A DNA stretch of 64,000 bases from NCBI GenBank assembly GCA_025351355.1, contig JANXWC010000139.1, positions 1 to 64,000 on the forward strand. Direction: 5' to 3'. The DNA is from Hyphomicrobiaceae bacterium (lineage in GTDB: Bacteria; Pseudomonadota; Alphaproteobacteria; Rhizobiales; Hyphomicrobiaceae). Of the stretch, positions 1 through 64,000 are shown one piece after another. How positions within the stretch are numbered: the stretch's first letter is position 1; each line of letters starts with the position of its first letter. The notes beneath the pieces were generated by a model, which was not told the DNA's origin, did not search any database, and saw nothing but the letters and a program-made list of their open reading frames with translations. The position numbers were made by a program, and so were the translations under genes.

Positions 1-272
1 CGTACCAGGCCTCGAACAGTTCGGCTTTGGTGGTGGTAGCTGTCGGCGCGGCGATGAGGCGGAGCAACGGGTGGTCGTCGAGTTCGTGCACGCCATCGTA
101 GAGACAGAGCGGCACGGAGGCGGCGGCTTCGGCGATCATGCGCACGCAGCGATAGACGACGGCGTTCTGCATGTAACCTTCGCGGGCGAAGGCTGAGTAG
201 TCGCGCGGCGCCCAGGTGGCGCCGGACACGGCGTCGAACGAGAACCACGGCGAGACGGGAAAGGCGGCGGCA
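1..272 (-). pseudogene. second, 5'-truncated copy of the GTA/HK97-type portal gene (cut by window edge)
   Basis: This stretch encodes the portal segment from about residue 40 to residue 130, for example WAPRDYSAFAREGYMQNAVV. It aligns without gaps to 2700-2971 of the complete portal gene; by hand I count about 24 mismatches in roughly 270 bases. Homology stops abruptly near 272. The portal frame can be followed upstream of that point to a TAG without any ATG, GTG or TTG, so the first ~39 codons and the native start are missing. The copy continues past the left edge, so I cannot tell whether the rest is intact. It looks like an older portal displaced by insertion of a new portal-toxin-immunity unit. 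It could still be translated from an internal ATG. Confidence 0.8.
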
Positions 273-278
273 GATAAA

Positions 279-617
279 CTATCTTGTGATCGAACCCTGA
301 ACCACCTCGAATAAATCGAGCGATGCTACTTTTTCCAATAGCCTGTCAAGGTTGTCCGAACTATAACAAGTGCATGATAAAACCCAAGTATAACTACTGC
401 TTGGAATACACCAACGATAACCATTGCCATCATCAAAATGGTTTAACCGGAGACTGAACGAATAGCCCCCAACAGAGGCGTCGCAATGGTCGCCGCCAAA
501 AAAAGTTCCGTTAGAACAACGATATTTAACGCCTGAAAATTCTTCACATTGCTTCAGTGCAATTTCCATGTCTTTCGCTTTTATTCCAATGAAGATATGC
601 GGTACTGGTTTTATCAT
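279..617 (-). CDS. small protein of unknown function, candidate immunity protein
   Basis: An open frame of 112 codons starts at the ATG that gives MIKPVPHIFIGIKAKD. The frame stays open upstream to 785, but that part reads like non-coding sequence, so the shorter start is preferred. The product appears soluble, mixed alpha/beta, with several Cys and aromatic residues. The stop codon lies 7 bases before portal homology resumes, so the gene sits exactly at a recombination junction. The DNA is clearly richer in A/T than the neighbouring terminase and portal genes. Position after a toxin-like domain suggests an immunity gene, but I do not recognise the family. Confidence 0.5.
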   Translation of the reverse strand: MIKPVPHIFIGIKAKDMEIALKQCEEFSGVKYRCSNGTFFGGDHCDASVGGYSFSLRLNHFDDGNGYRWCIPSSSYTWVLSCTCYSSDNLDRLLEKVASLDLFEVVQGSITR

Positions 618-792
618 TTGCGTGTTACCAGCGGATAGCCGGCTCCTCTTTTTTTGCCGGCGAGGCACGGACGTAAATCCGCGAAATGCGGCCATGCAAT
701 TGTAATAACTACGGAAGCTTGCCCATCGCATCCAACAAATTCGTGAATAATATTTCAGCGCCGGACTGAGTTCCACCGCGTTCACTATTGAG

Positions 793-1143
793 TTAAACGT
801 AAATTTTATAACGATTCGGATAAACAGGATTTGTCACAAGGATTTTGTACTTATCTGACAAAAGATCAAATGAACCCCACTGCTCGATCGGATGGATTGT
901 CCTGAAACTGAAGCTCATGCCTTCTTGATGAGCAATATTGCGAAGCAACTCCGCAACACGCGCCATTGTTGTAAAATTAATGCGCGCTTCACCGACCTGA
1001 CTCGCCGTCAAGACGTTTGACCAACCCGAAGTATTCGCTTTCTGGTACATTTCTTTTCCTTTCATGCCTGCAATGGCTATCATTACGGCCACTCCAGAGG
1101 CTACACCAACAGTTTTCCATATTTCTTTTCCACTATTTAGCAT
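793..1143 (-). CDS. small single-TM protein, candidate immunity protein for the portal-linked toxin domain
   Basis: The product has 116 residues. One hydrophobic segment lies at residues ~10-28 (VGVASGVAVMIAIAG), followed by a soluble domain. The start codon overlaps the end of the toxin-like frame by 11 bases, the usual toxin-to-immunity arrangement in polymorphic toxin loci. Codon and base usage are more A/T-rich than in the flanking portal gene, which points to acquisition. I recognise no family. An alternative is that it is a further segment of a decayed toxin, although the clean ATG and the overlap argue against that. Confidence 0.55.
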   Translation of the reverse strand: MLNSGKEIWKTVGVASGVAVMIAIAGMKGKEMYQKANTSGWSNVLTASQVGEARINFTTMARVAELLRNIAHQEGMSFSFRTIHPIEQWGSFDLLSDKYKILVTNPVYPNRYKIYV

Positions 1144-1516
1144 GCCGTTGCCTTATGTCGCTTCTCATTTGCTGGTCGAGAAAATCGAATATTTTCGGTC
1201 CCTGCCACTCGTTTAGCATATTAAACCCGGGAATTTTATTATTTCCATACCCATATGTCGTTACTGACCAGGAGCCATCAGAACCCTGCTCGGCTCTACG
1301 CACGACTACGCCATCGTACAAAGCATGCAATGGTTCTGTCTGATTAACTATAGTCAATCCGTTGTCCAAAATAGTCGTTACTACGTACCCACCTGGCGCT
1401 AACGGCTCTCCGAGCAGTGTCGCTCTTGGGTCGCGCACGAACGTTCGGTCTCCATCAATTACAGGATTGGCAGGATCTCGGCCAGGCACGCTGTGGCGCA
1501 ACATTGAGTCTGCCAT
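1133..1516 (-). CDS. toxin-like C-terminal domain, separated from the portal GRWT tail by an apparent frameshift
   Basis: A 127-codon frame encodes a compact domain with the segments PGGYVVTTILDNGLTIVNQT and LYDGVVVRRAEQGSDGSW. From memory it resembles uncharacterised C-terminal domains that follow GRWT linkers in phage-related proteins of alphaproteobacteria. The open frame extends upstream without a start almost to the portal stop at 1570-1572. Restoring one G after the CAG codon before that stop would join the portal tail (..DKFGWHQ) directly to this frame (VGTGPTTVCTAEQNC..). The domain therefore probably evolved as the C-terminal tip of the portal fusion. It is now broken or re-initiated internally. 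Its biochemical activity is unknown. Confidence 0.55.
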   Translation of the reverse strand: MADSMLRHSVPGRDPANPVIDGDRTFVRDPRATLLGEPLAPGGYVVTTILDNGLTIVNQTEPLHALYDGVVVRRAEQGSDGSWSVTTYGYGNNKIPGFNMLNEWQGPKIFDFLDQQMRSDIRQRHAK

Positions 1517-1569
1517 ATCTTGCGAACTGCAGTTTTGCTCTGCTGTGCAGACGGTGGTTGGGCCGGTTC

Positions 1570-3081
1570 CTACTGATGCCAGCCGAATTTATCGGGACTG
1601 TACCGATCCGCAATTTGCTGTGGTTTTTCGCTGTTGTCGCCGATTGGCGGGGTTTGTTCGGCTACCGGATCGAAGCTATCAGACGGGGTGTCAGTGTTGT
1701 CACCGAGTGAGCCGTCGGCGGTCCCGCCATCGCTGCTGCCGTTGGCTCCGGTGTTGCTGCCTCCGCCATCGCCCGGCTTGGTCCAGCGGCCGCCGCCGGG
1801 TTGGCCGGGTGGCTTGCGGATCTGGCCGGGGTTGAATTTCTGCTCAGCGGGTTTGGGGCCGTAGCCGACGGCGGCGCGTTTTTCGTCGTCGGTGAGGAAG
1901 GTGGATTTTTCGAGGCGGGCCCAGAGGGCGTCTTGTTCGGTGGAGAGTGCGGGGATGTCGTCGAGATCGGGTTGCAGCGAGACGTTGGACAGGCCATACG
2001 CCGGCGCCAACCACTCTCCCAGCGCCGCGGTGGTGCGTTGCACCAGGGGCAGAACGGTCTGGCGCCAGAAGGTGCGGTTGGCTTCCTGGTAGTTGGAAAA
2101 CGTGTTGTCGCCGGGGATGCCGAGCAGCATCGGTGGTACGCCGAGAGCGAGGGCGATCTCGCGCGCGGCGCCATGCTTGGCTTCGATGAAGTCGAGATCC
2201 TTCGGCGTCATCGACATGGTCTTCCAGTCGAGACCGCCTTCGAGGAGAAGCGGGCGTCCGGCGTTCGCCGCGCCCTGGAAGCCGATTTCGAGTTCCTGCT
2301 TGAGGCGATTGTATTGCTCTGTTGTCAGATTGCCGTCGCGGGAGGCGTAGACGAGCGCGCCGGAGGGTCGCGCCGAATTATCCAGTAGCGCCTTGTTCCA
2401 GCGCGAGGCGGCGTTGTGGATGTCGATGGCTGTCGCGGCGGCTTCGATGGGGCTGAGGCCGTAGTGATCGTTGAGCGGGTGGAACAGCTTCTGGTGCAGC
2501 ACTTTCCGCACGTTGGGCACGGCTTCGCCGTCGAGGCGGACAGGCGCGGTGCCGTCGACGGAATAGTCGTAGGCCTCGGCATAACCGTCTTCGCCGGGCA
2601 CGATCTGGATGCGGTCGGGCCTGAGAATATGCAGCTCGCGCGGCTCGCCGCCGAGGGCTGCGACTTCGAGATACGAATTGCCGGACACCAGCAGGAAGCC
2701 GTACCAGGCCTCGAACAGTTCGGCTTTTGTCGACGTGGCCGTGGGCGCGGCGATGAGCCGGAGGAGCGGGTGATCGTCGAGTTCGTGCGCGCCGTCGTAG
2801 AGGCACAGTGGCACGGAGGCGGCGGCCTCGGCGATCATGCGCACGCAGCGATAGACGACGGCGTTCTGCATGTAGCCCTCGCGGGCGAAGGCGGTGTAGT
2901 CGCGCGGCGCCCAGGTGGCGCCGGAGACGGCGTCGAAGGAGAACCACGGCGAGACGGGGAAGGCGGCGGCGGTTTTGGTAGCGGGTGGCTGTGGTCGCGT
3001 GCGGGCGGCCTGGGCCGCACGCAGAATGCGATCGGCCACGCCGGCGATGAAGCCGCGAGGGACAAGATTGAGCTGGGGCAT
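1570..3081 (-). CDS. GTA/HK97-family portal protein with C-terminal GRWT linker
   Basis: The first ~395 residues form an HK97/GTA-type portal (RcGTA g3-like), the dodecameric ring through which DNA is packaged. Typical blocks are MQNAVVYRCVRMIAEAAASV, the LLVSGNSYLE segment, and a conserved C-terminal block that contains LGVPPMLLGIPGDNTFSNY. After the portal core comes a tail not needed for a portal: a NPGQ..GGGRWT motif (GRWT at ~431-434), a Gly/Ser/Asp-rich linker and a PPIGDNSEKPQ block, ending in DKFGWHQ. The same linker occurs in the deaminase protein upstream, so the tail is a docking or fusion linker for a toxin tip. The tip itself (1133-1516) is now in another frame. Whether the hybrid assembles into particles is unknown. 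Confidence 0.88.
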   Translation of the reverse strand: MPQLNLVPRGFIAGVADRILRAAQAARTRPQPPATKTAAAFPVSPWFSFDAVSGATWAPRDYTAFAREGYMQNAVVYRCVRMIAEAAASVPLCLYDGAHELDDHPLLRLIAAPTATSTKAELFEAWYGFLLVSGNSYLEVAALGGEPRELHILRPDRIQIVPGEDGYAEAYDYSVDGTAPVRLDGEAVPNVRKVLHQKLFHPLNDHYGLSPIEAAATAIDIHNAASRWNKALLDNSARPSGALVYASRDGNLTTEQYNRLKQELEIGFQGAANAGRPLLLEGGLDWKTMSMTPKDLDFIEAKHGAAREIALALGVPPMLLGIPGDNTFSNYQEANRTFWRQTVLPLVQRTTAALGEWLAPAYGLSNVSLQPDLDDIPALSTEQDALWARLEKSTFLTDDEKRAAVGYGPKPAEQKFNPGQIRKPPGQPGGGRWTKPGDGGGSNTGANGSSDGGTADGSLGDNTDTPSDSFDPVAEQTPPIGDNSEKPQQIADRYSPDKFGWHQ

Positions 3082-3129
3082 GTGGTGGGACTCGTTGAGT
3101 GCGTTCGACGTGGCTGACCCCGAGCGCCA

Positions 3130-3267
3130 TTGTCATCCTGGGCCTTGTGCCCAGGACCCATGGTGCGGCGGGTGCGGAAGGTTCAATTGCGGCTGCGGTT
3201 GCACGACAACTTGGTAGCGCTGCGTGTGCGGAGGGCTGGGTCCTAGGGACAAGCCCTAGGATGACAA
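3130..3267. repeat. paired palindromic intergenic repeat element
   Basis: Two 31-base arms (3130-3160 and 3237-3267) are inverted relative to each other with four mismatches. Each arm is itself a perfect hairpin with an 8-base stem: TCCTGGGC/GCCCAGGA and TCCTAGGG/CCCTAGGA. The stems differ from each other by paired, compensating changes, which suggests selection on structure. The element lies in the 5' region of the portal gene. It resembles the dispersed palindromic repeats common in Rhizobiales genomes. Confidence 0.7.
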
Positions 3268-3310
3268 GTATGGGTGGGGCTGTTTTTGGAGATTAACGCG
3301 TCGTCGCAAA

Positions 3311-3337
3311 GCAAAGCCGCGCCTGGGTGGAGCGCGG
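3311..3337 (-). terminator. degenerate hairpin terminator after the Imm1-like gene
   Basis: On the minus strand the stem CCGCGC/GCGCGG is separated by a 9-base loop and followed by a broken T-run (TTTGCTTTG). It is the weaker copy of the terminator at 5048-5079 and occupies the same position relative to an Imm1 3' end. Confidence 0.5.
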
Positions 3338-3367
3338 TGTGGGGCAGGCGCGGCGATGCTGGACGCG

Positions 3368-3841
3368 TCAGGGATCGGGGAAGGTGTTGGGTGGCAGGTC
3401 TGCGTTGCGGACCCACTCAATGGATTCGGGAAGTTGGCCCTCGGATTCCATGAATTCTTTGACAGCGAGCCAGGCCTTGGGGAAGGGGATGAAGAGACCG
3501 ACGGGGAGCGGTGTGTCGTGCAGCGAAAAGACAAGTTCGCTCAGTCGGCTCATGTCGCCTTTGGAGGTGAAGGCATCGCGAAAGCCAGGTGGGCCGATTT
3601 TGTCGTAGATAATCAGCACGCCGACGTCGGGGATGCCCCAGAGATCCAAATTTATATCCTTTCTACCGCGACCGAAAAGCTTCTCTTCGGTGCCTTCGAG
3701 GCCTTGCACAGAGAATCCCCAGGAGTCGTTTCCACCCCGAACCCATTGCGAACCGTTCGGCGCGAGAAAATGCGGTTCAAGCTGTGCGAGACTTGGCCAG
3801 AACTGACCTCTGAATCCGTGAAAATACACGTACTTGTTCAT
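3368..3841 (-). CDS. Imm1-like immunity protein paired with the deaminase-like toxin
   Basis: The protein has 157 residues and starts four bases inside the end of the upstream toxin gene (ATGA-type overlap), so the two are translationally coupled. The C-terminal half shows features I associate with the Imm1 family, known partners of deaminase toxins: an acidic GVLIIYDKIG region and a closing block FPKAWLAVKEFMESEGQLP followed by an IEW. It has no signal peptide or membrane segment, so it should act in the cytoplasm by binding the toxin. The last ~30 bases and the downstream hairpin are duplicated at 5057-5140. Family assignment is from recalled motifs only. Confidence 0.65.
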   Translation of the reverse strand: MNKYVYFHGFRGQFWPSLAQLEPHFLAPNGSQWVRGGNDSWGFSVQGLEGTEEKLFGRGRKDINLDLWGIPDVGVLIIYDKIGPPGFRDAFTSKGDMSRLSELVFSLHDTPLPVGLFIPFPKAWLAVKEFMESEGQLPESIEWVRNADLPPNTFPDP

Positions 3842-4902
3842 TCTGCAATCCTACTCCCAGCGGCCGTTACGTAGCGTGACCGTTTGCCGTAGATATCTGT
3901 GAAGCGAATAGTGGGATATCCAAGTTCGCGGGAGATCAGTGGCAATACTTTATCACAACTTCGGCACATTTCCCGATCGACATAAATGTCGATAACCCTT
4001 CCGCCCAAACTTCCGTCGTTCACTTTGGCTGCGCGCAATAATGCGGTCGCCTCAGCATGGTAGATGGCGTCGTTGGGTTTGTAGCCCGTATTGTCCCAAC
4101 GCATAACGTCGGGATCGGCGATAATAAGATTGTCGCGCATGGCGTTCGCGGCAGCGCGATCTTCATTCGTATAGCCTGGAGCCCGCGAATTCACTCCGAT
4201 GATTATTCGGGTATCGTTGTCGATCGTCCCAACCGCAATGGTGTCTTTGCCAATTGGAACGTCGAAGTTGTTGCGATAGGCATCCACAGCAAAGGGTGCC
4301 TGTGGCATCGAAAAGCGTGACGGTAGATCACGCCCGAGAGTTGGGCCGCCATTGCTGCCGATACCGGAGCGGGCGATTTCGGCGAGACGGGCATTGGCGG
4401 CTTCGGTCATGGCTTCTTGATGCGCGATCTGACCTTCAATGCTGTCGGTGAAGCTGGCCGGGCCGCGCCAGGTGGGATCCGACTCCATTACGCGACTGAC
4501 GGCCTGTTGAGCTTGGCCGGTGGCGATGGCAAGACGGGCTTCTTGCGCGGGCGTGCCGGTGGGGCCGACTCGTCGACGGGAGACATCCTGGGGCTGCTCG
4601 CTGGCGTCGCCGATCGACGGTGTTCGCGGTGGGTCTTCGGTTGCAGCTGTCGGATCTGAGAGTGATGCGCTGCTGTCATCGGCGATATCTGTATCTGCGC
4701 TGCCAGCTGGTTGGTCGCTATTTCCAATGCCTCCCGGTTTCGTCCAGCGACCACCGCCAGTTTCGCCGGATGGACGGCGAAGCTGGCCAGGATTGAAAAG
4801 CTTTCGCGACACGTCGATGAGGATCTGCAGGGCGCGGATGACATGCAGGCCGGCGAGGTGCGACTTGGCGGCCAGCAGTGCGGTCTGGTGATCGATTGGC
4901 AT
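3838..4902 (-). CDS. polymorphic toxin: leader, GRWT linker, C-terminal deaminase-like domain
   Basis: The start is placed at the ATG giving MPIDHQTALL because the paralogue at 6323 begins at the same point; an in-frame ATG lies 13 codons upstream. Residues 1-36 form a leader shared with that paralogue. Residues 36-54 carry the NPGQ..GGGRWT linker, followed by a low-complexity acidic stretch and an IGDASEQPQ block like that of the portal tail. The C-terminal ~140 residues look like a nucleotide/nucleic-acid deaminase fold of the bacterial toxin type, with HAE at ~282-284 and CRSC at ~313-316 as zinc-binding and catalytic motifs. An Imm1-like gene follows with a 4-base overlap. Substrate (DNA, RNA or free base) cannot be read from the sequence. 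This is the only toxin frame of the array that is fully intact. Confidence 0.72.
   Translation of the reverse strand: MPIDHQTALLAAKSHLAGLHVIRALQILIDVSRKLFNPGQLRRPSGETGGGRWTKPGGIGNSDQPAGSADTDIADDSSASLSDPTAATEDPPRTPSIGDASEQPQDVSRRRVGPTGTPAQEARLAIATGQAQQAVSRVMESDPTWRGPASFTDSIEGQIAHQEAMTEAANARLAEIARSGIGSNGGPTLGRDLPSRFSMPQAPFAVDAYRNNFDVPIGKDTIAVGTIDNDTRIIIGVNSRAPGYTNEDRAAANAMRDNLIIADPDVMRWDNTGYKPNDAIYHAEATALLRAAKVNDGSLGGRVIDIYVDREMCRSCDKVLPLISRELGYPTIRFTDIYGKRSRYVTAAGSRIAE
4820..4902 (-). repeat. toxin leader repeat, copy A
   Basis: These bases encode the leader of the deaminase-like toxin. They match 6241-6323 with about six mismatches over 82 bases. The copies diverge sharply after the linker, so the leader DNA acts as a homologous anchor for swapping the variable tips. 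Confidence 0.75.
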
Positions 4903-5011
4903 GGTGGACGATCTGGCTGGCGTGAGGTCGCTGTTCTGCATATTTCAAAAGGGCGCGGAGCGATCTGGCGGTTGGAGATTGGAGCTGCCCCTCATCCGTC
5001 ACTTCGTGACA

Positions 5012-5046
5012 CCTTCTCCCCGTCGCGAAGAGCAACGGGGAGAAGG
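5012..5046. repeat. TTCTCCCC-type palindromic repeat
   Basis: A 12-base stem (CCTTCTCCCCGT/ACGGGGAGAAGG) has an 11-base loop. Related palindromes lie at 6399-6433 and 61124-61147, so this is a dispersed intergenic repeat. A small GTCAC/GTGAC hairpin abuts it on the left. Confidence 0.65.
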
Positions 5047-5047
5047 G

Positions 5048-5079
5048 AAAAAAGCACCGCGCCTGGGTGGGGCGCGGTG
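5048..5079 (-). terminator. strong rho-independent terminator
   Basis: On the minus strand the perfect 9-base stem CACCGCGCC/GGCGCGGTG with a 7-base loop is followed by CTTTTTT. It ends the cassette with the membrane protein at 5142-5552. It is homologous to the weaker hairpin at 3311-3337. Confidence 0.8.
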
Positions 5080-5107
5080 TGGGGCAGGGGCGGCGATGCG
5101 GGAGATG

Positions 5108-5140
5108 TCAGGGACCGGGGAAGGTGTTGGGGGGCGGGTC
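5108..5140 (-). pseudogene. remnant 3' end of an Imm1-like gene
   Basis: The last ten codons of the Imm1-like gene (..PPNTFPDP stop at 3368) recur here as PPPNTFPGP plus a stop. The downstream spacer and terminator are also shared: 5057-5140 aligns with 3317-3400 over 84 bases. No upstream Imm1 coding sequence remains, because the unrelated membrane-protein gene ends two bases before. This is a scar showing that a deaminase/Imm1-type cassette once occupied this place. Confidence 0.7.
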
Positions 5141-5141
5141 A

Positions 5142-5552
5142 TCACGTCGGAGAAGTAACAAGCATGTAATGAGAGATGCGATCATGAAAGATATCAAAAT
5201 CATATTCCAGGACTCGAATACGAGTTGCGATGTCACCACAATTGAAAATCCAGACAAGATCGTATAAAAAAATATGCGGCGCCAGGGAATATAAGCTTAA
5301 AGGAAGACAAAGGGCCATCGCACACAAAGCAGCAATGACCGATGCGCGACTAGCACCGAATGTCAACAATGCCGAGCCGATATAAAAAAAACCTGCTAAT
5401 TCCTGTGCTAGAATAAACGCTCCAGTCAATGTCCCGCCTGCGAGCTCGGTTCCCCGGGTATCAAGCTGGTAGACAGCTATTATTGCGGCTGCCAACACAC
5501 ACAAGGTCGCATGAACGGCACGCAAACTTCGAAATGGTGCTATAGAAATCAT
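5142..5552 (-). CDS. multi-pass membrane protein, candidate immunity protein of the amidase-like cassette
   Basis: The product has 136 residues with about four predicted membrane helices (roughly residues 12-30, 44-66, 70-88 and 90-106) and a short hydrophilic end (..RVLEYDFDIFHDRISHY). The gene is the only one between the interrupted amidase-like toxin and the cassette terminator, the position expected for its immunity gene. It is clearly A/T-rich for this genome, which suggests horizontal transfer. I do not recognise the family. A membrane immunity protein would fit a toxin acting in the envelope, but that is inference. Confidence 0.55.
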   Translation of the reverse strand: MISIAPFRSLRAVHATLCVLAAAIIAVYQLDTRGTELAGGTLTGAFILAQELAGFFYIGSALLTFGASRASVIAALCAMALCLPLSLYSLAPHIFLYDLVWIFNCGDIATRIRVLEYDFDIFHDRISHYMLVTSPT

Positions 5553-5618
5553 GCTGCATTCCGTTTCGATCGTGTAGCGTCCAGAAAGACGATCGGCGAA
5601 GCACTGACCGCTCGCCGA

Positions 5619-6323
5619 TTAATTTAGCGGGCGGCTCCACCTGCGATAGACCAAGGGACCGTGCCGATCTCCGGGTCGTCCCAAGTTATCCCGCGCCGGG
5701 ACATCAACGATTTGCCCGTGGGCGTCTGCGCCCTCACCGGTTCCGATGAAATTACCATTGCGCCCGACAATCATGACATGCCCTGAGGCGTCAAGTTACT
5801 CGATGCGCTGTGCTACCACGTCGCCCGGTAACGGCGGTTCGGCAGAAGGCAGCACTCTCCAGTTGGGGATCGTATATGTAGGGTCCGCCCATTGACCAGC
5901 GGTGGGCGGGTAATCGTTGATCCATCCGTTCGGAAGTCCCGGATCGGCGGCGGCTCTACTCAAAACCTCATAAACGAATAAATTGCACTTATTTGATGGA
6001 GCAGGAAAATTACCCCGGCTCGCGCTGTCTTGCCAATCGAGCCTTCCCACCTGATTGTCGGCGATAGAGACGATATTCGAGCGGACTTCGTCTTCTGTCA
6101 GCCTGGACTGCGTCCCGGGCTGCCGGGCAACCGGGATAATATCGCTATAGCCGTCATCGGAACCGAGGCCATTGGTCCAACGTCCGTCGTCGTCGCGGGG
6201 CTGGTCGGGATCGAACTCTTTACGCGCGGTAAGGTCGATGAGGATCTGCAGGGCGCAGATGACATGCAGGCCGGCAAGGTGCGACTTGGCGGCCAACAGT
6301 GCGGTTTCGTGATCGGTTGGCAT
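5619..6323 (-). pseudogene. polymorphic toxin with amidase-like (NlpC/P60- or CHAP-type) domain, interrupted by TAA
   Basis: The start MPTDHETALL opens the same ~35-residue leader as the deaminase toxin, followed by a compact FDPDQPRDDDGRWT linker (GRWT at 47-50). A Cys/His hydrolase-like domain follows: NKCNLFVYEVL places a likely nucleophile at Cys113, and the PLPGDVVAQ segment precedes the expected His. An ochre codon (5796-5798) replaces codon 176. The same frame then continues for 58 codons with SGHVMIVGRNG, carrying the expected catalytic His at 182, to a TAA at 5619-5621. The truncated 175-residue product would lack that His. I infer a recent loss-of-function mutation. A sequencing error or readthrough is possible. 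Confidence 0.7.
6241..6323 (-). repeat. toxin leader repeat, copy B
   Basis: These bases encode the leader of the amidase-like toxin and pair with the copy at 4820-4902. Similarity also extends in patches upstream of the start codon (GGTTGGAGATTG and CTGCCCCTCA blocks), so the duplicated unit included the 5' untranslated region. Confidence 0.75.
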
Positions 6324-6398
6324 GGAGTGCGATCTGGTTGGCGCGGGACAGGTGCGGGTGGAGCGGTGGTTGGAGATTGCGGCTGCCCCTCACCCTGA

Positions 6399-6433
6399 CC
6401 CTCTCCCCATCGCAAAGGGCGACGGGGAGAGGG
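6399..6433. repeat. CCTCTCCCC-type palindrome after the terminase gene
   Basis: The 10-base stem CCCTCTCCCC/GGGGAGAGGG with a 15-base loop starts 4 bases after the terminase stop. It belongs to the same dispersed palindrome group as 5012-5046. It could slow or stop transcription between the packaging genes and the toxin cassettes, but there is no T-run. Confidence 0.6.
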
Positions 6434-6436
6434 AAG

Positions 6437-7852
6437 CTACAGGCGGCGGAGGGTGGGGATATTGTGCCTGACCAGCATGAGGTCGGTGAGGGCCCAGACG
6501 AGGGCGTCGAGGCTGTCGGGGCTTTTGCCTTCGCTGAGACCGTCGGTGGCGAAGTCGCACATCTGGCGTTCAAGATCGGGGAAGGTGCCGTAATGGGCGA
6601 CGCGGCCTTCGGCGTAGAGCTGGGCAACGGGTTCGGCGCGCAACCACTTGCCGCGCGTGGCGCGCACTTTCTGCACGGGGATGTTCGGATCGACCTGGTG
6701 GATGACGGCGACGACGAGATCGCCACCCTGGTTGACCTCGGCGACGAGGCGGTCAGCTTCGAAATCGTGATAGGCCTGCACAGCAGCGCGGGCCCACGTG
6801 TCGGGCGTGCGGCCCTGGATGGTGCGGTCGGCGAGGATGATGGCGCGCCCGTCGATGGCAATGCCGGCGACGACGATGCCGCAACTGTCGGAGCCGGCGT
6901 TGGCTGTCACAGGTGGATCGATCGCGACGACGATGCGGGTCATTTCCGGGCGGTTGTCAGGCTGCTCGGCGCGCGGGCGTCGGTCGATGTTGGTCGCGCA
7001 GAGAGACGCTTCGTGTGGCTGATGACTTGTCGATGGGTGGATGCGGTTCTGCTCGATCCAGCTGCGTTTCCACAGACCATACATGCGTTCTTCGACGACT
7101 TCGCCGTCGAGTTCCTGGCGACCCATGGGCGTGCCGGCGTAGCGCTTGTGCATGTCGGCGATGAAGGCTGGCGCCAGATTTCGCGCATTGTCGGAGGTGC
7201 GCGAGTGCGTGACGATCAACTGCGGATCTTTCATGAGACGCTTGATGAACTTGGTGCCGCGCGGGGTGGTAGTGATGCAGACCTGCGGACACGCGCCGAG
7301 GCGCATGGTGAATTGCAGATTATCCCAGGCCCGCTCGGGGACGCGCCACTTGGCCAACTCGTCGCACCAGGCGGTATCAAACTGGGGACCGCGCAGGTTC
7401 TCGTATTCGTCGGCGGCGAACATCTGCGCAATGGTGCCGTTGGGCCAAGTGAGCTGGTTGCGAGAAATCTCGTAGACGGGTCGTTCGTGCGGGGCATGAA
7501 CGGACATGAGGCCGGAGACGCCCTCAATCATGACGTCGCGGACTTCGCCGATACTGCGGCCGACGAGGGCGATGCGATGGGCGCGGTGCTCGGTCAGTTG
7601 CGGCACACCGAGCGCGCGGGCGCGAACCCATTCTGCACCGGCGCGCGTTTTGCCGGAGCCCCGGCCACCGAGAATGAGCCAGGTGCGCCATGGCTGACCG
7701 TCTGCGAGGGCGACGGGCGGCAATTGATCGTCGCGCGCCCAGATCATCCAATCATAGGCAAACTCAATCAGCTTGGCCGGCTCAATCGCCTGCAGCAGTT
7801 CTTTTCGCGCCGCTCTCGGCAACGTCGATAAAGCGCTGAAGACGCGCTGCAA
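6437..7852 (-). CDS. large terminase subunit (GTA/HK97-type packaging ATPase-nuclease)
   Basis: This is the DNA-packaging motor of a phage-like particle. The ATPase part has WLILGGRGSGKTRAGAEWVR (Walker A) near the N-terminus and a conserved WARDDQLPP segment just before it, as in RcGTA g2. The C-terminal half holds the RNase H-like nuclease with IVVAIDPPVTANAGSDSCGI and a second acidic cluster further on. The frame stays open to 7960, but that start would overlap the upstream gene by 179 bases and add a Pro-rich stretch absent from the family. I therefore place the start at a TTG at 7852 (another TTG at 7822). The frame is otherwise intact. Confidence 0.88.
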   Translation of the reverse strand: MQRVFSALSTLPRAARKELLQAIEPAKLIEFAYDWMIWARDDQLPPVALADGQPWRTWLILGGRGSGKTRAGAEWVRARALGVPQLTEHRAHRIALVGRSIGEVRDVMIEGVSGLMSVHAPHERPVYEISRNQLTWPNGTIAQMFAADEYENLRGPQFDTAWCDELAKWRVPERAWDNLQFTMRLGACPQVCITTTPRGTKFIKRLMKDPQLIVTHSRTSDNARNLAPAFIADMHKRYAGTPMGRQELDGEVVEERMYGLWKRSWIEQNRIHPSTSHQPHEASLCATNIDRRPRAEQPDNRPEMTRIVVAIDPPVTANAGSDSCGIVVAGIAIDGRAIILADRTIQGRTPDTWARAAVQAYHDFEADRLVAEVNQGGDLVVAVIHQVDPNIPVQKVRATRGKWLRAEPVAQLYAEGRVAHYGTFPDLERQMCDFATDGLSEGKSPDSLDALVWALTDLMLVRHNIPTLRRL

Positions 7853-8438
7853 GTTCGCTGCGGAGGCGGTCCGCCTCGTCGGCAAGCGCCGTGGAGGCGA
7901 GGCTGGCGGATTTGGCGGCGGCACCGCTGATCCGTCTGCCGTTGGGATGGGCATGATCATATTCCGTCACTTGCTCGAGGTTCTTGATGAGGCCGCCGAT
8001 GCTGCGCGTGTCACGCTCGAAGTCGGCGGCGGTTGAAGCGGCGCGCTTCGTGGTCTTGGTGTCGTCCAGACCGGCCATCTCGCGGGCGAAACGGCGTTCG
8101 AGCAGGGTCAGCTTGGTTTCAATGGCGTTAGTGAGACGCTCGACGATGGCACGGCGTTGGGCGATCGGCGTCGGTCTGGTTTTGCGCGCTGGTGGAACAG
8201 GAGGTGTTGGCTCAACAGCCGATGGCAGCGCTGCAAATGGAACCGCGGAGGTTGATTTTGCGGCAGCTTTTTGCTGAGCCCTCTCGACAGCGGAGGGGCG
8301 GCTGACCCATTGGCCTTCGACGCGATGCTTGAGCAGGAAATGCGCTGTTGTTCCGTATTTCTCCAGCAGCTTTGGGATGGACAGCTTGCCGGCTTCGTAG
8401 TCACGGCGGACGTCCTCCCAATCGGGTTCAGCCGACAT
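7782..8438 (-). CDS. small-terminase-like / GTA g1-like DNA-binding protein
   Basis: The product has 218 residues. The N-terminal ~50 residues look like a helix-turn-helix of the type W..VRRDYEAGKLSIPKLLEKYG followed by GQWVSR, typical of proteins encoded before large terminases. A Pro/Ala-rich linker and long charged helices (probable coiled coil, ~95-205) follow, suitable for oligomerisation. AAGGA lies 8 bases before the ATG. The end overlaps the start region of the large terminase, so the two are co-translated. It would recognise DNA for packaging; in GTAs this function is reduced. It is the first gene of the minus-strand unit. Confidence 0.65.
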   Translation of the reverse strand: MSAEPDWEDVRRDYEAGKLSIPKLLEKYGTTAHFLLKHRVEGQWVSRPSAVERAQQKAAAKSTSAVPFAALPSAVEPTPPVPPARKTRPTPIAQRRAIVERLTNAIETKLTLLERRFAREMAGLDDTKTTKRAASTAADFERDTRSIGGLIKNLEQVTEYDHAHPNGRRISGAAAKSASLASTALADEADRLRSELAARLQRFIDVAESGAKRTAAGD

Positions 8439-8838
8439 TGTGGAATTCCTTGTGCGTTAGGGCATACCGGCGCGCTGCGACCACCGCCGATAGCGATGAA
8501 TTGCGTGGAGAAGGATGACCGGTGATACGGTGAGCCGTGGCGATTGATCAGCGCGGGGGATCGGCGAAGCGATGTCGTGTCGGCGTTCGCATACGGATCG
8601 GGTTATAGCAGAACTCTAGCACACCCGGGTGATGGGGGAATAACTAGGTAGTTACCGGGTGTTTCATGGCGCGCTGGCAGACGACTGAGTGCGCAGTACG
8701 TGCCGGCGCAGAAGCTCGTATCAAATCTTTCCCCGGACGCGGGATGATCGCAGCCTCCGATGGCTGACCAATGCGGGTGATGACAGCAGCAACGGGAGCG
8801 GCTATGCGAGACGATGTGAAGAATTGCAGGGAAAGACC
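8439..8838. other. intergenic region between the packaging operon and pheA, with inverted repeats
   Basis: No convincing gene is seen in these 400 bases. It must hold the divergent promoters of the minus-strand packaging unit and of pheA. Two symmetric sites stand out: TAACTAGGTAGTTA at 8641-8654, and flanking CACCCGG/CCGGGTG arms around it. They could form an operator. No -35/-10 pair was identified with confidence. Confidence 0.35.
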
Positions 8839-9747
8839 ATGTCGAAAGCAAAAACGGCGACGGTGCCAGCGAGCAAGACGGGCAAGGCTGCGAAGGCTGT
8901 GATGCCACGCATCGCCTATCAGGGCGAGCCGGGCGCCAACAGTCACATCGCCTGCAGCGAAATTTATCCGGAGATGGCGCCGCTGCCATGCGCGGCATTT
9001 GAGGATGCGCTGGCAGCGGTAAAATCAGGCGACGCGCAATTGGCGATGATCCCGATCGAGAATTCGATCGCCGGGCGGGTCGCCGATATCCATCACATGC
9101 TGCCGGCGTCGGGATTGCACATCATCGGCGAGCATTTCCTGCCGATCCGGTTTCAGTTGATGGCGATCCGTGGAGCAAAACTTTCGGGAATCACGGATGT
9201 ATACAGCCATGTTCATGCGATCGGACAATGCCGGAAGATTATCCGCAAGCTGGGCCTGAAGCCGCACGTGGCCGGCGATACCGCAGGGGCCGCCCGGCAA
9301 GTGTCGGAATGGCGCGATGCGACGAAGGCGGCGTTTGCACCACGCTTGGCGGCGGAGGTGTATGATCTCGATATTCTTGCCGAGGACGTCGAGGATGAGA
9401 AACACAATACGACGCGCTTTGTGATCCTGTCGAAGACGCCGGCACCTGCAAAGCCGGGCGTCGAACCGGTGCTGACGACATTCGTTTTCGACGTGCGCAA
9501 TATTCCAGCAGCGCTTTACAAAGCGTTAGGCGGATTTGCGACCAACGGTGTGAACATGACGAAGCTCGAAAGCTACATGGTCGACGGCAGCTTCACCGCG
9601 ACGATGTTTCTGGCCGACATCGAAGGCCATCCGACCGATCCGCCGGTGGCGCGCGCGCTGGAAGAATTGAAATACTTTTCAACAGAGCTGCGCATTCTCG
9701 GCGTGTATGCCGCGAGCGCGCTACGGGCAACGCTCAATGGTGGGTGA
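8839..9747 (+). CDS. pheA: prephenate dehydratase
   Basis: The enzyme converts prephenate to phenylpyruvate in phenylalanine biosynthesis, in the cytoplasm. The start is the ATG at 8839 preceded by CAGGGAAAG; it adds a ~20-residue Lys/Ala-rich N-terminus before the catalytic domain (IAYQGEPGANSHIA). Family signatures present are PIENSIAGRV, the catalytic NTTRF (TRF motif) and, in the C-terminal ACT domain, KLESYMVDGSF, the phenylalanine-binding ESY site. This is the short monofunctional form without chorismate mutase, as in most alphaproteobacteria. Length (302 residues) is normal. Feedback inhibition by phenylalanine through the ACT domain is expected. Confidence 0.95.
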   Translation: MSKAKTATVPASKTGKAAKAVMPRIAYQGEPGANSHIACSEIYPEMAPLPCAAFEDALAAVKSGDAQLAMIPIENSIAGRVADIHHMLPASGLHIIGEHFLPIRFQLMAIRGAKLSGITDVYSHVHAIGQCRKIIRKLGLKPHVAGDTAGAARQVSEWRDATKAAFAPRLAAEVYDLDILAEDVEDEKHNTTRFVILSKTPAPAKPGVEPVLTTFVFDVRNIPAALYKALGGFATNGVNMTKLESYMVDGSFTATMFLADIEGHPTDPPVARALEELKYFSTELRILGVYAASALRATLNGG

Positions 9748-9915
9748 AGTTTCGCTGCGCGAGCGGGCTGCTGCCAACACCCGCTTGGGAGCAAAGCTCC
9801 CAAAACCTCAGTACTTTTGAAATCAGAAGGCGGGCGGTTCGGAGGGCGTCCCTCCGAGCGGATCGAAAGGCTGAAGTCTTTCTCGCGAAGCGAAATGCAA
9901 ACCGGAGACAACAAA

Positions 9916-10374
9916 ATGCGCGGCATGTATTACGAGGAATTCGAAATCGGCAAACCGATCGAGCATACGATCCGGCGCACGGTGACGGAAATGGACAACA
10001 CGCTGTTTTCTTGCATGACGCACAATCCGCAGCCGCTGCATATCGACCACGAATTTTCAGCCAGTACGGAATGGAAGCAACCGCTGGTCAATTCGTTGTT
10101 CACGCTTGGCTTGATGATTGGCATTTCCGTCAACGACACGACGATCGGCACGACCATCGGCAACCTCGGCATGACCGACGTCAGATTCCCAAAACCAGTG
10201 TTTCACGGTGACACCATCCGCGTGACAACAAAGATCGTGTCCAAGCGCGAGAGCAAATCGCGACCGGATGCAGGGTTGGTGGAATTTTATCACTCCGCCT
10301 TCAACCAACGCGGCGAAATGGTGGCCGAGTGCACACGGCAGGCGATGATGCGGAAGCAACCAACCAAAACCTGA
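9916..10374 (+). CDS. MaoC-family hydratase/dehydratase
   Basis: A single hot-dog-fold hydratase domain of 152 residues. The motif CMTHNPQPLHIDHEFS carries the catalytic Asp/His-type hydratase signature, and FPKPVFHGDTIRVTTKI is the typical second block. These enzymes hydrate trans-2-enoyl-CoA or related C4-C5 dicarboxyl-CoA esters. The substrate cannot be fixed from sequence. A start is chosen at 9916 because CGGAG lies about 10 bases upstream and the family begins with Y.EEFEIG. The 168-base gap after pheA suggests separate transcription. A hairpin terminator follows. Confidence 0.85.
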   Translation: MRGMYYEEFEIGKPIEHTIRRTVTEMDNTLFSCMTHNPQPLHIDHEFSASTEWKQPLVNSLFTLGLMIGISVNDTTIGTTIGNLGMTDVRFPKPVFHGDTIRVTTKIVSKRESKSRPDAGLVEFYHSAFNQRGEMVAECTRQAMMRKQPTKT

Positions 10375-10400
10375 ACCGCTTCTGCGCACATTTGAGCTAT

Positions 10401-10427
10401 GCTCCGTGTTTTTAAAAAACACCGAGC
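10401..10427. terminator. bidirectional rho-independent terminator
   Basis: GCTC-GTGTTTTT and AAAAAACAC-GAGC form a long A/T-flanked stem between two convergent genes. The T-run on either strand suits termination from both sides. Confidence 0.65.
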
Positions 10428-10444
10428 GTAGACCTTCCTTGATC

Positions 10445-10948
10445 TTAATTCTTTTTCATCGCGTCAGATGCTTTCTCGCCCAGAGATTTGGCTGTTTCCT
10501 TCACTTTGTCGGCGGCAGTCTTCAGCTTCTCTTCGACCGTCACCGCCATCGGCGTCTCACGCCACGCAAACTTCGGCGCCGCTTCCAGCTCTGATTTTGT
10601 CGTTTTCAATTTGATTGTGCGTTCGCCCTGCGGCCCGGTGCCAAAATTGAGCGCCGCATATGGAAAGCCGACGTTTTTTTCACCGACTCCGAGAAACCCA
10701 CCAACGCCAACCACGACCGTCGTGATCTGCCCACTGGAGTTGACAAGCAGATAATTGACATCGCCCAAAGGTTCCGAAGCTTCGTTGACGACTTTGGTCC
10801 CGATCAGCGTCGATATATTCGACTCCGTTGACGCTTGGCTGGGAACGATCGTGGCCGTGGTCAGTTGCGCTGAACTGCTTGACGCGCCAATAATTGCGAG
10901 TCCCGCGGCCAGGCAAAGATGACGCGCATAAAACAACTTTTGGGTCAT
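10445..10948 (-). CDS. exported PRC-barrel domain protein
   Basis: The start at 10948 gives a signal peptide (LCLAAGLAIIGASSSSAQ). Residues ~45-125 form a PRC barrel: ISTLIGTKVVNEASEPLGDV, then a VVVGVGGFLGVGEKNVGFP block typical of periplasmic PRC-barrel proteins in Rhizobiales. The C-terminal ~35 residues are a Lys/Glu-rich helix (KLKTAADKVKETAKSLGEKA). Such proteins are abundant and poorly characterised; a structural or stress role in the periplasm is possible. It is monocistronic and shares a terminator region with the convergent MaoC gene. Confidence 0.8.
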   Translation of the reverse strand: MTQKLFYARHLCLAAGLAIIGASSSSAQLTTATIVPSQASTESNISTLIGTKVVNEASEPLGDVNYLLVNSSGQITTVVVGVGGFLGVGEKNVGFPYAALNFGTGPQGERTIKLKTTKSELEAAPKFAWRETPMAVTVEEKLKTAADKVKETAKSLGEKASDAMKKN

Positions 10949-11030
10949 GGCACGTCCGATCAAAATGGTTGGGATCACCGACAAAGAACGCGCCGATAGT
11001 GGATTTGGTTGCGAACGCGCTGACACCCAG

Positions 11031-12455
11031 TCATCGCGGACCACCGGTTACCCCGAGGTCCCAATAAAGACCGGCCATCAAACGCAGTGCACTCTTGGCG
11101 ACGGGCACCAGAATGTGTTCGTCGGGGGCGTGCTGCGAGCAACCCGGATACGAATGCGGCACCCATACCGTCGGCATACCCAAACCGGTCTGAAAGAGGT
11201 GGTTGGGAACACCGCCACCGGAGGACGGAATGACTGCAGGTTTTTCATTGCTGGTTTCGGTGAACGACCGCACCACCCACTGCGCCCAGGGATCATCGAC
11301 GTCGGTGCGGGTGGCTTCGAAGCGGGCGACTTCGGGGAGGGCTACGATATCGACGTGCTTGAAACTGTGCTGGTCGAGATGGCGGCGCAAGGCCGGCAGC
11401 ACAGCGTCGACTTTGGTGCCCACCACATAGCGCAGCTGGCAGCGCGCGCGAGCCGACGGCGCGATGGCATTGACCGGCGCCTCCGGATTGCCCGATGTCA
11501 TCGCCAGCACCGCAAAACTGTTCCAGGCATAGACTTTTTCCGGTCCGCTCAAGCCGATCTCGCCCCAGGTCGGATCTTGTGTCGGCGCGTTCTCGCCGCC
11601 GTCGATGGTGATATCTTTCAGCGCGGCGCGGACGTTCGGTGCCAAGGGCGGCGGCAACCAGGCCCTCAGTTTCAAGCCGCCGCGCCGGCCGACGAACGAC
11701 GCAATCGCGTGCGCCAGGATGATCGCGGGATCGGCGAGCAGTCCGCCCCAATTGCCGCTGTGATGGCCGCCGTCACGCAGGTTGCAAACGAGGTCGAAGG
11801 TGAGCGCGCCACGATTGCCGAGCACGATAGTCGGACGCTGAGCTGTCGCGCGTGGACCGTCGGAGGCGATCAGTACGTCGGCGGCGAATGCGTCCTTGTT
11901 GGCGAGCACAATTTCATCGAGCCCGGCCGAACCGGTCTCCTCGGCCATTTCGATGATGTACTTGCAATTGAAGCCGAGCTTGCCGCCGCGCTCGGCCATG
12001 ACGGCCGCCAGCGCCGCCATGTTGATGGTGTGCTGGCATTTATTGTCGGCGGTGCCGCGACCATAAAGCCGATCGCCGTCGCGTTGCAGCTGCCAGGGGC
12101 CGTTGCCTTTGGTCCACTGTGCGTCCTGACCTCGGATGACGTCACCGTGACCGTAGCCGAGCACGGTCGGATATTTGGCGTCCTCGATGCGCGTAGCGAG
12201 TAGCACGGGACCTTGGCCGGCAACGGGATTGGCAAAGCTGCGACAAGTGAAACCAAGCGCCTCGAACGCCGGGATCATCTCGGCTGTAATGTAGCGGTCG
12301 AGCTCGGCGCGGCTGGCCGGCAGCGCCTGACTCTCGGTGCGGATGGCGACGCGACGCGCGAGATCGGTCTCGAAGGCGCCACCATCGAGATAGGCTTCGG
12401 CGCGAGCGAGCGCCCCGGCGCGCACGCCAGCGATTTTCGTGTTGCTCTTGGACAT
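11031..12455 (-). CDS. M20-family metallopeptidase
   Basis: A zinc peptidase of the M20 dipeptidase/deacylase group, 474 residues from the ATG at 12455, which is preceded by GGGGGAT. Metal-site motifs in order are GYGHGDVI (first His/Asp), RGTADNKCQH (bridging Asp) and the EMAEETGSAG pair of catalytic and ligand Glu, with a late His in SQHAPDEH. The insert between ~210 and 330 is the lid/dimerisation domain. No signal peptide is present, so it is cytoplasmic. Substrate is probably a small peptide or N-acyl amino acid, but not determinable. The gene is divergent from the solute-binding protein at 12662. Confidence 0.9.
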   Translation of the reverse strand: MSKSNTKIAGVRAGALARAEAYLDGGAFETDLARRVAIRTESQALPASRAELDRYITAEMIPAFEALGFTCRSFANPVAGQGPVLLATRIEDAKYPTVLGYGHGDVIRGQDAQWTKGNGPWQLQRDGDRLYGRGTADNKCQHTINMAALAAVMAERGGKLGFNCKYIIEMAEETGSAGLDEIVLANKDAFAADVLIASDGPRATAQRPTIVLGNRGALTFDLVCNLRDGGHHSGNWGGLLADPAIILAHAIASFVGRRGGLKLRAWLPPPLAPNVRAALKDITIDGGENAPTQDPTWGEIGLSGPEKVYAWNSFAVLAMTSGNPEAPVNAIAPSARARCQLRYVVGTKVDAVLPALRRHLDQHSFKHVDIVALPEVARFEATRTDVDDPWAQWVVRSFTETSNEKPAVIPSSGGGVPNHLFQTGLGMPTVWVPHSYPGCSQHAPDEHILVPVAKSALRLMAGLYWDLGVTGGPR

Positions 12456-12661
12456 CCGATATCCCCCGGCTTGAATACAAATCAATTTGGCCGGAGCGAA
12501 CCACGCACGCGCGATTTCAGCAAGCGTGCCCCGGTTAATTTTGGGCATACAACGCGTTTTGCGAAATTTCTCACCAACTTGCCGCTGCGTTGGACGGCCG
12601 GAGGTTGCTACGCTACGTTGAACTTGGGCGCACGTTTAAAACAAGCCTTGGAGCGTTTGCG

Positions 12662-13456
12662 ATGATGCGATCTCGGTTGTTGACGGGAGCATTGAGTTCC
12701 CTGGTCGTCGCAGTCGGAAGTCTCGCCGCCAGCGCCGATGGAGTGCGTGATATCGCACCAACTGGTGCGCTGCGCGTCGCGATCGCCGTCGGCCCCGCCA
12801 ATTCGGCTTTTTGGGCAACGCGCAATTCGGCTAACGGCAAACCGCACGGCGTGACTGTAGAACTCGCCAACGCCGCAGCCGACAAATTGAACGTACCGCT
12901 GCAGATCGTCGAGTATCTTAGCTCGGACGAGATCGCGGCCGCCGGCAGCACGGATGCCTGGGATATTTCCTTCATGCCAGCTGAGGCCCGACGCGAACAG
13001 TTCGTGGACCACGGGCCCGCCTATGTTGCCTACACCAGCAGCTATCTGGTGCGTGCCGGATCCGCAATTCGTTCGAATGCGGATGTCGACAGAAGCGGTA
13101 TTCGGGTCGGCTGCATCGAAGGCACGGCCACATCGCGCACCATTGCCAAGACCCTGCAACACGCCACCCTCACCAAGTTCGTCAAAGCAGAAGTTGCAGC
13201 CGAGCTGATCGGCAACGGTCAACTCGACGCGCTCGCGATGGGCACGGAAGCGGTGGAGGATCTTTCGCGAAGACTGCCCGGCACAGCAGTCCTCAAAGAA
13301 GTCGTCCAATCCACGGGCGTTGTCGTCGTGTCGCCGAAGGGTCGACCCGCCGTCAAAGCGTGGGCCGCCCAGTTCCTGCAAGACGCCAAGATCGACGGCA
13401 CCGTGCGTCGTGCCCTCGACGTAGGCGGTTCCGCCAACGCGAGAGTCGCGCCGTAG
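12662..13456 (+). CDS. periplasmic solute-binding protein, amino-acid ABC type (family 3)
   Basis: A signal peptide (LLTGALSSLVVAVGSLAASA) precedes a bilobed SBP_bac_3 domain: TGALRVAIAVGPANSAFW, GVTVELANAAADKLNVPLQI, and WDISFMPAEARREQF. The hinge region VGCIEGTATSRTIAKTL is also typical. Length (264 residues) is normal. There is no permease or ATPase gene next to it, so it is an orphan binding protein that must use a transporter encoded elsewhere or act as a sensor. TTGGAG lies about 10 bases before the start. Confidence 0.85.
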   Translation: MMRSRLLTGALSSLVVAVGSLAASADGVRDIAPTGALRVAIAVGPANSAFWATRNSANGKPHGVTVELANAAADKLNVPLQIVEYLSSDEIAAAGSTDAWDISFMPAEARREQFVDHGPAYVAYTSSYLVRAGSAIRSNADVDRSGIRVGCIEGTATSRTIAKTLQHATLTKFVKAEVAAELIGNGQLDALAMGTEAVEDLSRRLPGTAVLKEVVQSTGVVVVSPKGRPAVKAWAAQFLQDAKIDGTVRRALDVGGSANARVAP

Positions 13457-13681
13457 AATTTGATAAGATAATTTTCTCCGGTCTTCACCCATACGCGCTC
13501 ATGCCTAAATTCCGAACAGAACCTGACAGCACGAACTGTTGCCGGGCTCATAGCGCATGACGGGTATGCAGGCATTTCGACCAATGGTGGGGGATCAAGG
13601 GTTGCGCACGCGCGCCGATGCAGCGAAAGTCGCGACACGTCCCGCAGCATTCCAAATGTTGTTTCTAATCCCGGCCACCTC

Positions 13682-14782
13682 ATGCCGATTGCCAAGTCAC
13701 TACCGTCGCCGTTTCTCGGCCGCAACGATCCCGTTGCCGGCGCCATGTGGATCATCTTCTCGATGGCCACACTGTGCGGGCTGACGGCGTGCGCGAAAGC
13801 GCTATCGATGGCCGGGGTGCATCCGTTCCAGGTGGTGTTCTTCCGCAATCTGTTCGCAGCCATCGTGTTCTCGCCGTTGCTGTTTTACCGCGGCATGGCC
13901 TTGTTCGACACCGGCCAGTTGCCGACCTACGGTATCCGCTGCGCAGTCGCGCTGGTGTCGATGCTGCTATGGTTTTATTCGCTCTCCAAAATCCCCATTG
14001 GCGAGGTGACCGCGATCACCTTCCTGACGCCGTTATGCGGCACGCTTGGCGCCATTTTTCTGCTGGGCGAGAGAGTGCGCGCGCGTCGCTGGACCGCCTT
14101 GGCGATCGGGTTTCTCGGCGCGTTGATCATCCTGCGGCCAGGCCTGTCGCCGCTTGGAGCGGGTCATCTCGCAGCCCTCCTGTCCACCATTTCCGGCGGC
14201 ATGAGCGCCATCCTCGTCAAACAACTGACAGCCCGCGACGACCCCAACAAGATCGTGTTTCTTACACACGTCTTCCTGGTGCCGATGTCGCTGATCCCCG
14301 CGCTGTTCGTGTGGGGTTGGCCACCACTCTCCACCGTACCGTTGTTGCTTGGCATGGGCGCCTTCGCGACGCTCGGGCATGCCTCGCTGGTGCGCGGATA
14401 TTCCATGATGGATGCCTCACTGGCCCTGACATTTGAATTTTCGAAACTGCCGTTCACCGCCATCGTCGCCTACATCTTCTTCAACGAAACGATTGACGGC
14501 TGGACCTGGCTCGGCGCGTTCGTGATCATCGGTTCGGCCACCTATATCGCGCGGCGTGAGGCGCAAGTGCGTGCCGAGGCAAAGGCGCAGCTCTTGGCCG
14601 CAGCGAACGCCGACGCGAGTGCAAAGGCAGCATCAGAGCCGGCGCGAATGGGCGCTCACTTGAGCGTCGTCGACGGCAACGGCATGCGACACGTGAAGAC
14701 TGCAGCAGCGCGCCAAAGCGAGATGGCGCACAGCGCGCGCAAGGCTGGCGGCAAGGGACGCAAGCGGCCGCGCAGGCATTGA
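13682..14782 (+). CDS. EamA/DMT-family transporter
   Basis: Ten predicted membrane helices arranged as two EamA halves, with the conserved SKIPIGEVTAITFLTPLCGT and LGALIILRPGLSPLG segments. Such proteins export small metabolites or amino acids from the cytoplasm. The substrate is unknown. The last ~70 residues are an unusual Ala/Lys/Arg-rich cytoplasmic tail ending KGRKRPRRH, longer than in typical family members. The convergent galM gene ends 11 bases after this stop. Confidence 0.88.
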   Translation: MPIAKSLPSPFLGRNDPVAGAMWIIFSMATLCGLTACAKALSMAGVHPFQVVFFRNLFAAIVFSPLLFYRGMALFDTGQLPTYGIRCAVALVSMLLWFYSLSKIPIGEVTAITFLTPLCGTLGAIFLLGERVRARRWTALAIGFLGALIILRPGLSPLGAGHLAALLSTISGGMSAILVKQLTARDDPNKIVFLTHVFLVPMSLIPALFVWGWPPLSTVPLLLGMGAFATLGHASLVRGYSMMDASLALTFEFSKLPFTAIVAYIFFNETIDGWTWLGAFVIIGSATYIARREAQVRAEAKAQLLAAANADASAKAASEPARMGAHLSVVDGNGMRHVKTAAARQSEMAHSARKAGGKGRKRPRRH

Positions 14783-14792
14783 GTGCACTGGC

Positions 14793-15854
14793 TCACGCGA
14801 ACCGGAACTCGGTGATCTGGCGGTAGAGTAGTCCCGGCCGCAGCACGGTAGTTGGAAAGTGCGGCAGGTTCGGGCTGTCGGGCACATGCTGCGGTTCCAG
14901 CGCAATGCCGGCACAAGCGCCGTAACGCACGCCATCCAACCCCGGAACGGCGACATTTACCTTGCTGCCGTCATAGACCTGCAACGCCGGTTCCGTCGTC
15001 CAGCATTCGAGACCAAGGCCCGAGCGTGACGAAGTCAACGTTGCCGCGTGCACCAATTCAAGTCCGGAGGTCGCATCGCTTTCGCACCGATCACGTCGCA
15101 GAAGGAACGTATTGTCGATTGCCGGGCGGCCGTCGCCGACGACAGCCCCACCGACAATGCGCGGCGTCCGAAAATCCAGATGCGTACCGGCAACGGGCGC
15201 GAGCGTTCCGTTGGGAATACTGTCGGCATCGACGGGCGCATAGAGATCTGAGCGCACCGTCAATTGATGATCGAGCGCATCGGCGCTGCCGTCGAGATTG
15301 AAATAGGAATGATGGCACGGATTGAGCACGGTCGGCGCATCGGTGAATGCCGAGAGTTCGACGCGCAGCGTTGTCGGCGCGAGCAGCACATAACGACAGC
15401 TAATCGTCAACGCGCCGGGATAACCGTTATCCCCTGCCCGTGAATGCAGAGCTAAAGTGACGGATGCGCCGTCTGCATGGAGCAGTGTCCACGGTATTTT
15501 GCCAAACCCGGTCGCCCCGCCGCCATGCAAGGCGGTGCGACCATTCTCGTTCAGCGGCAATTGATACGCCACGCCGTCGAGCACAAAGCGGCCGCCCCCG
15601 ATGCGATTGCCGTAGCGCCCGGCTATGGCGCCCAAGTGTGGTGAATGCCGGCGGTAATCCTCGACCGAATTCAACCCCAGCACAACCCGCTGCATCGCGC
15701 CATCCAACCGCCGCACTTGCAGATCGCGAACGGTGGCACCGAGTTCGATGATGGAAACGGTCATGCTGCCATCGGCGCTACCGAGGACAATCTCGCGGAT
15801 ATCGCGACCATCGAGCCGGCCAAAGGAATGAACGTCAGGGGAATGGCTGGACAT
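14793..15854 (-). CDS. galM: aldose 1-epimerase (galactose mutarotase)
   Basis: Interconverts alpha and beta anomers of aldoses. The galM fold is shown by GATVRDLQV, GRYGNRIGGGRF, the catalytic-His region NPCHHSYFNLDG and the catalytic-Glu region GIALEPQHVPDSPN near the C-terminus. Length (353 residues) matches the family. No other sugar catabolism genes are adjacent, so its physiological sugar is unclear. It lies upstream of no obvious partner on the same strand: the glycosyltransferase gene starts further upstream at 17204 and ends 48 bases before this start. Confidence 0.93.
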   Translation of the reverse strand: MSSHSPDVHSFGRLDGRDIREIVLGSADGSMTVSIIELGATVRDLQVRRLDGAMQRVVLGLNSVEDYRRHSPHLGAIAGRYGNRIGGGRFVLDGVAYQLPLNENGRTALHGGGATGFGKIPWTLLHADGASVTLALHSRAGDNGYPGALTISCRYVLLAPTTLRVELSAFTDAPTVLNPCHHSYFNLDGSADALDHQLTVRSDLYAPVDADSIPNGTLAPVAGTHLDFRTPRIVGGAVVGDGRPAIDNTFLLRRDRCESDATSGLELVHAATLTSSRSGLGLECWTTEPALQVYDGSKVNVAVPGLDGVRYGACAGIALEPQHVPDSPNLPHFPTTVLRPGLLYRQITEFRFA

Positions 15855-15902
15855 ACAAAATTTCCCAAGGCCGCATGATGCGGACGACGATCGACGTCGC
15901 GA

Positions 15903-17204
15903 TCATACCACGGTCGCGAATTGGCTCTGCAGGTTCGTCCCGAGCAGCGCGTCATAGACCGCAAGCGTATCCGACTGCAGCCGCACCAGCGTGAAATTTG
16001 CAATCGCGTGCTGACGCGCCCGCGCGGCAATGACGGCGTGCTGCTGCTCAGTCAACGCCAGCGCTTCCGCCAGCGCGCTGGCGAGCGCATCCGCGTCCGC
16101 AGGCGGCACCAGCCAACCGGTCTCGGTACCGGCCGCGACATCGGGCAGTGCCAGCACCGTTTCCGGCGGCGCGCCGAGCCGGGCCGCAATAACCGGCGAA
16201 CCCGCCGCTTGCGCCTCGATCGCGGCACGCCCGAAAGCCTCCGGTTCCGTCGACGGCACCAATGTCACCCACGACGTCGCAAACGCTGCCGGCATATCCT
16301 CCACATGCCCCACCAATTTCACCACCGCCTCCAAGCGATGCAACTTTATCCGTTCGCTGATCTCGCGCACGTAGTCGTCACGGCCCTGCGCGTCGCCCGC
16401 CAGGATGATCACCGTTGCTGGCCCACTGCCGGCCGCGCCCGGGAAGGCCAATCCAAGCCTGGCAGCCGCATCGATGACGACACGTTGGCCTTTCCAGCCG
16501 GTCAGGCGCGCTGCGTGCAGAACGATGCGGGTGTCCGCGGATAAGCCCCAAGCGGCCCGCAACGTAGCGATACGCGCAGACGCAATAGTGTTTGGATCGA
16601 ACAATTCCGGATCAATGCCGCGGGGAATGACTGCGATCCGCTCGATGGGCGTCGCGTAGCGCATCCGGATAAGTCGGGCCGTATAATTCGAGTTGGCAAT
16701 CACGCGGTCTGCACGCGCCATGACACTATTGTACAGACGCTTAACCACTCCCTTCTCGCTATACGCGCCATGATAAGTCGTGACGAACGGGATGCCGGCG
16801 CGCCGCGCGGCGATCAGCGCACTCCACGCCGGCGCGCGGCTGCGGGCATGCAGCAAGTCGATCTTTTCGCTTTTAACGAGATCGACAAGGCGGCCTGCGT
16901 TGACAGCAATTCTTGCCGGGTTCTTCGTGGCCGCCGGAAAATCGATAATTTCGCCACCGGCTTGGCGAACCGCATCCGCCATGCGACCACTCTCGGCCGC
17001 TACGAGCGCACGCCCACCAGCGCCCGTAATAGCCGCACACATTTCCACGACCGTACGCTCGGCCCCACCTGTCACCAGCTTGGGAATGATCTGTAGAATG
17101 GTGGGGCGATGCGGCAGCAAAATCTGTGGGCTCACGATGGCAGGAATGACCAGCGCATCGTTACCCCATATTGCCGGCAATTGCGACCGCGACCGCGACC
17201 ACAC
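15903..17204 (-). CDS. glycosyltransferase family 4
   Basis: A GT-B-fold retaining transferase. The N-terminal acceptor domain has LQIIPKLVTGGAERTVVEMC, typical of GT4 enzymes of polysaccharide or LPS assembly. The donor domain shows VIPRGIDPELFDP, LHAARLTGWKGQRVVIDAAA and the EX7E signature in EPEAFGRAAIEAQAAG. About 430 residues, so normal size. The exact start is uncertain because the first ~33 residues are not family-like; a start nearer the PHRPTILQIIPKL segment is possible. It begins 4 bases after the DUF1428 gene and is probably co-transcribed with it. Sugar donor unknown. Confidence 0.88.
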   Translation of the reverse strand: MWSRSRSQLPAIWGNDALVIPAIVSPQILLPHRPTILQIIPKLVTGGAERTVVEMCAAITGAGGRALVAAESGRMADAVRQAGGEIIDFPAATKNPARIAVNAGRLVDLVKSEKIDLLHARSRAPAWSALIAARRAGIPFVTTYHGAYSEKGVVKRLYNSVMARADRVIANSNYTARLIRMRYATPIERIAVIPRGIDPELFDPNTIASARIATLRAAWGLSADTRIVLHAARLTGWKGQRVVIDAAARLGLAFPGAAGSGPATVIILAGDAQGRDDYVREISERIKLHRLEAVVKLVGHVEDMPAAFATSWVTLVPSTEPEAFGRAAIEAQAAGSPVIAARLGAPPETVLALPDVAAGTETGWLVPPADADALASALAEALALTEQQHAVIAARARQHAIANFTLVRLQSDTLAVYDALLGTNLQSQFATVV

Positions 17205-17208
17205 CAGC

Positions 17209-17568
17209 CTATTTCTTCAGATCGAGCAGCGTCGCAAAACCGCCGAAGAGCATCCGCTTGCCGTCGAACGGCATTCCCATGGCGCCGGGCTGCATGCGCG
17301 GATCGGCCATAACTTTTTTCATGCCGGCGTCGCGCACGGCCTTGGATGGCCACTCGATCCACGAAAATACAACCATCTCGGCGTCGCTTGCTTTGACCGC
17401 CCCCCAGAAGTCGGTCGTCTTTCCCTTCGGCACATCGTCGCCCCAACATTCGACGATGCGCAATGCGCCATTCTCAAGAAAAATCGGCGAGGTCCGCTCA
17501 GACAATTGTTTGTAGTCTTCCTTCCTTGCCGTGGGCACCGGAATTAGCAGTCCATCAACATAGGTCAT
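17209..17568 (-). CDS. DUF1428 family protein (YbaA-like)
   Basis: A 119-residue cytoplasmic protein with the family features MTYVDGLLIPVP, a WGDDVPKGKTTDFWGAVK block and the closing MPFDGKRMLFGGF. DUF1428 is a dimeric ferredoxin-like fold related to dimeric alpha/beta-barrel proteins. No function is established. AAGGAG lies 7 bases before the ATG. The glycosyltransferase gene follows directly, but a functional link is not evident. Confidence 0.9.
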   Translation of the reverse strand: MTYVDGLLIPVPTARKEDYKQLSERTSPIFLENGALRIVECWGDDVPKGKTTDFWGAVKASDAEMVVFSWIEWPSKAVRDAGMKKVMADPRMQPGAMGMPFDGKRMLFGGFATLLDLKK

Positions 17569-17642
17569 TGCATGGCTCCTTCTGCTGACAAGTGAACAAA
17601 CACGTTTTCAAGCCCCTTTCCGCAATCCATCGAAGCGGGCAA

Positions 17643-18242
17643 TCACTGCGTAGGCCTCACGCCATCCTTGCTGACCTGCACGCGCGCGGCCACCAAATTC
17701 TCTCCAGCTTCTTTGCGCGCAAAAACAAATACAGTTTCACCCGGCTTGAGGTCCGCACGCGTGCCAGGCACAGCCTGCGACATTGCCGTTTCCGGCACGA
17801 CCAGCGCTTTCACAGTTCCCGTCTTGTAATTGAGCGTCAATTCCGATCCGTCCGTACCGGCGACAGTGCCCTCGACGACGGCATTCGTCATCGTCGCATT
17901 GGGAGCAAGATCCCAATCTGACAGGCCTTGCGGAGCCGTTGCCGAGATGGGACGCACGTCGATGGCAACTCTGCCACCGTCGGCTCGCATGATCGTCGTC
18001 ACGCCCAGTGTCATTCCCGATTTCACATCGGCCATCGAGAACGCTTTGGTTGCGGCAACTGGTGCGGCTTCCGGCACATCCACCACCACATCGCCGCTTC
18101 TCGTTTTAATCGCCAGCACTTTTCCGTCAAACGACGTGATGACACCACGCACGTTGACACGCGCCTCCTGCGCCATCGCGGGATGCAATTGAATAACGGC
18201 ACCGATGGCGGCTGCAGCGCAAAAAGCTCGGACAAAGTGCAT
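17643..18242 (-). CDS. exported protein of unknown function next to cytochrome b561
   Basis: From the ATG at 18242 the product has 199 residues with a signal peptide (FVRAFCAAAAIGAVIQLHPAMAQ). The mature part is a repeated beta-rich OB-like arrangement (VRGVITSFDGKVLAIKTRSG and a second VEGTVAGTDGSELTLNYKTG), similar to DUF5666-type periplasmic proteins. It follows the cytochrome b561 gene by 64 bases on the same strand. That pairing is common in Rhizobiales and suggests a periplasmic redox or metal-related role, but the function is unknown. Confidence 0.75.
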   Translation of the reverse strand: MHFVRAFCAAAAIGAVIQLHPAMAQEARVNVRGVITSFDGKVLAIKTRSGDVVVDVPEAAPVAATKAFSMADVKSGMTLGVTTIMRADGGRVAIDVRPISATAPQGLSDWDLAPNATMTNAVVEGTVAGTDGSELTLNYKTGTVKALVVPETAMSQAVPGTRADLKPGETVFVFARKEAGENLVAARVQVSKDGVRPTQ

Positions 18243-18306
18243 GGTCGATCCCGGGTGGCGCCGGTACGTTACCGGCGCCTCACAAAAGACCTTGAGGCGG
18301 CGCCTG

Positions 18307-18909
18307 TCAAACCCCGCCGCGCCCCATTCGGCGCAATACAGTGTCGCGCTTGAAATAGTGGTGCCAGAGCGCAGCGGCGATATGCACCACCACCAAGACT
18401 TGGAGAAAATGCGAAATGAATTCGTGCCAGGCTTCCCAGTACTTGGTGACATCGCGAGTCGGTACGGCATGAAAGGCTGGCACTTTGATAAAGCCTAGCC
18501 AGCGCAAATCCCAGTTGGCAGCGCGCGCCGGATTGGCATCCAATCGTGTCGGCAGGCTGCTCCACATCATGTAACCGGTGAAGGCCATGCACAGCAGCAG
18601 CAGATAGAGCGCCAAGTGCGCCGCGTGCGCTGCACCCGTCTCCCAGGCCGCGGTGCCAGTGGGTTGATGCGGCGTCTTTTCACTCAGCCGCCAGACGATC
18701 CGCAGTGCGAGTAGCAAGGCGAAGTAGACAGCAATCAGCGCATGCGTAGCGTAGTTCCATTGCCGGACTTCACGCGCGGCCAGATGCGTCATCCACCAGC
18801 CGTGTGTCAGCAGGCCGATAATGACGATCGCACTCAACCAATGCAGCGTGCGTGTGACGGATCCCCAGCTTTCCCGCGTCGATCTCAGTGTATTTGTCGT
18901 ATTCGACAT
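18307..18909 (-). CDS. cytochrome b561 family membrane protein
   Basis: Four membrane helices with the di-heme His pattern: RTLHWLSAIVIIGLLTHGWW in helix 1, WNYATHALIAVYF in helix 2, and HEFISHFLQVLVVVHIAAAL in helix 4. This is the bacterial CybB type, transferring electrons from quinol to periplasmic acceptors. Length (200 residues) is slightly above the usual ~180 because of a loop at ~130-150. It is the first gene of a two-gene unit with the exported protein at 17643-18242. Confidence 0.9.
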   Translation of the reverse strand: MSNTTNTLRSTRESWGSVTRTLHWLSAIVIIGLLTHGWWMTHLAAREVRQWNYATHALIAVYFALLLALRIVWRLSEKTPHQPTGTAAWETGAAHAAHLALYLLLLCMAFTGYMMWSSLPTRLDANPARAANWDLRWLGFIKVPAFHAVPTRDVTKYWEAWHEFISHFLQVLVVVHIAAALWHHYFKRDTVLRRMGRGGV

Positions 18910-18987
18910 GCAAGCTCCCGCGCTATCTCGGCGCCTATTTGATTCTGTTGCCGCAGCAGAGACAGATAATTCAGCCGCTGACCACCC

Positions 18988-19521
18988 TTAATGCCCTTCA
19001 AACTGCATCAATGAGCGGACAGCAATCCCCTGTTGTTGCAGCAGCTTCGTTCCGCCCAACTCCGGCAGATCAATAATGAAACACGCGCCGACGATTTCAC
19101 CACCGGCACGCAAAATGAGTTTGGCCGCGGCCTCCGCCGTACCACCCGTCGCAATCAGATCATCGACGATCAGGATGCGGCGGCCGCGATCCAGCGCGTC
19201 TTGATGCATCTCCACGGTGTCCGTGCCGTATTCGAGTTGATACTCTTGCGCATAAACTTTCCACGGCAGCTTGCCCTTCTTGCGAATGGGAATGAAGCCG
19301 CAACCGAGCTTGTCGGCCATCGCCCCGCCCATGATGAAGCCGCGTGCCTCGATGCCCGCGATGGCATCGATCGGTGCCGTGCGATACGGCTCCGTCAGTT
19401 GCGCAATCAGCGCCTTGAAACCCTGCGCGTCGCCGAACAACGTCGTGACATCGCGAAACATGATGCCAGCCTTCGGGTGATCCGGAATGGTCCGTATCAG
19501 GCGCTTGAGATCTGTGGTCAT
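18988..19521 (-). CDS. apt: adenine phosphoribosyltransferase
   Basis: Salvages adenine to AMP using PRPP, in the cytoplasm. Signatures are DHPKAGIMFRDVTTLFGD, GIEARGFIMGGAMA and the PRPP-binding loop ILIVDDLIATGGT. The start at 19521 (MTTDLKRLIRTIPD) gives 177 residues, the normal size. It lies 14 bases downstream of arfB on the same strand, so the two are likely co-transcribed. Confidence 0.95.
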   Translation of the reverse strand: MTTDLKRLIRTIPDHPKAGIMFRDVTTLFGDAQGFKALIAQLTEPYRTAPIDAIAGIEARGFIMGGAMADKLGCGFIPIRKKGKLPWKVYAQEYQLEYGTDTVEMHQDALDRGRRILIVDDLIATGGTAEAAAKLILRAGGEIVGACFIIDLPELGGTKLLQQQGIAVRSLMQFEGH

Positions 19522-19535
19522 TGCGTTGTCCCGCT

Positions 19536-19955
19536 CTAATCCCAACCGCCGGGTTGGCGCATTTTCTTCACCGTGCTGCGCTTCTTCTTGCCTTCCACGC
19601 GGCGCTGCTTGGAGGCGAATGTCGGCTTGGTCTTGATGCGCTTCTTCGGCACCACGGTCGCCGCCTGGATCAATTCGATCAGCCGCTCGCGTGCATCTTT
19701 GCGATTGGCATCCTGGGTGCGAAAACGCTCCGCCTGGATGATCAGCACGCCATCCTTGGTCATGCGATGACCGGCCAGCCGCGTCAGGCGCACTTTCACC
19801 GGCTCGGGCAGCGATGGCGATTGGCGCACATCAAAGCGCAACTCGACAGCCGTCGAAACTTTGTTGACGTTCTGCCCGCCTGGGCCGGACGAGCGCACGA
19901 AGCTTTCCGATAGTTCGTCGTCGTCGATTGAAATGGTACCAGTGATTCGGATCAT
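19536..19955 (-). CDS. arfB: alternative ribosome-rescue factor ArfB (YaeJ)
   Basis: A peptidyl-tRNA hydrolase that frees ribosomes stalled without a stop codon. The catalytic GGQ lies in SSGPGGQNVNKVSTAVELRF. The basic C-terminal tail that enters the empty mRNA channel is present (KKKRSTVKKMRQPGGW). From the ATG at 19955 the product has 139 residues, as in Escherichia coli. With smpB (23435-23914) the window encodes components of both main rescue pathways. Confidence 0.93.
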   Translation of the reverse strand: MIRITGTISIDDDELSESFVRSSGPGGQNVNKVSTAVELRFDVRQSPSLPEPVKVRLTRLAGHRMTKDGVLIIQAERFRTQDANRKDARERLIELIQAATVVPKKRIKTKPTFASKQRRVEGKKKRSTVKKMRQPGGWD

Positions 19956-20014
19956 GCAGCGGTTATAGCAAGCCGCGCGCGAAGGCACAAAAGCGTTGTA
20001 CCGGCAGCTGCCGG

Positions 20015-20911
20015 CTACATGTTGGATTGTAGCGCATCCAGCGCCAGTACCATCCCCGCCAACGTATCGAAACCCGAGGAATGGCCTATCGTCGCGAGCG
20101 TCGCGAGGTGAGCGGGAAACGATGCGACGTCACCGGCCAGGATGGCGTTGAGCGCCGCGTGCATCGCGGCAGCGCCAAGCCCATCGGCGGTTGCTGCCAG
20201 ATGCGCCGCGCTGATCTCGACCGTCAGCAAATCCAGTTCCGGCTCCAGACCCGCCCACAATTCATCGCGCAAACGTGTCCGCCCCATCGCCGACAGCACC
20301 AGAAATACACCGCCGAGCAAGTCATCGCCGGATGGCGTCAAGCCGGGCCCAAGACCGAGCAGCAACGTTGCCGTGCGCAGAAATTTCGGTGTGGCACGAT
20401 CGGCCGCCAGCGACGTCACAAAGTCTTTTCGCAAGTCCGCGACAAGGTCCGCTGCTGCGTGCGACGCGCGGTCGCCACCACGCCCCGCACCTAACACCAG
20501 GCCGCTCAATCCCTCCGCCGGACACAAAGGTGCGGCCGATCTCCGCAGCTCCAACAGGCTTTGCGCGAGCCGAGCTGGCGTGCTCACAATCCACGGCGGC
20601 GGCTTCCAAACAGATAGACCCACCAGACCAAGTGCAAACCGATCACCAATGTGCAGTTGACCATGCGCCACGCCACCTTTGGCCTCGCGCGTGATGCCCA
20701 GAGCGGCCCAATCGGGCGCGGCGTTGCCCGACGTCATCAAGACATTCAATGGCCCGTCACCCAACACCTCGATGCCGATGCAGGCAATTCCGCGCACCGT
20801 CGAAATATAGCAGCAGCGTTCAAAGACGGCGATAACCTCCACGTCGCCGTCGTGCTCGAGCAACCCGGCGGCAATGGGCCCCAAGCTGATCGGATGCACG
20901 GCGTTCGTCAT
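20015..20911 (-). CDS. DUF2877 protein (AllH/YlbF-like subunit)
   Basis: The family hallmark is the glycine-rich LLLGLGPGLTPSGDDLLGG near residue 195. DUF2877 proteins such as E. coli YlbF (AllH) act with FdrA-like and DUF1116 proteins in oxamate carbamoyl transfer during anaerobic allantoin/purine breakdown. Here the gene is the last of a three-gene unit and its ATG overlaps the carbamate kinase stop by four bases. The third usual partner, DUF1116, is absent from the window. Length (298 residues) is close to the family norm. Confidence 0.8.
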   Translation of the reverse strand: MTNAVHPISLGPIAAGLLEHDGDVEVIAVFERCCYISTVRGIACIGIEVLGDGPLNVLMTSGNAAPDWAALGITREAKGGVAHGQLHIGDRFALGLVGLSVWKPPPWIVSTPARLAQSLLELRRSAAPLCPAEGLSGLVLGAGRGGDRASHAAADLVADLRKDFVTSLAADRATPKFLRTATLLLGLGPGLTPSGDDLLGGVFLVLSAMGRTRLRDELWAGLEPELDLLTVEISAAHLAATADGLGAAAMHAALNAILAGDVASFPAHLATLATIGHSSGFDTLAGMVLALDALQSNM

Positions 20912-21897
20912 GGCGTGTCCGGCACTACGTGCGTGCCTGTCTCACCCCGCAGCGCCGGCACCGCGTCGGACAGCTGCGCGATCACCGCATGCTTGCCGCC
21001 ACCTTCGATAAAGCGAATGGCCGCATCGATTTTCGGCCCCATGCTACCGGGCGGAAAATGGCCCTCCGCACGCAAGGCCTTCAGCTCCGATAGCGTGACC
21101 CGGTCCAGAGCGCGCTGTTGCGGGGTGCCGAAATGCACGGCGACCTTCGGCACCGCCGTCAGCAGCATGATCGTATCTACCCCCAACACTTTGGCCATGT
21201 GCTGCGTGGTCAGGTCCTTGTCGATGACGGCCTCGACGCCATGGCGCACGCCCTTCGGCCCGCGGATCACCGGAATGCCGCCGCCACCGCCGGCAATCAC
21301 AACTGTGCCGCGCTTCGCCAGCACCTCGATCAGCGAGATATCGCAGATATGCTTGGGGATAGGCGACGGCACGACATGGCGGAAACCGCGATCGCCGTCA
21401 CGCTTCATGGTCCAACCGAGTTCGCGGCCAATCGCCTCGGATTGGTCTGCACTGAAAAACGGGCCGATGAATTTAGTTGGATTTTTGAACGCGGGATCGG
21501 CGGCGTCGACCTCCACCTGCGTCAGCAGACACGCCACGTGTCGTCCATTGTCCGCCTCGCGCAGCGCATTTTCCAACGCCTGCATCAACAGGTACGCGAT
21601 ACCGCCCTGGCTATGAGCCACGCAGATATCCAGCGACATCGGCGGAATGCGATCGCGCGTCAGCGCCTGCCGCATCAGGATCTTGCCGACTACGGGCCCG
21701 TTGCCATGGGTGATGATCAATTCCGAATTCAGCAGTGCCAGCGGCAACAGCGATGCAGCCGTCAGCCGCGCAATCTCCTTCTGCTCGACGGACGTGCCGG
21801 CGATATTTTCAGGATGTGTCGCGTTACCGCCGATGGCGATGATCAACCGCTTGGGCGTTTTGCTCTCGGGAACCGGATTGCTTGGCATCGCTGGCAC
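20908..21897 (-). CDS. arcC: carbamate kinase
   Basis: Makes ATP and carbamate from carbamoyl phosphate and ADP (reversible). Family blocks seen are RLIIAIGGNATHPE, ITHGNGPVVGKI, VVIAGGGGGIPVI and the AVIDKDLTTQHMAKVLGVD nucleotide region. Its location between fdrA and a DUF2877 gene indicates the catabolic version that recovers ATP from carbamoyl phosphate made by oxamate-type carbamoyl transfer, like E. coli YbcF (AllK), rather than arginine deiminase metabolism. Two possible ATG starts lie three codons apart. Confidence 0.92.
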   Translation of the reverse strand: MPAMPSNPVPESKTPKRLIIAIGGNATHPENIAGTSVEQKEIARLTAASLLPLALLNSELIITHGNGPVVGKILMRQALTRDRIPPMSLDICVAHSQGGIAYLLMQALENALREADNGRHVACLLTQVEVDAADPAFKNPTKFIGPFFSADQSEAIGRELGWTMKRDGDRGFRHVVPSPIPKHICDISLIEVLAKRGTVVIAGGGGGIPVIRGPKGVRHGVEAVIDKDLTTQHMAKVLGVDTIMLLTAVPKVAVHFGTPQQRALDRVTLSELKALRAEGHFPPGSMGPKIDAAIRFIEGGGKHAVIAQLSDAVPALRGETGTHVVPDTP

Positions 21898-21908
21898 TCT
21901 GCATGGCG

Positions 21909-23390
21909 TTACGGGCTGATGTGTTGGATCGCAAGCCGCACCGCCGCTGCATTAGATGGCGCAACCACGACACCGGCAGCACGCAATTTCGCCTGCTGTT
22001 GCGTTAATCCCTGCGGGTCCCCTGCCGTGCCGGTAACCGACGTGATCACCAACGGGTGCGGTTGTTGCGCGCGCGCCAGCACCGACACGATATGGCCGGC
22101 AGGATCGGCGTGCGCCCCATAGCCCAGCACCACGTCGATCAGCACCACACCGACGCCGGGTTCAGCCAACGCCGCCAGCAACGGCGCCTCACGCACCGCC
22201 GGTTCAATCATCGGATGCGGACGGCCCTGGGTGTATTCGTCATCGCCGAGATCGATCAATGTGTGGCCAGGCAACGACGCCGACAACGGCAGACTGCCGG
22301 GTATCGGCACGTTCGACGCGCATGCGAGGCCCGCTGACGCCAATACTACCTGCGCCTCCGCGCACAACGTGCCCCCCGCGAATAACCCGCGCATAAATTT
22401 ACCGGCGGCGCCGCCGGTTTTTGTCACAGCCTCGCGTTCCAGCGTTTGCTTGAGCGCATGGCCAGCGGCCGCTTCAAGCGTCGCCACCATTTTAGCGTTG
22501 GACGGCATAGGCTCGTCCGTGCCGCCGATGAAGCAGATCGTATATGGCTTGACCGAATTGGCCACCCGCGCCAGCACGGCGCGCGCCACATCTGGCGCTG
22601 GCGGCTTCGAGATGATCACGATATGCCGCGTGCCGGGATCGCCGTCCAGCAGATCGATGGCCATCAGGGTCGTGATGCCGCCGACCTCCGCTTTCAGATC
22701 GCGCCCGCCGGTACCGATGGCGTGCGAGATGCCACCGCCGTTGTTGGCGATCAGGCAGCTGACTTCTTGGATTCCCGTGCCGGACGCGCCGATGATGCCG
22801 ATGTCGCCTCTCGGGACCACATTGGCAAAACCCAGTGCCGTTCCATTTATAATGGCGGTGCCGCAGTCCGGACCCATCATCAACAAACCCTGCTCGCGCG
22901 CGAATTGCTTAAGTGCGACCTCTTCCGCGATCGGCACGTTGTCGGAAAACATCATCACGTTGAGGCCACGGTTCAACGCCTTACGCGCCTCGGCAGCAGC
23001 AAAAACTCCGGGCACCGATATCAAGGCAAGGTTTGCGGCGGGATCGGCGGCAACGGCGGCACGTATTGTCCGCGGCGTGTACGCAGCCCCACCAGACTTT
23101 TGTGCTTTCGGCGCGTCCAACAACGCGCGGGCCGCAGCCAGTGCGGCATCGGCGGCGGCCTGCGTATGCGCGGAGACGGCGATCACCAGATCACCGTTCG
23201 CAGCCCCCCGTCCACCATCGGCGAGCACACCGGCATCCTCCATGATGCGCCGGTTGGCCGGCGTGCCCATCATCATGCCGCATTCGATCACGCCATCGCC
23301 GCCAGCGATCGTCCTCGACATCCGCATCAGCGCCACCGAGTCGAAATATACCCCCCGGCGAACTTCATTGACGACGATACTGCTGCTCAT
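21909..23390 (-). CDS. fdrA: FdrA-like acyl-CoA synthetase-family protein (AllF-like)
   Basis: A two-part succinyl-CoA-synthetase-like protein of 493 residues. The N-terminal part has RGVYFDSVALMRMS and the CoA-binding-like GDIGIIGASGTGIQEVSCLI. The FdrA signature ISHAIGTGGRDLKAEVGG lies near the middle. The C-terminal ligase-like half contains IDVVLGYGAHADPAGH. In E. coli FdrA is a subunit of oxamate carbamoyltransferase. It is the first gene of the fdrA-arcC-DUF2877 unit, 11 bases before the kinase. It is shorter than E. coli FdrA (~555 residues). Confidence 0.85.
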   Translation of the reverse strand: MSSSIVVNEVRRGVYFDSVALMRMSRTIAGGDGVIECGMMMGTPANRRIMEDAGVLADGGRGAANGDLVIAVSAHTQAAADAALAAARALLDAPKAQKSGGAAYTPRTIRAAVAADPAANLALISVPGVFAAAEARKALNRGLNVMMFSDNVPIAEEVALKQFAREQGLLMMGPDCGTAIINGTALGFANVVPRGDIGIIGASGTGIQEVSCLIANNGGGISHAIGTGGRDLKAEVGGITTLMAIDLLDGDPGTRHIVIISKPPAPDVARAVLARVANSVKPYTICFIGGTDEPMPSNAKMVATLEAAAGHALKQTLEREAVTKTGGAAGKFMRGLFAGGTLCAEAQVVLASAGLACASNVPIPGSLPLSASLPGHTLIDLGDDEYTQGRPHPMIEPAVREAPLLAALAEPGVGVVLIDVVLGYGAHADPAGHIVSVLARAQQPHPLVITSVTGTAGDPQGLTQQQAKLRAAGVVVAPSNAAAVRLAIQHISP

Positions 23391-23434
23391 GCTCTGCCCT
23401 GCACCTCTCGCCAGCTCAACACTTTATCTGCCGC

Positions 23435-23914
23435 TCACCCGTTCTTGTCGCCGCGCATCAGGCGCGCCTTGTCCCGCTGCCAATCACGTTTCGCAGCATC
23501 GGCGCGGCGGTCGTGCAATTTTTTACCCTTGGCCAACCCCAGTTTCAGTTTCGCCCGCCCCTTGGCGTTGAAATAGATCTCCAGCGGAATGAGCGTCATG
23601 CCCTCGCGATCAATGGCGATCTGCAGCTTGTGGATTTCCCGCGCCTTCAGCAGCAGCCTCCGCGGTCGGCGCGGCACGTGCTGGAAAAACGGCCCGGCCA
23701 TCTTGTATTCTGGAATATAGGAGTTGAGCAGAATCAGCCCGCTCGCCTCCGGCGACGCATAGCTTTCGGCGATGTTGGCATGACCGAGGCGCAGCGATTT
23801 GACTTCGGTACCGGTCAGCGAAATGCCGGCCTCGAAGACCTGCTCGATGAAGTATTCATGCCGGGCCTTCCGGTTCTCGGCGACGATTTTGTGATCGGGG
23901 TCCTTGGCGGCCAT
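23435..23914 (-). CDS. smpB: SsrA-binding protein SmpB
   Basis: Binds tmRNA and starts trans-translation at stalled ribosomes. The family blocks [39 protein letters not shown] and [15 protein letters not shown] are present. The end has the basic tail ([13 protein letters not shown]) that fills the empty mRNA channel. It has 159 residues, the usual size. It is the gene upstream of fdrA on the same strand, with 44 bases between them. Confidence 0.96.
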
Positions 23915-23990
23915 CGACCGGGGTTCCTTGCTGAAAAGCTGAATTCGCCTCTCTCGCCGGGCGTCAAGCTGCGCAGTACATTAGAGCGGA

Positions 23991-24206
23991 TTAGACTCCC
24001 GCCGTCCCGGGCGTCGCGGTTGGATCAGCTTTCGCATTTTTGATTAGCGTCGCCAACTGTTTCGTGATCGTCCGCCCCTCGATCTGGTTGATTGAGTACC
24101 CCTCCGCCTTCAGACGTTTTTTGACGTCGGTCAACGTTTCACATTCGCCCGACTTGGCGATCTGAAAGGCACGTTCCAAGGCGGTTATATTTTGGTCCAT
24201 AGTCAT
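23991..24206 (-). CDS. small conserved protein, probable helical DNA/RNA-associated or unknown
   Basis: Starting at 24206 the protein has 71 residues (an alternative start is 24257). It is helical and highly charged: NITALERAFQIAKSG, then DVKKRLKAEGYSINQIEG and QLATLIKNAK. The layout recalls a small winged or helix-turn-helix fold, but no function is known. It lies 76 bases upstream of smpB on the same strand. Confidence 0.6.
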   Translation of the reverse strand: MTMDQNITALERAFQIAKSGECETLTDVKKRLKAEGYSINQIEGRTITKQLATLIKNAKADPTATPGTAGV

Positions 24207-24374
24207 AAGTATAGCACGGCTTAGCGCCTTCCGCACCTCGCTACTGTTCAGTTGCAACCGAGAACGTCACGCGAACGTCGCACCAATGCGTGAACATTCT
24301 TCTCCGGGCCCGGTTTGTGCCGCAATTCTGGGATTTGCCTGCTCATCCTGGTGCGGCACGCGTAGGGGTCAAAG

Positions 24375-24947
24375 ATGGTTCGTTGGTTCGTGGCAACGGC
24401 AGTACTGACATTTGCGGTTCCCAGCATCGCAGCAGCGGCAACGCGTACGATGGGCGATTGCTTCGCCGATCTCGAGCGGGGCACTAAACCAGACATTGTC
24501 TGCAATTTTCCGCTGCGGCCGTCGGAAGCCGAACGGGCTGAATTGGAAAAACAGACGAGTGGCTTCGTCAAGGACATAATCTGCACCGTCGCCATCCGCA
24601 TCGAACGTGCACTCATCCACTCGGCCATCGTCACGCCTGATTATCAATTCGAAGCGCCGCCGCAGCCGGTCGCCTGCAACGTCACCATGCCCGGGAAAAC
24701 AGGCCCCAATCCAACACCCGACCAGATCATTTCGATCAACGGACAATTTGCACCCAAAGTGACGATCAAGGACGGCTTGGCCATTGCCGCCAGCCCCGGC
24801 TTAAGCGACGTCACCGGTGTGTCGCGCATCCTCTCGGTGCCGGTAGTGGCCTACGTCAATCGCGCCGGGTTCCTGCGCGAAGGCATGCTGAAGATCGTCA
24901 ACGCCTGGATGGTCCACATGCGCAACGCCAAGGCCAAGGCTGGCTGA
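24375..24947 (+). CDS. exported protein of unknown function
   Basis: A signal peptide (VATAVLTFAVPSIAAAA) and a 168-residue mature part with two possible Cys pairs (GDCFAD..DIVC and DIICTVAIR..VACNV). Charged helices alternate with beta strands. No family recognised. It is followed after 87 bases by the histidinol-dehydrogenase-family gene on the same strand. The DUF-like composition and export signal suggest a periplasmic role. Confidence 0.65.
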   Translation: MVRWFVATAVLTFAVPSIAAAATRTMGDCFADLERGTKPDIVCNFPLRPSEAERAELEKQTSGFVKDIICTVAIRIERALIHSAIVTPDYQFEAPPQPVACNVTMPGKTGPNPTPDQIISINGQFAPKVTIKDGLAIAASPGLSDVTGVSRILSVPVVAYVNRAGFLREGMLKIVNAWMVHMRNAKAKAG

Positions 24948-25034
24948 TAAGGTTCACTTGCGCAGTGCTCACTTGCGCCTGCGCTGCTGCCACTTTATGC
25001 CTTCCGCAAATAGTTTCGGCGGAAGGACACTCCC

Positions 25035-26342
25035 ATGGCCCATTACCTCAAGCGCGGCGCGACAGCTACGGAACTCAAGGCCGCCGACAGCCGGGTCCGC
25101 GAACAGGTCGAAGCCATCCTCGCCGACATCGAAGCGCGCGGACACCTGGCCATCCAGGACCTGTCGAAGAAATTCGACAACTGGGAGCGCGAGGATTTCC
25201 GCTTGAGCGCTCACGAGATCGAGGCGTGCCTCGGCCAGCTTTCCAAACGCGATCTTGAAGACATCCGCTTTGCTCAGACGCAAGTGCGCAACTTCGCAAT
25301 CAAGCAGCGCGAAGCCATCCGGGATATCGAAGTCGAAACCCTGCCGGGCATCGTGCTTGGCCATAAAAACATTCCCGTCAATTCGGTGGGTTGTTATGTG
25401 CCGGGCGGCAAATACCCACTGCTGGCGTCGGCGCATATGTCGGTGATCACCGCGAAGGTGGCAGGCGTGCCGCGCGTCATCACCTGTGCCCCGCCGTTCA
25501 AGGGCAAACCGGCCGCAGCCATCGTCGCAGCGCAACACCTTGCCGGCGCCGATGAGATTTATTGCCTCGGTGGCATTCAGGCGGTGGGCGCCATGGCGCT
25601 CGGTACAAGATCGATCGCACCCGTCGATATGCTGGTCGGCCCCGGCAACGCTTTCGTGGCCGAAGCCAAGCGGCAGTTGTATGGCCGCGTCGGCATCGAT
25701 TTGTTCGCCGGCCCCACCGAGACGCTGGTCATCGCAGATGACAGCGTCGACGCTGAAATGTGTGCCACTGATCTCTTGGGCCAGGCCGAGCACGGGCCGG
25801 ACAGCCCAGCGATCCTGCTGACCAACTCCGAACGCCTGGGACGCGAGACGATCGCCGCCATCGAGCATTTGCTGACTATTTTGCCCACCGCCGAAATCGC
25901 ACGCAGATCTTGGGCCGATCACGGCCAGGTCATCGTCTGCGACAGCTATGAAGAGATGGTGACCGAAGCCGACCGCATCGCCTCCGAGCACGTCCAGGTA
26001 ATGACGATCGACCCTGATTTCTTCCTCGCCAACATGACCAATTACGGCGCGCTTTTTCTCGGCCCCCGAACCAACGTGGCCTATGGCGACAAGGTAATCG
26101 GCACCAATCACACGCTGCCGACCGGCAAGGCGGCGCGCTACACCGGCGGGCTCTGGGTCGGCAAGTTCCTCAAGACCTGCACCTACCAACGCGTCCTCAC
26201 CGATCAGGCGTCCACCATGATCGGCGAATACTGCTCGCGGCTGTGCATGCTGGAAGGTTTCGCCGGCCATGCCGAGCAAGCCAATGTGCGGGTGCGCCGC
26301 TATGGCGGGCGCAATATCCCTTATGGCAAAGCCGCAGAATGA
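25035..26342 (+). CDS. histidinol dehydrogenase-family protein, sulfopropanediol dehydrogenase (HpsN)-like subgroup
   Basis: A zinc- and NAD-dependent dehydrogenase of 435 residues with the HisD blocks [57 protein letters not shown] and [12 protein letters not shown]. The N-terminal region ([20 protein letters not shown] and the [20 protein letters not shown] segment) is typical of the HisD-like paralogues that oxidise sulfopropanediol or other diols rather than the HisD of histidine synthesis. No other his genes are nearby. The real substrate is not decidable from sequence. Confidence 0.82.
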
Positions 26343-26437
26343 TCGACGACACCGAATTAAGGTTAAATCGTATTATGGCGACACAAATCGAAAGAACCGG
26401 ATAACCTTCTTGCATGTAACCGCGAGGAGTCCGCCAT

Positions 26438-26617
26438 ATGCGCGCTGTCCACCAAGCCCTGTTAACGTCGACGGCGTTGTTGCTGTCGATCACACCTTCG
26501 TCGGCCGCCTTCTGGAATTGCGCGGCACCTGAGATCGATGCACGCTCGGGAACGGCTGCCGTGTCCGTAATCATCGCCGTCGCGCTCGCCGTCCACCACC
26601 GTTATCGCGCGCAATAA
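26438..26617 (+). CDS. VPEID-CTERM-like sorting substrate (59 residues)
   Basis: A tiny gene with GAGGAG 8 bases before the ATG. The product has an N-terminal signal peptide (LLTSTALLLSITPSSAA), a short middle with one Cys (FWNCA), the sorting motif APEIDARSG (residues ~30-38), one membrane helix (AAVSVIIAVALAV) and a basic end HHRYRAQ. This is the tripartite layout of exosortase substrates, and the motif is a variant of VPEID. It ends 39 bases before the exosortase E gene, its obvious partner. The mature secreted part would be only a few residues, so it may be a lipid-anchored or signalling peptide. Confidence 0.78.
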   Translation: MRAVHQALLTSTALLLSITPSSAAFWNCAAPEIDARSGTAAVSVIIAVALAVHHRYRAQ

Positions 26618-26656
26618 TCACCGAGTTCGCATAGCCCCCCGGAATCGGCCGCCACC

Positions 26657-28273
26657 TTGCCCGCCTCAACGTCTTTGGCATCAGGCCTTCAGCGTCCGGC
26701 TTTGAGGACCACCGCATGGCTCGCGCTGTGCGTCACCGAGATGCTGTGCGTTTCGCTTGCCCACTACCTGCCGCACGCACTTCCTCAGTGGCAAAATCCG
26801 TTTTTCTATTTCCGCGTCTTCGGATTGACTGCGCTGGCGTCGGCTGCGGTATTCGCGCTGATGCTCTGGCCGGCTCGCGAGAGGGCCATCGCACACTGGC
26901 TTGACGCACAGTACAGCCACAACTGGCGCTTGCCACTGACAACCAACCTGACGCTGTTCGGCCTGCTGCTCGCCGCCACGCTAAAACTCGGATCTGTTGC
27001 AGCAAGCGGCAACGTACCATCACTCGACCTGATGCTCGGCTACAACATGCTCGTTGCCGCGTCTGCCTTTTCATTGCTCCGCATCGACGTACCGGTCCGC
27101 ACGCTGTTGCAGATCGTTTGCCGGAATTGGCAGACGGCCGCCGTCGCGCTCACCGTGGGCTGCCTGATCCGATTGCTGTCGTACTTTGCCCAGGATGGCT
27201 GGGAGACGCTCGCCGGCATGACGCTGCACGTCGTACACGGCGTCCTCGCGCTCTACGAAACCGACGTGGCCGTCGACCTCGCGCGCCGCGCCATCCAGGT
27301 CGACGACTTCGAGGTCACCATCGCCACCAACTGCTCGGGCTACGAAGGCATCGCCCTGACGACGGCGTTTCTCTCGGTTTACCTGTGGACGTTTCGCGCC
27401 GCCTTGCGCTTTCCGCGCGCCTTCCTGTTACTGCCAATCGGCATCGTCGGCATCTGGCTGCTCAACGCACTGCGTATCGTCGCGCTGGTGTCACTTGGCG
27501 TGCACGTCTCGCCCGCCGCCGCAGTGCAGGGCTTTCATTCGCAGGCCGGCTGGATCGCGTTCCTGATGGCAACGTTCGCGCTCATGGCATTGGCGCACAA
27601 TTCAAAATGGTTCTCCAGCGTCGCAGCCCGCCCAAAACCCCAGTCTGAGCCGACGGCATTGGCGTTTCTCGCGCCATTCATCGCGCTGATGTCAGGTGCC
27701 GTGCTGATGGCTGCAGCAGCGCCACGAGAACACCCCTTCTATATCATAAAATTCGTCGCCGTCATGTTTGCGGTCTGGCATTTCCGCACCGTTTATCGCC
27801 GGCTGGCTTGGACTTTCTCGTATGAGGGAGCAATTGCCGGGCTGCTTGTAGGCGCCCTGTGGGTCGCAACTGATCCACATGCTTCGTCGGGCAGCGCGCT
27901 TGCCGATTGGCTCTCACAACAATCGCCATGGGTGGCAATCGGCTGGCTCATCGTGCGCGCAATCGGCAGCACCGTGCTGATCCCGATCGCCGAAGAGTTG
28001 GCCTTTCGCGGCTTCGTCTATCGCCGCGTCATTGCGCCGACATTCGAGACTGTTTCTTTTGGGCAATATTCCTGGCTCGCGCTGGCAATCTCAAGCGCAG
28101 CGTTCGGATTGCTGCACGACCGCTGGTTGGCCGCCGGTCTTTCCGGCGCTGTGTTTACGCTCGTCATGTGCCGGACCAAAACATTGTCCGCGGCCGTCGT
28201 TGCACATGCGGCCGCGAACGTAGTCATTTTTTGTTGGGCAGTCGTCTTTCGTCAGTGGTCGCTGCTCGGATGA
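26657..28273 (+). CDS. xrtE: exosortase E fused to a CPBP (CAAX-type) protease
   Basis: The N-terminal ~310 residues are a multi-pass exosortase with the catalytic triad visible: Cys226 in TNCSGYEGIALTT, Arg273 in LNALRIVALVSLG and His294 in GFHSQAGWIAF. The C-terminal half is a CPBP intramembrane protease with PIAEELAFRGFVYRR (Glu446, Glu447, Arg451), FGLLHDRW and AHAAANVVIF. This fusion is the known exosortase E/protease of VPEID-CTERM systems. It would cut and process the small protein encoded just upstream. The start is a TTG at 26657; a later start is possible because there is no strong ribosome-binding site. Confidence 0.88.
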   Translation: MPASTSLASGLQRPALRTTAWLALCVTEMLCVSLAHYLPHALPQWQNPFFYFRVFGLTALASAAVFALMLWPARERAIAHWLDAQYSHNWRLPLTTNLTLFGLLLAATLKLGSVAASGNVPSLDLMLGYNMLVAASAFSLLRIDVPVRTLLQIVCRNWQTAAVALTVGCLIRLLSYFAQDGWETLAGMTLHVVHGVLALYETDVAVDLARRAIQVDDFEVTIATNCSGYEGIALTTAFLSVYLWTFRAALRFPRAFLLLPIGIVGIWLLNALRIVALVSLGVHVSPAAAVQGFHSQAGWIAFLMATFALMALAHNSKWFSSVAARPKPQSEPTALAFLAPFIALMSGAVLMAAAAPREHPFYIIKFVAVMFAVWHFRTVYRRLAWTFSYEGAIAGLLVGALWVATDPHASSGSALADWLSQQSPWVAIGWLIVRAIGSTVLIPIAEELAFRGFVYRRVIAPTFETVSFGQYSWLALAISSAAFGLLHDRWLAAGLSGAVFTLVMCRTKTLSAAVVAHAAANVVIFCWAVVFRQWSLLG

Positions 28274-28288
28274 GCGGCACTTGCCCGT

Positions 28289-28984
28289 TTATTTCAAAGG
28301 CACGTAGGCCGTTGGCTCGTCTCCGAGCTTAAATGTCACGCCAAGGCGCGCCACCCAGAATTTATCGTTCCATCGAGCATCACCGGAACATCCACCGCAA
28401 GCAGCATAGTTGCGATTGTCAGAGCCGAGATCGACGTACAGCGCCTCGGCGCGAAAATTCACGCGCTCGGAGTGCGCAAATTCCATGCCACCACCCAAAG
28501 TCCAGCCCGTCCTCCACGACGTGTCCGTCTGGCTGAATGCGAAGGCCGGGCTCTCGAGCGTGTGTGCGACATCCGCGAAAGCTAAGCCACCCGTTCCGTA
28601 GAGCAGCACATCGTCGCGCACCAACACGCCCAGCCGCCCACGCAAAGTTCCCATCCAATCAATCTTGCTGCGCAGAAAAATCGGATCAGGCCAGCTGCTG
28701 TTCGACTTGATCCCGAGATAACTCAGATCTGCTTCGATGCCGCTCACGACATTGCCGCAACGGATGCCATAGCCGATCACGCCGCCTGGCACGACCGCCG
28801 AACTACGCCCTCGTGCGCGGTCCGGCTCCCCTGGCGAACTCTGGCTGGCATCCAAACCACCAATTCCAAGTGTCGCGCCGACATACGGGCCGGAGAATCG
28901 TCCGGGCGAGCAATCGGCATACCCCGGCATCGCCGACCCGATCAAAGCCAAGCCGGCTGCGGCCGCTAAAGATAAGAATTTCAT
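28289..28984 (-). CDS. outer-membrane beta-barrel protein (Omp25/porin-like)
   Basis: A signal peptide (FLSLAAAAGLALIGSAMPGYA) is followed by an eight-stranded-barrel pattern of alternating residues: FSGPYVGATLGIGGLD, SGIEADLSYLGIKS, MGTLRGRLGVLVRDDVLLY and RAEALYVDLGSDN, ending near WVARLGVTFKLG. A mature Cys pair (CGNV.. and CGGCSG) may form disulfides. Start chosen at 28984 because GAGGAT precedes it. It is the single gene of its unit, convergent with the exosortase gene (16 bases apart). Confidence 0.85.
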   Translation of the reverse strand: MKFLSLAAAAGLALIGSAMPGYADCSPGRFSGPYVGATLGIGGLDASQSSPGEPDRARGRSSAVVPGGVIGYGIRCGNVVSGIEADLSYLGIKSNSSWPDPIFLRSKIDWMGTLRGRLGVLVRDDVLLYGTGGLAFADVAHTLESPAFAFSQTDTSWRTGWTLGGGMEFAHSERVNFRAEALYVDLGSDNRNYAACGGCSGDARWNDKFWVARLGVTFKLGDEPTAYVPLK

Positions 28985-29233
28985 TTTTATGATCCTCTTC
29001 CAGGAGATCAAACTCCCGGATATCCGTGTTGTCGGTCGTTGGACGCAATCACAGGACGCGAAGACGAATCGCAGTTAGAATAACAAAAAACAGTTGTTTC
29101 GTACACCGAAGCGTAAATTTGCTTATGTGAGCCATTCGCATCGGTCGCGAACCACTTCAGCAGAAAACTGCCGATCTAACGCTCGAATAGCAACCCGTCG
29201 GCTATCCCGCGCGGCCAACCCTGGAACAACTTC

Positions 29234-29995
29234 ATGCTTCCGATCACGCCGTCTTTTCGTCTCGATGGTCGACGCGCGCTCGTGACGGGCGGCAGCAAGG
29301 GCCTCGGCTTCGCCGCCAGCGCCGCATTGGCGGCGGCCGGTGCCGAAGTTACGCTCTGCGCACGCAACGTCGATGACTTATCGGCGGCGATCTCGGCCAT
29401 CACGGCGTCCGGCGGAAGCGCCCGCCCACTCGTGCTCGATGTCGCCGATCTCACAGCGGTCGAGACCGCGATCGCGGCCGCGGCGCCGTTTCATATCCTC
29501 GTCAACAATGCCGGCACCAATCGTCCCCGGACGTTTCTCGATGTCACAGTCGACGACTTCGATGTCATCATGGGCCTCAACCTACGTTCCGCATTTTTCG
29601 TCGCCCAGGCGGTGGCGAAGCGGATGACGCAGGCGCAGATTGCCGGCTCGATCATCCACATCTCGTCGCAGATGGGCCACGTCGGCGGCGCCAACCGTAC
29701 GGTTTATTGCGCATCTAAGGCAGCCATCGAGGGATTGACCAAGGCAATGGCCATTGACCTCGCCCACCAGCAAATACGCGTCAACACGATCGGTCCGACG
29801 TTCATCGAAACGCCGCTCACCCAGCCGTTTTTTGAGAACGCCGCGTTTAAAGCCTCGGTGTTGCAGAAAATCAAACTAGGACGCCTCGGTCGCGTCGAAG
29901 ACATCATGGGCGCGGTGGTGTTCCTGGCGTCCGACGCATCGGCGTTGATGACTGGAACCTCCATGCTGATCGATGGCGGTTGGACAGCCGATTGA
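29234..29995 (+). CDS. short-chain dehydrogenase/reductase
   Basis: A classical SDR of 253 residues: cofactor motif VTGGSKGLGFAAS near the N-terminus, DVADL, NNAGTNRPR, Ser in HISSQMG and the catalytic YCASK. The C-terminal NTIGPTFIETPLTQPFF and TGTSMLIDGGWTAD segments are typical of reductases acting on sugars or acyl chains. The Arg after the first Gly-rich loop region (CARN) suggests preference for NADP(H). Substrate unknown; no operon partner. Confidence 0.9.
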   Translation: MLPITPSFRLDGRRALVTGGSKGLGFAASAALAAAGAEVTLCARNVDDLSAAISAITASGGSARPLVLDVADLTAVETAIAAAAPFHILVNNAGTNRPRTFLDVTVDDFDVIMGLNLRSAFFVAQAVAKRMTQAQIAGSIIHISSQMGHVGGANRTVYCASKAAIEGLTKAMAIDLAHQQIRVNTIGPTFIETPLTQPFFENAAFKASVLQKIKLGRLGRVEDIMGAVVFLASDASALMTGTSMLIDGGWTAD

Positions 29996-30018
29996 CATCC
30001 ACCGGCAGTGAAACATTT

Positions 30019-30786
30019 TTACAGCTGCTCGCCGGGCAACATCGTATTGGCAAGATACGCAACTTCGGTGCGGTTGCGCGCCTTGAGCTTCTTCATGATG
30101 TTGCGCACATGCACCTTCACCGTGCTTTCGCGCATGTTGAGTTCGTAAGCGATGATCTTGTTCGCCTTGCCCTTTCGAAGCGCCTCGATCACGGCGAGCT
30201 GCCGCGTTGTAAACAACGACGCTGGCTTCGGCTCGTCGCCGTTATGATCGGCATGCGATTTCTGTGAAGCGATCAGGCTGCTGGCCGGCACATAGAAGCC
30301 TCCGGCCCTGACAAGCCGCATCGCCTCGACGGCCACATTCAGCGGCAAGTTGGTCGGGATAAATCCTTTGACCTTGCTCTCGAGCGCCGACACGATGTGC
30401 GCCGGATCTTCGGAATCGGCCATGATCGCGATTGGCGCTTTCGCAGCCATTTCACTCAGTCTTGCAAAATCCGGGTCGCTTTCCATCGCCGCTCCCGTGC
30501 CACCGATGCAAAGGACCACCAGCGACACTGGCAGCCGCTCGCAAACCCGCAGCCACGCGTCGGCCGAATCGTATGCGACAACGCTCCATTCCGTCGCCCC
30601 AGTGAGCGAGCGAACCACACATTCCCGCATGAACGAACGGCGCTCAATCACGGCGACGCGTAGGGCCGCATCGCCGAGCGGTTCCGTAGGCACAAGTGCT
30701 GCAGCGAGGGGTCGTCGGATGGCTTGGTCGACAGCGACCGCGGCACCTGTTGAGTGCACGAAAAACTGCTCGGATTGGTCTGCCAT
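30019..30786 (-). CDS. LuxR-family regulator with a degenerate receiver domain
   Basis: The C-terminal ~65 residues are a GerE/LuxR HTH: LFTTRQLAVIEALRKGKANK and MRESTVKVHVRNIMKKLKA. The N-terminal ~135 residues fold like a NarL-type receiver (RVAVIERRSFMRECVVRSLT at its start, KGFIPTNLPLNVAVEAMRLV near its end), but the phosphoacceptor Asp is replaced (VVLCIGG) and the N-terminal acidic pair is missing (VIER). It is therefore unlikely to be controlled by phosphorylation. The start MADQSEQ at 30786 is preferred; upstream codons are A/T-rich and not family-like. Targets unknown. Confidence 0.82.
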   Translation of the reverse strand: MADQSEQFFVHSTGAAVAVDQAIRRPLAAALVPTEPLGDAALRVAVIERRSFMRECVVRSLTGATEWSVVAYDSADAWLRVCERLPVSLVVLCIGGTGAAMESDPDFARLSEMAAKAPIAIMADSEDPAHIVSALESKVKGFIPTNLPLNVAVEAMRLVRAGGFYVPASSLIASQKSHADHNGDEPKPASLFTTRQLAVIEALRKGKANKIIAYELNMRESTVKVHVRNIMKKLKARNRTEVAYLANTMLPGEQL

Positions 30787-31308
30787 TGATGCGCACTCTT
30801 CTGAAGAAAACTTACTAACACATCTCAGCCGAGGCATTTCCCCATCCGTTGCGACAACACTTTTATCTTCGCAAACTGCATCAAACGATCGATGCAATAT
30901 CCTTTATCCGTAGGACTTATCACTAACGATGCATTAACTTGTGTTCGAAGGCAACCGTCTGAAACTGTAAGTCTCAGAAGATAGATAACATAGCAGGTTT
31001 GCAGCTGCTGCTGGCCATAATGGGTATTTGCGGCCACAGTGTTGCCAGCTTTGGCGGCTGCAGTAGATCGATCGGGGCGCATGCCGACGGCGATGCCCTG
31101 CCGAAGTCTTCATGAAAGCCGTCAAATGACTACCGTCCTCTGGAAATAACGCCTTCCGAAAATGAAGTGATAATCTAGGCCTGCTTATTCGAACGGTATC
31201 GGACGAGGCAAAAATGCGGGAGCGCGGATAATCACTATTCGACCAGCCAATGAAGCCGGTATTTACCTTGGCCAACGCGGCGCGCATGTCTGCCGTCGAG
31301 CAGGAAGG
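30787..31308. other. A/T-rich intergenic region between divergent genes
   Basis: These 522 bases separate the LuxR gene from mepA. They are richer in A/T than the surroundings, as expected for promoters. I found no convincing gene, RNA gene or strong hairpin. AGGAAGG at 31302-31308 touches the mepA start. Confidence 0.4.
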
Positions 31309-32271
31309 TTGTATACTGCCTTTTTCGCATGCTTAACCGCCATGGCCGGTACTGCTGGACATGGCGCAGATGGGGTTGGCGTGCCGGATCTGCCGGCTTC
31401 TCCCGCCATGGGCACGCAGTCGCCAATCGCTCAGTCGGCGGACATTCCTGCCAAAACGCTTTTCTCCAGCGTAAAAACCCCCGCCCCGCTTGAGGCGCGC
31501 GCCATCGGCACTTACGCCAAGGGATGTCTGGCAGGCGGCCAGCGATTGCCAGTTGATGGGCCGGAATGGCAGGCCATGCGCCTATCGCGCAATCGCAATT
31601 GGGGGCATCCGGCACTGCTCTCATACTTGGAAAGATTTGCCCAGGATGTCCGCCGCCTGGACGGCTGGCCAGGCTTGCTGGTCGGAGACTTGTCGCAACC
31701 TCGCGGCGGCCCGATGGAGTCGAGCCACAATAGCCATCAGATCGGCCTGGATGCCGACATCTGGTTCACGCCGATGCCCAAAAAGCGTCTGAGCCGCGAT
31801 GAGCGGGAAACAGTATCGGCCTTCAGCGTGCTGCTCCCGGGCACCTTGAGCGTCGACCCCAAGATATTTACCGCAGATCGCATCCGTATGTTGAAACGTG
31901 CCGCTTCCTTTGGCGAAGTCGAGCGGATCTTCGTGCACCCCGCCATCAAGAAGGTTTTATGCGAGACGACCGCCAGCGACCCCGATCGCTCTTGGTTGCT
32001 CAAAATGCGACCAATCTGGGGGCACGATGACCATTTTCATGTGCGGATTAAGTGCCCTGAAGGCACCGTCGGTTGCCAACCGCAGGCACCTCCTCCGAGC
32101 GAAGACGGTTGCGGAAAGGAATTGACCGACTGGTTCGCTCTGCTAACCGCGCCTCGATCCACGACCCAAACGCCGCCGCCCAAGCCTTTGACGCTTGACA
32201 AGTTGCCCGCCGATTGCCGCACAGTACTTTCGGCGAGCAGAAATTCGGCCATACAACCGGCCGCAAAATAG
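31309..32271 (+). CDS. mepA: penicillin-insensitive murein endopeptidase (MepA family, M74)
   Basis: A periplasmic zinc endopeptidase that cuts peptide cross-links in peptidoglycan. Zinc and catalytic motifs are MESSHNSHQIGLDADIWF and WGHDDHFHVRIKCP, with conserved Cys residues that form disulfides (KGCLAGGQ, CPEGTVGCQ, DGCGKEL). The first ~20 residues look like a signal peptide (AFFACLTAMAGTAGHGA). The start is a TTG at 31309, the only start codon in frame before ATG 31342. AGGAAGG sits unusually close to it, so the exact start is uncertain. Length is normal. Confidence 0.9.
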   Translation: MYTAFFACLTAMAGTAGHGADGVGVPDLPASPAMGTQSPIAQSADIPAKTLFSSVKTPAPLEARAIGTYAKGCLAGGQRLPVDGPEWQAMRLSRNRNWGHPALLSYLERFAQDVRRLDGWPGLLVGDLSQPRGGPMESSHNSHQIGLDADIWFTPMPKKRLSRDERETVSAFSVLLPGTLSVDPKIFTADRIRMLKRAASFGEVERIFVHPAIKKVLCETTASDPDRSWLLKMRPIWGHDDHFHVRIKCPEGTVGCQPQAPPPSEDGCGKELTDWFALLTAPRSTTQTPPPKPLTLDKLPADCRTVLSASRNSAIQPAAK

Positions 32272-32329
32272 CGGCTACCTCAAATGCAGTGCTCAAGCGC
32301 GCATGACAAACAGTTGATCGAGAATTCAG

Positions 32330-32641
32330 ATGGCATTTCTTCGCTTCCTGGCCTGGCCTTTCCTGCTGGTTGCGACCGTGGCCCTGGTGGGCGACATAAC
32401 GCACAGCGCCAACCACACAGCCAATGCTGTTACTTCCGCCCACAGTTATTGGAAAATTGTTTCGCCTCAGTCACTTGCCGCAACAGCGGCGTTCATCCAA
32501 CGCAGTCTCCACCCATGGCTATGGGACCCGCTCGCGCTCCGCGTGTTATTATTGCCGGCATGGCTGCTGATCGGCTCGGTTGGCGTCATACTGGCGGTCC
32601 TTGGCCGTAAGAAACGGCGTGTCAACATCTTCGCAAATTGA
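32330..32641 (+). CDS. small membrane protein of unknown function
   Basis: 103 residues with two hydrophobic segments (FLRFLAWPFLLVATVALVGD and VLLLPAWLLIGSVGVILAVL) around a middle containing QSLAATAAFIQRSLHP. It ends in a basic RKKRRVN that should stay in the cytoplasm. It lies 58 bases after mepA and 63 before msrA on the same strand. I know no function for this type. Confidence 0.7.
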   Translation: MAFLRFLAWPFLLVATVALVGDITHSANHTANAVTSAHSYWKIVSPQSLAATAAFIQRSLHPWLWDPLALRVLLLPAWLLIGSVGVILAVLGRKKRRVNIFAN

Positions 32642-32704
32642 CCTGCCGACGCCATGTAGCGGGAACCAATGCACATATTGGCCCACCGAAGGGAGATACC
32701 GCTG

Positions 32705-33376
32705 ATGTTCATGTCCCGCAAAAAAGCCGTTATGCCGACCGCGAAAACTGCGTTGAAAGGTCGACCTACCGCCATTCCAACCGCCAAAACTCACTTCATC
32801 AATGGCGCAAACTTGGCCGCCCCCTACCCTGACGGCACGGAGTTGGCGATGTTCGGCCTTGGTTGCTTTTGGGGCGCCGAGCGGAAATTCTGGGAGGTCG
32901 GCGCAGGCATTCAAGTCACCGCTGTAGGCTATGCCGGCGGCTTCACGCCAAACGCCACCTACGACGAAGTGTGTTCTGGTCAGACCGGGCATAATGAAGT
33001 GGTCCTGGTAGCCTTCGACCCGAAGCGGATTTCCTATGAAAAACTGCTGAAAACATTCTGGGAGAGCCACAATCCGACCCAGGGTATGCGACAGGGCAAC
33101 GATGCGGGCACTCAATATCGCTCGGGCATCTATACTTTTACGCCGGCCCAGAAAGCGGCTGCCCTGGCCTCCCGCGATGCATTCGCGAAGGTGTTGGCAG
33201 CCAACGGTTTTGACGCCATCACCACTGAGATCGTCGACGCGCCGCCGTTCTACTTTGCCGAAGACTATCATCAGCAATACCTGGCCAAGGTGCCAAACGG
33301 CTATTGCGGGCTCGGCGGTACCGGATTGTCGTGCCCGGTGGGTACCGGCGTCCCAGCAACAGCACCGTCCGCGTGA
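32705..33376 (+). CDS. msrA: peptide methionine-S-sulfoxide reductase
   Basis: Reduces methionine-S-sulfoxide in proteins. The catalytic Cys lies in [15 protein letters not shown]; other family blocks are [21 protein letters not shown] and the AEDYHQQYL segment near the end. The start at 32705 has GGGAG upstream and gives a ~55-residue N-terminal extension before the core, as in many alphaproteobacterial MsrA proteins. Its stop overlaps the GTG start of the next gene in a GTGA arrangement, so the two genes are translationally coupled. Confidence 0.95.
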
Positions 33377-33990
33377 CCGAACCCGAGCAGAGCGGGCTGA
33401 TCGAGCAGCTGGCTCTCAAAGGGTACGCAATTGCGCCGGATTTTTTCAAGTACGAGTTATGCGCGTCGCTCCAACAGGAGGCCGACGCGCTTTCTCTTGA
33501 CGGTGGCGCCCACGAGGCCGGAATTGGCCGCGGGCCCGATCAACAGATCGAGCGCCGGGTGCGCCGTGCCCGCATCCAGTGGTTTGACGGATCGACACCC
33601 GGCCAGCTCGAATTACTCGCAGAAGCCGAGAAATTACGCATTCATATCAATAAATTACTCTTTCTTGGATTGTTCGAGTTCGAGGCCCAGATTGCGCTGA
33701 CGCCGGTGGGTGGCTTTTATGCGCGCCATATCGATAGCTTTCACGGGAGCCGCAGTCGCATCGTTTCCCTGGTCGCCTACCTGAACGACGATTGGGCAAC
33801 CGCTGACGGCGGTTGCCTGCGCATTTGGCCGCCAAGCGAGCATTCGCACTCCCCGCCGATCGATGTTGTCCCCCGGCGCGGCACGTTGATTTTGATGTTG
33901 TCCGAAAAGGTCGATCACGAAGTTATGCTGTGCCATCGCGCACGCGCCTCAGTAGCCGGCTGGTTCCGGCTCCGCTCGGCACAGCATTAA
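33373..33990 (+). CDS. 2OG-Fe(II) oxygenase
   Basis: A prolyl-4-hydroxylase-like dioxygenase of 205 residues. Iron ligands are seen in [11 protein letters not shown] (HxD) and a distal His in SEKVDHEVM, with a later basic residue for 2-oxoglutarate ([13 protein letters not shown]). The start is a GTG overlapping the msrA stop by 4 bases; upstream in-frame codons belong to msrA sequence read in another frame. Coupling to msrA suggests a protein-modification or oxidative-stress role; the target is unknown. Confidence 0.88.
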
Positions 33991-34159
33991 CGCTTGCGAA
34001 ACAGAATTCATTAAAGCCAGCAGTGTATGATCGCCTGACGATGCCGAGTGCGCACGGCAAATCGAGTGGACGGGCTTTCTTTCGTTGCAATTTTCTGTTT
34101 GGCATGCGGTTAACGGGGCTAATCGCCCGCATGTGGCGGGAGTGAGGGGGAAGCAGGGG

Positions 34160-36046
34160 ATGGCAAGAGCTGCATCTTCCCTGGCGGCTTACAGGTCGCC
34201 GGTCAGGTCTGCATTGCGCCCATCGCGCACCGTGCGGCTGACATTGCTGCTGTCGAGCGGGCTGATCAATATACTGACACTGACCGGCTCGCTGTTCATG
34301 ATGCAGGTCTATGATCGCGTGCTCGGCAGTCAAAGCATCGAAACGCTGATCGCACTCAGCCTGATTGCGTTGTTTGCCTACGTCATGCAGGGCGTGCTGG
34401 ACGGCTATCGCGGACGCATCCTGACGTTGCTGGCCGAGCGGTTCGATGCCGAAATCGCGCCCAGGGTCAACGCGGCCAATCTGGTGCTGGCGTTGCGCAC
34501 CTCCAACGGCGCGGCTGAACAACAGCGCAACACGCGTCATGTGGAGGCCGTTCGCGCCTTCATTGCCGGCCCCGGTCCCATCGCGGCGTGCGATCTGATC
34601 TGGCTGCCGATCTATTTGACGGTGGCCTTCATCCTGCATTGGAGTCTGGCCGTAACCATCGTGGTGGCGTCGCTGTTTTTCGTCTGGCTGACGTTCATGG
34701 CTGAACGTGTCTCGAAGGTACCAGGCCGCAAAGCCGTCGAAGCCATGATCCGGCGGTCGCTGGAAGCCGAAAGCGCGTTACGAAACGCCGAAGTCGCTCA
34801 ATCGATGGGCATGCGCAAGGTGTTGGCCCAACGCTGGCAGACGCTGAACGACACCTTTCTGCTCGCCCAGCGCAAGGTATCCTATTCGGTGTCGGGTTAC
34901 GTCATCACTTCGAAGACGTCGCGCATGCTGCTGCAATCGCTGATGCTCGGGCTCGGTGCTTTTCTCGCGATCAAAGGCCAGATTTCAGCTGGCGCCATCA
35001 TTGCCGCGTCGATCATGTCGACCCGCGCACTTGCACCCATAGATCAGGCGATCGGCGCCTGGAAGCCGTTTGTCGCCGCGCGCGACGGCGTCCGTGCGCT
35101 TGAGGAGTTGTTGCGCCGGGTCGGGATCGAAGCGGAGCCGTTTGAATTGCCGGCGCCGAAGACCTCGCTGGCGGTCAATGATCTCGTGGTCGCCATCCCG
35201 CCATTCGTGCCGCCACATGGCCAGATGCCGGCAACCGCCGTACTGCAGGAGCGCATTGCCCTTCAGGGTATCCGCTTCGCCGCCAAGGCGGGCGAAATCA
35301 TTTGCGTCATGGGGCCGTCTGCATCGGGTAAATCTACGCTCGGCCGAGCTCTGGTCGGTGCCTGGCGCGCCCGCTCCGGCACCATCAGGTTGGACGACGC
35401 GCCCATCGAGCAATGGTCGCCCGACAAACTAGGCCCGCACATCGGTTATCTACCGCAAGACGTGCAGTTGTTCGACGGCACCATCGCCGAAAACATCGCC
35501 CGCTTCGAACCCGGGGAAACTGACGCCAAGGTACTCGCCGCCGCGATATCAGCCGAATTCGACCGGCACGTGCTGGCCATCGGTGGCTACGATCGGCGTG
35601 TCGGTCCCGGCGGCACTCATCTGTCGACCGGACAGCGACAACGCCTTGGCCTCGCCCGCGCACTTTATGGCGACCCCTTCCTTGTCGTTCTCGACGAACC
35701 TAATTCCAACCTCGATACGGAGGGCGAGGCGGCGCTGCTCAAGGCGCTGGAGGGCTTGAAGCAGCGCGGCGGCATCGGCGTGGTGATCGCCCACAATCTC
35801 AAAGTGCTCGAAGTGGCCGACCATGTCCTCTACCTTGATCGCGGCACCGCAATCGCATTCGGCGCGCGCGACATGGTGCTTAAACACCTGAAACTCGACA
35901 GCCTCATTCCAAAGAAAACTGCCGCACCTGTCACGACTGTGACCGATGCAGGTGAGGACGGCACAAGTGCTGCACCGCGCTCCCAGCAGCCGATGTTCCA
36001 AAGTCCGCGGCTAGTCCTGCAGCGCGGCACGGAAAGGGCGAAGTGA
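34160..36046 (+). CDS. type I secretion ABC transporter ATPase/permease (PrtD-like)
   Basis: An N-terminal half with about six helices (LLSSGLINILTLTGSLFMMQ and VYDRVLGSQSIETL are typical T1SS-family sequences) and a C-terminal ATPase with Walker A GPSASGKSTLGRAL, signature LSTGQRQRLGLARAL and Walker B FLVVLDEPNSNLD. The last ~50 residues are a hydrophilic tail (APVTTVTDAGEDGTSAAPRS). It overlaps the adaptor gene by 4 bases. The pair would export a protein lacking an N-terminal signal with a TolC-type outer channel encoded elsewhere. Confidence 0.9.
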   Translation: MARAASSLAAYRSPVRSALRPSRTVRLTLLLSSGLINILTLTGSLFMMQVYDRVLGSQSIETLIALSLIALFAYVMQGVLDGYRGRILTLLAERFDAEIAPRVNAANLVLALRTSNGAAEQQRNTRHVEAVRAFIAGPGPIAACDLIWLPIYLTVAFILHWSLAVTIVVASLFFVWLTFMAERVSKVPGRKAVEAMIRRSLEAESALRNAEVAQSMGMRKVLAQRWQTLNDTFLLAQRKVSYSVSGYVITSKTSRMLLQSLMLGLGAFLAIKGQISAGAIIAASIMSTRALAPIDQAIGAWKPFVAARDGVRALEELLRRVGIEAEPFELPAPKTSLAVNDLVVAIPPFVPPHGQMPATAVLQERIALQGIRFAAKAGEIICVMGPSASGKSTLGRALVGAWRARSGTIRLDDAPIEQWSPDKLGPHIGYLPQDVQLFDGTIAENIARFEPGETDAKVLAAAISAEFDRHVLAIGGYDRRVGPGGTHLSTGQRQRLGLARALYGDPFLVVLDEPNSNLDTEGEAALLKALEGLKQRGGIGVVIAHNLKVLEVADHVLYLDRGTAIAFGARDMVLKHLKLDSLIPKKTAAPVTTVTDAGEDGTSAAPRSQQPMFQSPRLVLQRGTERAK

Positions 36047-37344
36047 TGCTCGACACCGACATACTGCTGCGTCGACAAACGCGCCGCACCTTGCTGATCG
36101 CCGTGGTATTCGGCATCGGCACGTTCGCGTGGAGTGGCTTTGCCCCCCTCGAAGGGGCGGTCGCCGCCAACGGCATGCTGGTGCTGGAAAACAACGTCAA
36201 GAAGGTCCAGCACCCGAGCGGCGGCGTGATCGGAATGCTCAACGTCTACGAAGGCAAACGCGTGACTGCCGGCGAGCTGTTGCTGCGTCTGGATGAAACG
36301 GCGACGCGCGCCAATCTCGGGGTCATACTCAATGACTTGAATGCCGCGCTGGTTCGCCGGGCGCGTCTGTTGGCTGAGCGCGATAGTGCCGAGCACATGA
36401 CGTTTCCGCCGGAGTTGACGGACAAGGCGAAGTCCGAGCCGGACGTGGCCGCAATGGTCGAGAGCGAGCAGAAAGTTTTCGGCAGCCGCACCATTGGCCG
36501 TAACGGCCAGAAATTGCAGCTTTCCGAACGGATCGGCCAATTGCGTCGCGAGATTGAAGGCCTGGAGCTGCAAAAAACCTCGATCGAAATTCAGCTTTCT
36601 GTCGCCCGCAAGGAGCGCGACGAGTTGCAGGAACTTGCCGAAAAAGGTTTGGTGCCCAAGACACGGATGACGACGCTCGAACGCGAGATCGCTCGCAACG
36701 ACGGCGTGCTCGGCGAGATGATCTCGCGCATCGCTCAATCGCGCGGCAAAATCTCCGAAACTCAGATCCAGATCGATCAGGTCGATCGCGAAAAAGTCAC
36801 CGAAGCGAATAAAGACCTGCGTGAAACCGAAACCAGGATTTCCGAATTCCGCGAGCGTCGCATCGCTGCCGAGGATCAACTCAAGCGCGTCGACATCCGC
36901 GCGCCGATCAGCGGCACGGTCCAGCAGCTGACCGTCCACACCGTCGGCGGGGTGGTGTCATCGACCGACCAATTGATGATCATCATCCCCGACACTGATC
37001 AACTCGTCGTGGAATCGCGCGTCACACCACAGGATCGCGACCAACTCGTCCTCAACCAGCCGACGCGGGTTCGCTTCACCAGCTTCAATCAGCGGACGAC
37101 ACCGGAAGTTCAGGCAACCCTTTTCCGCATCAGCGGCGATGTGATCCGCGACCAGCAGACCGGGGCCTATTATTACAATGTCGGCGTGAGAGTCGCCGAT
37201 GACGAAATCGCCAAACTCAATGGCATCAAACTGGTGGCGGGCATGCCGGCCGAGGCGTTCTTCAAGACCAGCGATCGCACACTGTTGAGCTATCTATTCA
37301 AACCGCTCACCGACCACTGGCAAAAATCTTTTTCCGGTCGCTGA
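36043..37344 (+). CDS. type I secretion periplasmic adaptor (HlyD family)
   Basis: A membrane-fusion protein of 433 residues: an N-terminal membrane anchor (LLIAVVFGIGTFAWSGFAPL), a half-lipoyl motif split around a ~250-residue coiled coil (starting KLQLSERIGQLRREIEGLEL), and a C-terminal beta domain with IRAPISGTVQQL and GMPAEAFFKTSDRTLLSYLF. It links the inner-membrane ABC protein to an outer-membrane channel. Its start overlaps the ABC gene. Neither a channel nor an obvious RTX substrate is encoded nearby. Confidence 0.9.
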   Translation: MMLDTDILLRRQTRRTLLIAVVFGIGTFAWSGFAPLEGAVAANGMLVLENNVKKVQHPSGGVIGMLNVYEGKRVTAGELLLRLDETATRANLGVILNDLNAALVRRARLLAERDSAEHMTFPPELTDKAKSEPDVAAMVESEQKVFGSRTIGRNGQKLQLSERIGQLRREIEGLELQKTSIEIQLSVARKERDELQELAEKGLVPKTRMTTLEREIARNDGVLGEMISRIAQSRGKISETQIQIDQVDREKVTEANKDLRETETRISEFRERRIAAEDQLKRVDIRAPISGTVQQLTVHTVGGVVSSTDQLMIIIPDTDQLVVESRVTPQDRDQLVLNQPTRVRFTSFNQRTTPEVQATLFRISGDVIRDQQTGAYYYNVGVRVADDEIAKLNGIKLVAGMPAEAFFKTSDRTLLSYLFKPLTDHWQKSFSGR

Positions 37345-37563
37345 TCATCGGTGGGCGAACACGGCACCAACGAGATACCCGCCTTGCAGGCATGTCAGCG
37401 TTGCCAAGACCAAGGCGAATATCACGCTCATCGTAGCGCCGGCAGGAATAGCCGAGAGACACAATGGTCCGACGACGATCGCGGACGTCGCCGCGATAGC
37501 CGGCGGACGAAACCACAAACCGATCCCCATGCCGAGCAGGGCGAAAGCTGTCATCAACGACAT
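37345..37563 (-). CDS. small membrane protein of unknown function
   Basis: From the ATG at 37563 (GGAG 9 bases before) the product has 72 residues and two hydrophobic segments (MTAFALLGMGIGLWF and SVIFALVLATLTCLQGG). Its stop abuts that of the HlyD gene directly, tail to tail. Upstream open frame up to 37719 is not supported. No family recognised. Confidence 0.55.
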   Translation of the reverse strand: MSLMTAFALLGMGIGLWFRPPAIAATSAIVVGPLCLSAIPAGATMSVIFALVLATLTCLQGGYLVGAVFAHR

Positions 37564-37802
37564 TGACATAGGCTCCGCTCCCACTTTGATCCGGCGAAAA
37601 ATCCCGCCAACCGTGAGAATCGTAATTAACAGAGCGACCCGTCGCGTCTCAAGCACCGAAGCGTGATTTGCGTCGGCATAGGGACTATTGGGCAACGACT
37701 GACCAATCGCCCACACCAAACAACTATCTGAACTGCAGTATTTATCGGCAAAGTCACCGATCGGGCGGCTATCGGCCCGATCGGCGCAATGTTCGTCAGG
37801 GG

Positions 37803-38054
37803 TTAACGCCGCGATCCCGGCAGCTGCCCGCTCATTGGCAAATCCAGAAGCGACCGATGCGTCTCACGGTGGACATCGGCTTGGCTCAGGCCAATGTCGG
37901 CCAGCATCCGCGCATCGAGTGACAGCAGAGCCATACGCTGGCGACGCACATAGAGCGCTTCCGCGATAAAGCGCAGTAACTGGCGCGCGCGCGGCTTGGC
38001 GGATACTTCGCGATTGTCAGCGTAGGATGAATTTACAGTGTTTAGAGTGGTCAT
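37803..38054 (-). CDS. DUF1127 (YjiS-like) protein
   Basis: An 83-residue protein whose C-terminal half carries the domain RQRMALLSLDARMLADIGLS with QADV after it, typical of DUF1127, a small Arg-rich domain abundant in Rhizobiales. Members act in phosphate/carbon metabolism and RNA turnover in a few species studied, but this one is uncharacterised. The start MTTLNTVNSS at 38054 is preferred over an upstream in-frame ATG. Confidence 0.82.
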   Translation of the reverse strand: MTTLNTVNSSYADNREVSAKPRARQLLRFIAEALYVRRQRMALLSLDARMLADIGLSQADVHRETHRSLLDLPMSGQLPGSRR

Positions 38055-38262
38055 GCGAATTCTCGTTTTTTCTGGTGTGAGCGAGGAACGACAGCGCTCG
38101 ATGAACAATTGATCGCACACCCTCTTGCATAACAAAATCGAATGTTTTTAATATATCGCATTGCAAACGCTTAAGTATAGATCCATTGAATCATGAAGCG
38201 TTCGTGAATGGATGGGTGCCATCCCCCATATTTTCGAAACCCCGACCTGCAGGAGAGTTCAG

Positions 38263-39186
38263 GTGAACCGCGATATCGACATTGCCCTGTTACGAGCCTT
38301 CACATCGGTGATCGACACCGGCAGCGTCACAGCCGCCGCGCGCCTGCTCAACCGCACGCAGGCAGCCGTCAGCCTGCAAATCAAACGGCTTGAAGACGTA
38401 CTGGGACAATCTCTCTTCCAGCGCGAACATCGCCGTCTCACGCTGACGCCAGCCGGCGAGCGACTGCTGGCGAACGCGCAGCGACTGGTCGCCTTGAACG
38501 ACGCTGTGTTCGGCCAGATGACGACACGCGAATTTGAAGGTGAAGTGCGTTTTGGCGTCCCAACCGACATCGTGCGCACCTATATTCCACCGATACTCAG
38601 GCGCTTCAACACCGCTTGGCCCCGCGTCCGCGTGACCTTGCAGCTCGGCAATTCCAGCCGCCTGCTCGACGCCTATGAACGCGGCGAGATCGACCTCACG
38701 TTGACGACCGACCAGACCGCCGACGCCCGTTCGGAAACGTTGCGCGTGGATCGCTTGGTCTGGGTGGGCGCTCCACAAGGTTCAGCCCACAAGTCCGATC
38801 CACTGCCGCTCGCCATTGGCGATCAGACGTGCCGGTGGCGACCCGTGGTGCTCGAAGCCTTGCGCAAGGAAAACCGCGAATGGCGGCTGGTCCTCGAATT
38901 GTCCAATCAGGTCGCCCAGGACGCCACCGTCAGCGCCGATATTGCCGTCAGCACGGAATTGCGCGATTCTGCTTCGCCATCCCTGACGGTCCTGTCACCC
39001 GACAGCGGATTGCCGCAGTTGCCGGAATTCATGATCAACATGCACGCGCCGATGCCCGGCTCAAATCCCATCGCCGACGCCCTGGCCGCCCATATTCGCG
39101 CCGAGTTCAAACAGCGCTTCGGCGAAAAACCGAAGCCAAAGCGCATCCGTGCGGCAGTCAAGCGTGAACCGGCACCAACGGTTTGA
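38263..39186 (+). CDS. LysR-family transcriptional regulator
   Basis: The N-terminal ~60 residues are the winged HTH (TGSVTAAARLLNRTQAAVSL then IKRLEDVLGQSLFQREHRRL). The rest is a LysR substrate-binding domain (VRFGVPTDIVRTYIPPILRR). Start is a GTG at 38263 with AGGAGA 7 bases upstream; an earlier ATG would add non-family residues. The C-terminus ends in a Lys/Arg-rich tail (KPKPKRIRAAVKREP), which is unusual. It may regulate the LysE gene 108 bases downstream, a common arrangement. Confidence 0.92.
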   Translation: MNRDIDIALLRAFTSVIDTGSVTAAARLLNRTQAAVSLQIKRLEDVLGQSLFQREHRRLTLTPAGERLLANAQRLVALNDAVFGQMTTREFEGEVRFGVPTDIVRTYIPPILRRFNTAWPRVRVTLQLGNSSRLLDAYERGEIDLTLTTDQTADARSETLRVDRLVWVGAPQGSAHKSDPLPLAIGDQTCRWRPVVLEALRKENREWRLVLELSNQVAQDATVSADIAVSTELRDSASPSLTVLSPDSGLPQLPEFMINMHAPMPGSNPIADALAAHIRAEFKQRFGEKPKPKRIRAAVKREPAPTV

Positions 39187-39294
39187 TCGAGCGTCATCGC
39201 GGCTGCCATGCGTACAGATGGATTTGCCGGACCGTCATATAAACGCTAATTGTTTGCCAACACCGCATTCCGGTTTCGCGGGAGAAAGCATCAC

Positions 39295-39918
39295 ATGATC
39301 TCGGCCAATACGTTCGCACTTTTCACCGTCACGTGCTTCGTGCTGGCACTGACGCCGGGACCTAACATGAGCCTGATCGTCGCCAACACCTTGGCCGGCG
39401 GATTGCGGGCGGGGCTGACTACGCTGGCCGGCAGCTCCACCGGGCTCGCCATTCTGGTGTCGGTCGCAGCCGCCGGGATGGGTTCGGTAATTGTGCTGAT
39501 GGATCGCTGGTTCGACAACGTGCGATGGGCCGGCGCGCTCTATCTCATCGCGCTCGGCGTGCGTCAGCTGTGGAACTGGTGGCAACGGCGAGATGGCGTG
39601 CCCGCCCGGGTGCCGTCGGGGACGACCACCTATACCCATGGGCTGCTGGTCTCGCTGTCCAACCCGAAAGTGCTGCTGTTCTTGGGCGCGTTCCTGCCGC
39701 AGTTCGTCGACACCTCGCGTGAGGCATTACCCCAACTTGTCACTCTTGCGATTATTTTCTGGGCGACACTGCTGTTGACCGATCTCGCCTATACCGTCGC
39801 CATCGCACGTGCACGCGCGTCGATCGACATGCGCAAGCTGCAACTGCTGGACGGCCTGGCGGGCGGGCTATTGTTGGTCGGCGGACTGGTGCTGGCAACG
39901 GCACGTCGCCCAGGATAA
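39295..39918 (+). CDS. LysE/RhtB-family amino-acid exporter
   Basis: A six-helix exporter of 207 residues: FTVTCFVLALTPGPNMSLIV at the N-terminus, ALYLIALGVRQLWNWW, and the conserved GLLVSLSNPKVLLFLGAFLP block. It moves amino acids or homoserine-type compounds out of the cell. GGGAGAAAG lies ~7 bases before the ATG. Adjacent to a LysR regulator, as in LysE/LysG pairs. Substrate unknown. Confidence 0.92.
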   Translation: MISANTFALFTVTCFVLALTPGPNMSLIVANTLAGGLRAGLTTLAGSSTGLAILVSVAAAGMGSVIVLMDRWFDNVRWAGALYLIALGVRQLWNWWQRRDGVPARVPSGTTTYTHGLLVSLSNPKVLLFLGAFLPQFVDTSREALPQLVTLAIIFWATLLLTDLAYTVAIARARASIDMRKLQLLDGLAGGLLLVGGLVLATARRPG

Positions 39919-39962
39919 TTAAATACGCAGCTGCAAACCCTCATCGTCGGGAACCGGACGCC

Positions 39963-40862
39963 ATGGATCTGACCGCCCTTCGCACACCGGAAAGCCGCTT
40001 TGCCAATCTGCCCGGCTTCGACTACGCGCCGCACTACCTCGATGCGCTCAGCGGTTTCGAGGGGCTACGCATGCACTATGTCGACACGGGTCCGCGGTCG
40101 GGCCCGGTGGCGCTGTGCCTGCACGGCCAGCCGACATGGAGCTACCTCTATCGGCGCATGATCCCGCTCTTGACGGCGGCAGGTTATCGCGTGGTGGCGC
40201 CGGATCTGTTCGGCTTCGGTCGTTCCGACAAGCCCGCCGAACCCGCCGCCTACACGTTCAATTTCCACCGCGACAGCCTGCAGGGGCTGATCCGCACCCT
40301 CGATCTCAAGGATATTTTGCTGGTCGTGCAGGATTGGGGTGGCTTGCTCGGGTTGACGCTGCCGATGGACGACCCAACCCGCTTTAGCAAGTTGCTTGTC
40401 ATGAACACGGCCTTCGCGACCTACGATGGACCGCTACCGGAAGGCTTCCTGGCGTGGCGGGCGTGGTCGAACGCCAACCCTGATATGGCCATTGGCAAAC
40501 TGATCAAGCGCGGCGCGCGTCACCTGTCCGATGCCGAGGCCGCCGCCTACGATGCGCCGTTCCCCAGCGTCGAATACAAGGCCGGCGTGCTGCGTTTTCC
40601 CAACCTCGTGCCGGACAATGCGGACGCGGAGGGAGTGGCCCTGTCGATGCGCGCGCGCGATTGGTGGCAGACCAAATGGCGGGGCAAGAGTTTCATGGCC
40701 ATCGGCGGCGCCGACCCCGTGTTCCATGAAGCCGGCATGCGCACCCTTGCCAGCCATATCAGCGGGTGTCCGGTGCCGCTTGTCATTCCGGAGGCGGGCC
40801 ATTTCGTGCAGGAATGGGGCGACAAAGTCGTGGCTCCCGCGCTGGCCTCGTTCAACAAGTGA
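39963..40862 (+). CDS. haloalkane dehalogenase
   Basis: An alpha/beta-hydrolase of 299 residues with the HLD-I pattern: nucleophile Asp124 in VVQDWGGLLGL with the halide-binding Trp125 next to it, oxyanion region LHGQPTWSYLYRRM, acid Asp ~251 in GGADPVFHEAG and base His280 in PEAGHFVQEWGD. It would convert haloalkanes to alcohols and halide in the cytoplasm. The set of residues is complete. Natural substrate unknown; no dehydrogenase partner is adjacent. Confidence 0.85.
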   Translation: MDLTALRTPESRFANLPGFDYAPHYLDALSGFEGLRMHYVDTGPRSGPVALCLHGQPTWSYLYRRMIPLLTAAGYRVVAPDLFGFGRSDKPAEPAAYTFNFHRDSLQGLIRTLDLKDILLVVQDWGGLLGLTLPMDDPTRFSKLLVMNTAFATYDGPLPEGFLAWRAWSNANPDMAIGKLIKRGARHLSDAEAAAYDAPFPSVEYKAGVLRFPNLVPDNADAEGVALSMRARDWWQTKWRGKSFMAIGGADPVFHEAGMRTLASHISGCPVPLVIPEAGHFVQEWGDKVVAPALASFNK

Positions 40863-40980
40863 ACAGACAAAACCCGGCAACCGTTGCCGATAAATTTACC
40901 TCGCTAGCCACATGCTCTGTCGCGCGTTGCACCCCGCGCGATAGTCTCGCGATCCATCATCCCAACAGGTTGCGCACACC

Positions 40981-41487
40981 ATGAAACGCATCGGCTTTTA
41001 TTCCGGCTCTTTTGATCCCGTCACCCTCGGCCACATGGACGTCATCGCGCGCTCGGCGCGGCTTGTCGATGTGCTGGTGATCGGTATTGGCATTCATCCC
41101 GGCAAGGCGCCGCTCTTCAGCGTTCAAGAAAAAATCGCCATGCTCGCCCAGGAAACTGCGGCATTGGCCAAGCGCACCGGCTGCCGGATCTCGACGAGCG
41201 AATTCGACGGATTGACCGTTGACGCAGCGCGGTCGTGCGGCGCTCAGGTCATCTTTCGCGGGCTGCGCGACGGTACCGATCTCGATTACGAAATGCAGAT
41301 GGCGGGCATGAACGGCGCCATGGCCGCAGACATCGAGACGGTGTTCCTGCCGGCCAGTCCGGGCGTCCGGCACATCACCGGCACGCTGGTGCGTCAGATC
41401 GGTTTGATGGGCGGCGATGTCTCGAGCTTCGTCAGCAAAGACGTCGCCAAAGCGCTGAAGGCGAAGGTAAAGTTAGTGAAGAAATAA
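40981..41487 (+). CDS. coaD: phosphopantetheine adenylyltransferase
   Basis: Catalyses the penultimate step of coenzyme A synthesis. Motifs: [20 protein letters not shown] (nucleotidyltransferase HxGH-type), [20 protein letters not shown], and [20 protein letters not shown] near the C-terminus. 168 residues, the normal size. A terminator hairpin follows. No other coa genes nearby. Confidence 0.95.
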
Positions 41488-41494
41488 CGCAAAA

Positions 41495-41527
41495 GGCCGT
41501 TCCAGCATCGCCGAAACGGCCCTTTTT
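41495..41527. terminator. rho-independent terminator between convergent genes
   Basis: The stem GGCCGTT/AACGGCC encloses a 13-base loop and is followed by CTTTTT on the plus strand. AAAA flanks the other side. It ends coaD and can also act on the convergent PsiF gene. Confidence 0.8.
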
Positions 41528-41548
41528 GATTCCAAGTCTGACGTCAAA

Positions 41549-41866
41549 TTACATCTTCTTCGGCATGCCCATCTTTTCCATCTTGGCCTTGTCGGCCATG
41601 CAGGATTTACGGAACGTCTTGCGCGGCTTGCCCTTCAGGTTCTTCGCGTCGGCGTCCGCAGAGCACGCAATTGATATTGCGCTGCGCGGCTTAGCCGAGA
41701 CGGCGGTCTTCGGCGCCTTCATCTTCTTCATCTTGGTCATCGGCTTCGTATCGGTCATCTTCGGCGCCGCTGCGGTCGGAGCCGTCGGCGTGGTCTGGGC
41801 GACGGCTGCGCCGGCGAACAGGGCAACGGCCATCGCGGTCGTCGTCAAGAGGGTAGTGAGTTTCAT
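41549..41866 (-). CDS. PsiF-repeat exported protein
   Basis: A signal peptide (LTTLLTTTAMAVALFAGAAVA) is followed by a Thr/Pro/Lys-rich linker and one PsiF-type repeat (CSADADAKNLKGKPRKTFRK then C), with two Cys ~22 residues apart that likely pair. PsiF in E. coli is phosphate-starvation induced; the function is unknown. Start at 41866 because GGAG is 9 bases upstream, rather than the ATG three codons earlier. Confidence 0.82.
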   Translation of the reverse strand: MKLTTLLTTTAMAVALFAGAAVAQTTPTAPTAAAPKMTDTKPMTKMKKMKAPKTAVSAKPRSAISIACSADADAKNLKGKPRKTFRKSCMADKAKMEKMGMPKKM

Positions 41867-42232
41867 GGTTGTCATCTCCAGTAGCGACGCTCGCTGGCGT
41901 CATGAATGTGCCGTCACGCGCTAACATGCACGGTTGGCAGTGAGGTAGATAATTCCCGCGGCGAAAAAATACCTCGATTTAAGCTATCAGTTTCATCCGC
42001 AGCATGTAGACGGATACCAGGTCACTTTAACGTCAGACCCGACCGTTGCGGCACAAACGCACCATGCCGGATGAATGTTCCCGTAGCAACCTGCTGAAAT
42101 ACAATGTCAATTCATTCATGTTGCAGAATTCGCTCACATCCAGAAAACCTTCGGGCATCGTTAGTGTTGGACAGCTCTGCCTATTAACCAAAGGCACAAT
42201 TAGAGCGCGTTAGTTGCATCCGCTCCACACGC
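41867..42232. other. intergenic region, promoter of the PsiF gene
   Basis: 366 bases between the start of the PsiF gene and the end of glyS. I see no gene, hairpin or RNA. It is moderately A/T-rich, consistent with promoter function. Confidence 0.4.
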
Positions 42233-44572
42233 TCAGCCGCCGATTTTGGAAAAATCGGCAACTCCCATGGTCGCCGAGCGGATCTCTGCAAGCAACCGCA
42301 GACGAGTCTCGCGCAAGGCCGCATCGTCGGCGTTGACCGTCACATGCTCAAAGAACGCATCAACCGGCGCTCGCAACTCTGCCAGCGCGTTCATTGCCCC
42401 GGTGAAGTTTTCGACGTGTATCGCGGCCAGCGTATCGCTGCGCACGCTCGCCAAAGCCACCGCCAGCGCCTTCTCGGTCGGCTCCTGGATCAGCTTCGGA
42501 TCGTGCACGCCAGCATATCGCTTCTTGTCCTTCTTTTCCTCGATTGCGAGGATGTTGGCCGCACGTTTCACCCCCGCCAGCAGATTGGCGCCATCGTCGG
42601 TCTTGAGGAAACCGCCCAGCGCATCCACCCGCTTGACGACAAGTGCGAAATCATCCTGTCCCGCCAGCGCGAACACCGCGTCGATCAGGTCGTGACGCGC
42701 GCCTTTGTCACGCAAGTAGACCTTGAGCCGATCGGCAAAGAAGGCCAGCAGGTCGCGCCGCACCGGACCGAAAAAGCCTTCAAACTCCAGCATCCGCTGA
42801 CCGTCGAAAAATTCCGCTTCCTGATCGCCGCCAGGCTGGCCGCCGCCGGCGTTCTCGCGGATCACACTGGCGAACAAAGCCGCTTCGCCAAAGGTCTTGT
42901 GCTGGCCGGGAACGCCTTCCTTGATCTGATAACCGGCGAGTGCCTGCACCACACCATTGGTCGATTGATGGTCCGACTGGTCGGCGACGGTGGAGAAGTA
43001 AGCGGCATAGACATGATCGATGATGCGGGCCAGCGGCAATCGCACGTCGTTTTCGAGCAGGATGCGAATGACGCCAAGTGCCGCGCGCCGCAACTGATAG
43101 GGATCGCCGGAGCCGGTCGGCTTTTCGCCGATCGTCCAGAATCCAACTAACATATCGAGCTTGTCGGCCAATGCCACCGCAATCGCCACCGCATCGCCGG
43201 CGTCCGCCCGGGGTACGCTGTCGCCGGCCCCTTTCGGCTTATAGTGAAGCTCGATGGCGCGCGCGATTTCTGGCTTTGTGCCCGCCTTCTCCGCATAGTA
43301 GCGCCCCATCAAACCCTGTAATTCCGGGAATTCCCCGACCATGCCTGAAACAAGGTCCGCCTTGCAGATTTGCGCCGCACGCCGCGCGTCGTCTTTGTCG
43401 GCATCCACCGAGCCGGCAATCTCATAGGCAATTTCGGCGATGCGCTCGACGCGGTCGCGTTGGCTGCCGAGCTGTTCATGAAAAGTGATACCTGCCAATT
43501 GCGAAGCCATCTCGTCGAGCGGCCGCTTCAAGTCCTGATCCCAGAAAAACTTCGCATCTGACAGGCGCGCACGGATGACCTTCTCATTTCCTGCGATGAT
43601 TTGGTCGCCGTTGTCGGGGGCGATCAGGTTGGAGACCAGCAGGAACCGGTTGGTCAACTTCTTGCTCTTCGGGTCACGCAGCGAGAAGCACTTTTGGTGC
43701 GCCTTCATGGAGGTGGTGAGGCACTCGCCGGGTACATCGAGGAACGCCTTGTCGAAGGTGCCCATTAGCACGGTCGGCCATTCGGTGAGGCCGGCATTCT
43801 CCGCCGTCAGCGCGTCGTCGTCGACCAACTCGAGCTTGTGCGACTTGGCCTGCGCGCGCGCCTGTTCGGCGATCCAGCTGGCGCGTTCCGAGGCCGGCAA
43901 CAGCACTTTGTGATCCCTCAGCTTGACCCCATAGTCCTCAAAACTCGACACCTCAAATGGCGAATTGCCATGAAAACGATGGCCACGGGTGACGTTGCCC
44001 GAATGAATGCCCGCAATTTCAAACGGCACCACTTTGCCGCCGAACAGGCAGATGATGGACTGCAACGGGCGCACCCACTGAAAGTCACCCGCCCCCCAGC
44101 GCTGCGACTTCGGCCACGGGAACCGGCGCATGACGTCGGAAACGACCTCGGCGATGATGTCTGTGGCCGCGCGTCCGGGCTTGTCGATTTTTACGACGTA
44201 GTAGTCACCCTTTTTAGGATCGGTGGCGATCTCCGCCTCGGCAATGGACCCGAGACCGGCGCTTTTGATAAAACCGGCCAAAGCCTGCTCCGGCGCGCCG
44301 ACACGCGGCCCCTTGCGCTCCTCTGACAGGGCCGGGGATTGGCGCGGCACCGCCGCCACATGCAATGCCAACCGGCGTGGCGTGGCGTAGGCGTGGGCCG
44401 CCCCCACCACCAGCCCCTGTGCGCCCAACCCATCCACAATAAGCCGCTGCAGGTCCTCAGCCGCGCGCGCTTGCATGCGGGCGGGGATTTCCTCGGAAAA
44501 AAGTTCGATCAGCAGTTCGGCTGTGGCGGCAGACTTGGACGCGGGCATGGGGGCGCTCTGACACTGTGACAT
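42233..44572 (-). CDS. glyS: glycyl-tRNA synthetase beta subunit
   Basis: The beta subunit of the alpha2beta2-type glycyl-tRNA synthetase, 779 residues. Family blocks: AELLIELFSEEIPARMQARA at the start, EMASQLAGITFHEQLGSQRD in the middle and HD-type plus anticodon-binding regions (YHKPKGAGD-like LHYKPKGAGDSVP, then KRVDALGGFLKTDDGANLLA). The catalytic alpha subunit gene (glyQ), usually directly upstream, is not next to it. ATG codons at 44572 or 44548 can both be the start; the latter begins just before the conserved part. Confidence 0.95.
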   Translation of the reverse strand: MSQCQSAPMPASKSAATAELLIELFSEEIPARMQARAAEDLQRLIVDGLGAQGLVVGAAHAYATPRRLALHVAAVPRQSPALSEERKGPRVGAPEQALAGFIKSAGLGSIAEAEIATDPKKGDYYVVKIDKPGRAATDIIAEVVSDVMRRFPWPKSQRWGAGDFQWVRPLQSIICLFGGKVVPFEIAGIHSGNVTRGHRFHGNSPFEVSSFEDYGVKLRDHKVLLPASERASWIAEQARAQAKSHKLELVDDDALTAENAGLTEWPTVLMGTFDKAFLDVPGECLTTSMKAHQKCFSLRDPKSKKLTNRFLLVSNLIAPDNGDQIIAGNEKVIRARLSDAKFFWDQDLKRPLDEMASQLAGITFHEQLGSQRDRVERIAEIAYEIAGSVDADKDDARRAAQICKADLVSGMVGEFPELQGLMGRYYAEKAGTKPEIARAIELHYKPKGAGDSVPRADAGDAVAIAVALADKLDMLVGFWTIGEKPTGSGDPYQLRRAALGVIRILLENDVRLPLARIIDHVYAAYFSTVADQSDHQSTNGVVQALAGYQIKEGVPGQHKTFGEAALFASVIRENAGGGQPGGDQEAEFFDGQRMLEFEGFFGPVRRDLLAFFADRLKVYLRDKGARHDLIDAVFALAGQDDFALVVKRVDALGGFLKTDDGANLLAGVKRAANILAIEEKKDKKRYAGVHDPKLIQEPTEKALAVALASVRSDTLAAIHVENFTGAMNALAELRAPVDAFFEHVTVNADDAALRETRLRLLAEIRSATMGVADFSKIGG

Positions 44573-44734
44573 GGAGTGCCGTGTGTAGCCGGTTCCTGGG
44601 CAGCCGCGAAGGGAGAAGTTTCCAGCACCACGTCAGGCACCCAGCCGGCGATCGGGGTCTTGCACAATTGGCGTGCTTCGTGATCATAACACGTGAGCAA
44701 ATGGGCGCGATGCGTTCCGGGCGGGAGTGACGGC

Positions 44735-45784
44735 ATGAAGCTGGCGACAATACGCGACGGGACGCGCGACGGTTCCCTTGCCGTCGTCTCGCGGGATTTG
44801 CGATTGGCGACCCGGGCAGAAGATGTCGTCGCGGGTCTCAGCACCCTGCAGGCGCTACTGGATGATTGGGACGAGTTGTCGCCGAAAGTCGAGCGCATCG
44901 CTGCGGAGCTGAACGAAGCGGCCGAAGGCGGCAGGCACGCCCCGTTTGCGACTTTCGCATTCGACCCGGACAAGGCGATGGCGCCGCTGCCGCGCGCTTA
45001 TCAATGGGCCGACGGTTCGGCCTATGTGAACCATGTGGAACTGGTGCGGCGGGCCCGCGGCGCCGACATGCCATCCAGCTTCTGGACGGATCCGCTGATG
45101 TACCAGGGCGGCTCGGATTCACTGACTGGCGCGCGCGAGGACATCGTCGTCGCGGATGCCGCGTTCGGGATCGATCTTGAAGGAGAAATCGCCGTGGTGA
45201 CGGGCGATGTGCCGATGGGCGTTGCTGCCGACGAGGCTGCCGGCCACATTCGCCTGTTGATGCTCGCCAACGACGTCAGCTTGCGCAATCTCATTCCCGG
45301 CGAACTCGCCAAGGGTTTCGGCTTCTTTCACGGCAAACCATCAACCGCTTTTGCCCCCGTGGCGGTCACCCCCGACGAGTTGGGGCCAGCCTGGCGCGCG
45401 TGTAAAGTGCATCTTGCCTTGCACACCTCGATCAACGGCACAGGTCTCGGCGCGCCCAATGCGGGCCACGACATGACATTCTCGTTCGCCGATCTGATCG
45501 TCCACGCGGCGAAGACGCGGCGGCTATCTGCCGGCACCATTGTCGGCTCGGGGACGGTATCGAACAAAGGCGCCGACGGCAGCCCGGGACTGCCCATGTC
45601 AGAGGGGGGCGCGGGCTACACTTGCCTCGCCGAAGTCCGCACGGTCGAAACCATTCGCCACGGCAAACCGCTGACGCCGTTTTTGAGCTTCGGCGATCGC
45701 GTACGGCTTGAAATTTTGGACGCTAACGGTGCATCGGTATTCGGCGCGATTGATCAGAAGGTAGTACGCTATGAAAGCGTATGA
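44735..45784 (+). CDS. fumarylacetoacetate hydrolase (FAH)-family protein
   Basis: A metal-dependent hydrolase/decarboxylase of 349 residues: N-terminal FAH_N part, then the metal site DLEGEIAVVTGDVPMG, a core segment LLMLANDVSLRNLIPGELAK and the C-terminal GTIVGSGTVSNKGADGSPGL. This subgroup cleaves C-C bonds of acylpyruvate- or oxaloacetate-like compounds in aromatic-compound degradation; substrate unknown. GGGAG lies 9 bases before the ATG at 44735. It overlaps a small membrane-protein gene at its end. Divergent from glyS. Confidence 0.88.
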   Translation: MKLATIRDGTRDGSLAVVSRDLRLATRAEDVVAGLSTLQALLDDWDELSPKVERIAAELNEAAEGGRHAPFATFAFDPDKAMAPLPRAYQWADGSAYVNHVELVRRARGADMPSSFWTDPLMYQGGSDSLTGAREDIVVADAAFGIDLEGEIAVVTGDVPMGVAADEAAGHIRLLMLANDVSLRNLIPGELAKGFGFFHGKPSTAFAPVAVTPDELGPAWRACKVHLALHTSINGTGLGAPNAGHDMTFSFADLIVHAAKTRRLSAGTIVGSGTVSNKGADGSPGLPMSEGGAGYTCLAEVRTVETIRHGKPLTPFLSFGDRVRLEILDANGASVFGAIDQKVVRYESV

Positions 45785-46094
45785 GACGACGCTCTTTGCG
45801 GCCACGCTGTTGATCGTGCCGGCGCTGGCATGGCTGGTTGGTGGTGTTATGGGGCGGCGCGACATGCGGATCGGCAGCGTCATTATTGCCGGCGGCTTGA
45901 TGGCGCTCGTCCCACATCTGGGTCGACTGGCGCTGCTCACTTTGTTTGATGCACGACCGTTTGCCGATGCCTTCCTCTATCAATTGAGCCGCACGCGGGA
46001 AAATCCCGAAGTCGGGCTATTCTTTGCAGCCCTAGGCGTGTTCATGACCATGCTGGGCTGGACCGCGACGCCGGTGTTGGCATCGAAATCCTGA
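45771..46094 (+). CDS. small four-helix membrane protein of unknown function
   Basis: 107 residues with about three to four hydrophobic stretches (TLFAATLLIVPALAWLVGGV, IGSVIIAGGLMALVPHLGRL, GLFFAALGVFMTMLGW). Its start overlaps the FAH gene by 14 bases, suggesting co-translation. No family recognised. It precedes the MBL-fold gene by 38 bases. Confidence 0.68.
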   Translation: MKAYETTLFAATLLIVPALAWLVGGVMGRRDMRIGSVIIAGGLMALVPHLGRLALLTLFDARPFADAFLYQLSRTRENPEVGLFFAALGVFMTMLGWTATPVLASKS

Positions 46095-46132
46095 GCCGGC
46101 GACGCACATCGCAAGATTTCTGGAGACTACCT

Positions 46133-47089
46133 ATGACCAAGTCCGGCTTCGCTTCAACAGGCGACATGAGCGAAAAAACGGTCAGCTTCTCGAGCCTCGG
46201 GGCGGGCCTTTATGCCTACACTGCCGAGGGCGATCCCAACACCGGCGTCATCGTCGGCGACGACTGCTGCATGGTAATCGACGCGCAGGCCACGCCGACG
46301 ATGGCCAAGGATGTGATCGCCCGCGTCAAAGCGGTGACCGACAAGCCGATCAAGTATGTGTTGCTATCGCATTATCATGCTGTGCGGGTGCTTGGCGCAT
46401 CGGGTTTTGCCGCCTCCGAGGTGATCGCCAGCGAAACCACGCGCAAACTGATCGTTGAACGCGGTGAACAGGACAAGGCGAGCGAGATCGGCCGCTTTCC
46501 ACGCCTGTTCCGTGGCGTCGAGAGCGTGCCACCCGGCATGACCTGGCCAACGGTGACCTTCAACGACCGCATGACGCTATGGCTCGGCAAGCGGCGCGTC
46601 GACATCATCCACCTCGGCCGCGGGCACACCGCCGGTGATACCGTCGCATGGGTGCCGGACGCCAGCGTCATGTTCTCCGGCGATCTCGTCGAATACAAGT
46701 CTGCATGCTACTGCGGCGACGCCCATTTCCGCGACTGGCCGGCAACACTAGACCGCCTGCAGACGTATAAACCGCATGCATTGGTGCCCGGCCGGGGCGA
46801 CGCCTTGGGGGGGGCTGCCAAAGTTGCCGAGGCCATCAAGCTGACGCGCGATTTCCTCGCCGCCACATTCGAGCCGGCGGAACTGGCTGTGGCACAGGGC
46901 AAGTCGTTGAAGGAAACCTTCGCCGCAGTGCGCGCGGTGATGGACAAGCCGTTCGGTAGCTACGCCATTTACGAGCACTGCCTGCCGTTCAATGTCTCCC
47001 GCGCCTACGACGAAGCCCGCGGCATCGACTGGCCCACCATCTGGACCGACGTGCGCGATCGCGACATGTGGGCGGCGCTGCAGGGGTAA
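46133..47089 (+). CDS. MBL-fold metallo-hydrolase with a reduced metal motif
   Basis: A metallo-beta-lactamase fold of 318 residues. The first metal motif reads SHYHAVRVLGASGF instead of HxHxDH, and the last His is replaced in ALVPGRGDAL (usual PGHG). HLGRGHTAGDTVAW and MFSGDLVEY preserve His and Asp ligands. This SHYHAVR subgroup occurs in proteobacteria with unknown substrate. The start is the ATG giving MTKSGFASTG, after a GGAGA at about 46120. The altered site suggests one metal or none. Confidence 0.85.
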   Translation: MTKSGFASTGDMSEKTVSFSSLGAGLYAYTAEGDPNTGVIVGDDCCMVIDAQATPTMAKDVIARVKAVTDKPIKYVLLSHYHAVRVLGASGFAASEVIASETTRKLIVERGEQDKASEIGRFPRLFRGVESVPPGMTWPTVTFNDRMTLWLGKRRVDIIHLGRGHTAGDTVAWVPDASVMFSGDLVEYKSACYCGDAHFRDWPATLDRLQTYKPHALVPGRGDALGGAAKVAEAIKLTRDFLAATFEPAELAVAQGKSLKETFAAVRAVMDKPFGSYAIYEHCLPFNVSRAYDEARGIDWPTIWTDVRDRDMWAALQG

Positions 47090-47201
47090 GACGGAGCAGG
47101 CGTGCGCGATCGAAAATCAGGTTGCATAAAACGGCCAGCTTGTGGTGCTCGTGTCCTTGCCACCGTCACTATTATGCAGGTTGGTACGCCTCCCGCAGCG
47201 C

Positions 47202-47822
47202 TTAACCGCTCTTGCTCTTCTTGACCTTGTTAGCCGTCGGTGCTGGCGCCGGCACGGGCTCCGCCACCGGTGGTCGCAGCACCTGCACCTGACAGCCATC
47301 GCCGCCTTGCGCCCAGCCGATGACGTCGGTCCGTACCGCATCGGCCAAATCCTTGGGCAACTTGATGTTGGTCATGCTGACCCGCGTATCGGTGCCGCCA
47401 CCTTCGGGGGTCAGATCGATACGGAAGGCGCGTGGACCCCACGGGTGTTTCTGCGTGGTGTCACGCTCCTGAAGCACGATTTCGGCCTGGCCACCTGTGG
47501 TCGGCGATGCGGCGTCGGCATGGAAAATATACGTGTTCTTGAGCGGTCCCTGGGGACCCATCCAGCATGTGAGGGCTTTCTGCGCGATTGCCGCGTACAC
47601 CACCGTCGGCGGTTGGGCGGCTAATGCGGAATCGGCGGCAGGCAACGCAGCCGGTAAAGAGGCGGTCGTCAGCACATTGCTCAACACCGCACTGGGATTT
47701 CCACTGCAGCCCGTCAGTAGCAGCGCTACCGCTGCAATTGCCCCTTGGCCTGTCCATGTTCCGGACGCCGGGATCAACGATATTTTACGCCCATGGCGAC
47801 GATCAGATTTGAGATTTTGCAT
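47202..47822 (-). CDS. lipoprotein of unknown function
   Basis: From the ATG at 47822 the product has 206 residues with a lipobox (ALLLTGCSGNPS) after a long basic N-terminus, so it is anchored to a periplasmic membrane face. The middle has TCWMGPQGPLKNTYIFHADA and a FRIDLTPEGGGTDTRVSM segment; the end is Pro/Lys-rich (PVPAPAPTANKVKKSKSG). No domain identified. It lies ~100 bases after fliJ on the same strand, but a flagellar role is not evident. Confidence 0.65.
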   Translation of the reverse strand: MQNLKSDRRHGRKISLIPASGTWTGQGAIAAVALLLTGCSGNPSAVLSNVLTTASLPAALPAADSALAAQPPTVVYAAIAQKALTCWMGPQGPLKNTYIFHADAASPTTGGQAEIVLQERDTTQKHPWGPRAFRIDLTPEGGGTDTRVSMTNIKLPKDLADAVRTDVIGWAQGGDGCQVQVLRPPVAEPVPAPAPTANKVKKSKSG

Positions 47823-47923
47823 CGGACCTGTAGGCCCGAAAGAGGCGCCAATGTCTAGACGGCGACCGAACAACAATGGGCATAAATTACAGCGCGGTGC
47901 AAAAACTCGCAACTGTTGCAGAA

Positions 47924-48301
47924 TCAACCGTAGGCGACGCCATTGCGCTCGATCTTGCCGATCATCCGAGCGTTGTCTCGGGCTTCATCGGCTTCAAGTG
48001 CCGCCAACGATTCGCGTGCCAGTTCGTGCGCGGCCATCGCAACGTCCAACTGAGCCTTCAGATCGGCAACTGACACAAGCAACTTATCGCGCCGGAGGGC
48101 TGCGGCCTTGGCAAAGGTTGAATAGGAGAAATGCGCGGCATCTTTCACGCCGGTCCGCTCTTCCTCGGAAACAATCTGGCGCTCAAGATCAGCAGCCATG
48201 TTCTCGAAGTCCCTGATCATGGACCTGAGATCCTCAGCCTTGCGCAATCTCTCAGCCACGTCGAAGCGCTTGGCGCGCAATGCCGAATCTCTGGACTTCA
48301 T
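47924..48301 (-). CDS. fliJ: FliJ-like flagellar export chaperone
   Basis: A 125-residue coiled-coil protein (KSRDSALRAKRFDVAERLRK, then LDVAMAAHELARESLAALEA near the end), matching the general FliJ pattern; it would aid the flagellar type III export ATPase. Identification rests on size, coiled-coil content and position: fliJ next to ctrA is conserved in Rhizobiales. The usual fliI gene is not beside it. Start at 48301 after a short open upstream frame. Confidence 0.7.
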   Translation of the reverse strand: MKSRDSALRAKRFDVAERLRKAEDLRSMIRDFENMAADLERQIVSEEERTGVKDAAHFSYSTFAKAAALRRDKLLVSVADLKAQLDVAMAAHELARESLAALEADEARDNARMIGKIERNGVAYG

Positions 48302-48901
48302 GACGCGATACCCCTGCAACTCGTTCTGGCAAGTAAAACTAGATCAACTATCGTGCCAATTCCTTCGGCCATCAGCATACCGCCGGCCTTTAGGTAATGA
48401 TGCGTTGCGGACGATCAGCCCGATTGCGCCTCACCTGAGTGTATCATCTGCCATTAATCATTTAAGTTGCGGTAAAGCAACGCTGCATCTTCTAAATAAC
48501 TATCCAGGCCAGATCTGCCGAATTTGCGACAATTGACACTTCCCCGCCGAGTCGCAAATCAGTTAACGATGTCACACGACTTCGGGTGGCGAGCTGGAAA
48601 GTCAGACGTCTGCATACACTCCATGGGCCCAAACCCATGAAGTGCGTGCGTTTTCAGGCTTCGCCTCCAAAGACAGCTCAACAATGTACGGGATTGATTG
48701 GGCGTGCCGTTTTGATACCGGCATGGTCAAAAAAATGTGCCGGAATGGGGAAGATTTTTCAGTCCTTCCGCAAAAGTTAATTAGGGTTTGTTAACTTTTG
48801 ACAGTTAACGTCGTGGAAATAGAGCTCAGTATTCGTTGTGGCGTTCTCTTTGCGAACTAGGGCAAGCGGCCTGTCATCAGGCAGGGGACGAGAGGAAAGA
48901 C
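48302..48901. promoter_or_regulatory. ctrA upstream regulatory region
   Basis: 600 bases between divergent fliJ and ctrA with no gene. It holds a GAGTC (GANTC, CcrM methylation site) at 48549-48553, several TTAAC half-sites clustered near 48783-48810 (one spaced as ATTA-N7-TTAAC, close to the CtrA box), and an 18-base palindrome near 48620-48640. This resembles the multi-input, cell-cycle controlled ctrA promoters known from Caulobacter and rhizobia. Exact promoter positions cannot be assigned. Confidence 0.55.
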
Positions 48902-49600
48902 ATGCGAGTTCTTCTAATTGAAGATGACAGCGCCACAGCGCAAAGCATCGAACTAATGCTCCAATCGGAAGGTTTCAATATCTACACCACCGATCTCGGT
49001 GAAGAGGGTGTAGATCTTGGCAAGCTGTACGATTACGATATCATTCTGCTCGATATCAATCTGCCCGATATGAGTGGCTACGAAGTCTTGAAAACACTTC
49101 GGGTCTCCAAGGTTCAGACCCCGATCCTCATCCTTTCCGGATTGATCGGCATCGAGGACAAAGTGCGCGGCCTCGGCTTCGGCGCCGACGATTACATGAC
49201 CAAGCCGTTCCACAAGGACGAACTGGTCGCCCGCATTCATGCCATCGTGCGGCGCTCCAAAGGCCATGCCCAGTCGGTCATCGAAACCGGCGACCTCAAG
49301 GTCAATCTCGACACGAAAACGGTTGAAGTACACGCCCAACGTGTTCATCTGACCGGCAAAGAATACCAGATGCTTGAGCTGCTTTCCTTGCGTAAAGGCA
49401 CGACACTGACCAAGGAAATGTTCCTCAACCACTTATATGGCGGCATGGACGAGCCCGAATTAAAGATCATCGACGTGTTCATCTGCAAATTGCGCAAGAA
49501 GCTGCAAGCTGCAACCGGCGGCAAGCATTACATCGAAACGGTTTGGGGCCGCGGCTATGTGCTGCGTGATCCCGGCGACGAAGGCAATGTGGCGGCCTGA
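48902..49600 (+). CDS. ctrA: cell-cycle response regulator CtrA
   Basis: An OmpR-family regulator, 232 residues, that silences origin firing and activates division, flagellar and pilus genes in alphaproteobacteria; it also controls GTA expression in several species. The receiver has the phosphoacceptor Asp51 (LLDINLPD), the acidic pair IEDD, and the K in [10 protein letters not shown]. The DNA-binding domain reads [20 protein letters not shown] and ends [16 protein letters not shown]. The C-terminal VAA is the expected ClpXP degradation tag (..NVAA). AGAGGAAAGA precedes the ATG. Confidence 0.96.
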
Positions 49601-49631
49601 ACCAACCGACTAAGCTGCATTCGAATTGAAC

Positions 49632-49660
49632 AAGGGGATCTCCAGAAGGTCCCCTTTTTC
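49632..49660 (+). terminator. rho-independent terminator of ctrA
   Basis: A stem AAGGGGA/TCCCCTT around an 11-base loop is followed by a run of five T residues, 31 bases after the ctrA stop. Confidence 0.8.
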
Positions 49661-49814
49661 TTGTACGCCAGTTCACCCTTGCCTCCAAACCCCTCCTTTT
49701 AATCATTCTAATTCAAAAACATAAGCTTTGACAGCGCGCCGTTGTTCTGCAATTTAAAAAGTCACTGCAACCGATGGCAGGGCCTTGAACCCTACAGATT
49801 GGGATGACCTCGAG

Positions 49815-50174
49815 ATGACTTTTTCTGCGATCCTCACCGCGAACCGACCGTGGCATGTTTTGACTATTGCCGCACTGATAACATTTGCCAGTACCAGCGT
49901 TGGTGTGGCGCAAGAAGCCAGCCACACCCTGACTATCCGTGATGGCAAGTTCGAGCCAAGCACGTTAGAGGTCAAGGCAGGCGTTAAATTCAAACTGACA
50001 ATAACCAACGCAACCAAGAAGTCGGCTGAATTTGAAAGCGCCGAACTCAATCGCGAGAAAGTCATCCCCGCAGGCGCGAGTGGTAGTGTTTTCATTGGCC
50101 CGCTGCAACCTGGCAGTTATCCTTTCGTCGATGACTTCAACAAATCGGCGACGGGCCAGATCGTGGCCAAGTAG
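49815..50174 (+). CDS. exported cupredoxin-like protein, EfeO N-domain type
   Basis: From the ATG at 49815 the product has 119 residues: a signal peptide (PWHVLTIAALITFASTSVGVAQ), then a single cupredoxin-like domain (FEPSTLEVKAGVKFKLTITN, AEFESAELNREKVIPAG and the pattern LQPGSYPFVDDF). This equals the first domain of EfeO. It lies 62 bases upstream of an FTR1 permease gene, so it probably delivers iron from the periplasm to the permease. The EfeO M75 domain and EfeB peroxidase are not present here. Confidence 0.8.
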   Translation: MTFSAILTANRPWHVLTIAALITFASTSVGVAQEASHTLTIRDGKFEPSTLEVKAGVKFKLTITNATKKSAEFESAELNREKVIPAGASGSVFIGPLQPGSYPFVDDFNKSATGQIVAK

Positions 50175-50236
50175 GTCATCTTCCAGCCGCAGGCCCTCGA
50201 GTGTAACATCCCGAAATCCGTGTTGAAACGAGCAAC

Positions 50237-51076
50237 ATGTTCGCTACCGCCCTGATCGTCTTTCGCGAAGTCCTCGAAGCTGCGCTCATCGTTTCGATCG
50301 TCATGGCGGCTTCCAAAAGTGTCGCCGATCGCGGCGTTTGGGTTGCGGGCGGCATCTTCGGAGGTGTGGTCGGAGCCGCTCTGGTTGCAATTTTCGCCGG
50401 GTACATTGCTGACGTTGCAACTGGAATTGGCCAGGAACTGCTCAACGCCAGTGTCCTCGCGCTCGCGGTCGTCATGCTCGGCTGGCACAGCATCTGGATG
50501 GCCACCCATGGCCGCGAGATGGCGCAAAATTTGGGCGCGATCGGCGCGGCCGTTTCCTCGGGTCATCGCCCGCTTTATGCCTTGGCGCTCGCGACGGGAT
50601 CGGCTGTGCTGCGCGAAGGCTCGGAGACTGTGTTGTTCCTCAATGGCATCGCCGCCGGCGAACACGATGCCGCGTACGCTTTATTGGCTGGCGGCATGAT
50701 CGGGTTGGCCGGTGGCATCGCTGCTGGCGCGGGCATGTACTTCGGCCTGTTACGTATTCCGGTTCGCTATCTCTTCAGTGTTACCAATTGGATGGTTCTG
50801 CTGTTAGCCGCGGGCATGGCTTCGCAAGCCGCCGGATTTCTCGTGCAGGCAGGCCTTGTGCCCGATCTCGGCGCACCGATCTGGGATACCTCATGGCTGC
50901 TGTCTGAAAAGAGCCTGTTCGGCAGAGTGATGCATGCGCTCGTCGGCTACGTATCCCGCCCGGCCGGCATTCAGGTACTCCTGTTCGTGGCGACTTTGCT
51001 TGGAATTACTGTCCTGACGCGGTTATTTGGCACGTCGCAACATGCGGCGCGCAAATCTGTCACAACGCCAGTTTGA
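50237..51076 (+). CDS. FTR1-family iron permease (EfeU-like)
   Basis: Seven predicted membrane helices, 279 residues. The iron-transport REXXE motifs are present twice: REVLEAALIV near the start and REGSETVLF in the middle. With the cupredoxin protein upstream it makes a short EfeUO-type iron uptake pair in the inner membrane. The second motif has Ser-Glu (REGSE), the usual form. A multicopper oxidase or peroxidase partner is lacking locally. Confidence 0.92.
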   Translation: MFATALIVFREVLEAALIVSIVMAASKSVADRGVWVAGGIFGGVVGAALVAIFAGYIADVATGIGQELLNASVLALAVVMLGWHSIWMATHGREMAQNLGAIGAAVSSGHRPLYALALATGSAVLREGSETVLFLNGIAAGEHDAAYALLAGGMIGLAGGIAAGAGMYFGLLRIPVRYLFSVTNWMVLLLAAGMASQAAGFLVQAGLVPDLGAPIWDTSWLLSEKSLFGRVMHALVGYVSRPAGIQVLLFVATLLGITVLTRLFGTSQHAARKSVTTPV

Positions 51077-51102
51077 TCCGTGGTTGCTTGGCCGTCGAAC
51101 AC

Positions 51103-51918
51103 TTATGCTGGTGTGGCGCGGGGCACGAACACTTCATGCGTGTCGTAGCCGGCGTCGGCCGGAATGGAGATGCGAATGCCGCCTTCGGCTTTCGCAACTG
51201 CCGGCGTGATTGCCACAATACGGCTGGCACGCGCGTGCGCAAACGCTTGTTCGACGTTACGCGCCTTGCCCAGCTTCTCAAGGTTCAGCGTCGTCGCCGG
51301 CACCAACGTTCGCTTGCCCGCTTCCGCCTCGGCGATTGCCTGCAGCGGATTGATCCACACACTTTCGACGGTTTCGCCGCCGTCGTGCACGGCATGTTGG
51401 CCAACGGGCGCCTCGGCGAGGAAAAAGTGCGTGTCAAATCGCTTAGGCATCGTCGCGGGCGTTATCCAGTGGGCGAAATGCACCATCCGCTGAGTGGCAA
51501 TCCCCAGGCCTTCCGCAGCGATCAAGTCGGCAAACCCACGCGTCCCCGCGGCAATGTCTTTTTGCGCGGCAGCGGTGATGCGGATCGCCTCGGTGGCTTT
51601 TACGGGTTTGCTGTCGGCGCGATGGTCGGCGATGAGCAGGCCGGTTTCCTCGAACGTCTCGCGAACCGAGGCCACCCAGTAGGAACGTTCCGGATGCGAG
51701 ACACTCAGCGGCGCCAACTCGCCCCACGCTGGATCGCGATCGCTTGCATCGACTTTGCCGCCCGGAAACACCAGCGCGCCGGACGCGAAATCGACCATCC
51801 GGTTGCGCACCAGCATGAAGACCTCGATTCCTTCCCGACCGTCGCGCACCACCATCACCGTAGCCGAGGGGATGGGTGTCGCCTGTGGCTTGGCGCTTGG
51901 GGAAGAATTCTGCGTCAT
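51103..51918 (-). CDS. NUDIX-family hydrolase
   Basis: A NUDIX protein of 271 residues: [20 protein letters not shown], then the Nudix box FPGGKVD..[11 protein letters not shown] ([13 protein letters not shown] and [16 protein letters not shown]), separated by a ~30-residue insert. The size and insert fit the NUDT19/YfcD-like group that acts on acyl-CoA or nucleoside diphosphate compounds. Start at 51918 as [10 protein letters not shown]. Substrate unknown. It is convergent with the FTR1 gene and 322 bases upstream of rpsU on the opposite strand. Confidence 0.88.
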
Positions 51919-52240
51919 GGTACGTTTTCTCCGGTTCACCCCGAACTATCAGGTCTCTGTACCCCCGTGGCAAGCAGTGGCTGCGGCGTCATGGCCAATT
52001 TTTACTCTGGCTGCCTGTCAGCCCCATGGACAGCATCGGGGGTTTTTGATACGATCGTCCCAAGCTGGCGCGAAAGTTCCGGCGCTCCCGTGCTATGGTT
52101 ACGACATTGCCCCTCAGCGGTGTCCTTGCCGAATGCGCCTGGAACGTCCCGTTACGAAATTCAGTCTAGTTTCTAAATTCATCGGTCTGCCGGTCTGTTG
52201 CCGGCTTTGTCCTGTCAACAACCAAGCGAGGTTTACCCGG

Positions 52241-52624
52241 GTGCTCGTTCAAGTCCGTGACAATAATGTCGACCAGGCGCTGAAAGCGCTAAAGAAGAAG
52301 TTGCAGCGCGAAGGCGTCTTCCGCGAGATGAAGCTGCGCAACCATTTCGAGAAGCCGTCGGAAAAACGCGTCCGCGAACAGGCGGAAGCCGTCCGTCGCG
52401 CCCGCAAGCTGGCGCGCAAGAAAGCCCAGCGTGAAGGCATCATGCCGAACGGTCAGCGCGGCAAGGCTGCGGCGGCCAAATTGATGCCGGGCCGTGGCGG
52501 TCCAGGCCGTGGTGGCCCCGGCGGTCGTGGCGGCACGGGTGGCGCTGGCGGCGAAGGCGGCGGCTTCGGCGGCGGTGGTAGTGGTGGTGGTGGCTTCGGC
52601 GGCGGCGGCTTCGGCGCCCGCTAA
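52241..52624 (+). CDS. rpsU: 30S ribosomal protein S21 with glycine-rich tail
   Basis: Residues 1-70 are S21 ([39 protein letters not shown], and [16 protein letters not shown]), which binds the small subunit near the anti-Shine-Dalgarno region. The start is a GTG at 52241 with GCGAGG 11 bases before. Residues ~80-127 are a long low-complexity Gly/Arg tail ([15 protein letters not shown], then GGGFGGGG repeats) ending FGAR, longer than in most S21 proteins. The tail may bind RNA or be disordered. A strong terminator follows. Confidence 0.93.
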
Positions 52625-52667
52625 AATCCAGACCAACGAAATTCTGGTTTACCCAGTCCGATTTATC

Positions 52668-52702
52668 AAGCGCCCCGGCTCCCAGGTCCGGGGCGCTTGT
52701 GT
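52668..52702 (+). terminator. rho-independent terminator after rpsU
   Basis: Perfect 11-base stem AAGCGCCCCGG/CCGGGGCGCTT with a 9-base loop, followed by TTGTGTG. It lies between the convergent rpsU and alpha/beta-hydrolase genes and could work for both. Confidence 0.75.
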
Positions 52703-52722
52703 GTCACGGAGTCGGCCTCACT

Positions 52723-53523
52723 CTAGGGCAGGCCAATGATAAAATTACGCATTGCGCCCAAACCATCGTTGCCTTCGCTAAATAGGTTACTATGACCGGC
52801 GTTGGGTAGTTCGACGAGTGTCTTCGGTTCGTGCGCCAATTGCGCCAGACGACGCCCCATCTCGATCGGCACAGTTTCGTCCTGCGTGCCATGAATGATC
52901 AGCAGTGGCACCCCGATCCTGCCGATGATGGCTTTGGTTTCATAGCGATCGCGCATGATCAACCGCACCGGCACGTACCAGAACCGGCGCTTGGCAACAT
53001 CGGGAATAGACGTAAACGGCGCATCCAGGATCAGGCCAGCGGGCCGACGGTCTAAAGCCACCTGGTTGGCAACGCCGGTTCCCAGGCTCTCGCCATAAAG
53101 AACAATTTCATCCGGCCGCACCCCGAGTGACACCAGCCGATCGAAGGCGCGGATGGCATCGGCGACATTGTCGGTTTCGGTCGGCATGCCACTCGAACCG
53201 CCGTAGCCGCGATAGGTCATCATCAACACACCCCAGCCTTCGCCCATGAAGCGCTCGAAGCGCGGCCTGCGATCGGCCAGCGAACCGCCGTTGCCGTGAA
53301 AATAAAGCAGTGTCCGCTGGCCCGGTTGCGCCTTGCTGTACCAGGCGATCACCTGCGCTCCATCCGGCGCCATGATCGTCAATTCCGTGACCACTGGAAG
53401 CCCCGCTTCGCTCGGCAATACATGTACGGGATCGATCAGGTAAAGCAGGCGCCGCTGCAGCGCGAAGCCCCCCGCGAGGGCCAAGCCATACGAAATTGCC
53501 AACCCTATAAGCAGCTTCACCAT
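52723..53523 (-). CDS. membrane-anchored alpha/beta hydrolase (ABHD13/BEM46-like)
   Basis: One N-terminal membrane segment (LLIGLAISYGLALAGGFAL) and a hydrolase domain with oxyanion motif YFHGNGGSLADR, nucleophile elbow YGESLGTGVAN, acid DETVPIEM and base His in NAGHSNLF. 266 residues. This group resembles BEM46/ABHD13 proteins that act on lipids or thioesters at the membrane. Substrate unknown. It is 18 bases from trpE on the same strand and may be cotranscribed. Confidence 0.85.
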   Translation of the reverse strand: MVKLLIGLAISYGLALAGGFALQRRLLYLIDPVHVLPSEAGLPVVTELTIMAPDGAQVIAWYSKAQPGQRTLLYFHGNGGSLADRRPRFERFMGEGWGVLMMTYRGYGGSSGMPTETDNVADAIRAFDRLVSLGVRPDEIVLYGESLGTGVANQVALDRRPAGLILDAPFTSIPDVAKRRFWYVPVRLIMRDRYETKAIIGRIGVPLLIIHGTQDETVPIEMGRRLAQLAHEPKTLVELPNAGHSNLFSEGNDGLGAMRNFIIGLP

Positions 53524-53541
53524 CGCCGCCTCGCTCTCGCT

Positions 53542-55098
53542 CTAACGGTTGCCGCGCTTGCCGCGGCTCGCGAAGCGGACGGCTTCCTCAGCTGCCCGGA
53601 ACAGGGCCGCGGCTTTCATGATGCACTCCTGTTGCTCGGCCTCGGGAACGCTGTCGTTGACCACACCAGCCCCGCTCTGCACATGGATCATGCCGTCCTT
53701 GACGATGGCCGTCCGCAGCACGATGCACGTGTCCATCTGGCCATCGGCGGAGAAATAGCCGACGCAGCCACCGTAAGCACAGCGCTTCGATTTTTCCAAT
53801 TCGTCGATGATCTCCATCGCACGAACTTTTGGCGCGCCCGATAGCGTGCCCGCCGGTAAGCCCGCCATCAGCGCGTCGATTTCGTCATGCCGCGCGCGGT
53901 CGAGCATGCCGTGCACCGTCGACGAGATGTGCATGACGTGACTGTAACGCTCGATCTCGAAACTCTGCGCCACATGCACGCTGCCGATCTCGGACACGCG
54001 ACCAACATCGTTGCGACCGAGGTCGAGCAGCATCAGATGTTCGGCGCGCTCCTTCGGATCGGCAAGCAGATCGCGCTCGAGTTGCAGGTCTGCCTCTGGC
54101 GTTGCCCCGCGCGGGCGCGTCCCGGCCAGCGGACGGATAGTGACCTGCCCGTCGCGCACGCGAACCAGGATTTCCGGGCTGGAACCGACGATGGCAAAGC
54201 CGCCGAAATCGAGATGAAACAGGAATGGCGACGGATTGGTGCGGCGCAAGGCGCGATAGAGTGCCATCGACGATAGGCCAAACGGCGCCGAAAACCGCTG
54301 CGACAGCACGACCTGAAAAATATCGCCGGCGGCGATGTAGTCCTTCGCGGCCACCACCATCGCCTTGTACTCGTCCGGCGTGGTGTTGGAACTGGTGGCC
54401 GGCAATTCCAGCGCTTCAGGCCCGGCGATTGCCGTGTGCGGCGTCGGCTGATCGAGCGCATCGATCACTCCCGCGAGGCGCCCGAGCGCTGCATCGTAGG
54501 CAGCCGTCGCGTCGAGCGACTTGCTCGGGTAAACCGGCGTCACGACGATCATTTCGTCCTTGATGCTGTCAAATACCACCATCGTCGTCGGCCGCATCAG
54601 GATCGCATCGGGAATGCCGAGATGGTCCACCGGCGCGTGCGGCAATGTCTCGATCAGCCGCACCGTATCGTAGCCCATGTAACCGATCACGCCGGCGGCA
54701 TTGGGCGGCAAACCCTTAGGCAGGTCGATGCGGCTTTCTGCAAGCAGCGCGCGCAAGGCCTCAAGCGTCGGCAATTTCTCAGTCTTGAAACGCTCGGGGT
54801 GTTTAGACGGGTTGCGATTGATTTCGGCCTCGTTGCCGTGCGCGCGCCAGACGATATCCGGCGCGACACCGATAAAGGAATAGCGGCCGCGTACCGCACC
54901 ACCCTCAACCGACTCCAGCAGCGACGTCATCGAACGGCCATCGGACAGTTTGAGATAAGCCGAAACCGGTGTTTCGAGATCGGCGACCAGCCGGGTCCAC
55001 ACCACCTGCGCCTTGCCGGCGTTGTAGGTCGCGGCGAAGGCAGCCTGGGTCGGCTCGGCGATCACGGAGAAGTAAGCATCGGGAATACGGGGCATCAT
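53542..55098 (-). CDS. trpE: anthranilate synthase component I
   Basis: Makes anthranilate from chorismate with a glutaminase subunit (TrpG) encoded elsewhere. Chorismate-binding blocks are present: LAGTRPRGATPEADLQLERD, LLDLGRNDVGRVSEIGSVHV, SGAPKVRAMEIIDELEKS and the last YGGCVGYFS. The N-terminal inhibitor (Trp) site region LKLSDGRSMTSLLESVEGG-like segment is present. 518 residues. Unlike some rhizobia it is not fused to TrpG. No Trp-rich leader peptide was seen upstream, so attenuation is not supported. Confidence 0.95.
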   Translation of the reverse strand: MMPRIPDAYFSVIAEPTQAAFAATYNAGKAQVVWTRLVADLETPVSAYLKLSDGRSMTSLLESVEGGAVRGRYSFIGVAPDIVWRAHGNEAEINRNPSKHPERFKTEKLPTLEALRALLAESRIDLPKGLPPNAAGVIGYMGYDTVRLIETLPHAPVDHLGIPDAILMRPTTMVVFDSIKDEMIVVTPVYPSKSLDATAAYDAALGRLAGVIDALDQPTPHTAIAGPEALELPATSSNTTPDEYKAMVVAAKDYIAAGDIFQVVLSQRFSAPFGLSSMALYRALRRTNPSPFLFHLDFGGFAIVGSSPEILVRVRDGQVTIRPLAGTRPRGATPEADLQLERDLLADPKERAEHLMLLDLGRNDVGRVSEIGSVHVAQSFEIERYSHVMHISSTVHGMLDRARHDEIDALMAGLPAGTLSGAPKVRAMEIIDELEKSKRCAYGGCVGYFSADGQMDTCIVLRTAIVKDGMIHVQSGAGVVNDSVPEAEQQECIMKAAALFRAAEEAVRFASRGKRGNR

Positions 55099-55280
55099 GG
55101 TGTCCGTCGATCACATTTAGGCGCGCGCGCCGTGCGCAGTTGATTGCCGGCCATGCCTACGTCGCCGCGGCCGTTCTTGCAATCGCGCCGCATGCGGGCG
55201 CCAGATGCCGCCTTGACCGCGCCACGACCATGTGGCGGTGATGCCGGTTACTTTTTGTAGACCAGCAGGATCTTCCGACA

Positions 55281-56531
55281 ATGTCGCCATTGCATGTCTT
55301 TGCCCGTGCCACCTCCGTCGTCCTGTTGCTGACGACCCTGATGGCTAGGGCGCACGCCCAGGAGCCTGTAAAGTTTGTCTCCAAGCCGCCCAATTGCCAG
55401 AACACGTCCGGCCCGTTCGACCGTTGGTTGCAGGGCGTGCGGCAGGAAGCCCTGAAGCGCGGCATTCACCAACCCACGCTGACAGCCGCGCTTGACGGGC
55501 TCACCGAGGACCGCGACATCATCCGCATCGATCGCGGCCAGAGCTTCTTTGCGCAGAGCTTCCTTGATTTCCAGGCCAAACTCGCCACGTCCAACCGCGT
55601 CAGTTCCGGCAAGGAAAAGATGCGTCAGCACGCCGCGATCTTCCAGCGTGAAGAGGCGCAGTTTGGGGTTCCCGCCGCTGTCATAACGGCCTTCTGGGCA
55701 CTTGAGAGCGACTTCGGCTCCGGCATGGGCAAACGCCCGGTCATGCGCTCGCTGGCCACGCTGGCCTGGGATTGCCGCCGCGGCGAGATGTTTCGCGAGG
55801 AACTGTTTGCCGCCTTGCAGATCGTCGATCGCGGTGATCTCATGCCATCGGAAATGATCAGTTCGTGGGCCGGTGAACTCGGCCAGACGCAGATGCTGCC
55901 GACGCTGTATCTCAAATACGCTGTCGATTTCGACGGCGACGGCAAGCGCAACCTCTTCAAGAGCGCACCGGATATCATCGGCTCGACCGGCAATTTCATC
56001 AAATCGCTCGGCTGGACACGCGGCCAGCCTTGGCTGGTTGAAGTGCGCGTACCTAGCAAATTCTCGTGGGAAAAAGCCGGCCTGGACATTAAACAACCCA
56101 CGGCGGCATGGGCCAAACAAGGCATCACACTTGCCAACGGGCAACCGCTGGCCGCCGATCAGCTCGAAGCCTCGCTCGTGCTGCTGCAGGGCCGCGGTGG
56201 CCCGGCGTTCCTCGCCTACCCAAACTTCAAGGTTTTCACCGAGTGGAACCAATCGTTGAACTATGCCGTGACGGCCGCCTATCTGGCGACCCGCATAGAA
56301 GGCGCCCCGCCGTTGAACCGTGGCCCGGCGCCGGCAACTCCGCTGCCACCTGAAGCGATCAAGGACTTGCAAACTGTACTGATCCGAGCCGGCCACTCCC
56401 TTGCTGAAGCCGACGGAAAACTCGGCTATGCGACGCGGGCAGCGATCCGTCAGGCGCAATTGACAGCCGGCTTGCCGGCCGACGGCTACCCCTCGCTTGA
56501 CCTGCTCGACCGTCTCCGCGCGAAGCGTTAA
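55281..56531 (+). CDS. MltB-type lytic murein transglycosylase with peptidoglycan-binding domain
   Basis: A signal peptide (ATSVVLLLTTLMARAHAQ) and a SLT_2 domain: the catalytic Glu in VITAFWALESDFGSGMGKRP, the RSLATLAWDCRRGEMFREEL segment and the GELGQTQMLPTLYLKYAVDFDG-type calcium/substrate region. The C-terminal ~65 residues are a PG_binding_1 domain (DLQTVLIRAGHSLAEADGKL then GYATRAAIRQAQ). 416 residues. It cleaves peptidoglycan glycosidic bonds in the periplasm. Divergent from trpE. Confidence 0.92.
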   Translation: MSPLHVFARATSVVLLLTTLMARAHAQEPVKFVSKPPNCQNTSGPFDRWLQGVRQEALKRGIHQPTLTAALDGLTEDRDIIRIDRGQSFFAQSFLDFQAKLATSNRVSSGKEKMRQHAAIFQREEAQFGVPAAVITAFWALESDFGSGMGKRPVMRSLATLAWDCRRGEMFREELFAALQIVDRGDLMPSEMISSWAGELGQTQMLPTLYLKYAVDFDGDGKRNLFKSAPDIIGSTGNFIKSLGWTRGQPWLVEVRVPSKFSWEKAGLDIKQPTAAWAKQGITLANGQPLAADQLEASLVLLQGRGGPAFLAYPNFKVFTEWNQSLNYAVTAAYLATRIEGAPPLNRGPAPATPLPPEAIKDLQTVLIRAGHSLAEADGKLGYATRAAIRQAQLTAGLPADGYPSLDLLDRLRAKR

Positions 56532-56617
56532 CACACTGAATTGTATCAATTTGGCACATTCACCGGATGCCAATTAAGTTATTGTCAACCATCCCTCGCT
56601 GGCTCTAGGGTTGCCCC

Positions 56618-56669
56618 CAGGGCGCGCACGTTTCGCGCGCTTCAAGCAGGGCGCGCACGTTTCGCGCGC
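56618..56669. repeat. direct repeat, two 23-base units
   Basis: The unit CAGGGCGCGCACGTTTCGCG plus CGC occurs at 56618-56640 and again at 56647-56669 with a six-base spacer (TTCAAG). It lies directly upstream of the small membrane protein gene and may alter its promoter. Confidence 0.8.
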
Positions 56670-56686
56670 GGCGGGAGAGTTTGCGT

Positions 56687-56932
56687 ATGCGTTGGATCAG
56701 CGAGCGCCACGTCACAGGCGCCATCTTCACCGGCTTTCTGGCTTCCGGCGCCGCCGCCATGACACTAGGCTATGTCATCCTCGGCCGCATGATCGTCGAC
56801 GCCAGCGCGGGCGAAGCCGGCCCGTTGATCGTCATCGCCAGCGGCGCGATGGTTGGCACTCTGACGGCATTTGTGATCCACGAAATCGGCGGCGTGCTTC
56901 CGGATGTGATGGCGCGCCTGCATCGCGGTTGA
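56687..56932 (+). CDS. small membrane protein of unknown function
   Basis: 81 residues from the ATG at 56687, with GGGAGAG about 8 bases upstream. Two membrane segments: GAIFTGFLASGAAAMTLGYV and the second IVIASGAMVGTLTAFVIHEI. The end is short and basic (ARLHRG). No family recognised. Its stop lies 4 bases from the convergent patatin gene. The promoter region contains a direct repeat (56618-56669). Confidence 0.65.
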   Translation: MRWISERHVTGAIFTGFLASGAAAMTLGYVILGRMIVDASAGEAGPLIVIASGAMVGTLTAFVIHEIGGVLPDVMARLHRG

Positions 56933-56936
56933 TCGG

Positions 56937-59195
56937 CTACTGCAGATCTTCTCTCCAGAACTTGGCGAGCGCAGCGCGCGCATTGACAATGTTCGGCGCC
57001 TTGAGCAGCGCCGTCATTTCAGATTGCTCGCTTGGATGCAGATCCCATGTGAACGTTGCGCCGTCATCAAGCTTGAGCGGCTCGAATTCGACCGTCTGCA
57101 GGAAATCCTTGTCGTCCTGGCATTCACTCCCCACCGCCTTGCGAGGTCCCGCTACCCGGTAATTGCGATAAAGATCCTGCAGCGCACACAGTTCGCGGCG
57201 ATTGCGAAAAAAATTCGTCGTGCTGCGAGCGTTGGCCACGCCCTCGATCGGTGTCGTGAGCCACGCGAAGGCGTTTGTCCATTTCGCTACCAAACCCGGC
57301 TTGACCGGTGCCAGCGGCGCGGTATCGCCGGCATCCTGTGGCCAGGCGCGGATCTGCACAACCATGACGCCGGACGTGCAACGCTGCAGCCATGACTTGA
57401 TCGCCGGTTCGCTCAAATACGCCACCGCAACACCGATGCCGAAATTGTCGTAATAGCCAGCGTCAATTACCCGATAGGGCGGACTGGTCGGCAGGCGCAC
57501 GCCCGGTGAGATGAAGGGAAACGTCGCACTCATCCTGACGGCGGTCTGCACTTTGACGGTTGCCTGCGTGCCCGGCAGCAGCTTGAAGAGTTCAATCGCC
57601 TCTTTCTTGTCGCGATAAATCGTATCGAGATCGAGATTGGAAATGAGCAACGGCAAGCCCGTATCCGCCAAAGTCGGCGACACGACCATTGATGGCCGGA
57701 TGCCGCGGGCCTCGCTGTCGCGCAGCGAGCCGAAATTTTTGTCGAGTGTTTTCCAGTGGCGCTCCAGTTCGCGGCCACGATCATCCTCCCGCCCGAACGG
57801 CAGCAAGAATCCCGGCATATCAACCAGCACCATCTGGCGCGCAATCGCCGAGAGCGAATCCCAGTCGCTGGCCAGCGGATTACGAATGATCGACGAGAAC
57901 GGACGTCGCCAATCGGCGCGATTGTCGAGTGCAGACTTGATATCGTCGCGAATTTTCAAATCCAGCGCGGTCCGCGCCTCGTCCGCAGGATCTTCGACGG
58001 CGAAGTAGGCTGACGCGACCATGCCGCCCGACGCGCCCGTCAACAGGCGGATGTTGCTGCGAAATCCCGATAGTGGGCCGCCTGGACGATCGTCCGCTAG
58101 CAGCATTTCGATCGTCCGTGCGGTCCAGTACGTCGCGCGATAGGCGCCGCCCGAAGTGGCCATCAGCACCATTTTCGGCTGTCGCAAAGCCGCACCACCA
58201 CGATCGGCCGACGGCGGCACAACATTTTGATACCATCGTTGCAGATTGGCGATCGGATCGATCAGGCCATGTCCCAGCGCATTGTCGGTAGGACGGCAGC
58301 CGAGGGCTTGTCGCCGGTCAAGATCCAAAGCGTTAGTAACGCGATGATTGTCGTTCCAATACGAGCGCAGGGTGGGGCGCTCATGCAGCTTCTTGCTGTA
58401 ATGCGGAACCATCTCCGGAAAACCGTACTTCTCGGAACGGAAACTATTGACGCCACCGGCATACAGCAGCGCGCCGCCTAGAATAACGACACGGGCCGTC
58501 GGCCCGACCAGCTGCAATGCCGTATACACCACGATAAAGCAGGCCAGGATGATGAACAGCAGTTTTGCCGGCAGTACGACAGGAATGTGCGCGGCGATGG
58601 CGATAACAAAGCAGCTGATGCTGAGGGTCGCCGAAATTTTTCCGATTTTGAAGCGGTCGCCCAACCAAAATGCAGCTTTACTCGTGACGTAGAACACGCA
58701 CAGCCCGAGCAGATAACCGACCAACGGCAGCAACAGCATGAAGATCGACGTGCTGGTGTCGTAGATGATCTGTCGGGACAGTTGTGTAAAGGCCGCCAAT
58801 AGCGGCACCAGCCCCAACAGCGCGACGCCCGGTAAATAGTGAAACACCCGCGATTCGTTTGGCAGGTAGGTGCGGTTGAGGCGCGCGAACTTGTCCTCCA
58901 GTAGCAGCGCCGTTGTCCACAACAGTCCCAAGAGGGCGGTGGCGTAAACCTGCGTCTCGAAATAGGCGCTGCCGAACATCCGCAACGGAATGAGCCACGC
59001 ACTGTCGCCGCTGAAGGAGGCATCAAACGGAGTTTTCTGGTCACGGAACAGGTATTGAATGCCGAGCCCGCGTCCGAGCAATCCGGCAACGGCCATGGGG
59101 ACGATGGCGAGGATCGGCAGAAAAACTACCCAATGGCGACAGATGACAGTGCCGTAATAGGCGAGAAATCCAGCACGTTTTCTGAAGTTGCTCAT
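56937..59195 (-). CDS. membrane-anchored patatin-like phospholipase
   Basis: About 752 residues from the ATG at 59195 (GGAG 10 bases upstream). The N-terminal ~300 residues contain five to seven membrane helices (FLPILAIVPMAVAGLLGRGL, ILACFIVVYTALQLVGPTAR). The C-terminal half is a patatin-type domain: glycine-rich VLMATSGGAYRATYW, nucleophile elbow LLTGASGGMVASAYF (GASGG), and the catalytic Asp in VIDAGYYDNFGIGVAV. It probably hydrolyses phospholipids or acyl glycerols at the inner membrane. The fusion of a multi-helix domain to a patatin is less common than soluble patatins. Confidence 0.82.
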   Translation of the reverse strand: MSNFRKRAGFLAYYGTVICRHWVVFLPILAIVPMAVAGLLGRGLGIQYLFRDQKTPFDASFSGDSAWLIPLRMFGSAYFETQVYATALLGLLWTTALLLEDKFARLNRTYLPNESRVFHYLPGVALLGLVPLLAAFTQLSRQIIYDTSTSIFMLLLPLVGYLLGLCVFYVTSKAAFWLGDRFKIGKISATLSISCFVIAIAAHIPVVLPAKLLFIILACFIVVYTALQLVGPTARVVILGGALLYAGGVNSFRSEKYGFPEMVPHYSKKLHERPTLRSYWNDNHRVTNALDLDRRQALGCRPTDNALGHGLIDPIANLQRWYQNVVPPSADRGGAALRQPKMVLMATSGGAYRATYWTARTIEMLLADDRPGGPLSGFRSNIRLLTGASGGMVASAYFAVEDPADEARTALDLKIRDDIKSALDNRADWRRPFSSIIRNPLASDWDSLSAIARQMVLVDMPGFLLPFGREDDRGRELERHWKTLDKNFGSLRDSEARGIRPSMVVSPTLADTGLPLLISNLDLDTIYRDKKEAIELFKLLPGTQATVKVQTAVRMSATFPFISPGVRLPTSPPYRVIDAGYYDNFGIGVAVAYLSEPAIKSWLQRCTSGVMVVQIRAWPQDAGDTAPLAPVKPGLVAKWTNAFAWLTTPIEGVANARSTTNFFRNRRELCALQDLYRNYRVAGPRKAVGSECQDDKDFLQTVEFEPLKLDDGATFTWDLHPSEQSEMTALLKAPNIVNARAALAKFWREDLQ

Positions 59196-59454
59196 GAGCT
59201 TGGCTCCGAAAACAATAAAAAATTGGTGAAAGATTAGGTAATGCGCAAGATCAGCTATCGTCTCATTTGGCCGCCGGGTCGGCAACCATTTTTCCTTGTC
59301 CATTTTTCCATGACGCGTTTTCCATGACAGGCTTGTGTGTACGCGCGTTGACGCGGGAGGACGTGCTACCTACTGTGCGCGCCCACGCTCACGACACGCG
59401 CCCGTCGATCCGGACGGGTAAGTTGCTGCCTCGTATTATCCTGGATTACGCCTC

Positions 59455-61113
59455 ATGACGCCTCTCGATCCGACCATCTCCACGGCCCTCGCCGATGCTC
59501 GCGCTTGGCCGTTCGAGGAAGCACGACGCTTGATAGCGCGGCTCGACAAGATGCCCGGTGGCAAAGACAAGACCGTCATCTTCGAGACCGGTTACGGGCC
59601 GAGCGGGCTGCCGCATATCGGCACCTTCGGCGAGGTCGCACGCACCAGCATGGTTCGTCACGCGTTCGAAGCCTTGACCGAGGGTAAGCGGAAGACGCGC
59701 CTGATCTGCTTTTCCGACGACATGGACGGATTGCGCAAGGTACCCGACAACGTGCCGAACAAGGCGATGCTGACCGCCTATCTCGACATACCGCTGTCGC
59801 GGATACCGAATCCGTTTTCCAAGGCGCCAGATGAGACGTCGGCATCCGAAGGCGCAAAGGAGAATCCGTATCCGAGTTTCGCGGCCCACAACAATGCGCG
59901 TCTGCGCAAGTTTCTCGATCAGTTCGGATTCGAATACGAGTTTTTCTCGGCCACCGATTGCTATGCGTCGGGCATGATGGACGCCACGCTGCTCAAGATG
60001 CTCAGCGTCTATGACAAGGTAATGCACATCATCCTGCCGACGCTCGGGCCAGATCGGCGCGCCACCTACTCGCCGTTCCTGCCCATCTGCCCGACCAGCG
60101 GGAAGGTGCTGCAGGTGCCGATGGTGGAAATGCACCCGGACAAGGGCACCATCGTCTACGTCGATCCGGTCAGCGGCAAGAAGGTCGAAACCAAGGTCAC
60201 CGGCGGCGCCGTGAAGTGCCAGTGGAAGGCCGATTGGGCGATGCGTTGGACCGCGCTCGGCGTCGACTATGAAATGGCCGGCAAGGATCTGATCGAGAGC
60301 GTCACCTTGTCGTCGCAGATCTGCAAGGCAATGGGCGGCGCGCCGCCGGAGGGCTTCAACTACGAACTGTTCCTCGACGAGAAGGGACAGAAGATTTCCA
60401 AGTCAAAGGGCAACGGCCTGACGATCGAAGACTGGCTCAAGTACGCCTCGCCTGAGAGCCTGTCGCTGTTCATGTTCCAGAAGCCGCGCAGCGCCAAGAA
60501 GCTGTTCTTCGACGTGATCCCGCGCGCTGCCGATGAGTACCTGCAGTTCATCTCGGCCTATCCGCAGCAGGAACCGAAGGCCAAGCTCGACAATCCCGCC
60601 TGGCATATTCACGGCGGCACGCCACCGCACGCCGAATTGCCGATTACGTTCGGCTTGCTGCTCAATCTGGTCGGCGTGTCAAACACCGAAGACAGAAACG
60701 TGCTGTGGGGCTTCATCCGCCGCTATGCGGCCGACGCCACGCCTGAGAAGTTTCCCATCATGGATCATCTCGCCGGCTACGCGATCAACTACTATCGCGA
60801 CTTCATCAAGCCGACGAAGAAATTCCGCGCCGCCACACCGGAAGAAGCGACGGCCTTGCGTGCGTTGGACGCGTTGTTGGCGGCGTCTCCCGCCGGTGCG
60901 ACGGGCAGCGAACTGCAGGACCTCGTCTACGCCGCCGGCAAGGACAACGGCTACACCAAGGAAACACTGCGCGGCTGGTTCCAGGCCATCTACGAAGTGC
61001 TGCTCGGCCAGAGCCAAGGGCCGCGCTTCGGCAGCTTCATCGAGCTCTACGGCGTGGCGGAAACGCGTGCACTGATAGCGCGTGGGTTGAAGGGGGAGTT
61101 GGCGGCGGCGTGA
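59455..61113 (+). CDS. lysK: lysyl-tRNA synthetase, class I
   Basis: The archaeal-type class I LysRS, 552 residues, used by alphaproteobacteria in place of class II LysS. Signature HIGH is in [14 protein letters not shown] and KMSKS in [17 protein letters not shown]. The start at 59455 precedes the catalytic domain. The conserved [20 protein letters not shown] segment is also present. Codon use is like its neighbours, so it is a resident gene. Its presence supports the taxonomic placement. Confidence 0.95.
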
Positions 61114-61123
61114 TGCTTTTTCC

Positions 61124-61147
61124 CTTCTCCCCGCGCGCGGGGAGAAG
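61124..61147. repeat. 24-base perfect palindrome
   Basis: The left arm CTTCTCCCCGCG is exactly complementary to the right arm CGCGGGGAGAAG, 10 bases after the lysK stop. It is another member of the TTCTCCCC palindrome group seen at 5012-5046 and 6399-6433. It lacks a T-run, so it is a weak terminator at best. Confidence 0.7.
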
Positions 61148-61275
61148 AGAAGTGTCGTGACCTTCCTAGTAAAAATGTAGTTTGGGTCAAGCGCCTGCGC
61201 GACCAAACAACCGACCCCTGGCTGCAATCGTTGGGTCGCGCTACAGCGCTTGGCCCAACCTACGCCTCTAACCAT

Positions 61276-61305
61276 GACAAAGGCCCCGCTCGGGTGAGCG
61301 GGGCC
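61276..61305 (-). terminator. rho-independent terminator of the Bax-inhibitor-1 gene
   Basis: Stem GGCCCCGCTC/GAGCGGGGCC with a 4-base loop, followed on the minus strand by TTTGTC. It lies 48 bases beyond the stop of the BI-1 gene. Confidence 0.7.
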
Positions 61306-61352
61306 CCATGGCCCACCGGCGAACCGGCAAGCGTCTCAGTTCATCAGACAGG

Positions 61353-62129
61353 TCAGTCGCGATTGCCGATGAGGCCCAGCAGCGACTGGAACATGTTGAT
61401 GAAGTCCAGGTAGAGGTTCAGCGCGCCCATGATGGCGGACTTGGTCATGACGCCGCTGTCGTGGGCGACGGCGTAGAAGTTGTCCTTGATCTGCTGCGTG
61501 TCATAGGCGGTGAGGCCCGAGAAGATCAGCAAGCCGAGCGCCGAGATGGCGAACTGCAGCGCCGACGACTGCATGAAGATGTTGACGAGGCCGGCGAGGA
61601 TCAGACCCACGACTCCCATGATCAGGAACGAGCCGAAGCCGGAGATGTCACGCTTGGTGACGTAGCCCCAGGTGCTGAGCGCGCCGAAGGCGGCAGCGGT
61701 GATGAAGAACACCTGTGCGACGGACTGTCCCGTGTACCGCAGCAGAATGGTCGACATCGACGCGCCCATGACTGCGGCGAACAGCCAGAAGCTCAACTGT
61801 GTCGCCCCGACGCTCATTTTGTAGACGCGGAACGACAGGAAGAACACGAACGCCAGCGGCGCGAACACCAGCACCCACATCAGCGGTGTGCCATAAAGCA
61901 TCTGCCCAAAGGGCGTCAGCAATTTGTTGCCCATGCGCCCGACGGCTTGCGAGCTATCGGTGGTGACCGACAACTGATTGATGGTGTATGCCACAAGACC
62001 CGTCAGCGCGACGCCGCCGGCCATGTAGTTGTAGACGCTGAGCATGTAGGCCCGGAGCGCCGTATCGAACGTTGCAGCGGGGCCAGCAGCATAGCCGGGC
62101 CGCGCATACTGTTGGTCAAACTGAGCCAT
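61353..62129 (-). CDS. Bax inhibitor-1/YccA-family membrane protein
   Basis: Seven predicted helices, 258 residues: LRAYMLSVYNYMAGGVALTG, LTPFGQMLYGTPLMWVLVFA, and the conserved C-terminal ..LTAYDTQQIKDNFYAVAHD and LNLYLDFINMFQSLLGLIG. This family regulates FtsH proteolysis (YccA) or calcium leak. Start at 62129 (MAQFDQQYARPG) with GGGAT about 10 bases upstream. An ATG three codons earlier is less likely. The N-terminus is Ala/Gly-rich and cytoplasmic. Confidence 0.9.
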   Translation of the reverse strand: MAQFDQQYARPGYAAGPAATFDTALRAYMLSVYNYMAGGVALTGLVAYTINQLSVTTDSSQAVGRMGNKLLTPFGQMLYGTPLMWVLVFAPLAFVFFLSFRVYKMSVGATQLSFWLFAAVMGASMSTILLRYTGQSVAQVFFITAAAFGALSTWGYVTKRDISGFGSFLIMGVVGLILAGLVNIFMQSSALQFAISALGLLIFSGLTAYDTQQIKDNFYAVAHDSGVMTKSAIMGALNLYLDFINMFQSLLGLIGNRD

Positions 62130-62260
62130 TGATTTCATCCCGTGGTTGTAAAGCGGACGCCTTTGAAGGTGAACGGTGCGGCACTATGACTGTGATTGCC
62201 TGCAAAACTCAAGCCCCATGCGTCAGCTTGGCAATCAATTGGTGAAGCACCCAACAAGTT

Positions 62261-64000
62261 TCAAGTAGCGCGCAAATACGGCACGGCGCGGGCGGCCAAC
62301 ACTCGCCAGGTTCCAAGACCACCGAATAGCCCCACCAGCGCCAGTGCAACGCCCAAAGCCTGCACGACGGCCATCGGGCCAAAGGTAAACTCCAGTTTCA
62401 TGACTTTGGTTACTACGATCCAGGCACAGACCCCACCCACCAGCGTGGCGATCAGCGCCGTGCACACCGCCAGGATGCCGTACTCGACGAAATGCGTCGT
62501 CAAAATACGACGGCGGGTGGCACCCAACGTCTTGAGAATGACGGCTTGCTTGATCCGGCGGCGCTGCGCGGTGGCCAAGGCGCCAGCCAGCACCAGCGCC
62601 CCGGCCGCCAGCGTGATCGAGCCGGCCACCCGGATCGCTGTCATGATCCGCACGAAGACGGCGGTGAACTGGTTGATCGCATCCTTGACGCGAATAGCCG
62701 TTGCGGCCGGAAACGCCTTGCCGATCTCGCGCGCGAGCGTCGCTTCCAGCGCAATCGGCGCCTCCTTCGGCAGCGTCAGCGTCGCCAGCAGCTTGTGCGG
62801 CGCGCCGGCAAGCGTATTCGGCGTGAACACGAGCACAAAATTTAACGCCAGGCTTTCCCATTTGACGTCGCGGAGGTTGGCGATGCGCGCCTCAACGTTG
62901 CGGCCGAGAATATTGACGGTGACGGTATCGCCGATCTTGAGGTTGAGACCGCGTGCGATCTCACCTTCGACCGACACCAGCGGCGGACCGTCATAGTTGG
63001 CGGGCCACCAGCTACCCTCGGTTACCGTCGAACCCTCCGGTACAGTGTCGCCATAGGTCAGCCCGCGATCTCCGTTCAACACCCAGCTGACTTCGGGCTT
63101 GGCCTTGGCCTTTTCGGCTGGCGTGCCGCCAACCTTGATAATGCGGCCACGCAGCATCGGCGCGGTATGCATCTGGGTGCCCGGCGCCACTTTCTGCACC
63201 AGCGACGTAAAGTCCGGCAGCTCGGATTTGGCGATGTCGAGCACGAAATAGTTGGGACTGGAGACGGGTACACGATCCTCGATCTCGGCAACGATGGAGC
63301 GATCAACCAGCGCCACGGCGACCAGCAGCGACAATCCCGTGCCGAGGGAGAGCACGACAGAGCGCGTCAATCCGCCGGGAGCGCCGATGTCACCCAACGC
63401 CAGCGCCAATTCCGGGCGAGCGGGACGTGGGATACGACGGGCGGCCCAGCCGAGTGCGGTTCCGAGGCCCGCAAAAATAGCCAGCGCTCCAACCACCGCG
63501 AGACAATAATAGACCACCAGCATCTTGGCTTCAGCACCGACGACGGCCAAGCCGAACAATGCAGCGACCGCCAACGCCGTCGCCGCGATGATCCGGTTAG
63601 GCGGCCGCCCGCCATCTTCCGACACCTCGTCACGAAACAGCACGGCCGGGCGGATCAGCTCGGCGCGCCCCAGCGGCCACAAAGTAAACACCAGTGCGAC
63701 CAGCAGGCCATAGGCTGCAGCTAGCAGCAAACTTGTCGGCCGGATGGAGATATCCGCCTCGATCGGCAGCACCTCGGCATAAACCGATGAAATCAGCAAA
63801 GGTACCAGCGCTCCCACCACCAGGCCGATGGCCGTACCAACAGCCGCAAACAACATGACTTGCGTCAGATGTACGTTGAAAATAACGCGCGCCGTGGCCC
63901 CCAGGCTTTTCATGGTGGCAATCACTGCCCGGCGACGATCGATGTAGGTCTCAACCGCATTGGCCACGCCGACGCCGCCGACCAGCAGGGCAGTCAAACC
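62261..64000 (-). CDS. FtsX/YbbP-like ABC transporter permease (5' end beyond window)
   Basis: A large permease with the MacB/FtsX pattern: several membrane helices around residues 35-150 (VGTAIGLVVGALVPLLISSV, SLLLAAAYGLLVALVFTLWP), an extracytoplasmic domain (YFVLDIAKSELPDFTSLVQK through VKWESLALNFVLVFTPNTLA), and a second FtsX domain at the C-terminus (VILKTLGATRRRILTTHFVE). YbbP-type proteins work with an ATPase (YbbA) and a TesA-like esterase. No ATPase gene is inside the window; it may lie beyond the right edge. Confidence 0.88.
   Translation of the reverse strand, partial: GLTALLVGGVGVANAVETYIDRRRAVIATMKSLGATARVIFNVHLTQVMLFAAVGTAIGLVVGALVPLLISSVYAEVLPIEADISIRPTSLLLAAAYGLLVALVFTLWPLGRAELIRPAVLFRDEVSEDGGRPPNRIIAATALAVAALFGLAVVGAEAKMLVVYYCLAVVGALAIFAGLGTALGWAARRIPRPARPELALALGDIGAPGGLTRSVVLSLGTGLSLLVAVALVDRSIVAEIEDRVPVSSPNYFVLDIAKSELPDFTSLVQKVAPGTQMHTAPMLRGRIIKVGGTPAEKAKAKPEVSWVLNGDRGLTYGDTVPEGSTVTEGSWWPANYDGPPLVSVEGEIARGLNLKIGDTVTVNILGRNVEARIANLRDVKWESLALNFVLVFTPNTLAGAPHKLLATLTLPKEAPIALEATLAREIGKAFPAATAIRVKDAINQFTAVFVRIMTAIRVAGSITLAAGALVLAGALATAQRRRIKQAVILKTLGATRRRILTTHFVEYGILAVCTALIATLVGGVCAWIVVTKVMKLEFTFGPMAVVQALGVALALVGLFGGLGTWRVLAARAVPYLRAT

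What the first reader, a model, noticed from the sequence alone, without database searches (positions are those of the whole stretch)
279..8438. Polymorphic toxin-immunity array built into a GTA-type packaging operon
Seen: between terminase and a second portal copy there are three toxin-like C-terminal domains, each with its own candidate immunity gene, two of them joined to GRWT linkers and one linked to the portal protein itself. Known: terminase and portal types match RcGTA g2/g3 (or an HK97 prophage). Inference: virion genes are used as a scaffold for variable toxin tips, so toxins could be carried on or released with GTA particles at lysis. I do not know a described system of this kind.
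Basis: partly seen in the sequence, partly recalled or inferred. Interest (0 to 1): 0.9.

Follow-up and report, generated by a model that had tools for sequence, protein, structure and literature searches.

The report
Toxins fused to virus-like particle portal
In this bacterium and its relatives, interchangeable antibacterial toxin tips with antidote genes beside them are attached to the portal protein of a domesticated virus (a gene transfer agent), which suggests that these DNA-carrying particles may also be armed against non-kin cells.

Summary
On the minus strand from 8438 to 1 lie RcGTA-type terminase genes, two short-adaptor + GRWT-linker toxin genes, and a portal with the same linker at its C-terminus. 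The middle unit is intact: a deaminase tip with an Imm1 gene above Pfam's cut-off. Toxin 1 has an in-frame TAA; tip 3 is frame-shifted from the portal. The "second portal" is a fragment (residues ~28-238) that abuts kdpE on another contig, and GTA genes g4-g13 lie elsewhere in this genome.

Relatives show the intact form: one ORF with Phage_portal (291 bits) plus the CdiA-type RNase A toxin (62.7 bits); a GTA locus with a portal-tip fusion followed by displaced portal-3'-end/toxin cassettes; GTA clusters g4-g13 around a portal-toxin fusion. The linker QPRxPAGxxxGGQW joins variable tips to portals of several families, a MuF protein and short helical adaptors; seven tip clusters occur on both portal and other scaffolds.

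I conclude that this is a polymorphic toxin system carried by a phage/GTA head protein, a new variant close in concept to MuF toxins. Delivery by particles is inferred, not shown. In this genome the locus looks partly decayed.

The parts
7782..8438 (-). terminase small subunit (GTA g1-like)
   Evidence: phrog_1206 9.1e-7; 29% to the Methyloligella GTA terS, 1e-10
6437..7960 (-). terminase large subunit (GTA g2-like), 507 aa, intact
   Evidence: Pfam Terminase_6N 4e-25 and Terminase_6C 1e-20; dN/dS 0.15 against the congener G002
5619..6323 (-). toxin unit 1: short helical adaptor + DGRWT linker + tip that looks like an NlpC/P60-type peptidase by eye only; broken by an in-frame TAA at codon 176 (ORF 6323-5796)
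   Evidence: tip 44% identical to an unbroken linker protein in genome G195, 2.5e-20; no Pfam family
5142..5552 (-). small hydrophobic protein, candidate membrane immunity protein for toxin 1
   Evidence: translation; no Pfam/NCBIfam/PHROG match; assignment by position only
3838..4941 (-). toxin unit 2: adaptor (likely start 4902) + GGGRWT linker + deaminase tip
   Evidence: MafB19-deam 1.1e-5, dCMP_cyt_deam_1 8.9e-5; H295-A-E297 and C326-x-x-C329 invariant in 7 homologues; adaptor 71% identical to that of unit 1, DNA 91% over 110 bp
3368..3841 (-). Imm1 immunity gene for toxin 2
   Evidence: Pfam Imm1 26.1 bits, cut-off 22.4; the same deaminase + Imm1 pair in G025 (two places) and L065
1570..3081 (-). 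GTA-type portal protein with C-terminal GGGRWT linker (linker about 1836-1780)
   Evidence: Phage_portal 3.8e-86; RcGTA portal 6TBA 9.3e-120 over residues 29-409; dN/dS 0.07 for the core
1133..1588 (-). toxin tip 3, probably once the C-terminus of the portal, now in another frame (ATG ORF 1516-1133)
   Evidence: frame analysis; tip homologue on an adaptor-linker protein, G086, 48%, 2.6e-21
793..1143 (-). candidate immunity gene 3a
   Evidence: overlaps the end of tip 3; position only, no family
279..785 (-). candidate immunity gene 3b (likely start about 617)
   Evidence: position only, no family
1..301 (-). portal fragment (copy 2, residues 28-127; continues on contig C85 to residue ~238)
   Evidence: 119-bp exact contig-end overlap; 91.5% DNA identity over 599 bp and one open frame across the join

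Best explanation
This is a polymorphic toxin locus whose trafficking part is a head protein of an RcGTA-type gene transfer agent. SHOWN: variable toxin tips with small following genes are joined by a conserved linker ([FY]xPxQPRxPAGxxxGGQW[TV], here ...GGGRWT) to the end of the portal, just where the RcGTA portal ends, or to a short helical adaptor; tips recur on different scaffolds; extra tips are stored as displaced cassettes preceded by repeated portal 3' ends, a possible substrate for tip replacement by recombination. INFERRED: twelve portal copies place the tips inside the particle head; the particle released at lysis carries them to a recipient together with DNA; immunity proteins protect the producer and its kin. 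In the window genome only the deaminase-Imm1 pair is clearly intact and the GTA is split over two places, so here the locus is probably a partly decayed member.
For: One ORF with Phage_portal 291 bits + RNAse_A_bac (CdiA-CT) 62.7 bits in the Hyphomicrobiaceae MAG L055, followed by a small gene. G006 array: terL, portal-tip fusion, then displaced cassettes with portal 3' fragments, among them RNAse_A_bac next to a CdiI_2-like gene (24.7 bits, cut-off 26.7) and a WHH/Colicin-DNase tip, then g4-g9; repeats mostly 88-98% identical. GTA clusters with g4-g13 around a portal-tip fusion (L227, L237). Of 29 viral linker ORFs chosen for a long N-terminal part, 25 match a portal PHROG, with single Portal_Mu, SPP1_portal and MuF matches in Pfam. 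187 linker proteins, 48 with portal-like N part, 7 tip clusters on both portal and other scaffolds. 15 of 60 linker loci of fresh genomes hold GTA genes; binomial P about 1e-15 with the two profile members removed. The RcGTA portal is a dodecamer with a crown domain (PMC7296036).
Against: No particle or delivery data. The RcGTA portal channel is 28 A at its narrowest (PMC7296036), so a folded tip could not simply pass. About three quarters of the linker loci in the fresh genomes show no GTA gene nearby, so the linker system is wider than GTAs. In the window genome two of three toxins are broken and g4-g13 are on other contigs, with a transposase gene between g4 and g5. Most candidate immunity genes match no family. 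The deaminase model had low confidence (pLDDT 40).
Confidence: 0.6

Rival explanations
1. The tips are not injected; they are released as soluble bacteriocins when GTA-producing cells lyse, and the portal or adaptor merely keeps them inactive or co-expressed.
For: Short-adaptor versions without any portal are the majority (112 of 187); GTA release is by lysis (established knowledge); narrow portal channel (PMC7296036).
Against: The linker is joined to several unrelated head proteins (portals of several families, MuF), which points to the head as the destination. Soluble tips would need their own way into target cells, and no receptor-binding domain was recognised.
Confidence: 0.2
2. The tips act inside the producing cell, as an addiction or anti-phage (abortive) module that uses the portal as sensor or timer.
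For: Toxin and antidote are adjacent, as in toxin-antitoxin modules.
Against: Arrays of displaced cassettes with different tips, CDI-type RNase A, Imm1 and CdiI_2-like partners are typical of systems aimed at other cells; a portal fusion would be made late, in a cell that lyses anyway.
Confidence: 0.1
3. In this genome the locus is only a remnant: a split, non-productive GTA with toxin pairs persisting by chance.
For: In-frame TAA in toxin 1, frame shift between portal and tip 3, portal fragment beside kdp genes, transposase gene between g4 and g5.
Against: terL, portal core and the deaminase-Imm1 pair are intact; portal core dN/dS 0.07 against the congener. It is a MAG, so single frame defects may be assembly errors. 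It says nothing against the system in relatives.
Confidence: 0.4

Closest known systems
MuF polymorphic toxins of temperate phages (Zhang et al. 2012 PMC3482391; Jamet et al. 2017 PMC5576092)
   Same: A head-associated phage protein encoded next to portal/terminase carries variable C-terminal toxin domains; packaging of the toxin into the head was proposed.
   Different: The carrier here is the portal itself or a short adaptor with the QPRxPAG..GGQW linker; RcGTA-type GTA context; displaced-cassette arrays. No MuF domain in any window protein; one of 29 viral linker proteins has one.
RcGTA and other Rhodobacter-type gene transfer agents (structure PMC7296036)
   Same: Same terminase, portal, prohead protease, capsid and tail genes in the same order in relatives.
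   Different: The RcGTA portal ends where the linker starts and has no tip; most GTA portals in the sample have at most 28 extra residues.
CdiA-CT/CdiI, Rhs and MafB systems
   Same: The same toxin domains (RNAse_A_bac, CdiA_C, MafB19-type deaminase) and immunity families (Imm1, CdiI_2-like).
   Different: No CdiA, Rhs or MafB delivery domain was found; the N-terminal part is a portal or a short adaptor.
Bxa family of Bacteroides prophages (PMC11699363)
   Same: Prophage-encoded polymorphic toxins with variable tips; two immunity proteins for one toxin.
   Different: Other hosts; its N-terminal domain was not compared here by sequence.

Membership tests
polymorphic toxin system (general class) | constant N-terminal trafficking part with exchangeable C-terminal toxin domains | tested here: met
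   7 tip clusters occur on portal and on other scaffolds; portal + RNAse_A_bac in one ORF
polymorphic toxin system (general class) | immunity gene directly after the toxin | tested here: met
   Imm1 above cut-off after the deaminase in the window and in L065; CdiI_2-like 24.7 bits (just under cut-off) and DUF2019 134 bits in relatives; others by position only
polymorphic toxin system (general class) | displaced (orphan) toxin cassettes with fragments of the N-terminal part | tested here: met
   L035/L056 array and other loci with portal 3' fragments
polymorphic toxin system (general class) | delivery of the toxin to another cell | not testable with these tools
   needs particle proteomics and competition assays
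Rhodobacter-type GTA | RcGTA-type terminase, portal, protease, capsid and tail genes in order | tested here: met
   met in relatives as one cluster; in the window genome present but split: C224 (g1-g3), C39/C144 (g4-g13)
Rhodobacter-type GTA | produces particles carrying random host DNA | not testable with these tools
   no experimental data
MuF polymorphic toxins | MuF domain (Phage_Mu_F, Phage_min_cap2) | tested here: not met
   no such Pfam match in any window protein of the locus at E up to 1
CdiA / contact-dependent inhibition | large CdiA filament with a two-partner secretion partner | tested here: not met
   the N-terminal part is a portal or a short adaptor

The most novel reading that the evidence does not exclude
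Some gene transfer agents of Hyphomicrobiales are armed: up to twelve toxin tips, one on each portal subunit, are packaged in the head and enter recipients together with DNA, so that only kin with the matching immunity gene survive and can use the DNA. This would give GTA producers a competitive benefit and a form of kin discrimination.
Probability: 0.4. Interest if true: 0.95.

Novelty: new variant of a known kind. Interest (0 to 1): 0.82.

Why it matters
Why bacteria keep gene transfer agents, whose makers lyse, is an open question; a 2024 review asks whether indiscriminate DNA transfer is benefit enough (PMC11841831). Toxin tips fused to the GTA portal would offer a direct and testable benefit, killing of non-kin, and would link GTAs with polymorphic toxins. 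The conserved linker also gives a sequence handle with which such toxins, most of them without a Pfam family, can be found in Alphaproteobacteria and their prophages.

Tried and rejected
AlphaFold2 of the deaminase toxin with one homologue gave pLDDT 40; not used, and no fold search was made. AlphaFold2 of the L055 fusion showed the portal ordered to about residue 411, low confidence from 420 to 554 and a weakly predicted tip; used only as a hint that the linker is flexible. The toxin-1 read-through found no Pfam family and no convincing solved relative (best E 0.26), so its peptidase-like label is by eye only. The known-phage collection had no match to the deaminase toxin or to one adaptor. 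Profile A1 could not be used to scan IMG/VR; a DNA pattern was used instead. I considered that the linker is cut by the GTA prohead protease: no evidence either way. I considered homology of the short adaptor to the g4 C-terminus (L078 has a second g4 fragment after its toxin): not properly tested. The idea that the window locus is a complete GTA was rejected. Paper searches found no description of toxin tips on a GTA portal; only open-licence papers are held, so this is not proof of absence.
Full report
WHAT IS IN THE WINDOW. The window is the start of contig C224 of a 5.25-Mb draft genome in 266 contigs; its nearest named relatives, L054 and L055, are MAGs labelled Hyphomicrobiaceae. On the minus strand, reading leftwards from 8438: terS, terL, toxin unit 1, a small hydrophobic ORF, toxin unit 2, Imm1, a portal with a C-terminal GGGRWT linker, toxin tip 3, two small ORFs, and a portal fragment that runs off the contig end. 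Pfam names the terminase, the portal, Imm1 (26.1 bits, cut-off 22.4) and, slightly below its cut-off, the MafB19-type deaminase. In seven homologues the deaminase residues HAE and CxxC are invariant, and an Imm1 partner occurs beside it also in G025 and L065. The portal's best solved relative is the RcGTA portal (6TBA, 9.3e-120), which ends close to the residue matching our residue 409, where the linker begins.

DEFECTS. Toxin 1 has an in-frame TAA at codon 176; reading on, the frame stays open to 234 codons, and an unbroken relative in genome G195 aligns across that point (query 76-185). Tip 3 is in another frame than the portal, its frame being open from about position 1588; a homologue of the tip sits behind an adaptor and linker in G086. 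So two of three toxins are broken in this assembly. The portal fragment continues on contig C85: the contig ends share 119 identical bases, one frame is open across the join and the fragment is 91.5% identical to copy 1 over 599 bp. After it come kdpE, kdpD, kdpC, kdpB and kdpA (identified by reading the translations). The prohead protease g4 is on C39, followed by a transposase-like gene, and C39 overlaps by 141 bases with C144, which carries g5 to g13. The GTA of this genome is thus split in two.

INTACT FORMS IN RELATIVES. (1) L055, a congener: one 649-aa ORF with Phage_portal (291 bits) and RNAse_A_bac, the CdiA-CT RNase A toxin (62.7 bits, cut-off 27), followed by a 95-aa ORF. (2) G006 (L035/L056): terL, a 738-aa portal-tip ORF, a small ORF, then four cassettes that each start with a fragment of the portal 3' end and carry tips such as RNAse_A_bac or WHH/Colicin-DNase, an adaptor-type cassette, a last portal fragment, and then g4, g5, g6, g7, g8, g9; one small ORF is CdiI_2-like (24.7 bits, cut-off 26.7). 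Many of the repeated segments are 88-98% identical in DNA. (3) G012, G029, G022 and G003 have similar partial arrays. (4) L227 and L237 have a portal-tip fusion (654 aa; RNAse_A_bac 41.6 bits in L237) in clusters where g4-g13 are present and nearly all in open frames. (5) In L067, L092 and L078 (Bauldia litoralis) short-adaptor toxins lie between g4 and g5, and in L065 deaminase and Imm1 lie just before the portal.

THE LINKER. The motif [FY]xPxQPRxPAGxxxGGQW[TV] is nearly invariant although what lies before and after it varies. A DNA pattern for it found 97 stretches in IMG/VR, many of them GTA clusters. Of 29 such ORFs chosen for a long N-terminal part, 25 match a portal PHROG and 20 Pfam Phage_portal; single ones match Portal_Mu, SPP1_portal and Phage_Mu_F. 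Over all held loci I count 187 linker proteins, 48 with a portal-like N part and 112 with a short N part; their tips form 53 clusters, 20 with more than one member, and 7 of those contain both portal and other scaffolds. Some loci are related and clusters are by single linkage, so these counts are not independent and large clusters may be joined by a shared segment before the tip. Among 61 linker proteins 11 have RNAse_A_bac.

IS THE ASSOCIATION WITH GTAs MORE THAN CHANCE. In 60 relatives there are 21 linker matches at E up to 1e-8; comparing coordinates with the portal search by hand, 15 lie within a few kb of a portal match (several of these members built the profile). In 398 genomes of the order, 57 have matches. 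I fetched 60 loci of up to 20 kb from genomes outside the first set: 15 contain GTA genes, counting one with terL only. Chance expectation is about 0.8% per locus (my estimate: 34 kb in 4.2 Mb). With the two loci that had been in the profile removed, 13 of 58 gives P about 1e-15. Three quarters of the loci have no GTA gene nearby; what carries those is open.

HOW IT PROBABLY WORKS. Shown: modular toxin tips on a head protein of a GTA, partner genes, displaced cassettes, repeated portal 3' ends. Inferred: the tips sit inside the head on the crown side of the portal (established knowledge of portals; RcGTA portal dodecamer with clip, stem, wing and crown, PMC7296036) and reach the recipient with the DNA, and new tips replace old ones by recombination between repeated portal ends. 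Against easy passage: the channel is 28 A at its narrowest, so release by a protease or unfolding would be needed. Soluble release at lysis is the main rival.

COMPARISON. MuF toxins (PMC3482391; PMC5576092) are the nearest concept: toxins on a portal-associated head protein of prophages, predicted to be packaged into the head. The window proteins have no MuF domain, so they are not members, but they may work alike. Searches of open-licence papers found no portal- or GTA-linked toxin system. I rate it a new variant of a known kind.

Noticed in passing
L169-L228 without GTA genes (e.g. L183, L184, L186, L194): Most short-adaptor linker toxins in fresh Hyphomicrobiales genomes lie away from GTA genes; whether they sit in other prophages or stand alone is not known.
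   Followed up: partly
L078:12570-14036: In Bauldia litoralis a toxin and a gene resembling the DUF2019 partner of L067 lie after g4 and are followed by a second fragment of the g4 3' end, as if the protease gene, too, served as an insertion scaffold.
   Followed up: partly
L116:6086-8522 and L109 start: In the window genome a transposase-like gene lies between the GTA prohead protease and the capsid gene.
   Followed up: no
IMG/VR loci L237, L236, L256, L269 and others: Several IMG/VR 'viral' contigs are GTA clusters of alphaproteobacterial type rather than phages.
   Followed up: partly
L234, L245, L252, L262, L300: Viral contigs carry the same linker in long proteins of other kinds; among the 29 scanned, one has a MuF domain, one a Mu-type portal, one a head maturation protease match.
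   Followed up: partly
window 48000-50000: Locally lower GC (0.52 against about 0.60); holds a response-regulator gene (48836-49600) and next to it a cupredoxin-like and an FTR1-like gene, identified by eye.
   Followed up: no
L067:8358-8729, L092:2943-3317: A DUF2019 protein (134 bits in L067) and a similar one in L092 follow HNH-like linker toxins, so DUF2019 is probably an immunity family.
   Followed up: partly

Follow-up and report, generated by a model that had tools for sequence, protein, structure and literature searches.

The window, by which we mean the whole 64,000-nucleotide stretch of DNA that was analyzed, carries between hisD and an SDR gene a compact block in which a tiny gene for a peptide precursor lies directly upstream of xrtE, itself convergent with a gene for an outer-membrane barrel. 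The features of this block are the following.

26343-29233, no strand assigned: block of peptide gene, xrtE and outer-membrane protein (OMP) gene, between hisD and an SDR gene; the same site is empty in a genome of the same genus (G074; hisD-to-SDR synteny of L151)
26424-26429, + strand: Shine-Dalgarno-like GAGGAG read from the sequence, 8 nt before the ATG of the 59-residue gene
26438-26617, + strand: gene for a 59-residue PEID-tail peptide precursor, proposed substrate of XrtE (open reading frame, leave-one-out HMM, homologues upstream of xrtE under purifying selection)
26438-26509, + strand: predicted signal peptide MRAVHQALLTSTALLLSITPSSAA, with cleavage inferred after Ala23 or Ala24 (-3/-1 rule)
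26510-26524, + strand: FWNCA, a short pre-motif segment similar to the LKWNCA found at the same place in relatives (L006 and L015)
26525-26614, + strand: C-terminal sorting tag, i.e., APEIDARSG, a transmembrane helix and the basic end HHRYRAQ
26657-28273, + strand: xrtE, whose 538-residue product joins an exosortase E to a CPBP (glutamic) intramembrane protease (TIGR04162, 226 bits; PF09721; PF02517)
27332-27538, + strand: exosortase catalytic residues Cys226 (27332-27334), Arg273 (27473-27475) and His294 (27536-27538)
27992-28219, + strand: CPBP catalytic residues Glu446, Glu447, Arg451, His487, His517 and Asn521, nearly invariant across xrtE loci
28289-29011, - strand: OmpA-like 8-stranded outer-membrane barrel (PF13505), convergent with xrtE and possible third member of the inserted block

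The open reading frame starts with ATG and is translated as MRAVHQALLTSTALLLSITPSSAAFWNCAAPEIDARSGTAAVSVIIAVALAVHHRYRAQ. Residues 30-59, at the extreme end of the protein, comprise the PEID motif, a transmembrane helix and a basic C-terminus, while export is deduced from the signal peptide; here as elsewhere, signal peptides and cleavage sites were estimated by a simple -3/-1 rule of thumb, and their positions are approximate. The protein is nearly all export signal and sorting tag, and its gene is tiny and easily overlooked. Since xrtE runs from 26657 with a TTG start, the gap between both genes is exactly 39 nt. The frame, its tag and its spacing are all present as an earlier note on this DNA had described them. 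A scan for promoters and terminators yielded nothing beyond chance level.

The shortness of the gap and the TTG start of xrtE would be in keeping with a chance reading frame, or with a leader peptide whose translation tunes xrtE expression, and translational coupling of the two genes may indeed exist in addition. As a full explanation, this is hardly credible. The pattern used for the window (C-terminal [VAST]PE[IVLF][DN], transmembrane helix and basic end) has one match in the window versus one match in 60 order-3 Markov replicates of it, that is, a chance expectation of about 1 per 60 windows. A leave-one-out HMM built on 23 relatives retrieved the window tail with an E-value of 2.1e-7 among 1587 window ORFs, the next best standing at 0.14. 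The amino-acid sequence of the tag is conserved, and copies occur far from any xrtE. Both the chance frame and the leader peptide were rejected on the Markov replicates, the leave-one-out HMM and the dN/dS values given below.

The loci used for comparison were gathered by XrtE alone, from the window's own family and from genome contigs, and span Alpha- and Gammaproteobacteria, Rhodocyclaceae and Acidobacteriota. A strict upstream tail was defined as a same-strand gene with [VASTIG]PE[IVLF][DN], a helix and a basic end at most 500 nt upstream of xrtE. Such a gene occurs in 63 of the 92 distinct loci having at least 400 nt of upstream sequence, with a median gap of 42 nt; the conservation of the small frame in relatives, on which the earlier note had staked its case, is strongly in its favor. 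Among the 29 other loci, about 10 have a strict tail downstream of xrtE or at another place in the locus, a few carry a looser form of the motif, and no tail was found in the remaining ones. Altogether, 93 strict tails were counted in 748 kb, of which 70 occupy this upstream position; the rest are for the most part tandem copies at a greater upstream distance, or sit just downstream of xrtE. In an acidobacterium (L061, 3400-4400) and in a Cellvibrionales bacterium (L075, 3500-4760), between three and five tiny PEID-tail genes stand in tandem upstream of xrtE. The Pro-Glu of the motif is invariant among tails. Its first residue, in the 70 upstream tails, is Val in 31, Ala in 29, Ser in 5, Thr in 4 and Gly in 1, and in the window's own tail type Ala in 16, Val in 8 and Thr in 1; Ala is therefore ordinary at this position, and not the oddity that the earlier note took it for.

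The small size of the precursor is likewise no peculiarity of this gene. The upstream tail proteins have a median length of 61 residues, the distance from the predicted signal cleavage site to the motif has a median of 10 residues and is at most 15 in 42 of 69 upstream tails, and some Acidobacteriota tails have merely 2-5 residues before the motif. By these predicted sites, a near-absent mature domain is the rule for the group: the earlier claim that there is almost no mature domain holds for the gene, and the trait belongs to the group as a whole. The smallest candidates seen are 42-residue tail genes upstream of xrtE at two loci (L008 and L017, MGWAAFAAAYCPPVPEFD...), which lack a classical signal peptide; at the other extreme, a few xrtE-linked tail proteins reach 167 (L078), 171 (L079) and 334 residues (L054). 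In 18 of 25 family-type sequences, an aromatic residue followed by Cys within three positions precedes the motif. Since signal peptide and tag are all that the gene encodes, it might be read as what is left of a larger PEP-CTERM-type protein after loss of its domain. We regard this as very improbable and rejected it, because the miniature form is widespread beside xrtE, in most loci of several phyla, and because dN/dS is well below 1 (0.03, 0.07 and 0.11 for the three closest tail-gene pairs, 0.11-0.36 for more distant ones).

The pairing of tail and enzyme also holds at the scale of genomes. In the window's family, xrtE is present in 28 of 103 genomes, and a search with a tail profile recovered tails in 27 of these 28. 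The same search of the 75 genomes devoid of xrtE gave no credible tail, the sole match being weak (E 0.0037, in a 274-residue frame of genome G034). Fisher's test gave 6e-24 for this association, ignoring the shared ancestry of the genomes. The profile was trained on 24 tails, all from xrtE loci, so that the recovery of these 24 is partly circular; what is not circular is the absence of tails from genomes without xrtE and the finding of 11 further tail genes, unused in model building, which lie away from xrtE, are also tiny and all belong to genomes that have xrtE. The window's genome encodes a single exosortase, and the further PEID tails that the earlier note suggested looking for were not found in it beyond the 59-residue gene. 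PF07589 (PEP-CTERM) had no match in this genome at E <= 1. This combination points to a dedicated system.

XrtE combines in one protein the exosortase Cys/Arg/His residues and the CPBP signature EExxxR, H and HxxxN. Cys226, Arg273 and His294 are each kept in 98 of 98 distinct XrtE sequences. On the CPBP side, conservation across distinct loci amounts to 97/97 for Glu446, Glu447 and Arg451, 91/95 for His487, 93/93 for His517 and 91/93 for Asn521. Catalytic residues so nearly invariant in 98 distinct sequences suggest that the exosortase and CPBP halves are very probably both active. The AlphaFold2 model of XrtE is confident (pLDDT 88.8); neither a fold search of the PDB with this model nor a sequence search of the PDB with XrtE gave a significant match or a match, respectively.

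In G074, the genome of the same genus, the SDR gene directly follows hisD, where the window has 2.9 kb with the peptide, xrtE and barrel genes in between. Elsewhere G074 carries another xrtE, a different and divergent one, and the small gene before it encodes a protein ending in APEIG, a helix and ERRRQK. At locus L119 (5500-7205) of a same-genus genome, a divergent xrtE follows a gene for a small APEIG (not PEID) protein and adjoins a fatty-acid-hydroxylase-family gene. The barrel is predicted to be 8-stranded and OmpA/OmpW-like. One may wonder whether the block forms a three-gene unit, in which the XrtE-processed peptide would be delivered to, or act with, this barrel. The barrel gene lies inside the same inserted block, and when other genomes were searched with it, the seven best matches all proved to adjoin xrtE (G009, G031, G037, G001, G066, G044 and G053), with G033 having one as well. 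Against this, no such gene is found at the locus in about 19 of the 28 genomes with xrtE, and some homologues come from genomes that have no xrtE (L160, L161, L164 and L165), where three of the four lie next to genes for type I secretion; this makes the barrel a frequent neighbor and not an obligate part. The three-gene unit, which would extend the substrate reading preferred below and does not exclude it, is thus a rather doubtful proposal.

Several other observations concern this neighborhood. The window OMP has a C-terminal extension past its last strand which ends in PLK; homologues with this ending are found next to xrtE and also, in other genomes, next to genes for type I secretion. This end was considered as a specific XrtE acceptor and dropped, since PLK, PMK or SLK ends also occur in homologues whose genomes have no xrtE, as well as on further OMPs of the same genome. 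The OMP of L043 ends in YRF and was rejected as a member of the group. The xrtE-linked OMP gene of G009 (L136, 6666-7373) contains an in-frame TAG and is possibly a broken copy. About 6 kb from xrtE, the window encodes a type I secretion ABC transporter and an HlyD-type membrane fusion protein (34160-37344, + strand), and in L145 a pair of this kind is found at the flank of the OMP/xrtE block. A cluster of ABC transporters seen in 8 loci was set aside, being mostly unrelated ABC domains.

The analysis establishes the gene, how it is conserved and paired with xrtE, the selection acting on the peptide and the conservation of both active sites. A processing pathway, an acceptor and a location may be inferred on top of this, from what is established about exosortases and about CPBP sorting proteases (PMC1569441, PMC3237569, PMC11980579). 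The precursor would be exported by Sec and its N-terminus removed by signal peptidase, while the C-terminal helix would stay in the inner membrane, its basic end facing the cytoplasm. The periplasm would then contain no more than APEID and the roughly 5-7 residues (FWNCA) in front of it. The exosortase half, through Cys226/Arg273/His294, would then cut at or near PEID and join the short peptide to an acceptor, and the fused CPBP protease (Glu446/Glu447/Arg451/His487/His517) would also play a part in this pathway, its target being perhaps the stub left in the membrane or the product itself. What results would be no folded protein but a peptide of some 10 residues. On the sequence data, we consider it very likely that the 59-residue protein is a dedicated substrate of the adjoining XrtE, cut and joined as a short peptide. 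Its virtual lack of cargo, its position next to xrtE and the 2-5 residues before the motif in some Acidobacteriota members could also suit an unprocessed membrane partner or regulator of XrtE, such as a stabilizing or inhibitory subunit that merely looks like a tag. Such a role seems unlikely to us: the tripartite layout and the invariant Pro-Glu match exosortase tags, larger domains occur in a few xrtE-linked tails (up to 334 residues, L054), and additional copies at a distance from xrtE are present in several genomes, as expected for substrates.

Exosortase substrates are usually seen as proteins bearing a tag. Here the tag makes up almost the entire gene product, enzyme and tail are paired one to one, and two families of sorting proteases are united in the enzyme, both with their active sites kept. 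These features make the pair about the smallest test bed for two questions, namely which acceptors receive the substrates of exosortases and what a CPBP protease contributes. Substrates that are near-cargo-free precursors imply a short peptide as product, and the same miniature pair in distant bacteria suggests that XrtE handles short peptides and not ordinary surface proteins. We may then propose, as a possibility that we rate somewhat below even chances, that XrtE systems are devoted to peptide handling instead of protein sorting, at any rate those of the window's family and of many Acidobacteriota: a peptide of about 5-25 residues, often with aromatic-x-Cys in the window's family, would be joined by the combined exosortase/CPBP enzyme to a surface acceptor, either lipid, polysaccharide or the linked OmpA-like barrel. 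VPEID-CTERM and XrtE are a known pair, and the enzyme is a member of TIGR04162. What appears to be new, judging from the literature searched, is that substrates beside XrtE are as a rule near-cargo-free, that one enzyme serves one peptide here and that an OmpA-like barrel is often linked, although the NCBIfam model descriptions may already cover part of this; no mention of VPEID-CTERM was found in the literature searched.

Among known systems, exosortase/PEP-CTERM (EpsH; PMC1569441) shares with our pair an exosortase domain and a tripartite tag. Genomes with PEP-CTERM frequently encode twenty targets or more (PMC3237569), unlike the window's genome with its one exosortase and no PEP-CTERM target. 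In dedicated rhombosortase/GlyGly-CTERM systems, the genes for enzyme and target tend to adjoin when the target is single (PMC3237569), as in the present adjacent pair, whereas the protease family and the tag are unrelated. MrtJ/JDVT-CTERM and the myxosortase MrtX/MYXO-CTERM rely on a CPBP intramembrane protease with Glu-Glu, His and Asn, and the MrtJ neighborhood, like that of the XrtE pair, consists of one enzyme and one target; in contrast, MrtJ and MrtX are CPBP proteases acting alone on a Cys-containing tag (PMC11980579), while the CPBP protease of XrtE forms one protein with an exosortase and PEID is the motif of its tag. Cys before the motif, to be compared with those tags, is found in many but not all XrtE family peptides (18 of 25). 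The closest system is VPEID-CTERM (TIGR04161) with XrtE (TIGR04162). The enzyme passes TIGR04162 with 226.3 bits over residues 52-536 (cut-off 150), a substrate-type gene adjoins xrtE, and the 59-residue protein has the layout of TIGR04161, i.e., PEID, transmembrane helix, basic end and co-occurrence with exosortase E. TIGR04161 is moreover its sole NCBIfam match, which bears out the earlier description of a VPEID-CTERM-like gene directly before an exosortase E/CPBP fusion. The window tail, with Ala for Val, departs from the model in scoring 19.7 bits (E 6.4e-4) against a cut-off of 33, so that the curated model misses it and the peptide is classed as a related variant, not a member. Ten relatives' tails scanned individually gave 13.9-31.3 bits or no match, all under the cut-off, while 24 of 41 tails of a wider set matched at E <= 0.01 (best 4e-17). 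That the gene may escape annotation, as the earlier note suggested, is supported only at the level of the curated model, whose cut-off none of the eleven upstream tails scanned individually reaches; the substrate side of XrtE is thus probably under-annotated. Judged by its sequence, the pair is a below-cut-off variant of the known VPEID-CTERM/XrtE pair.
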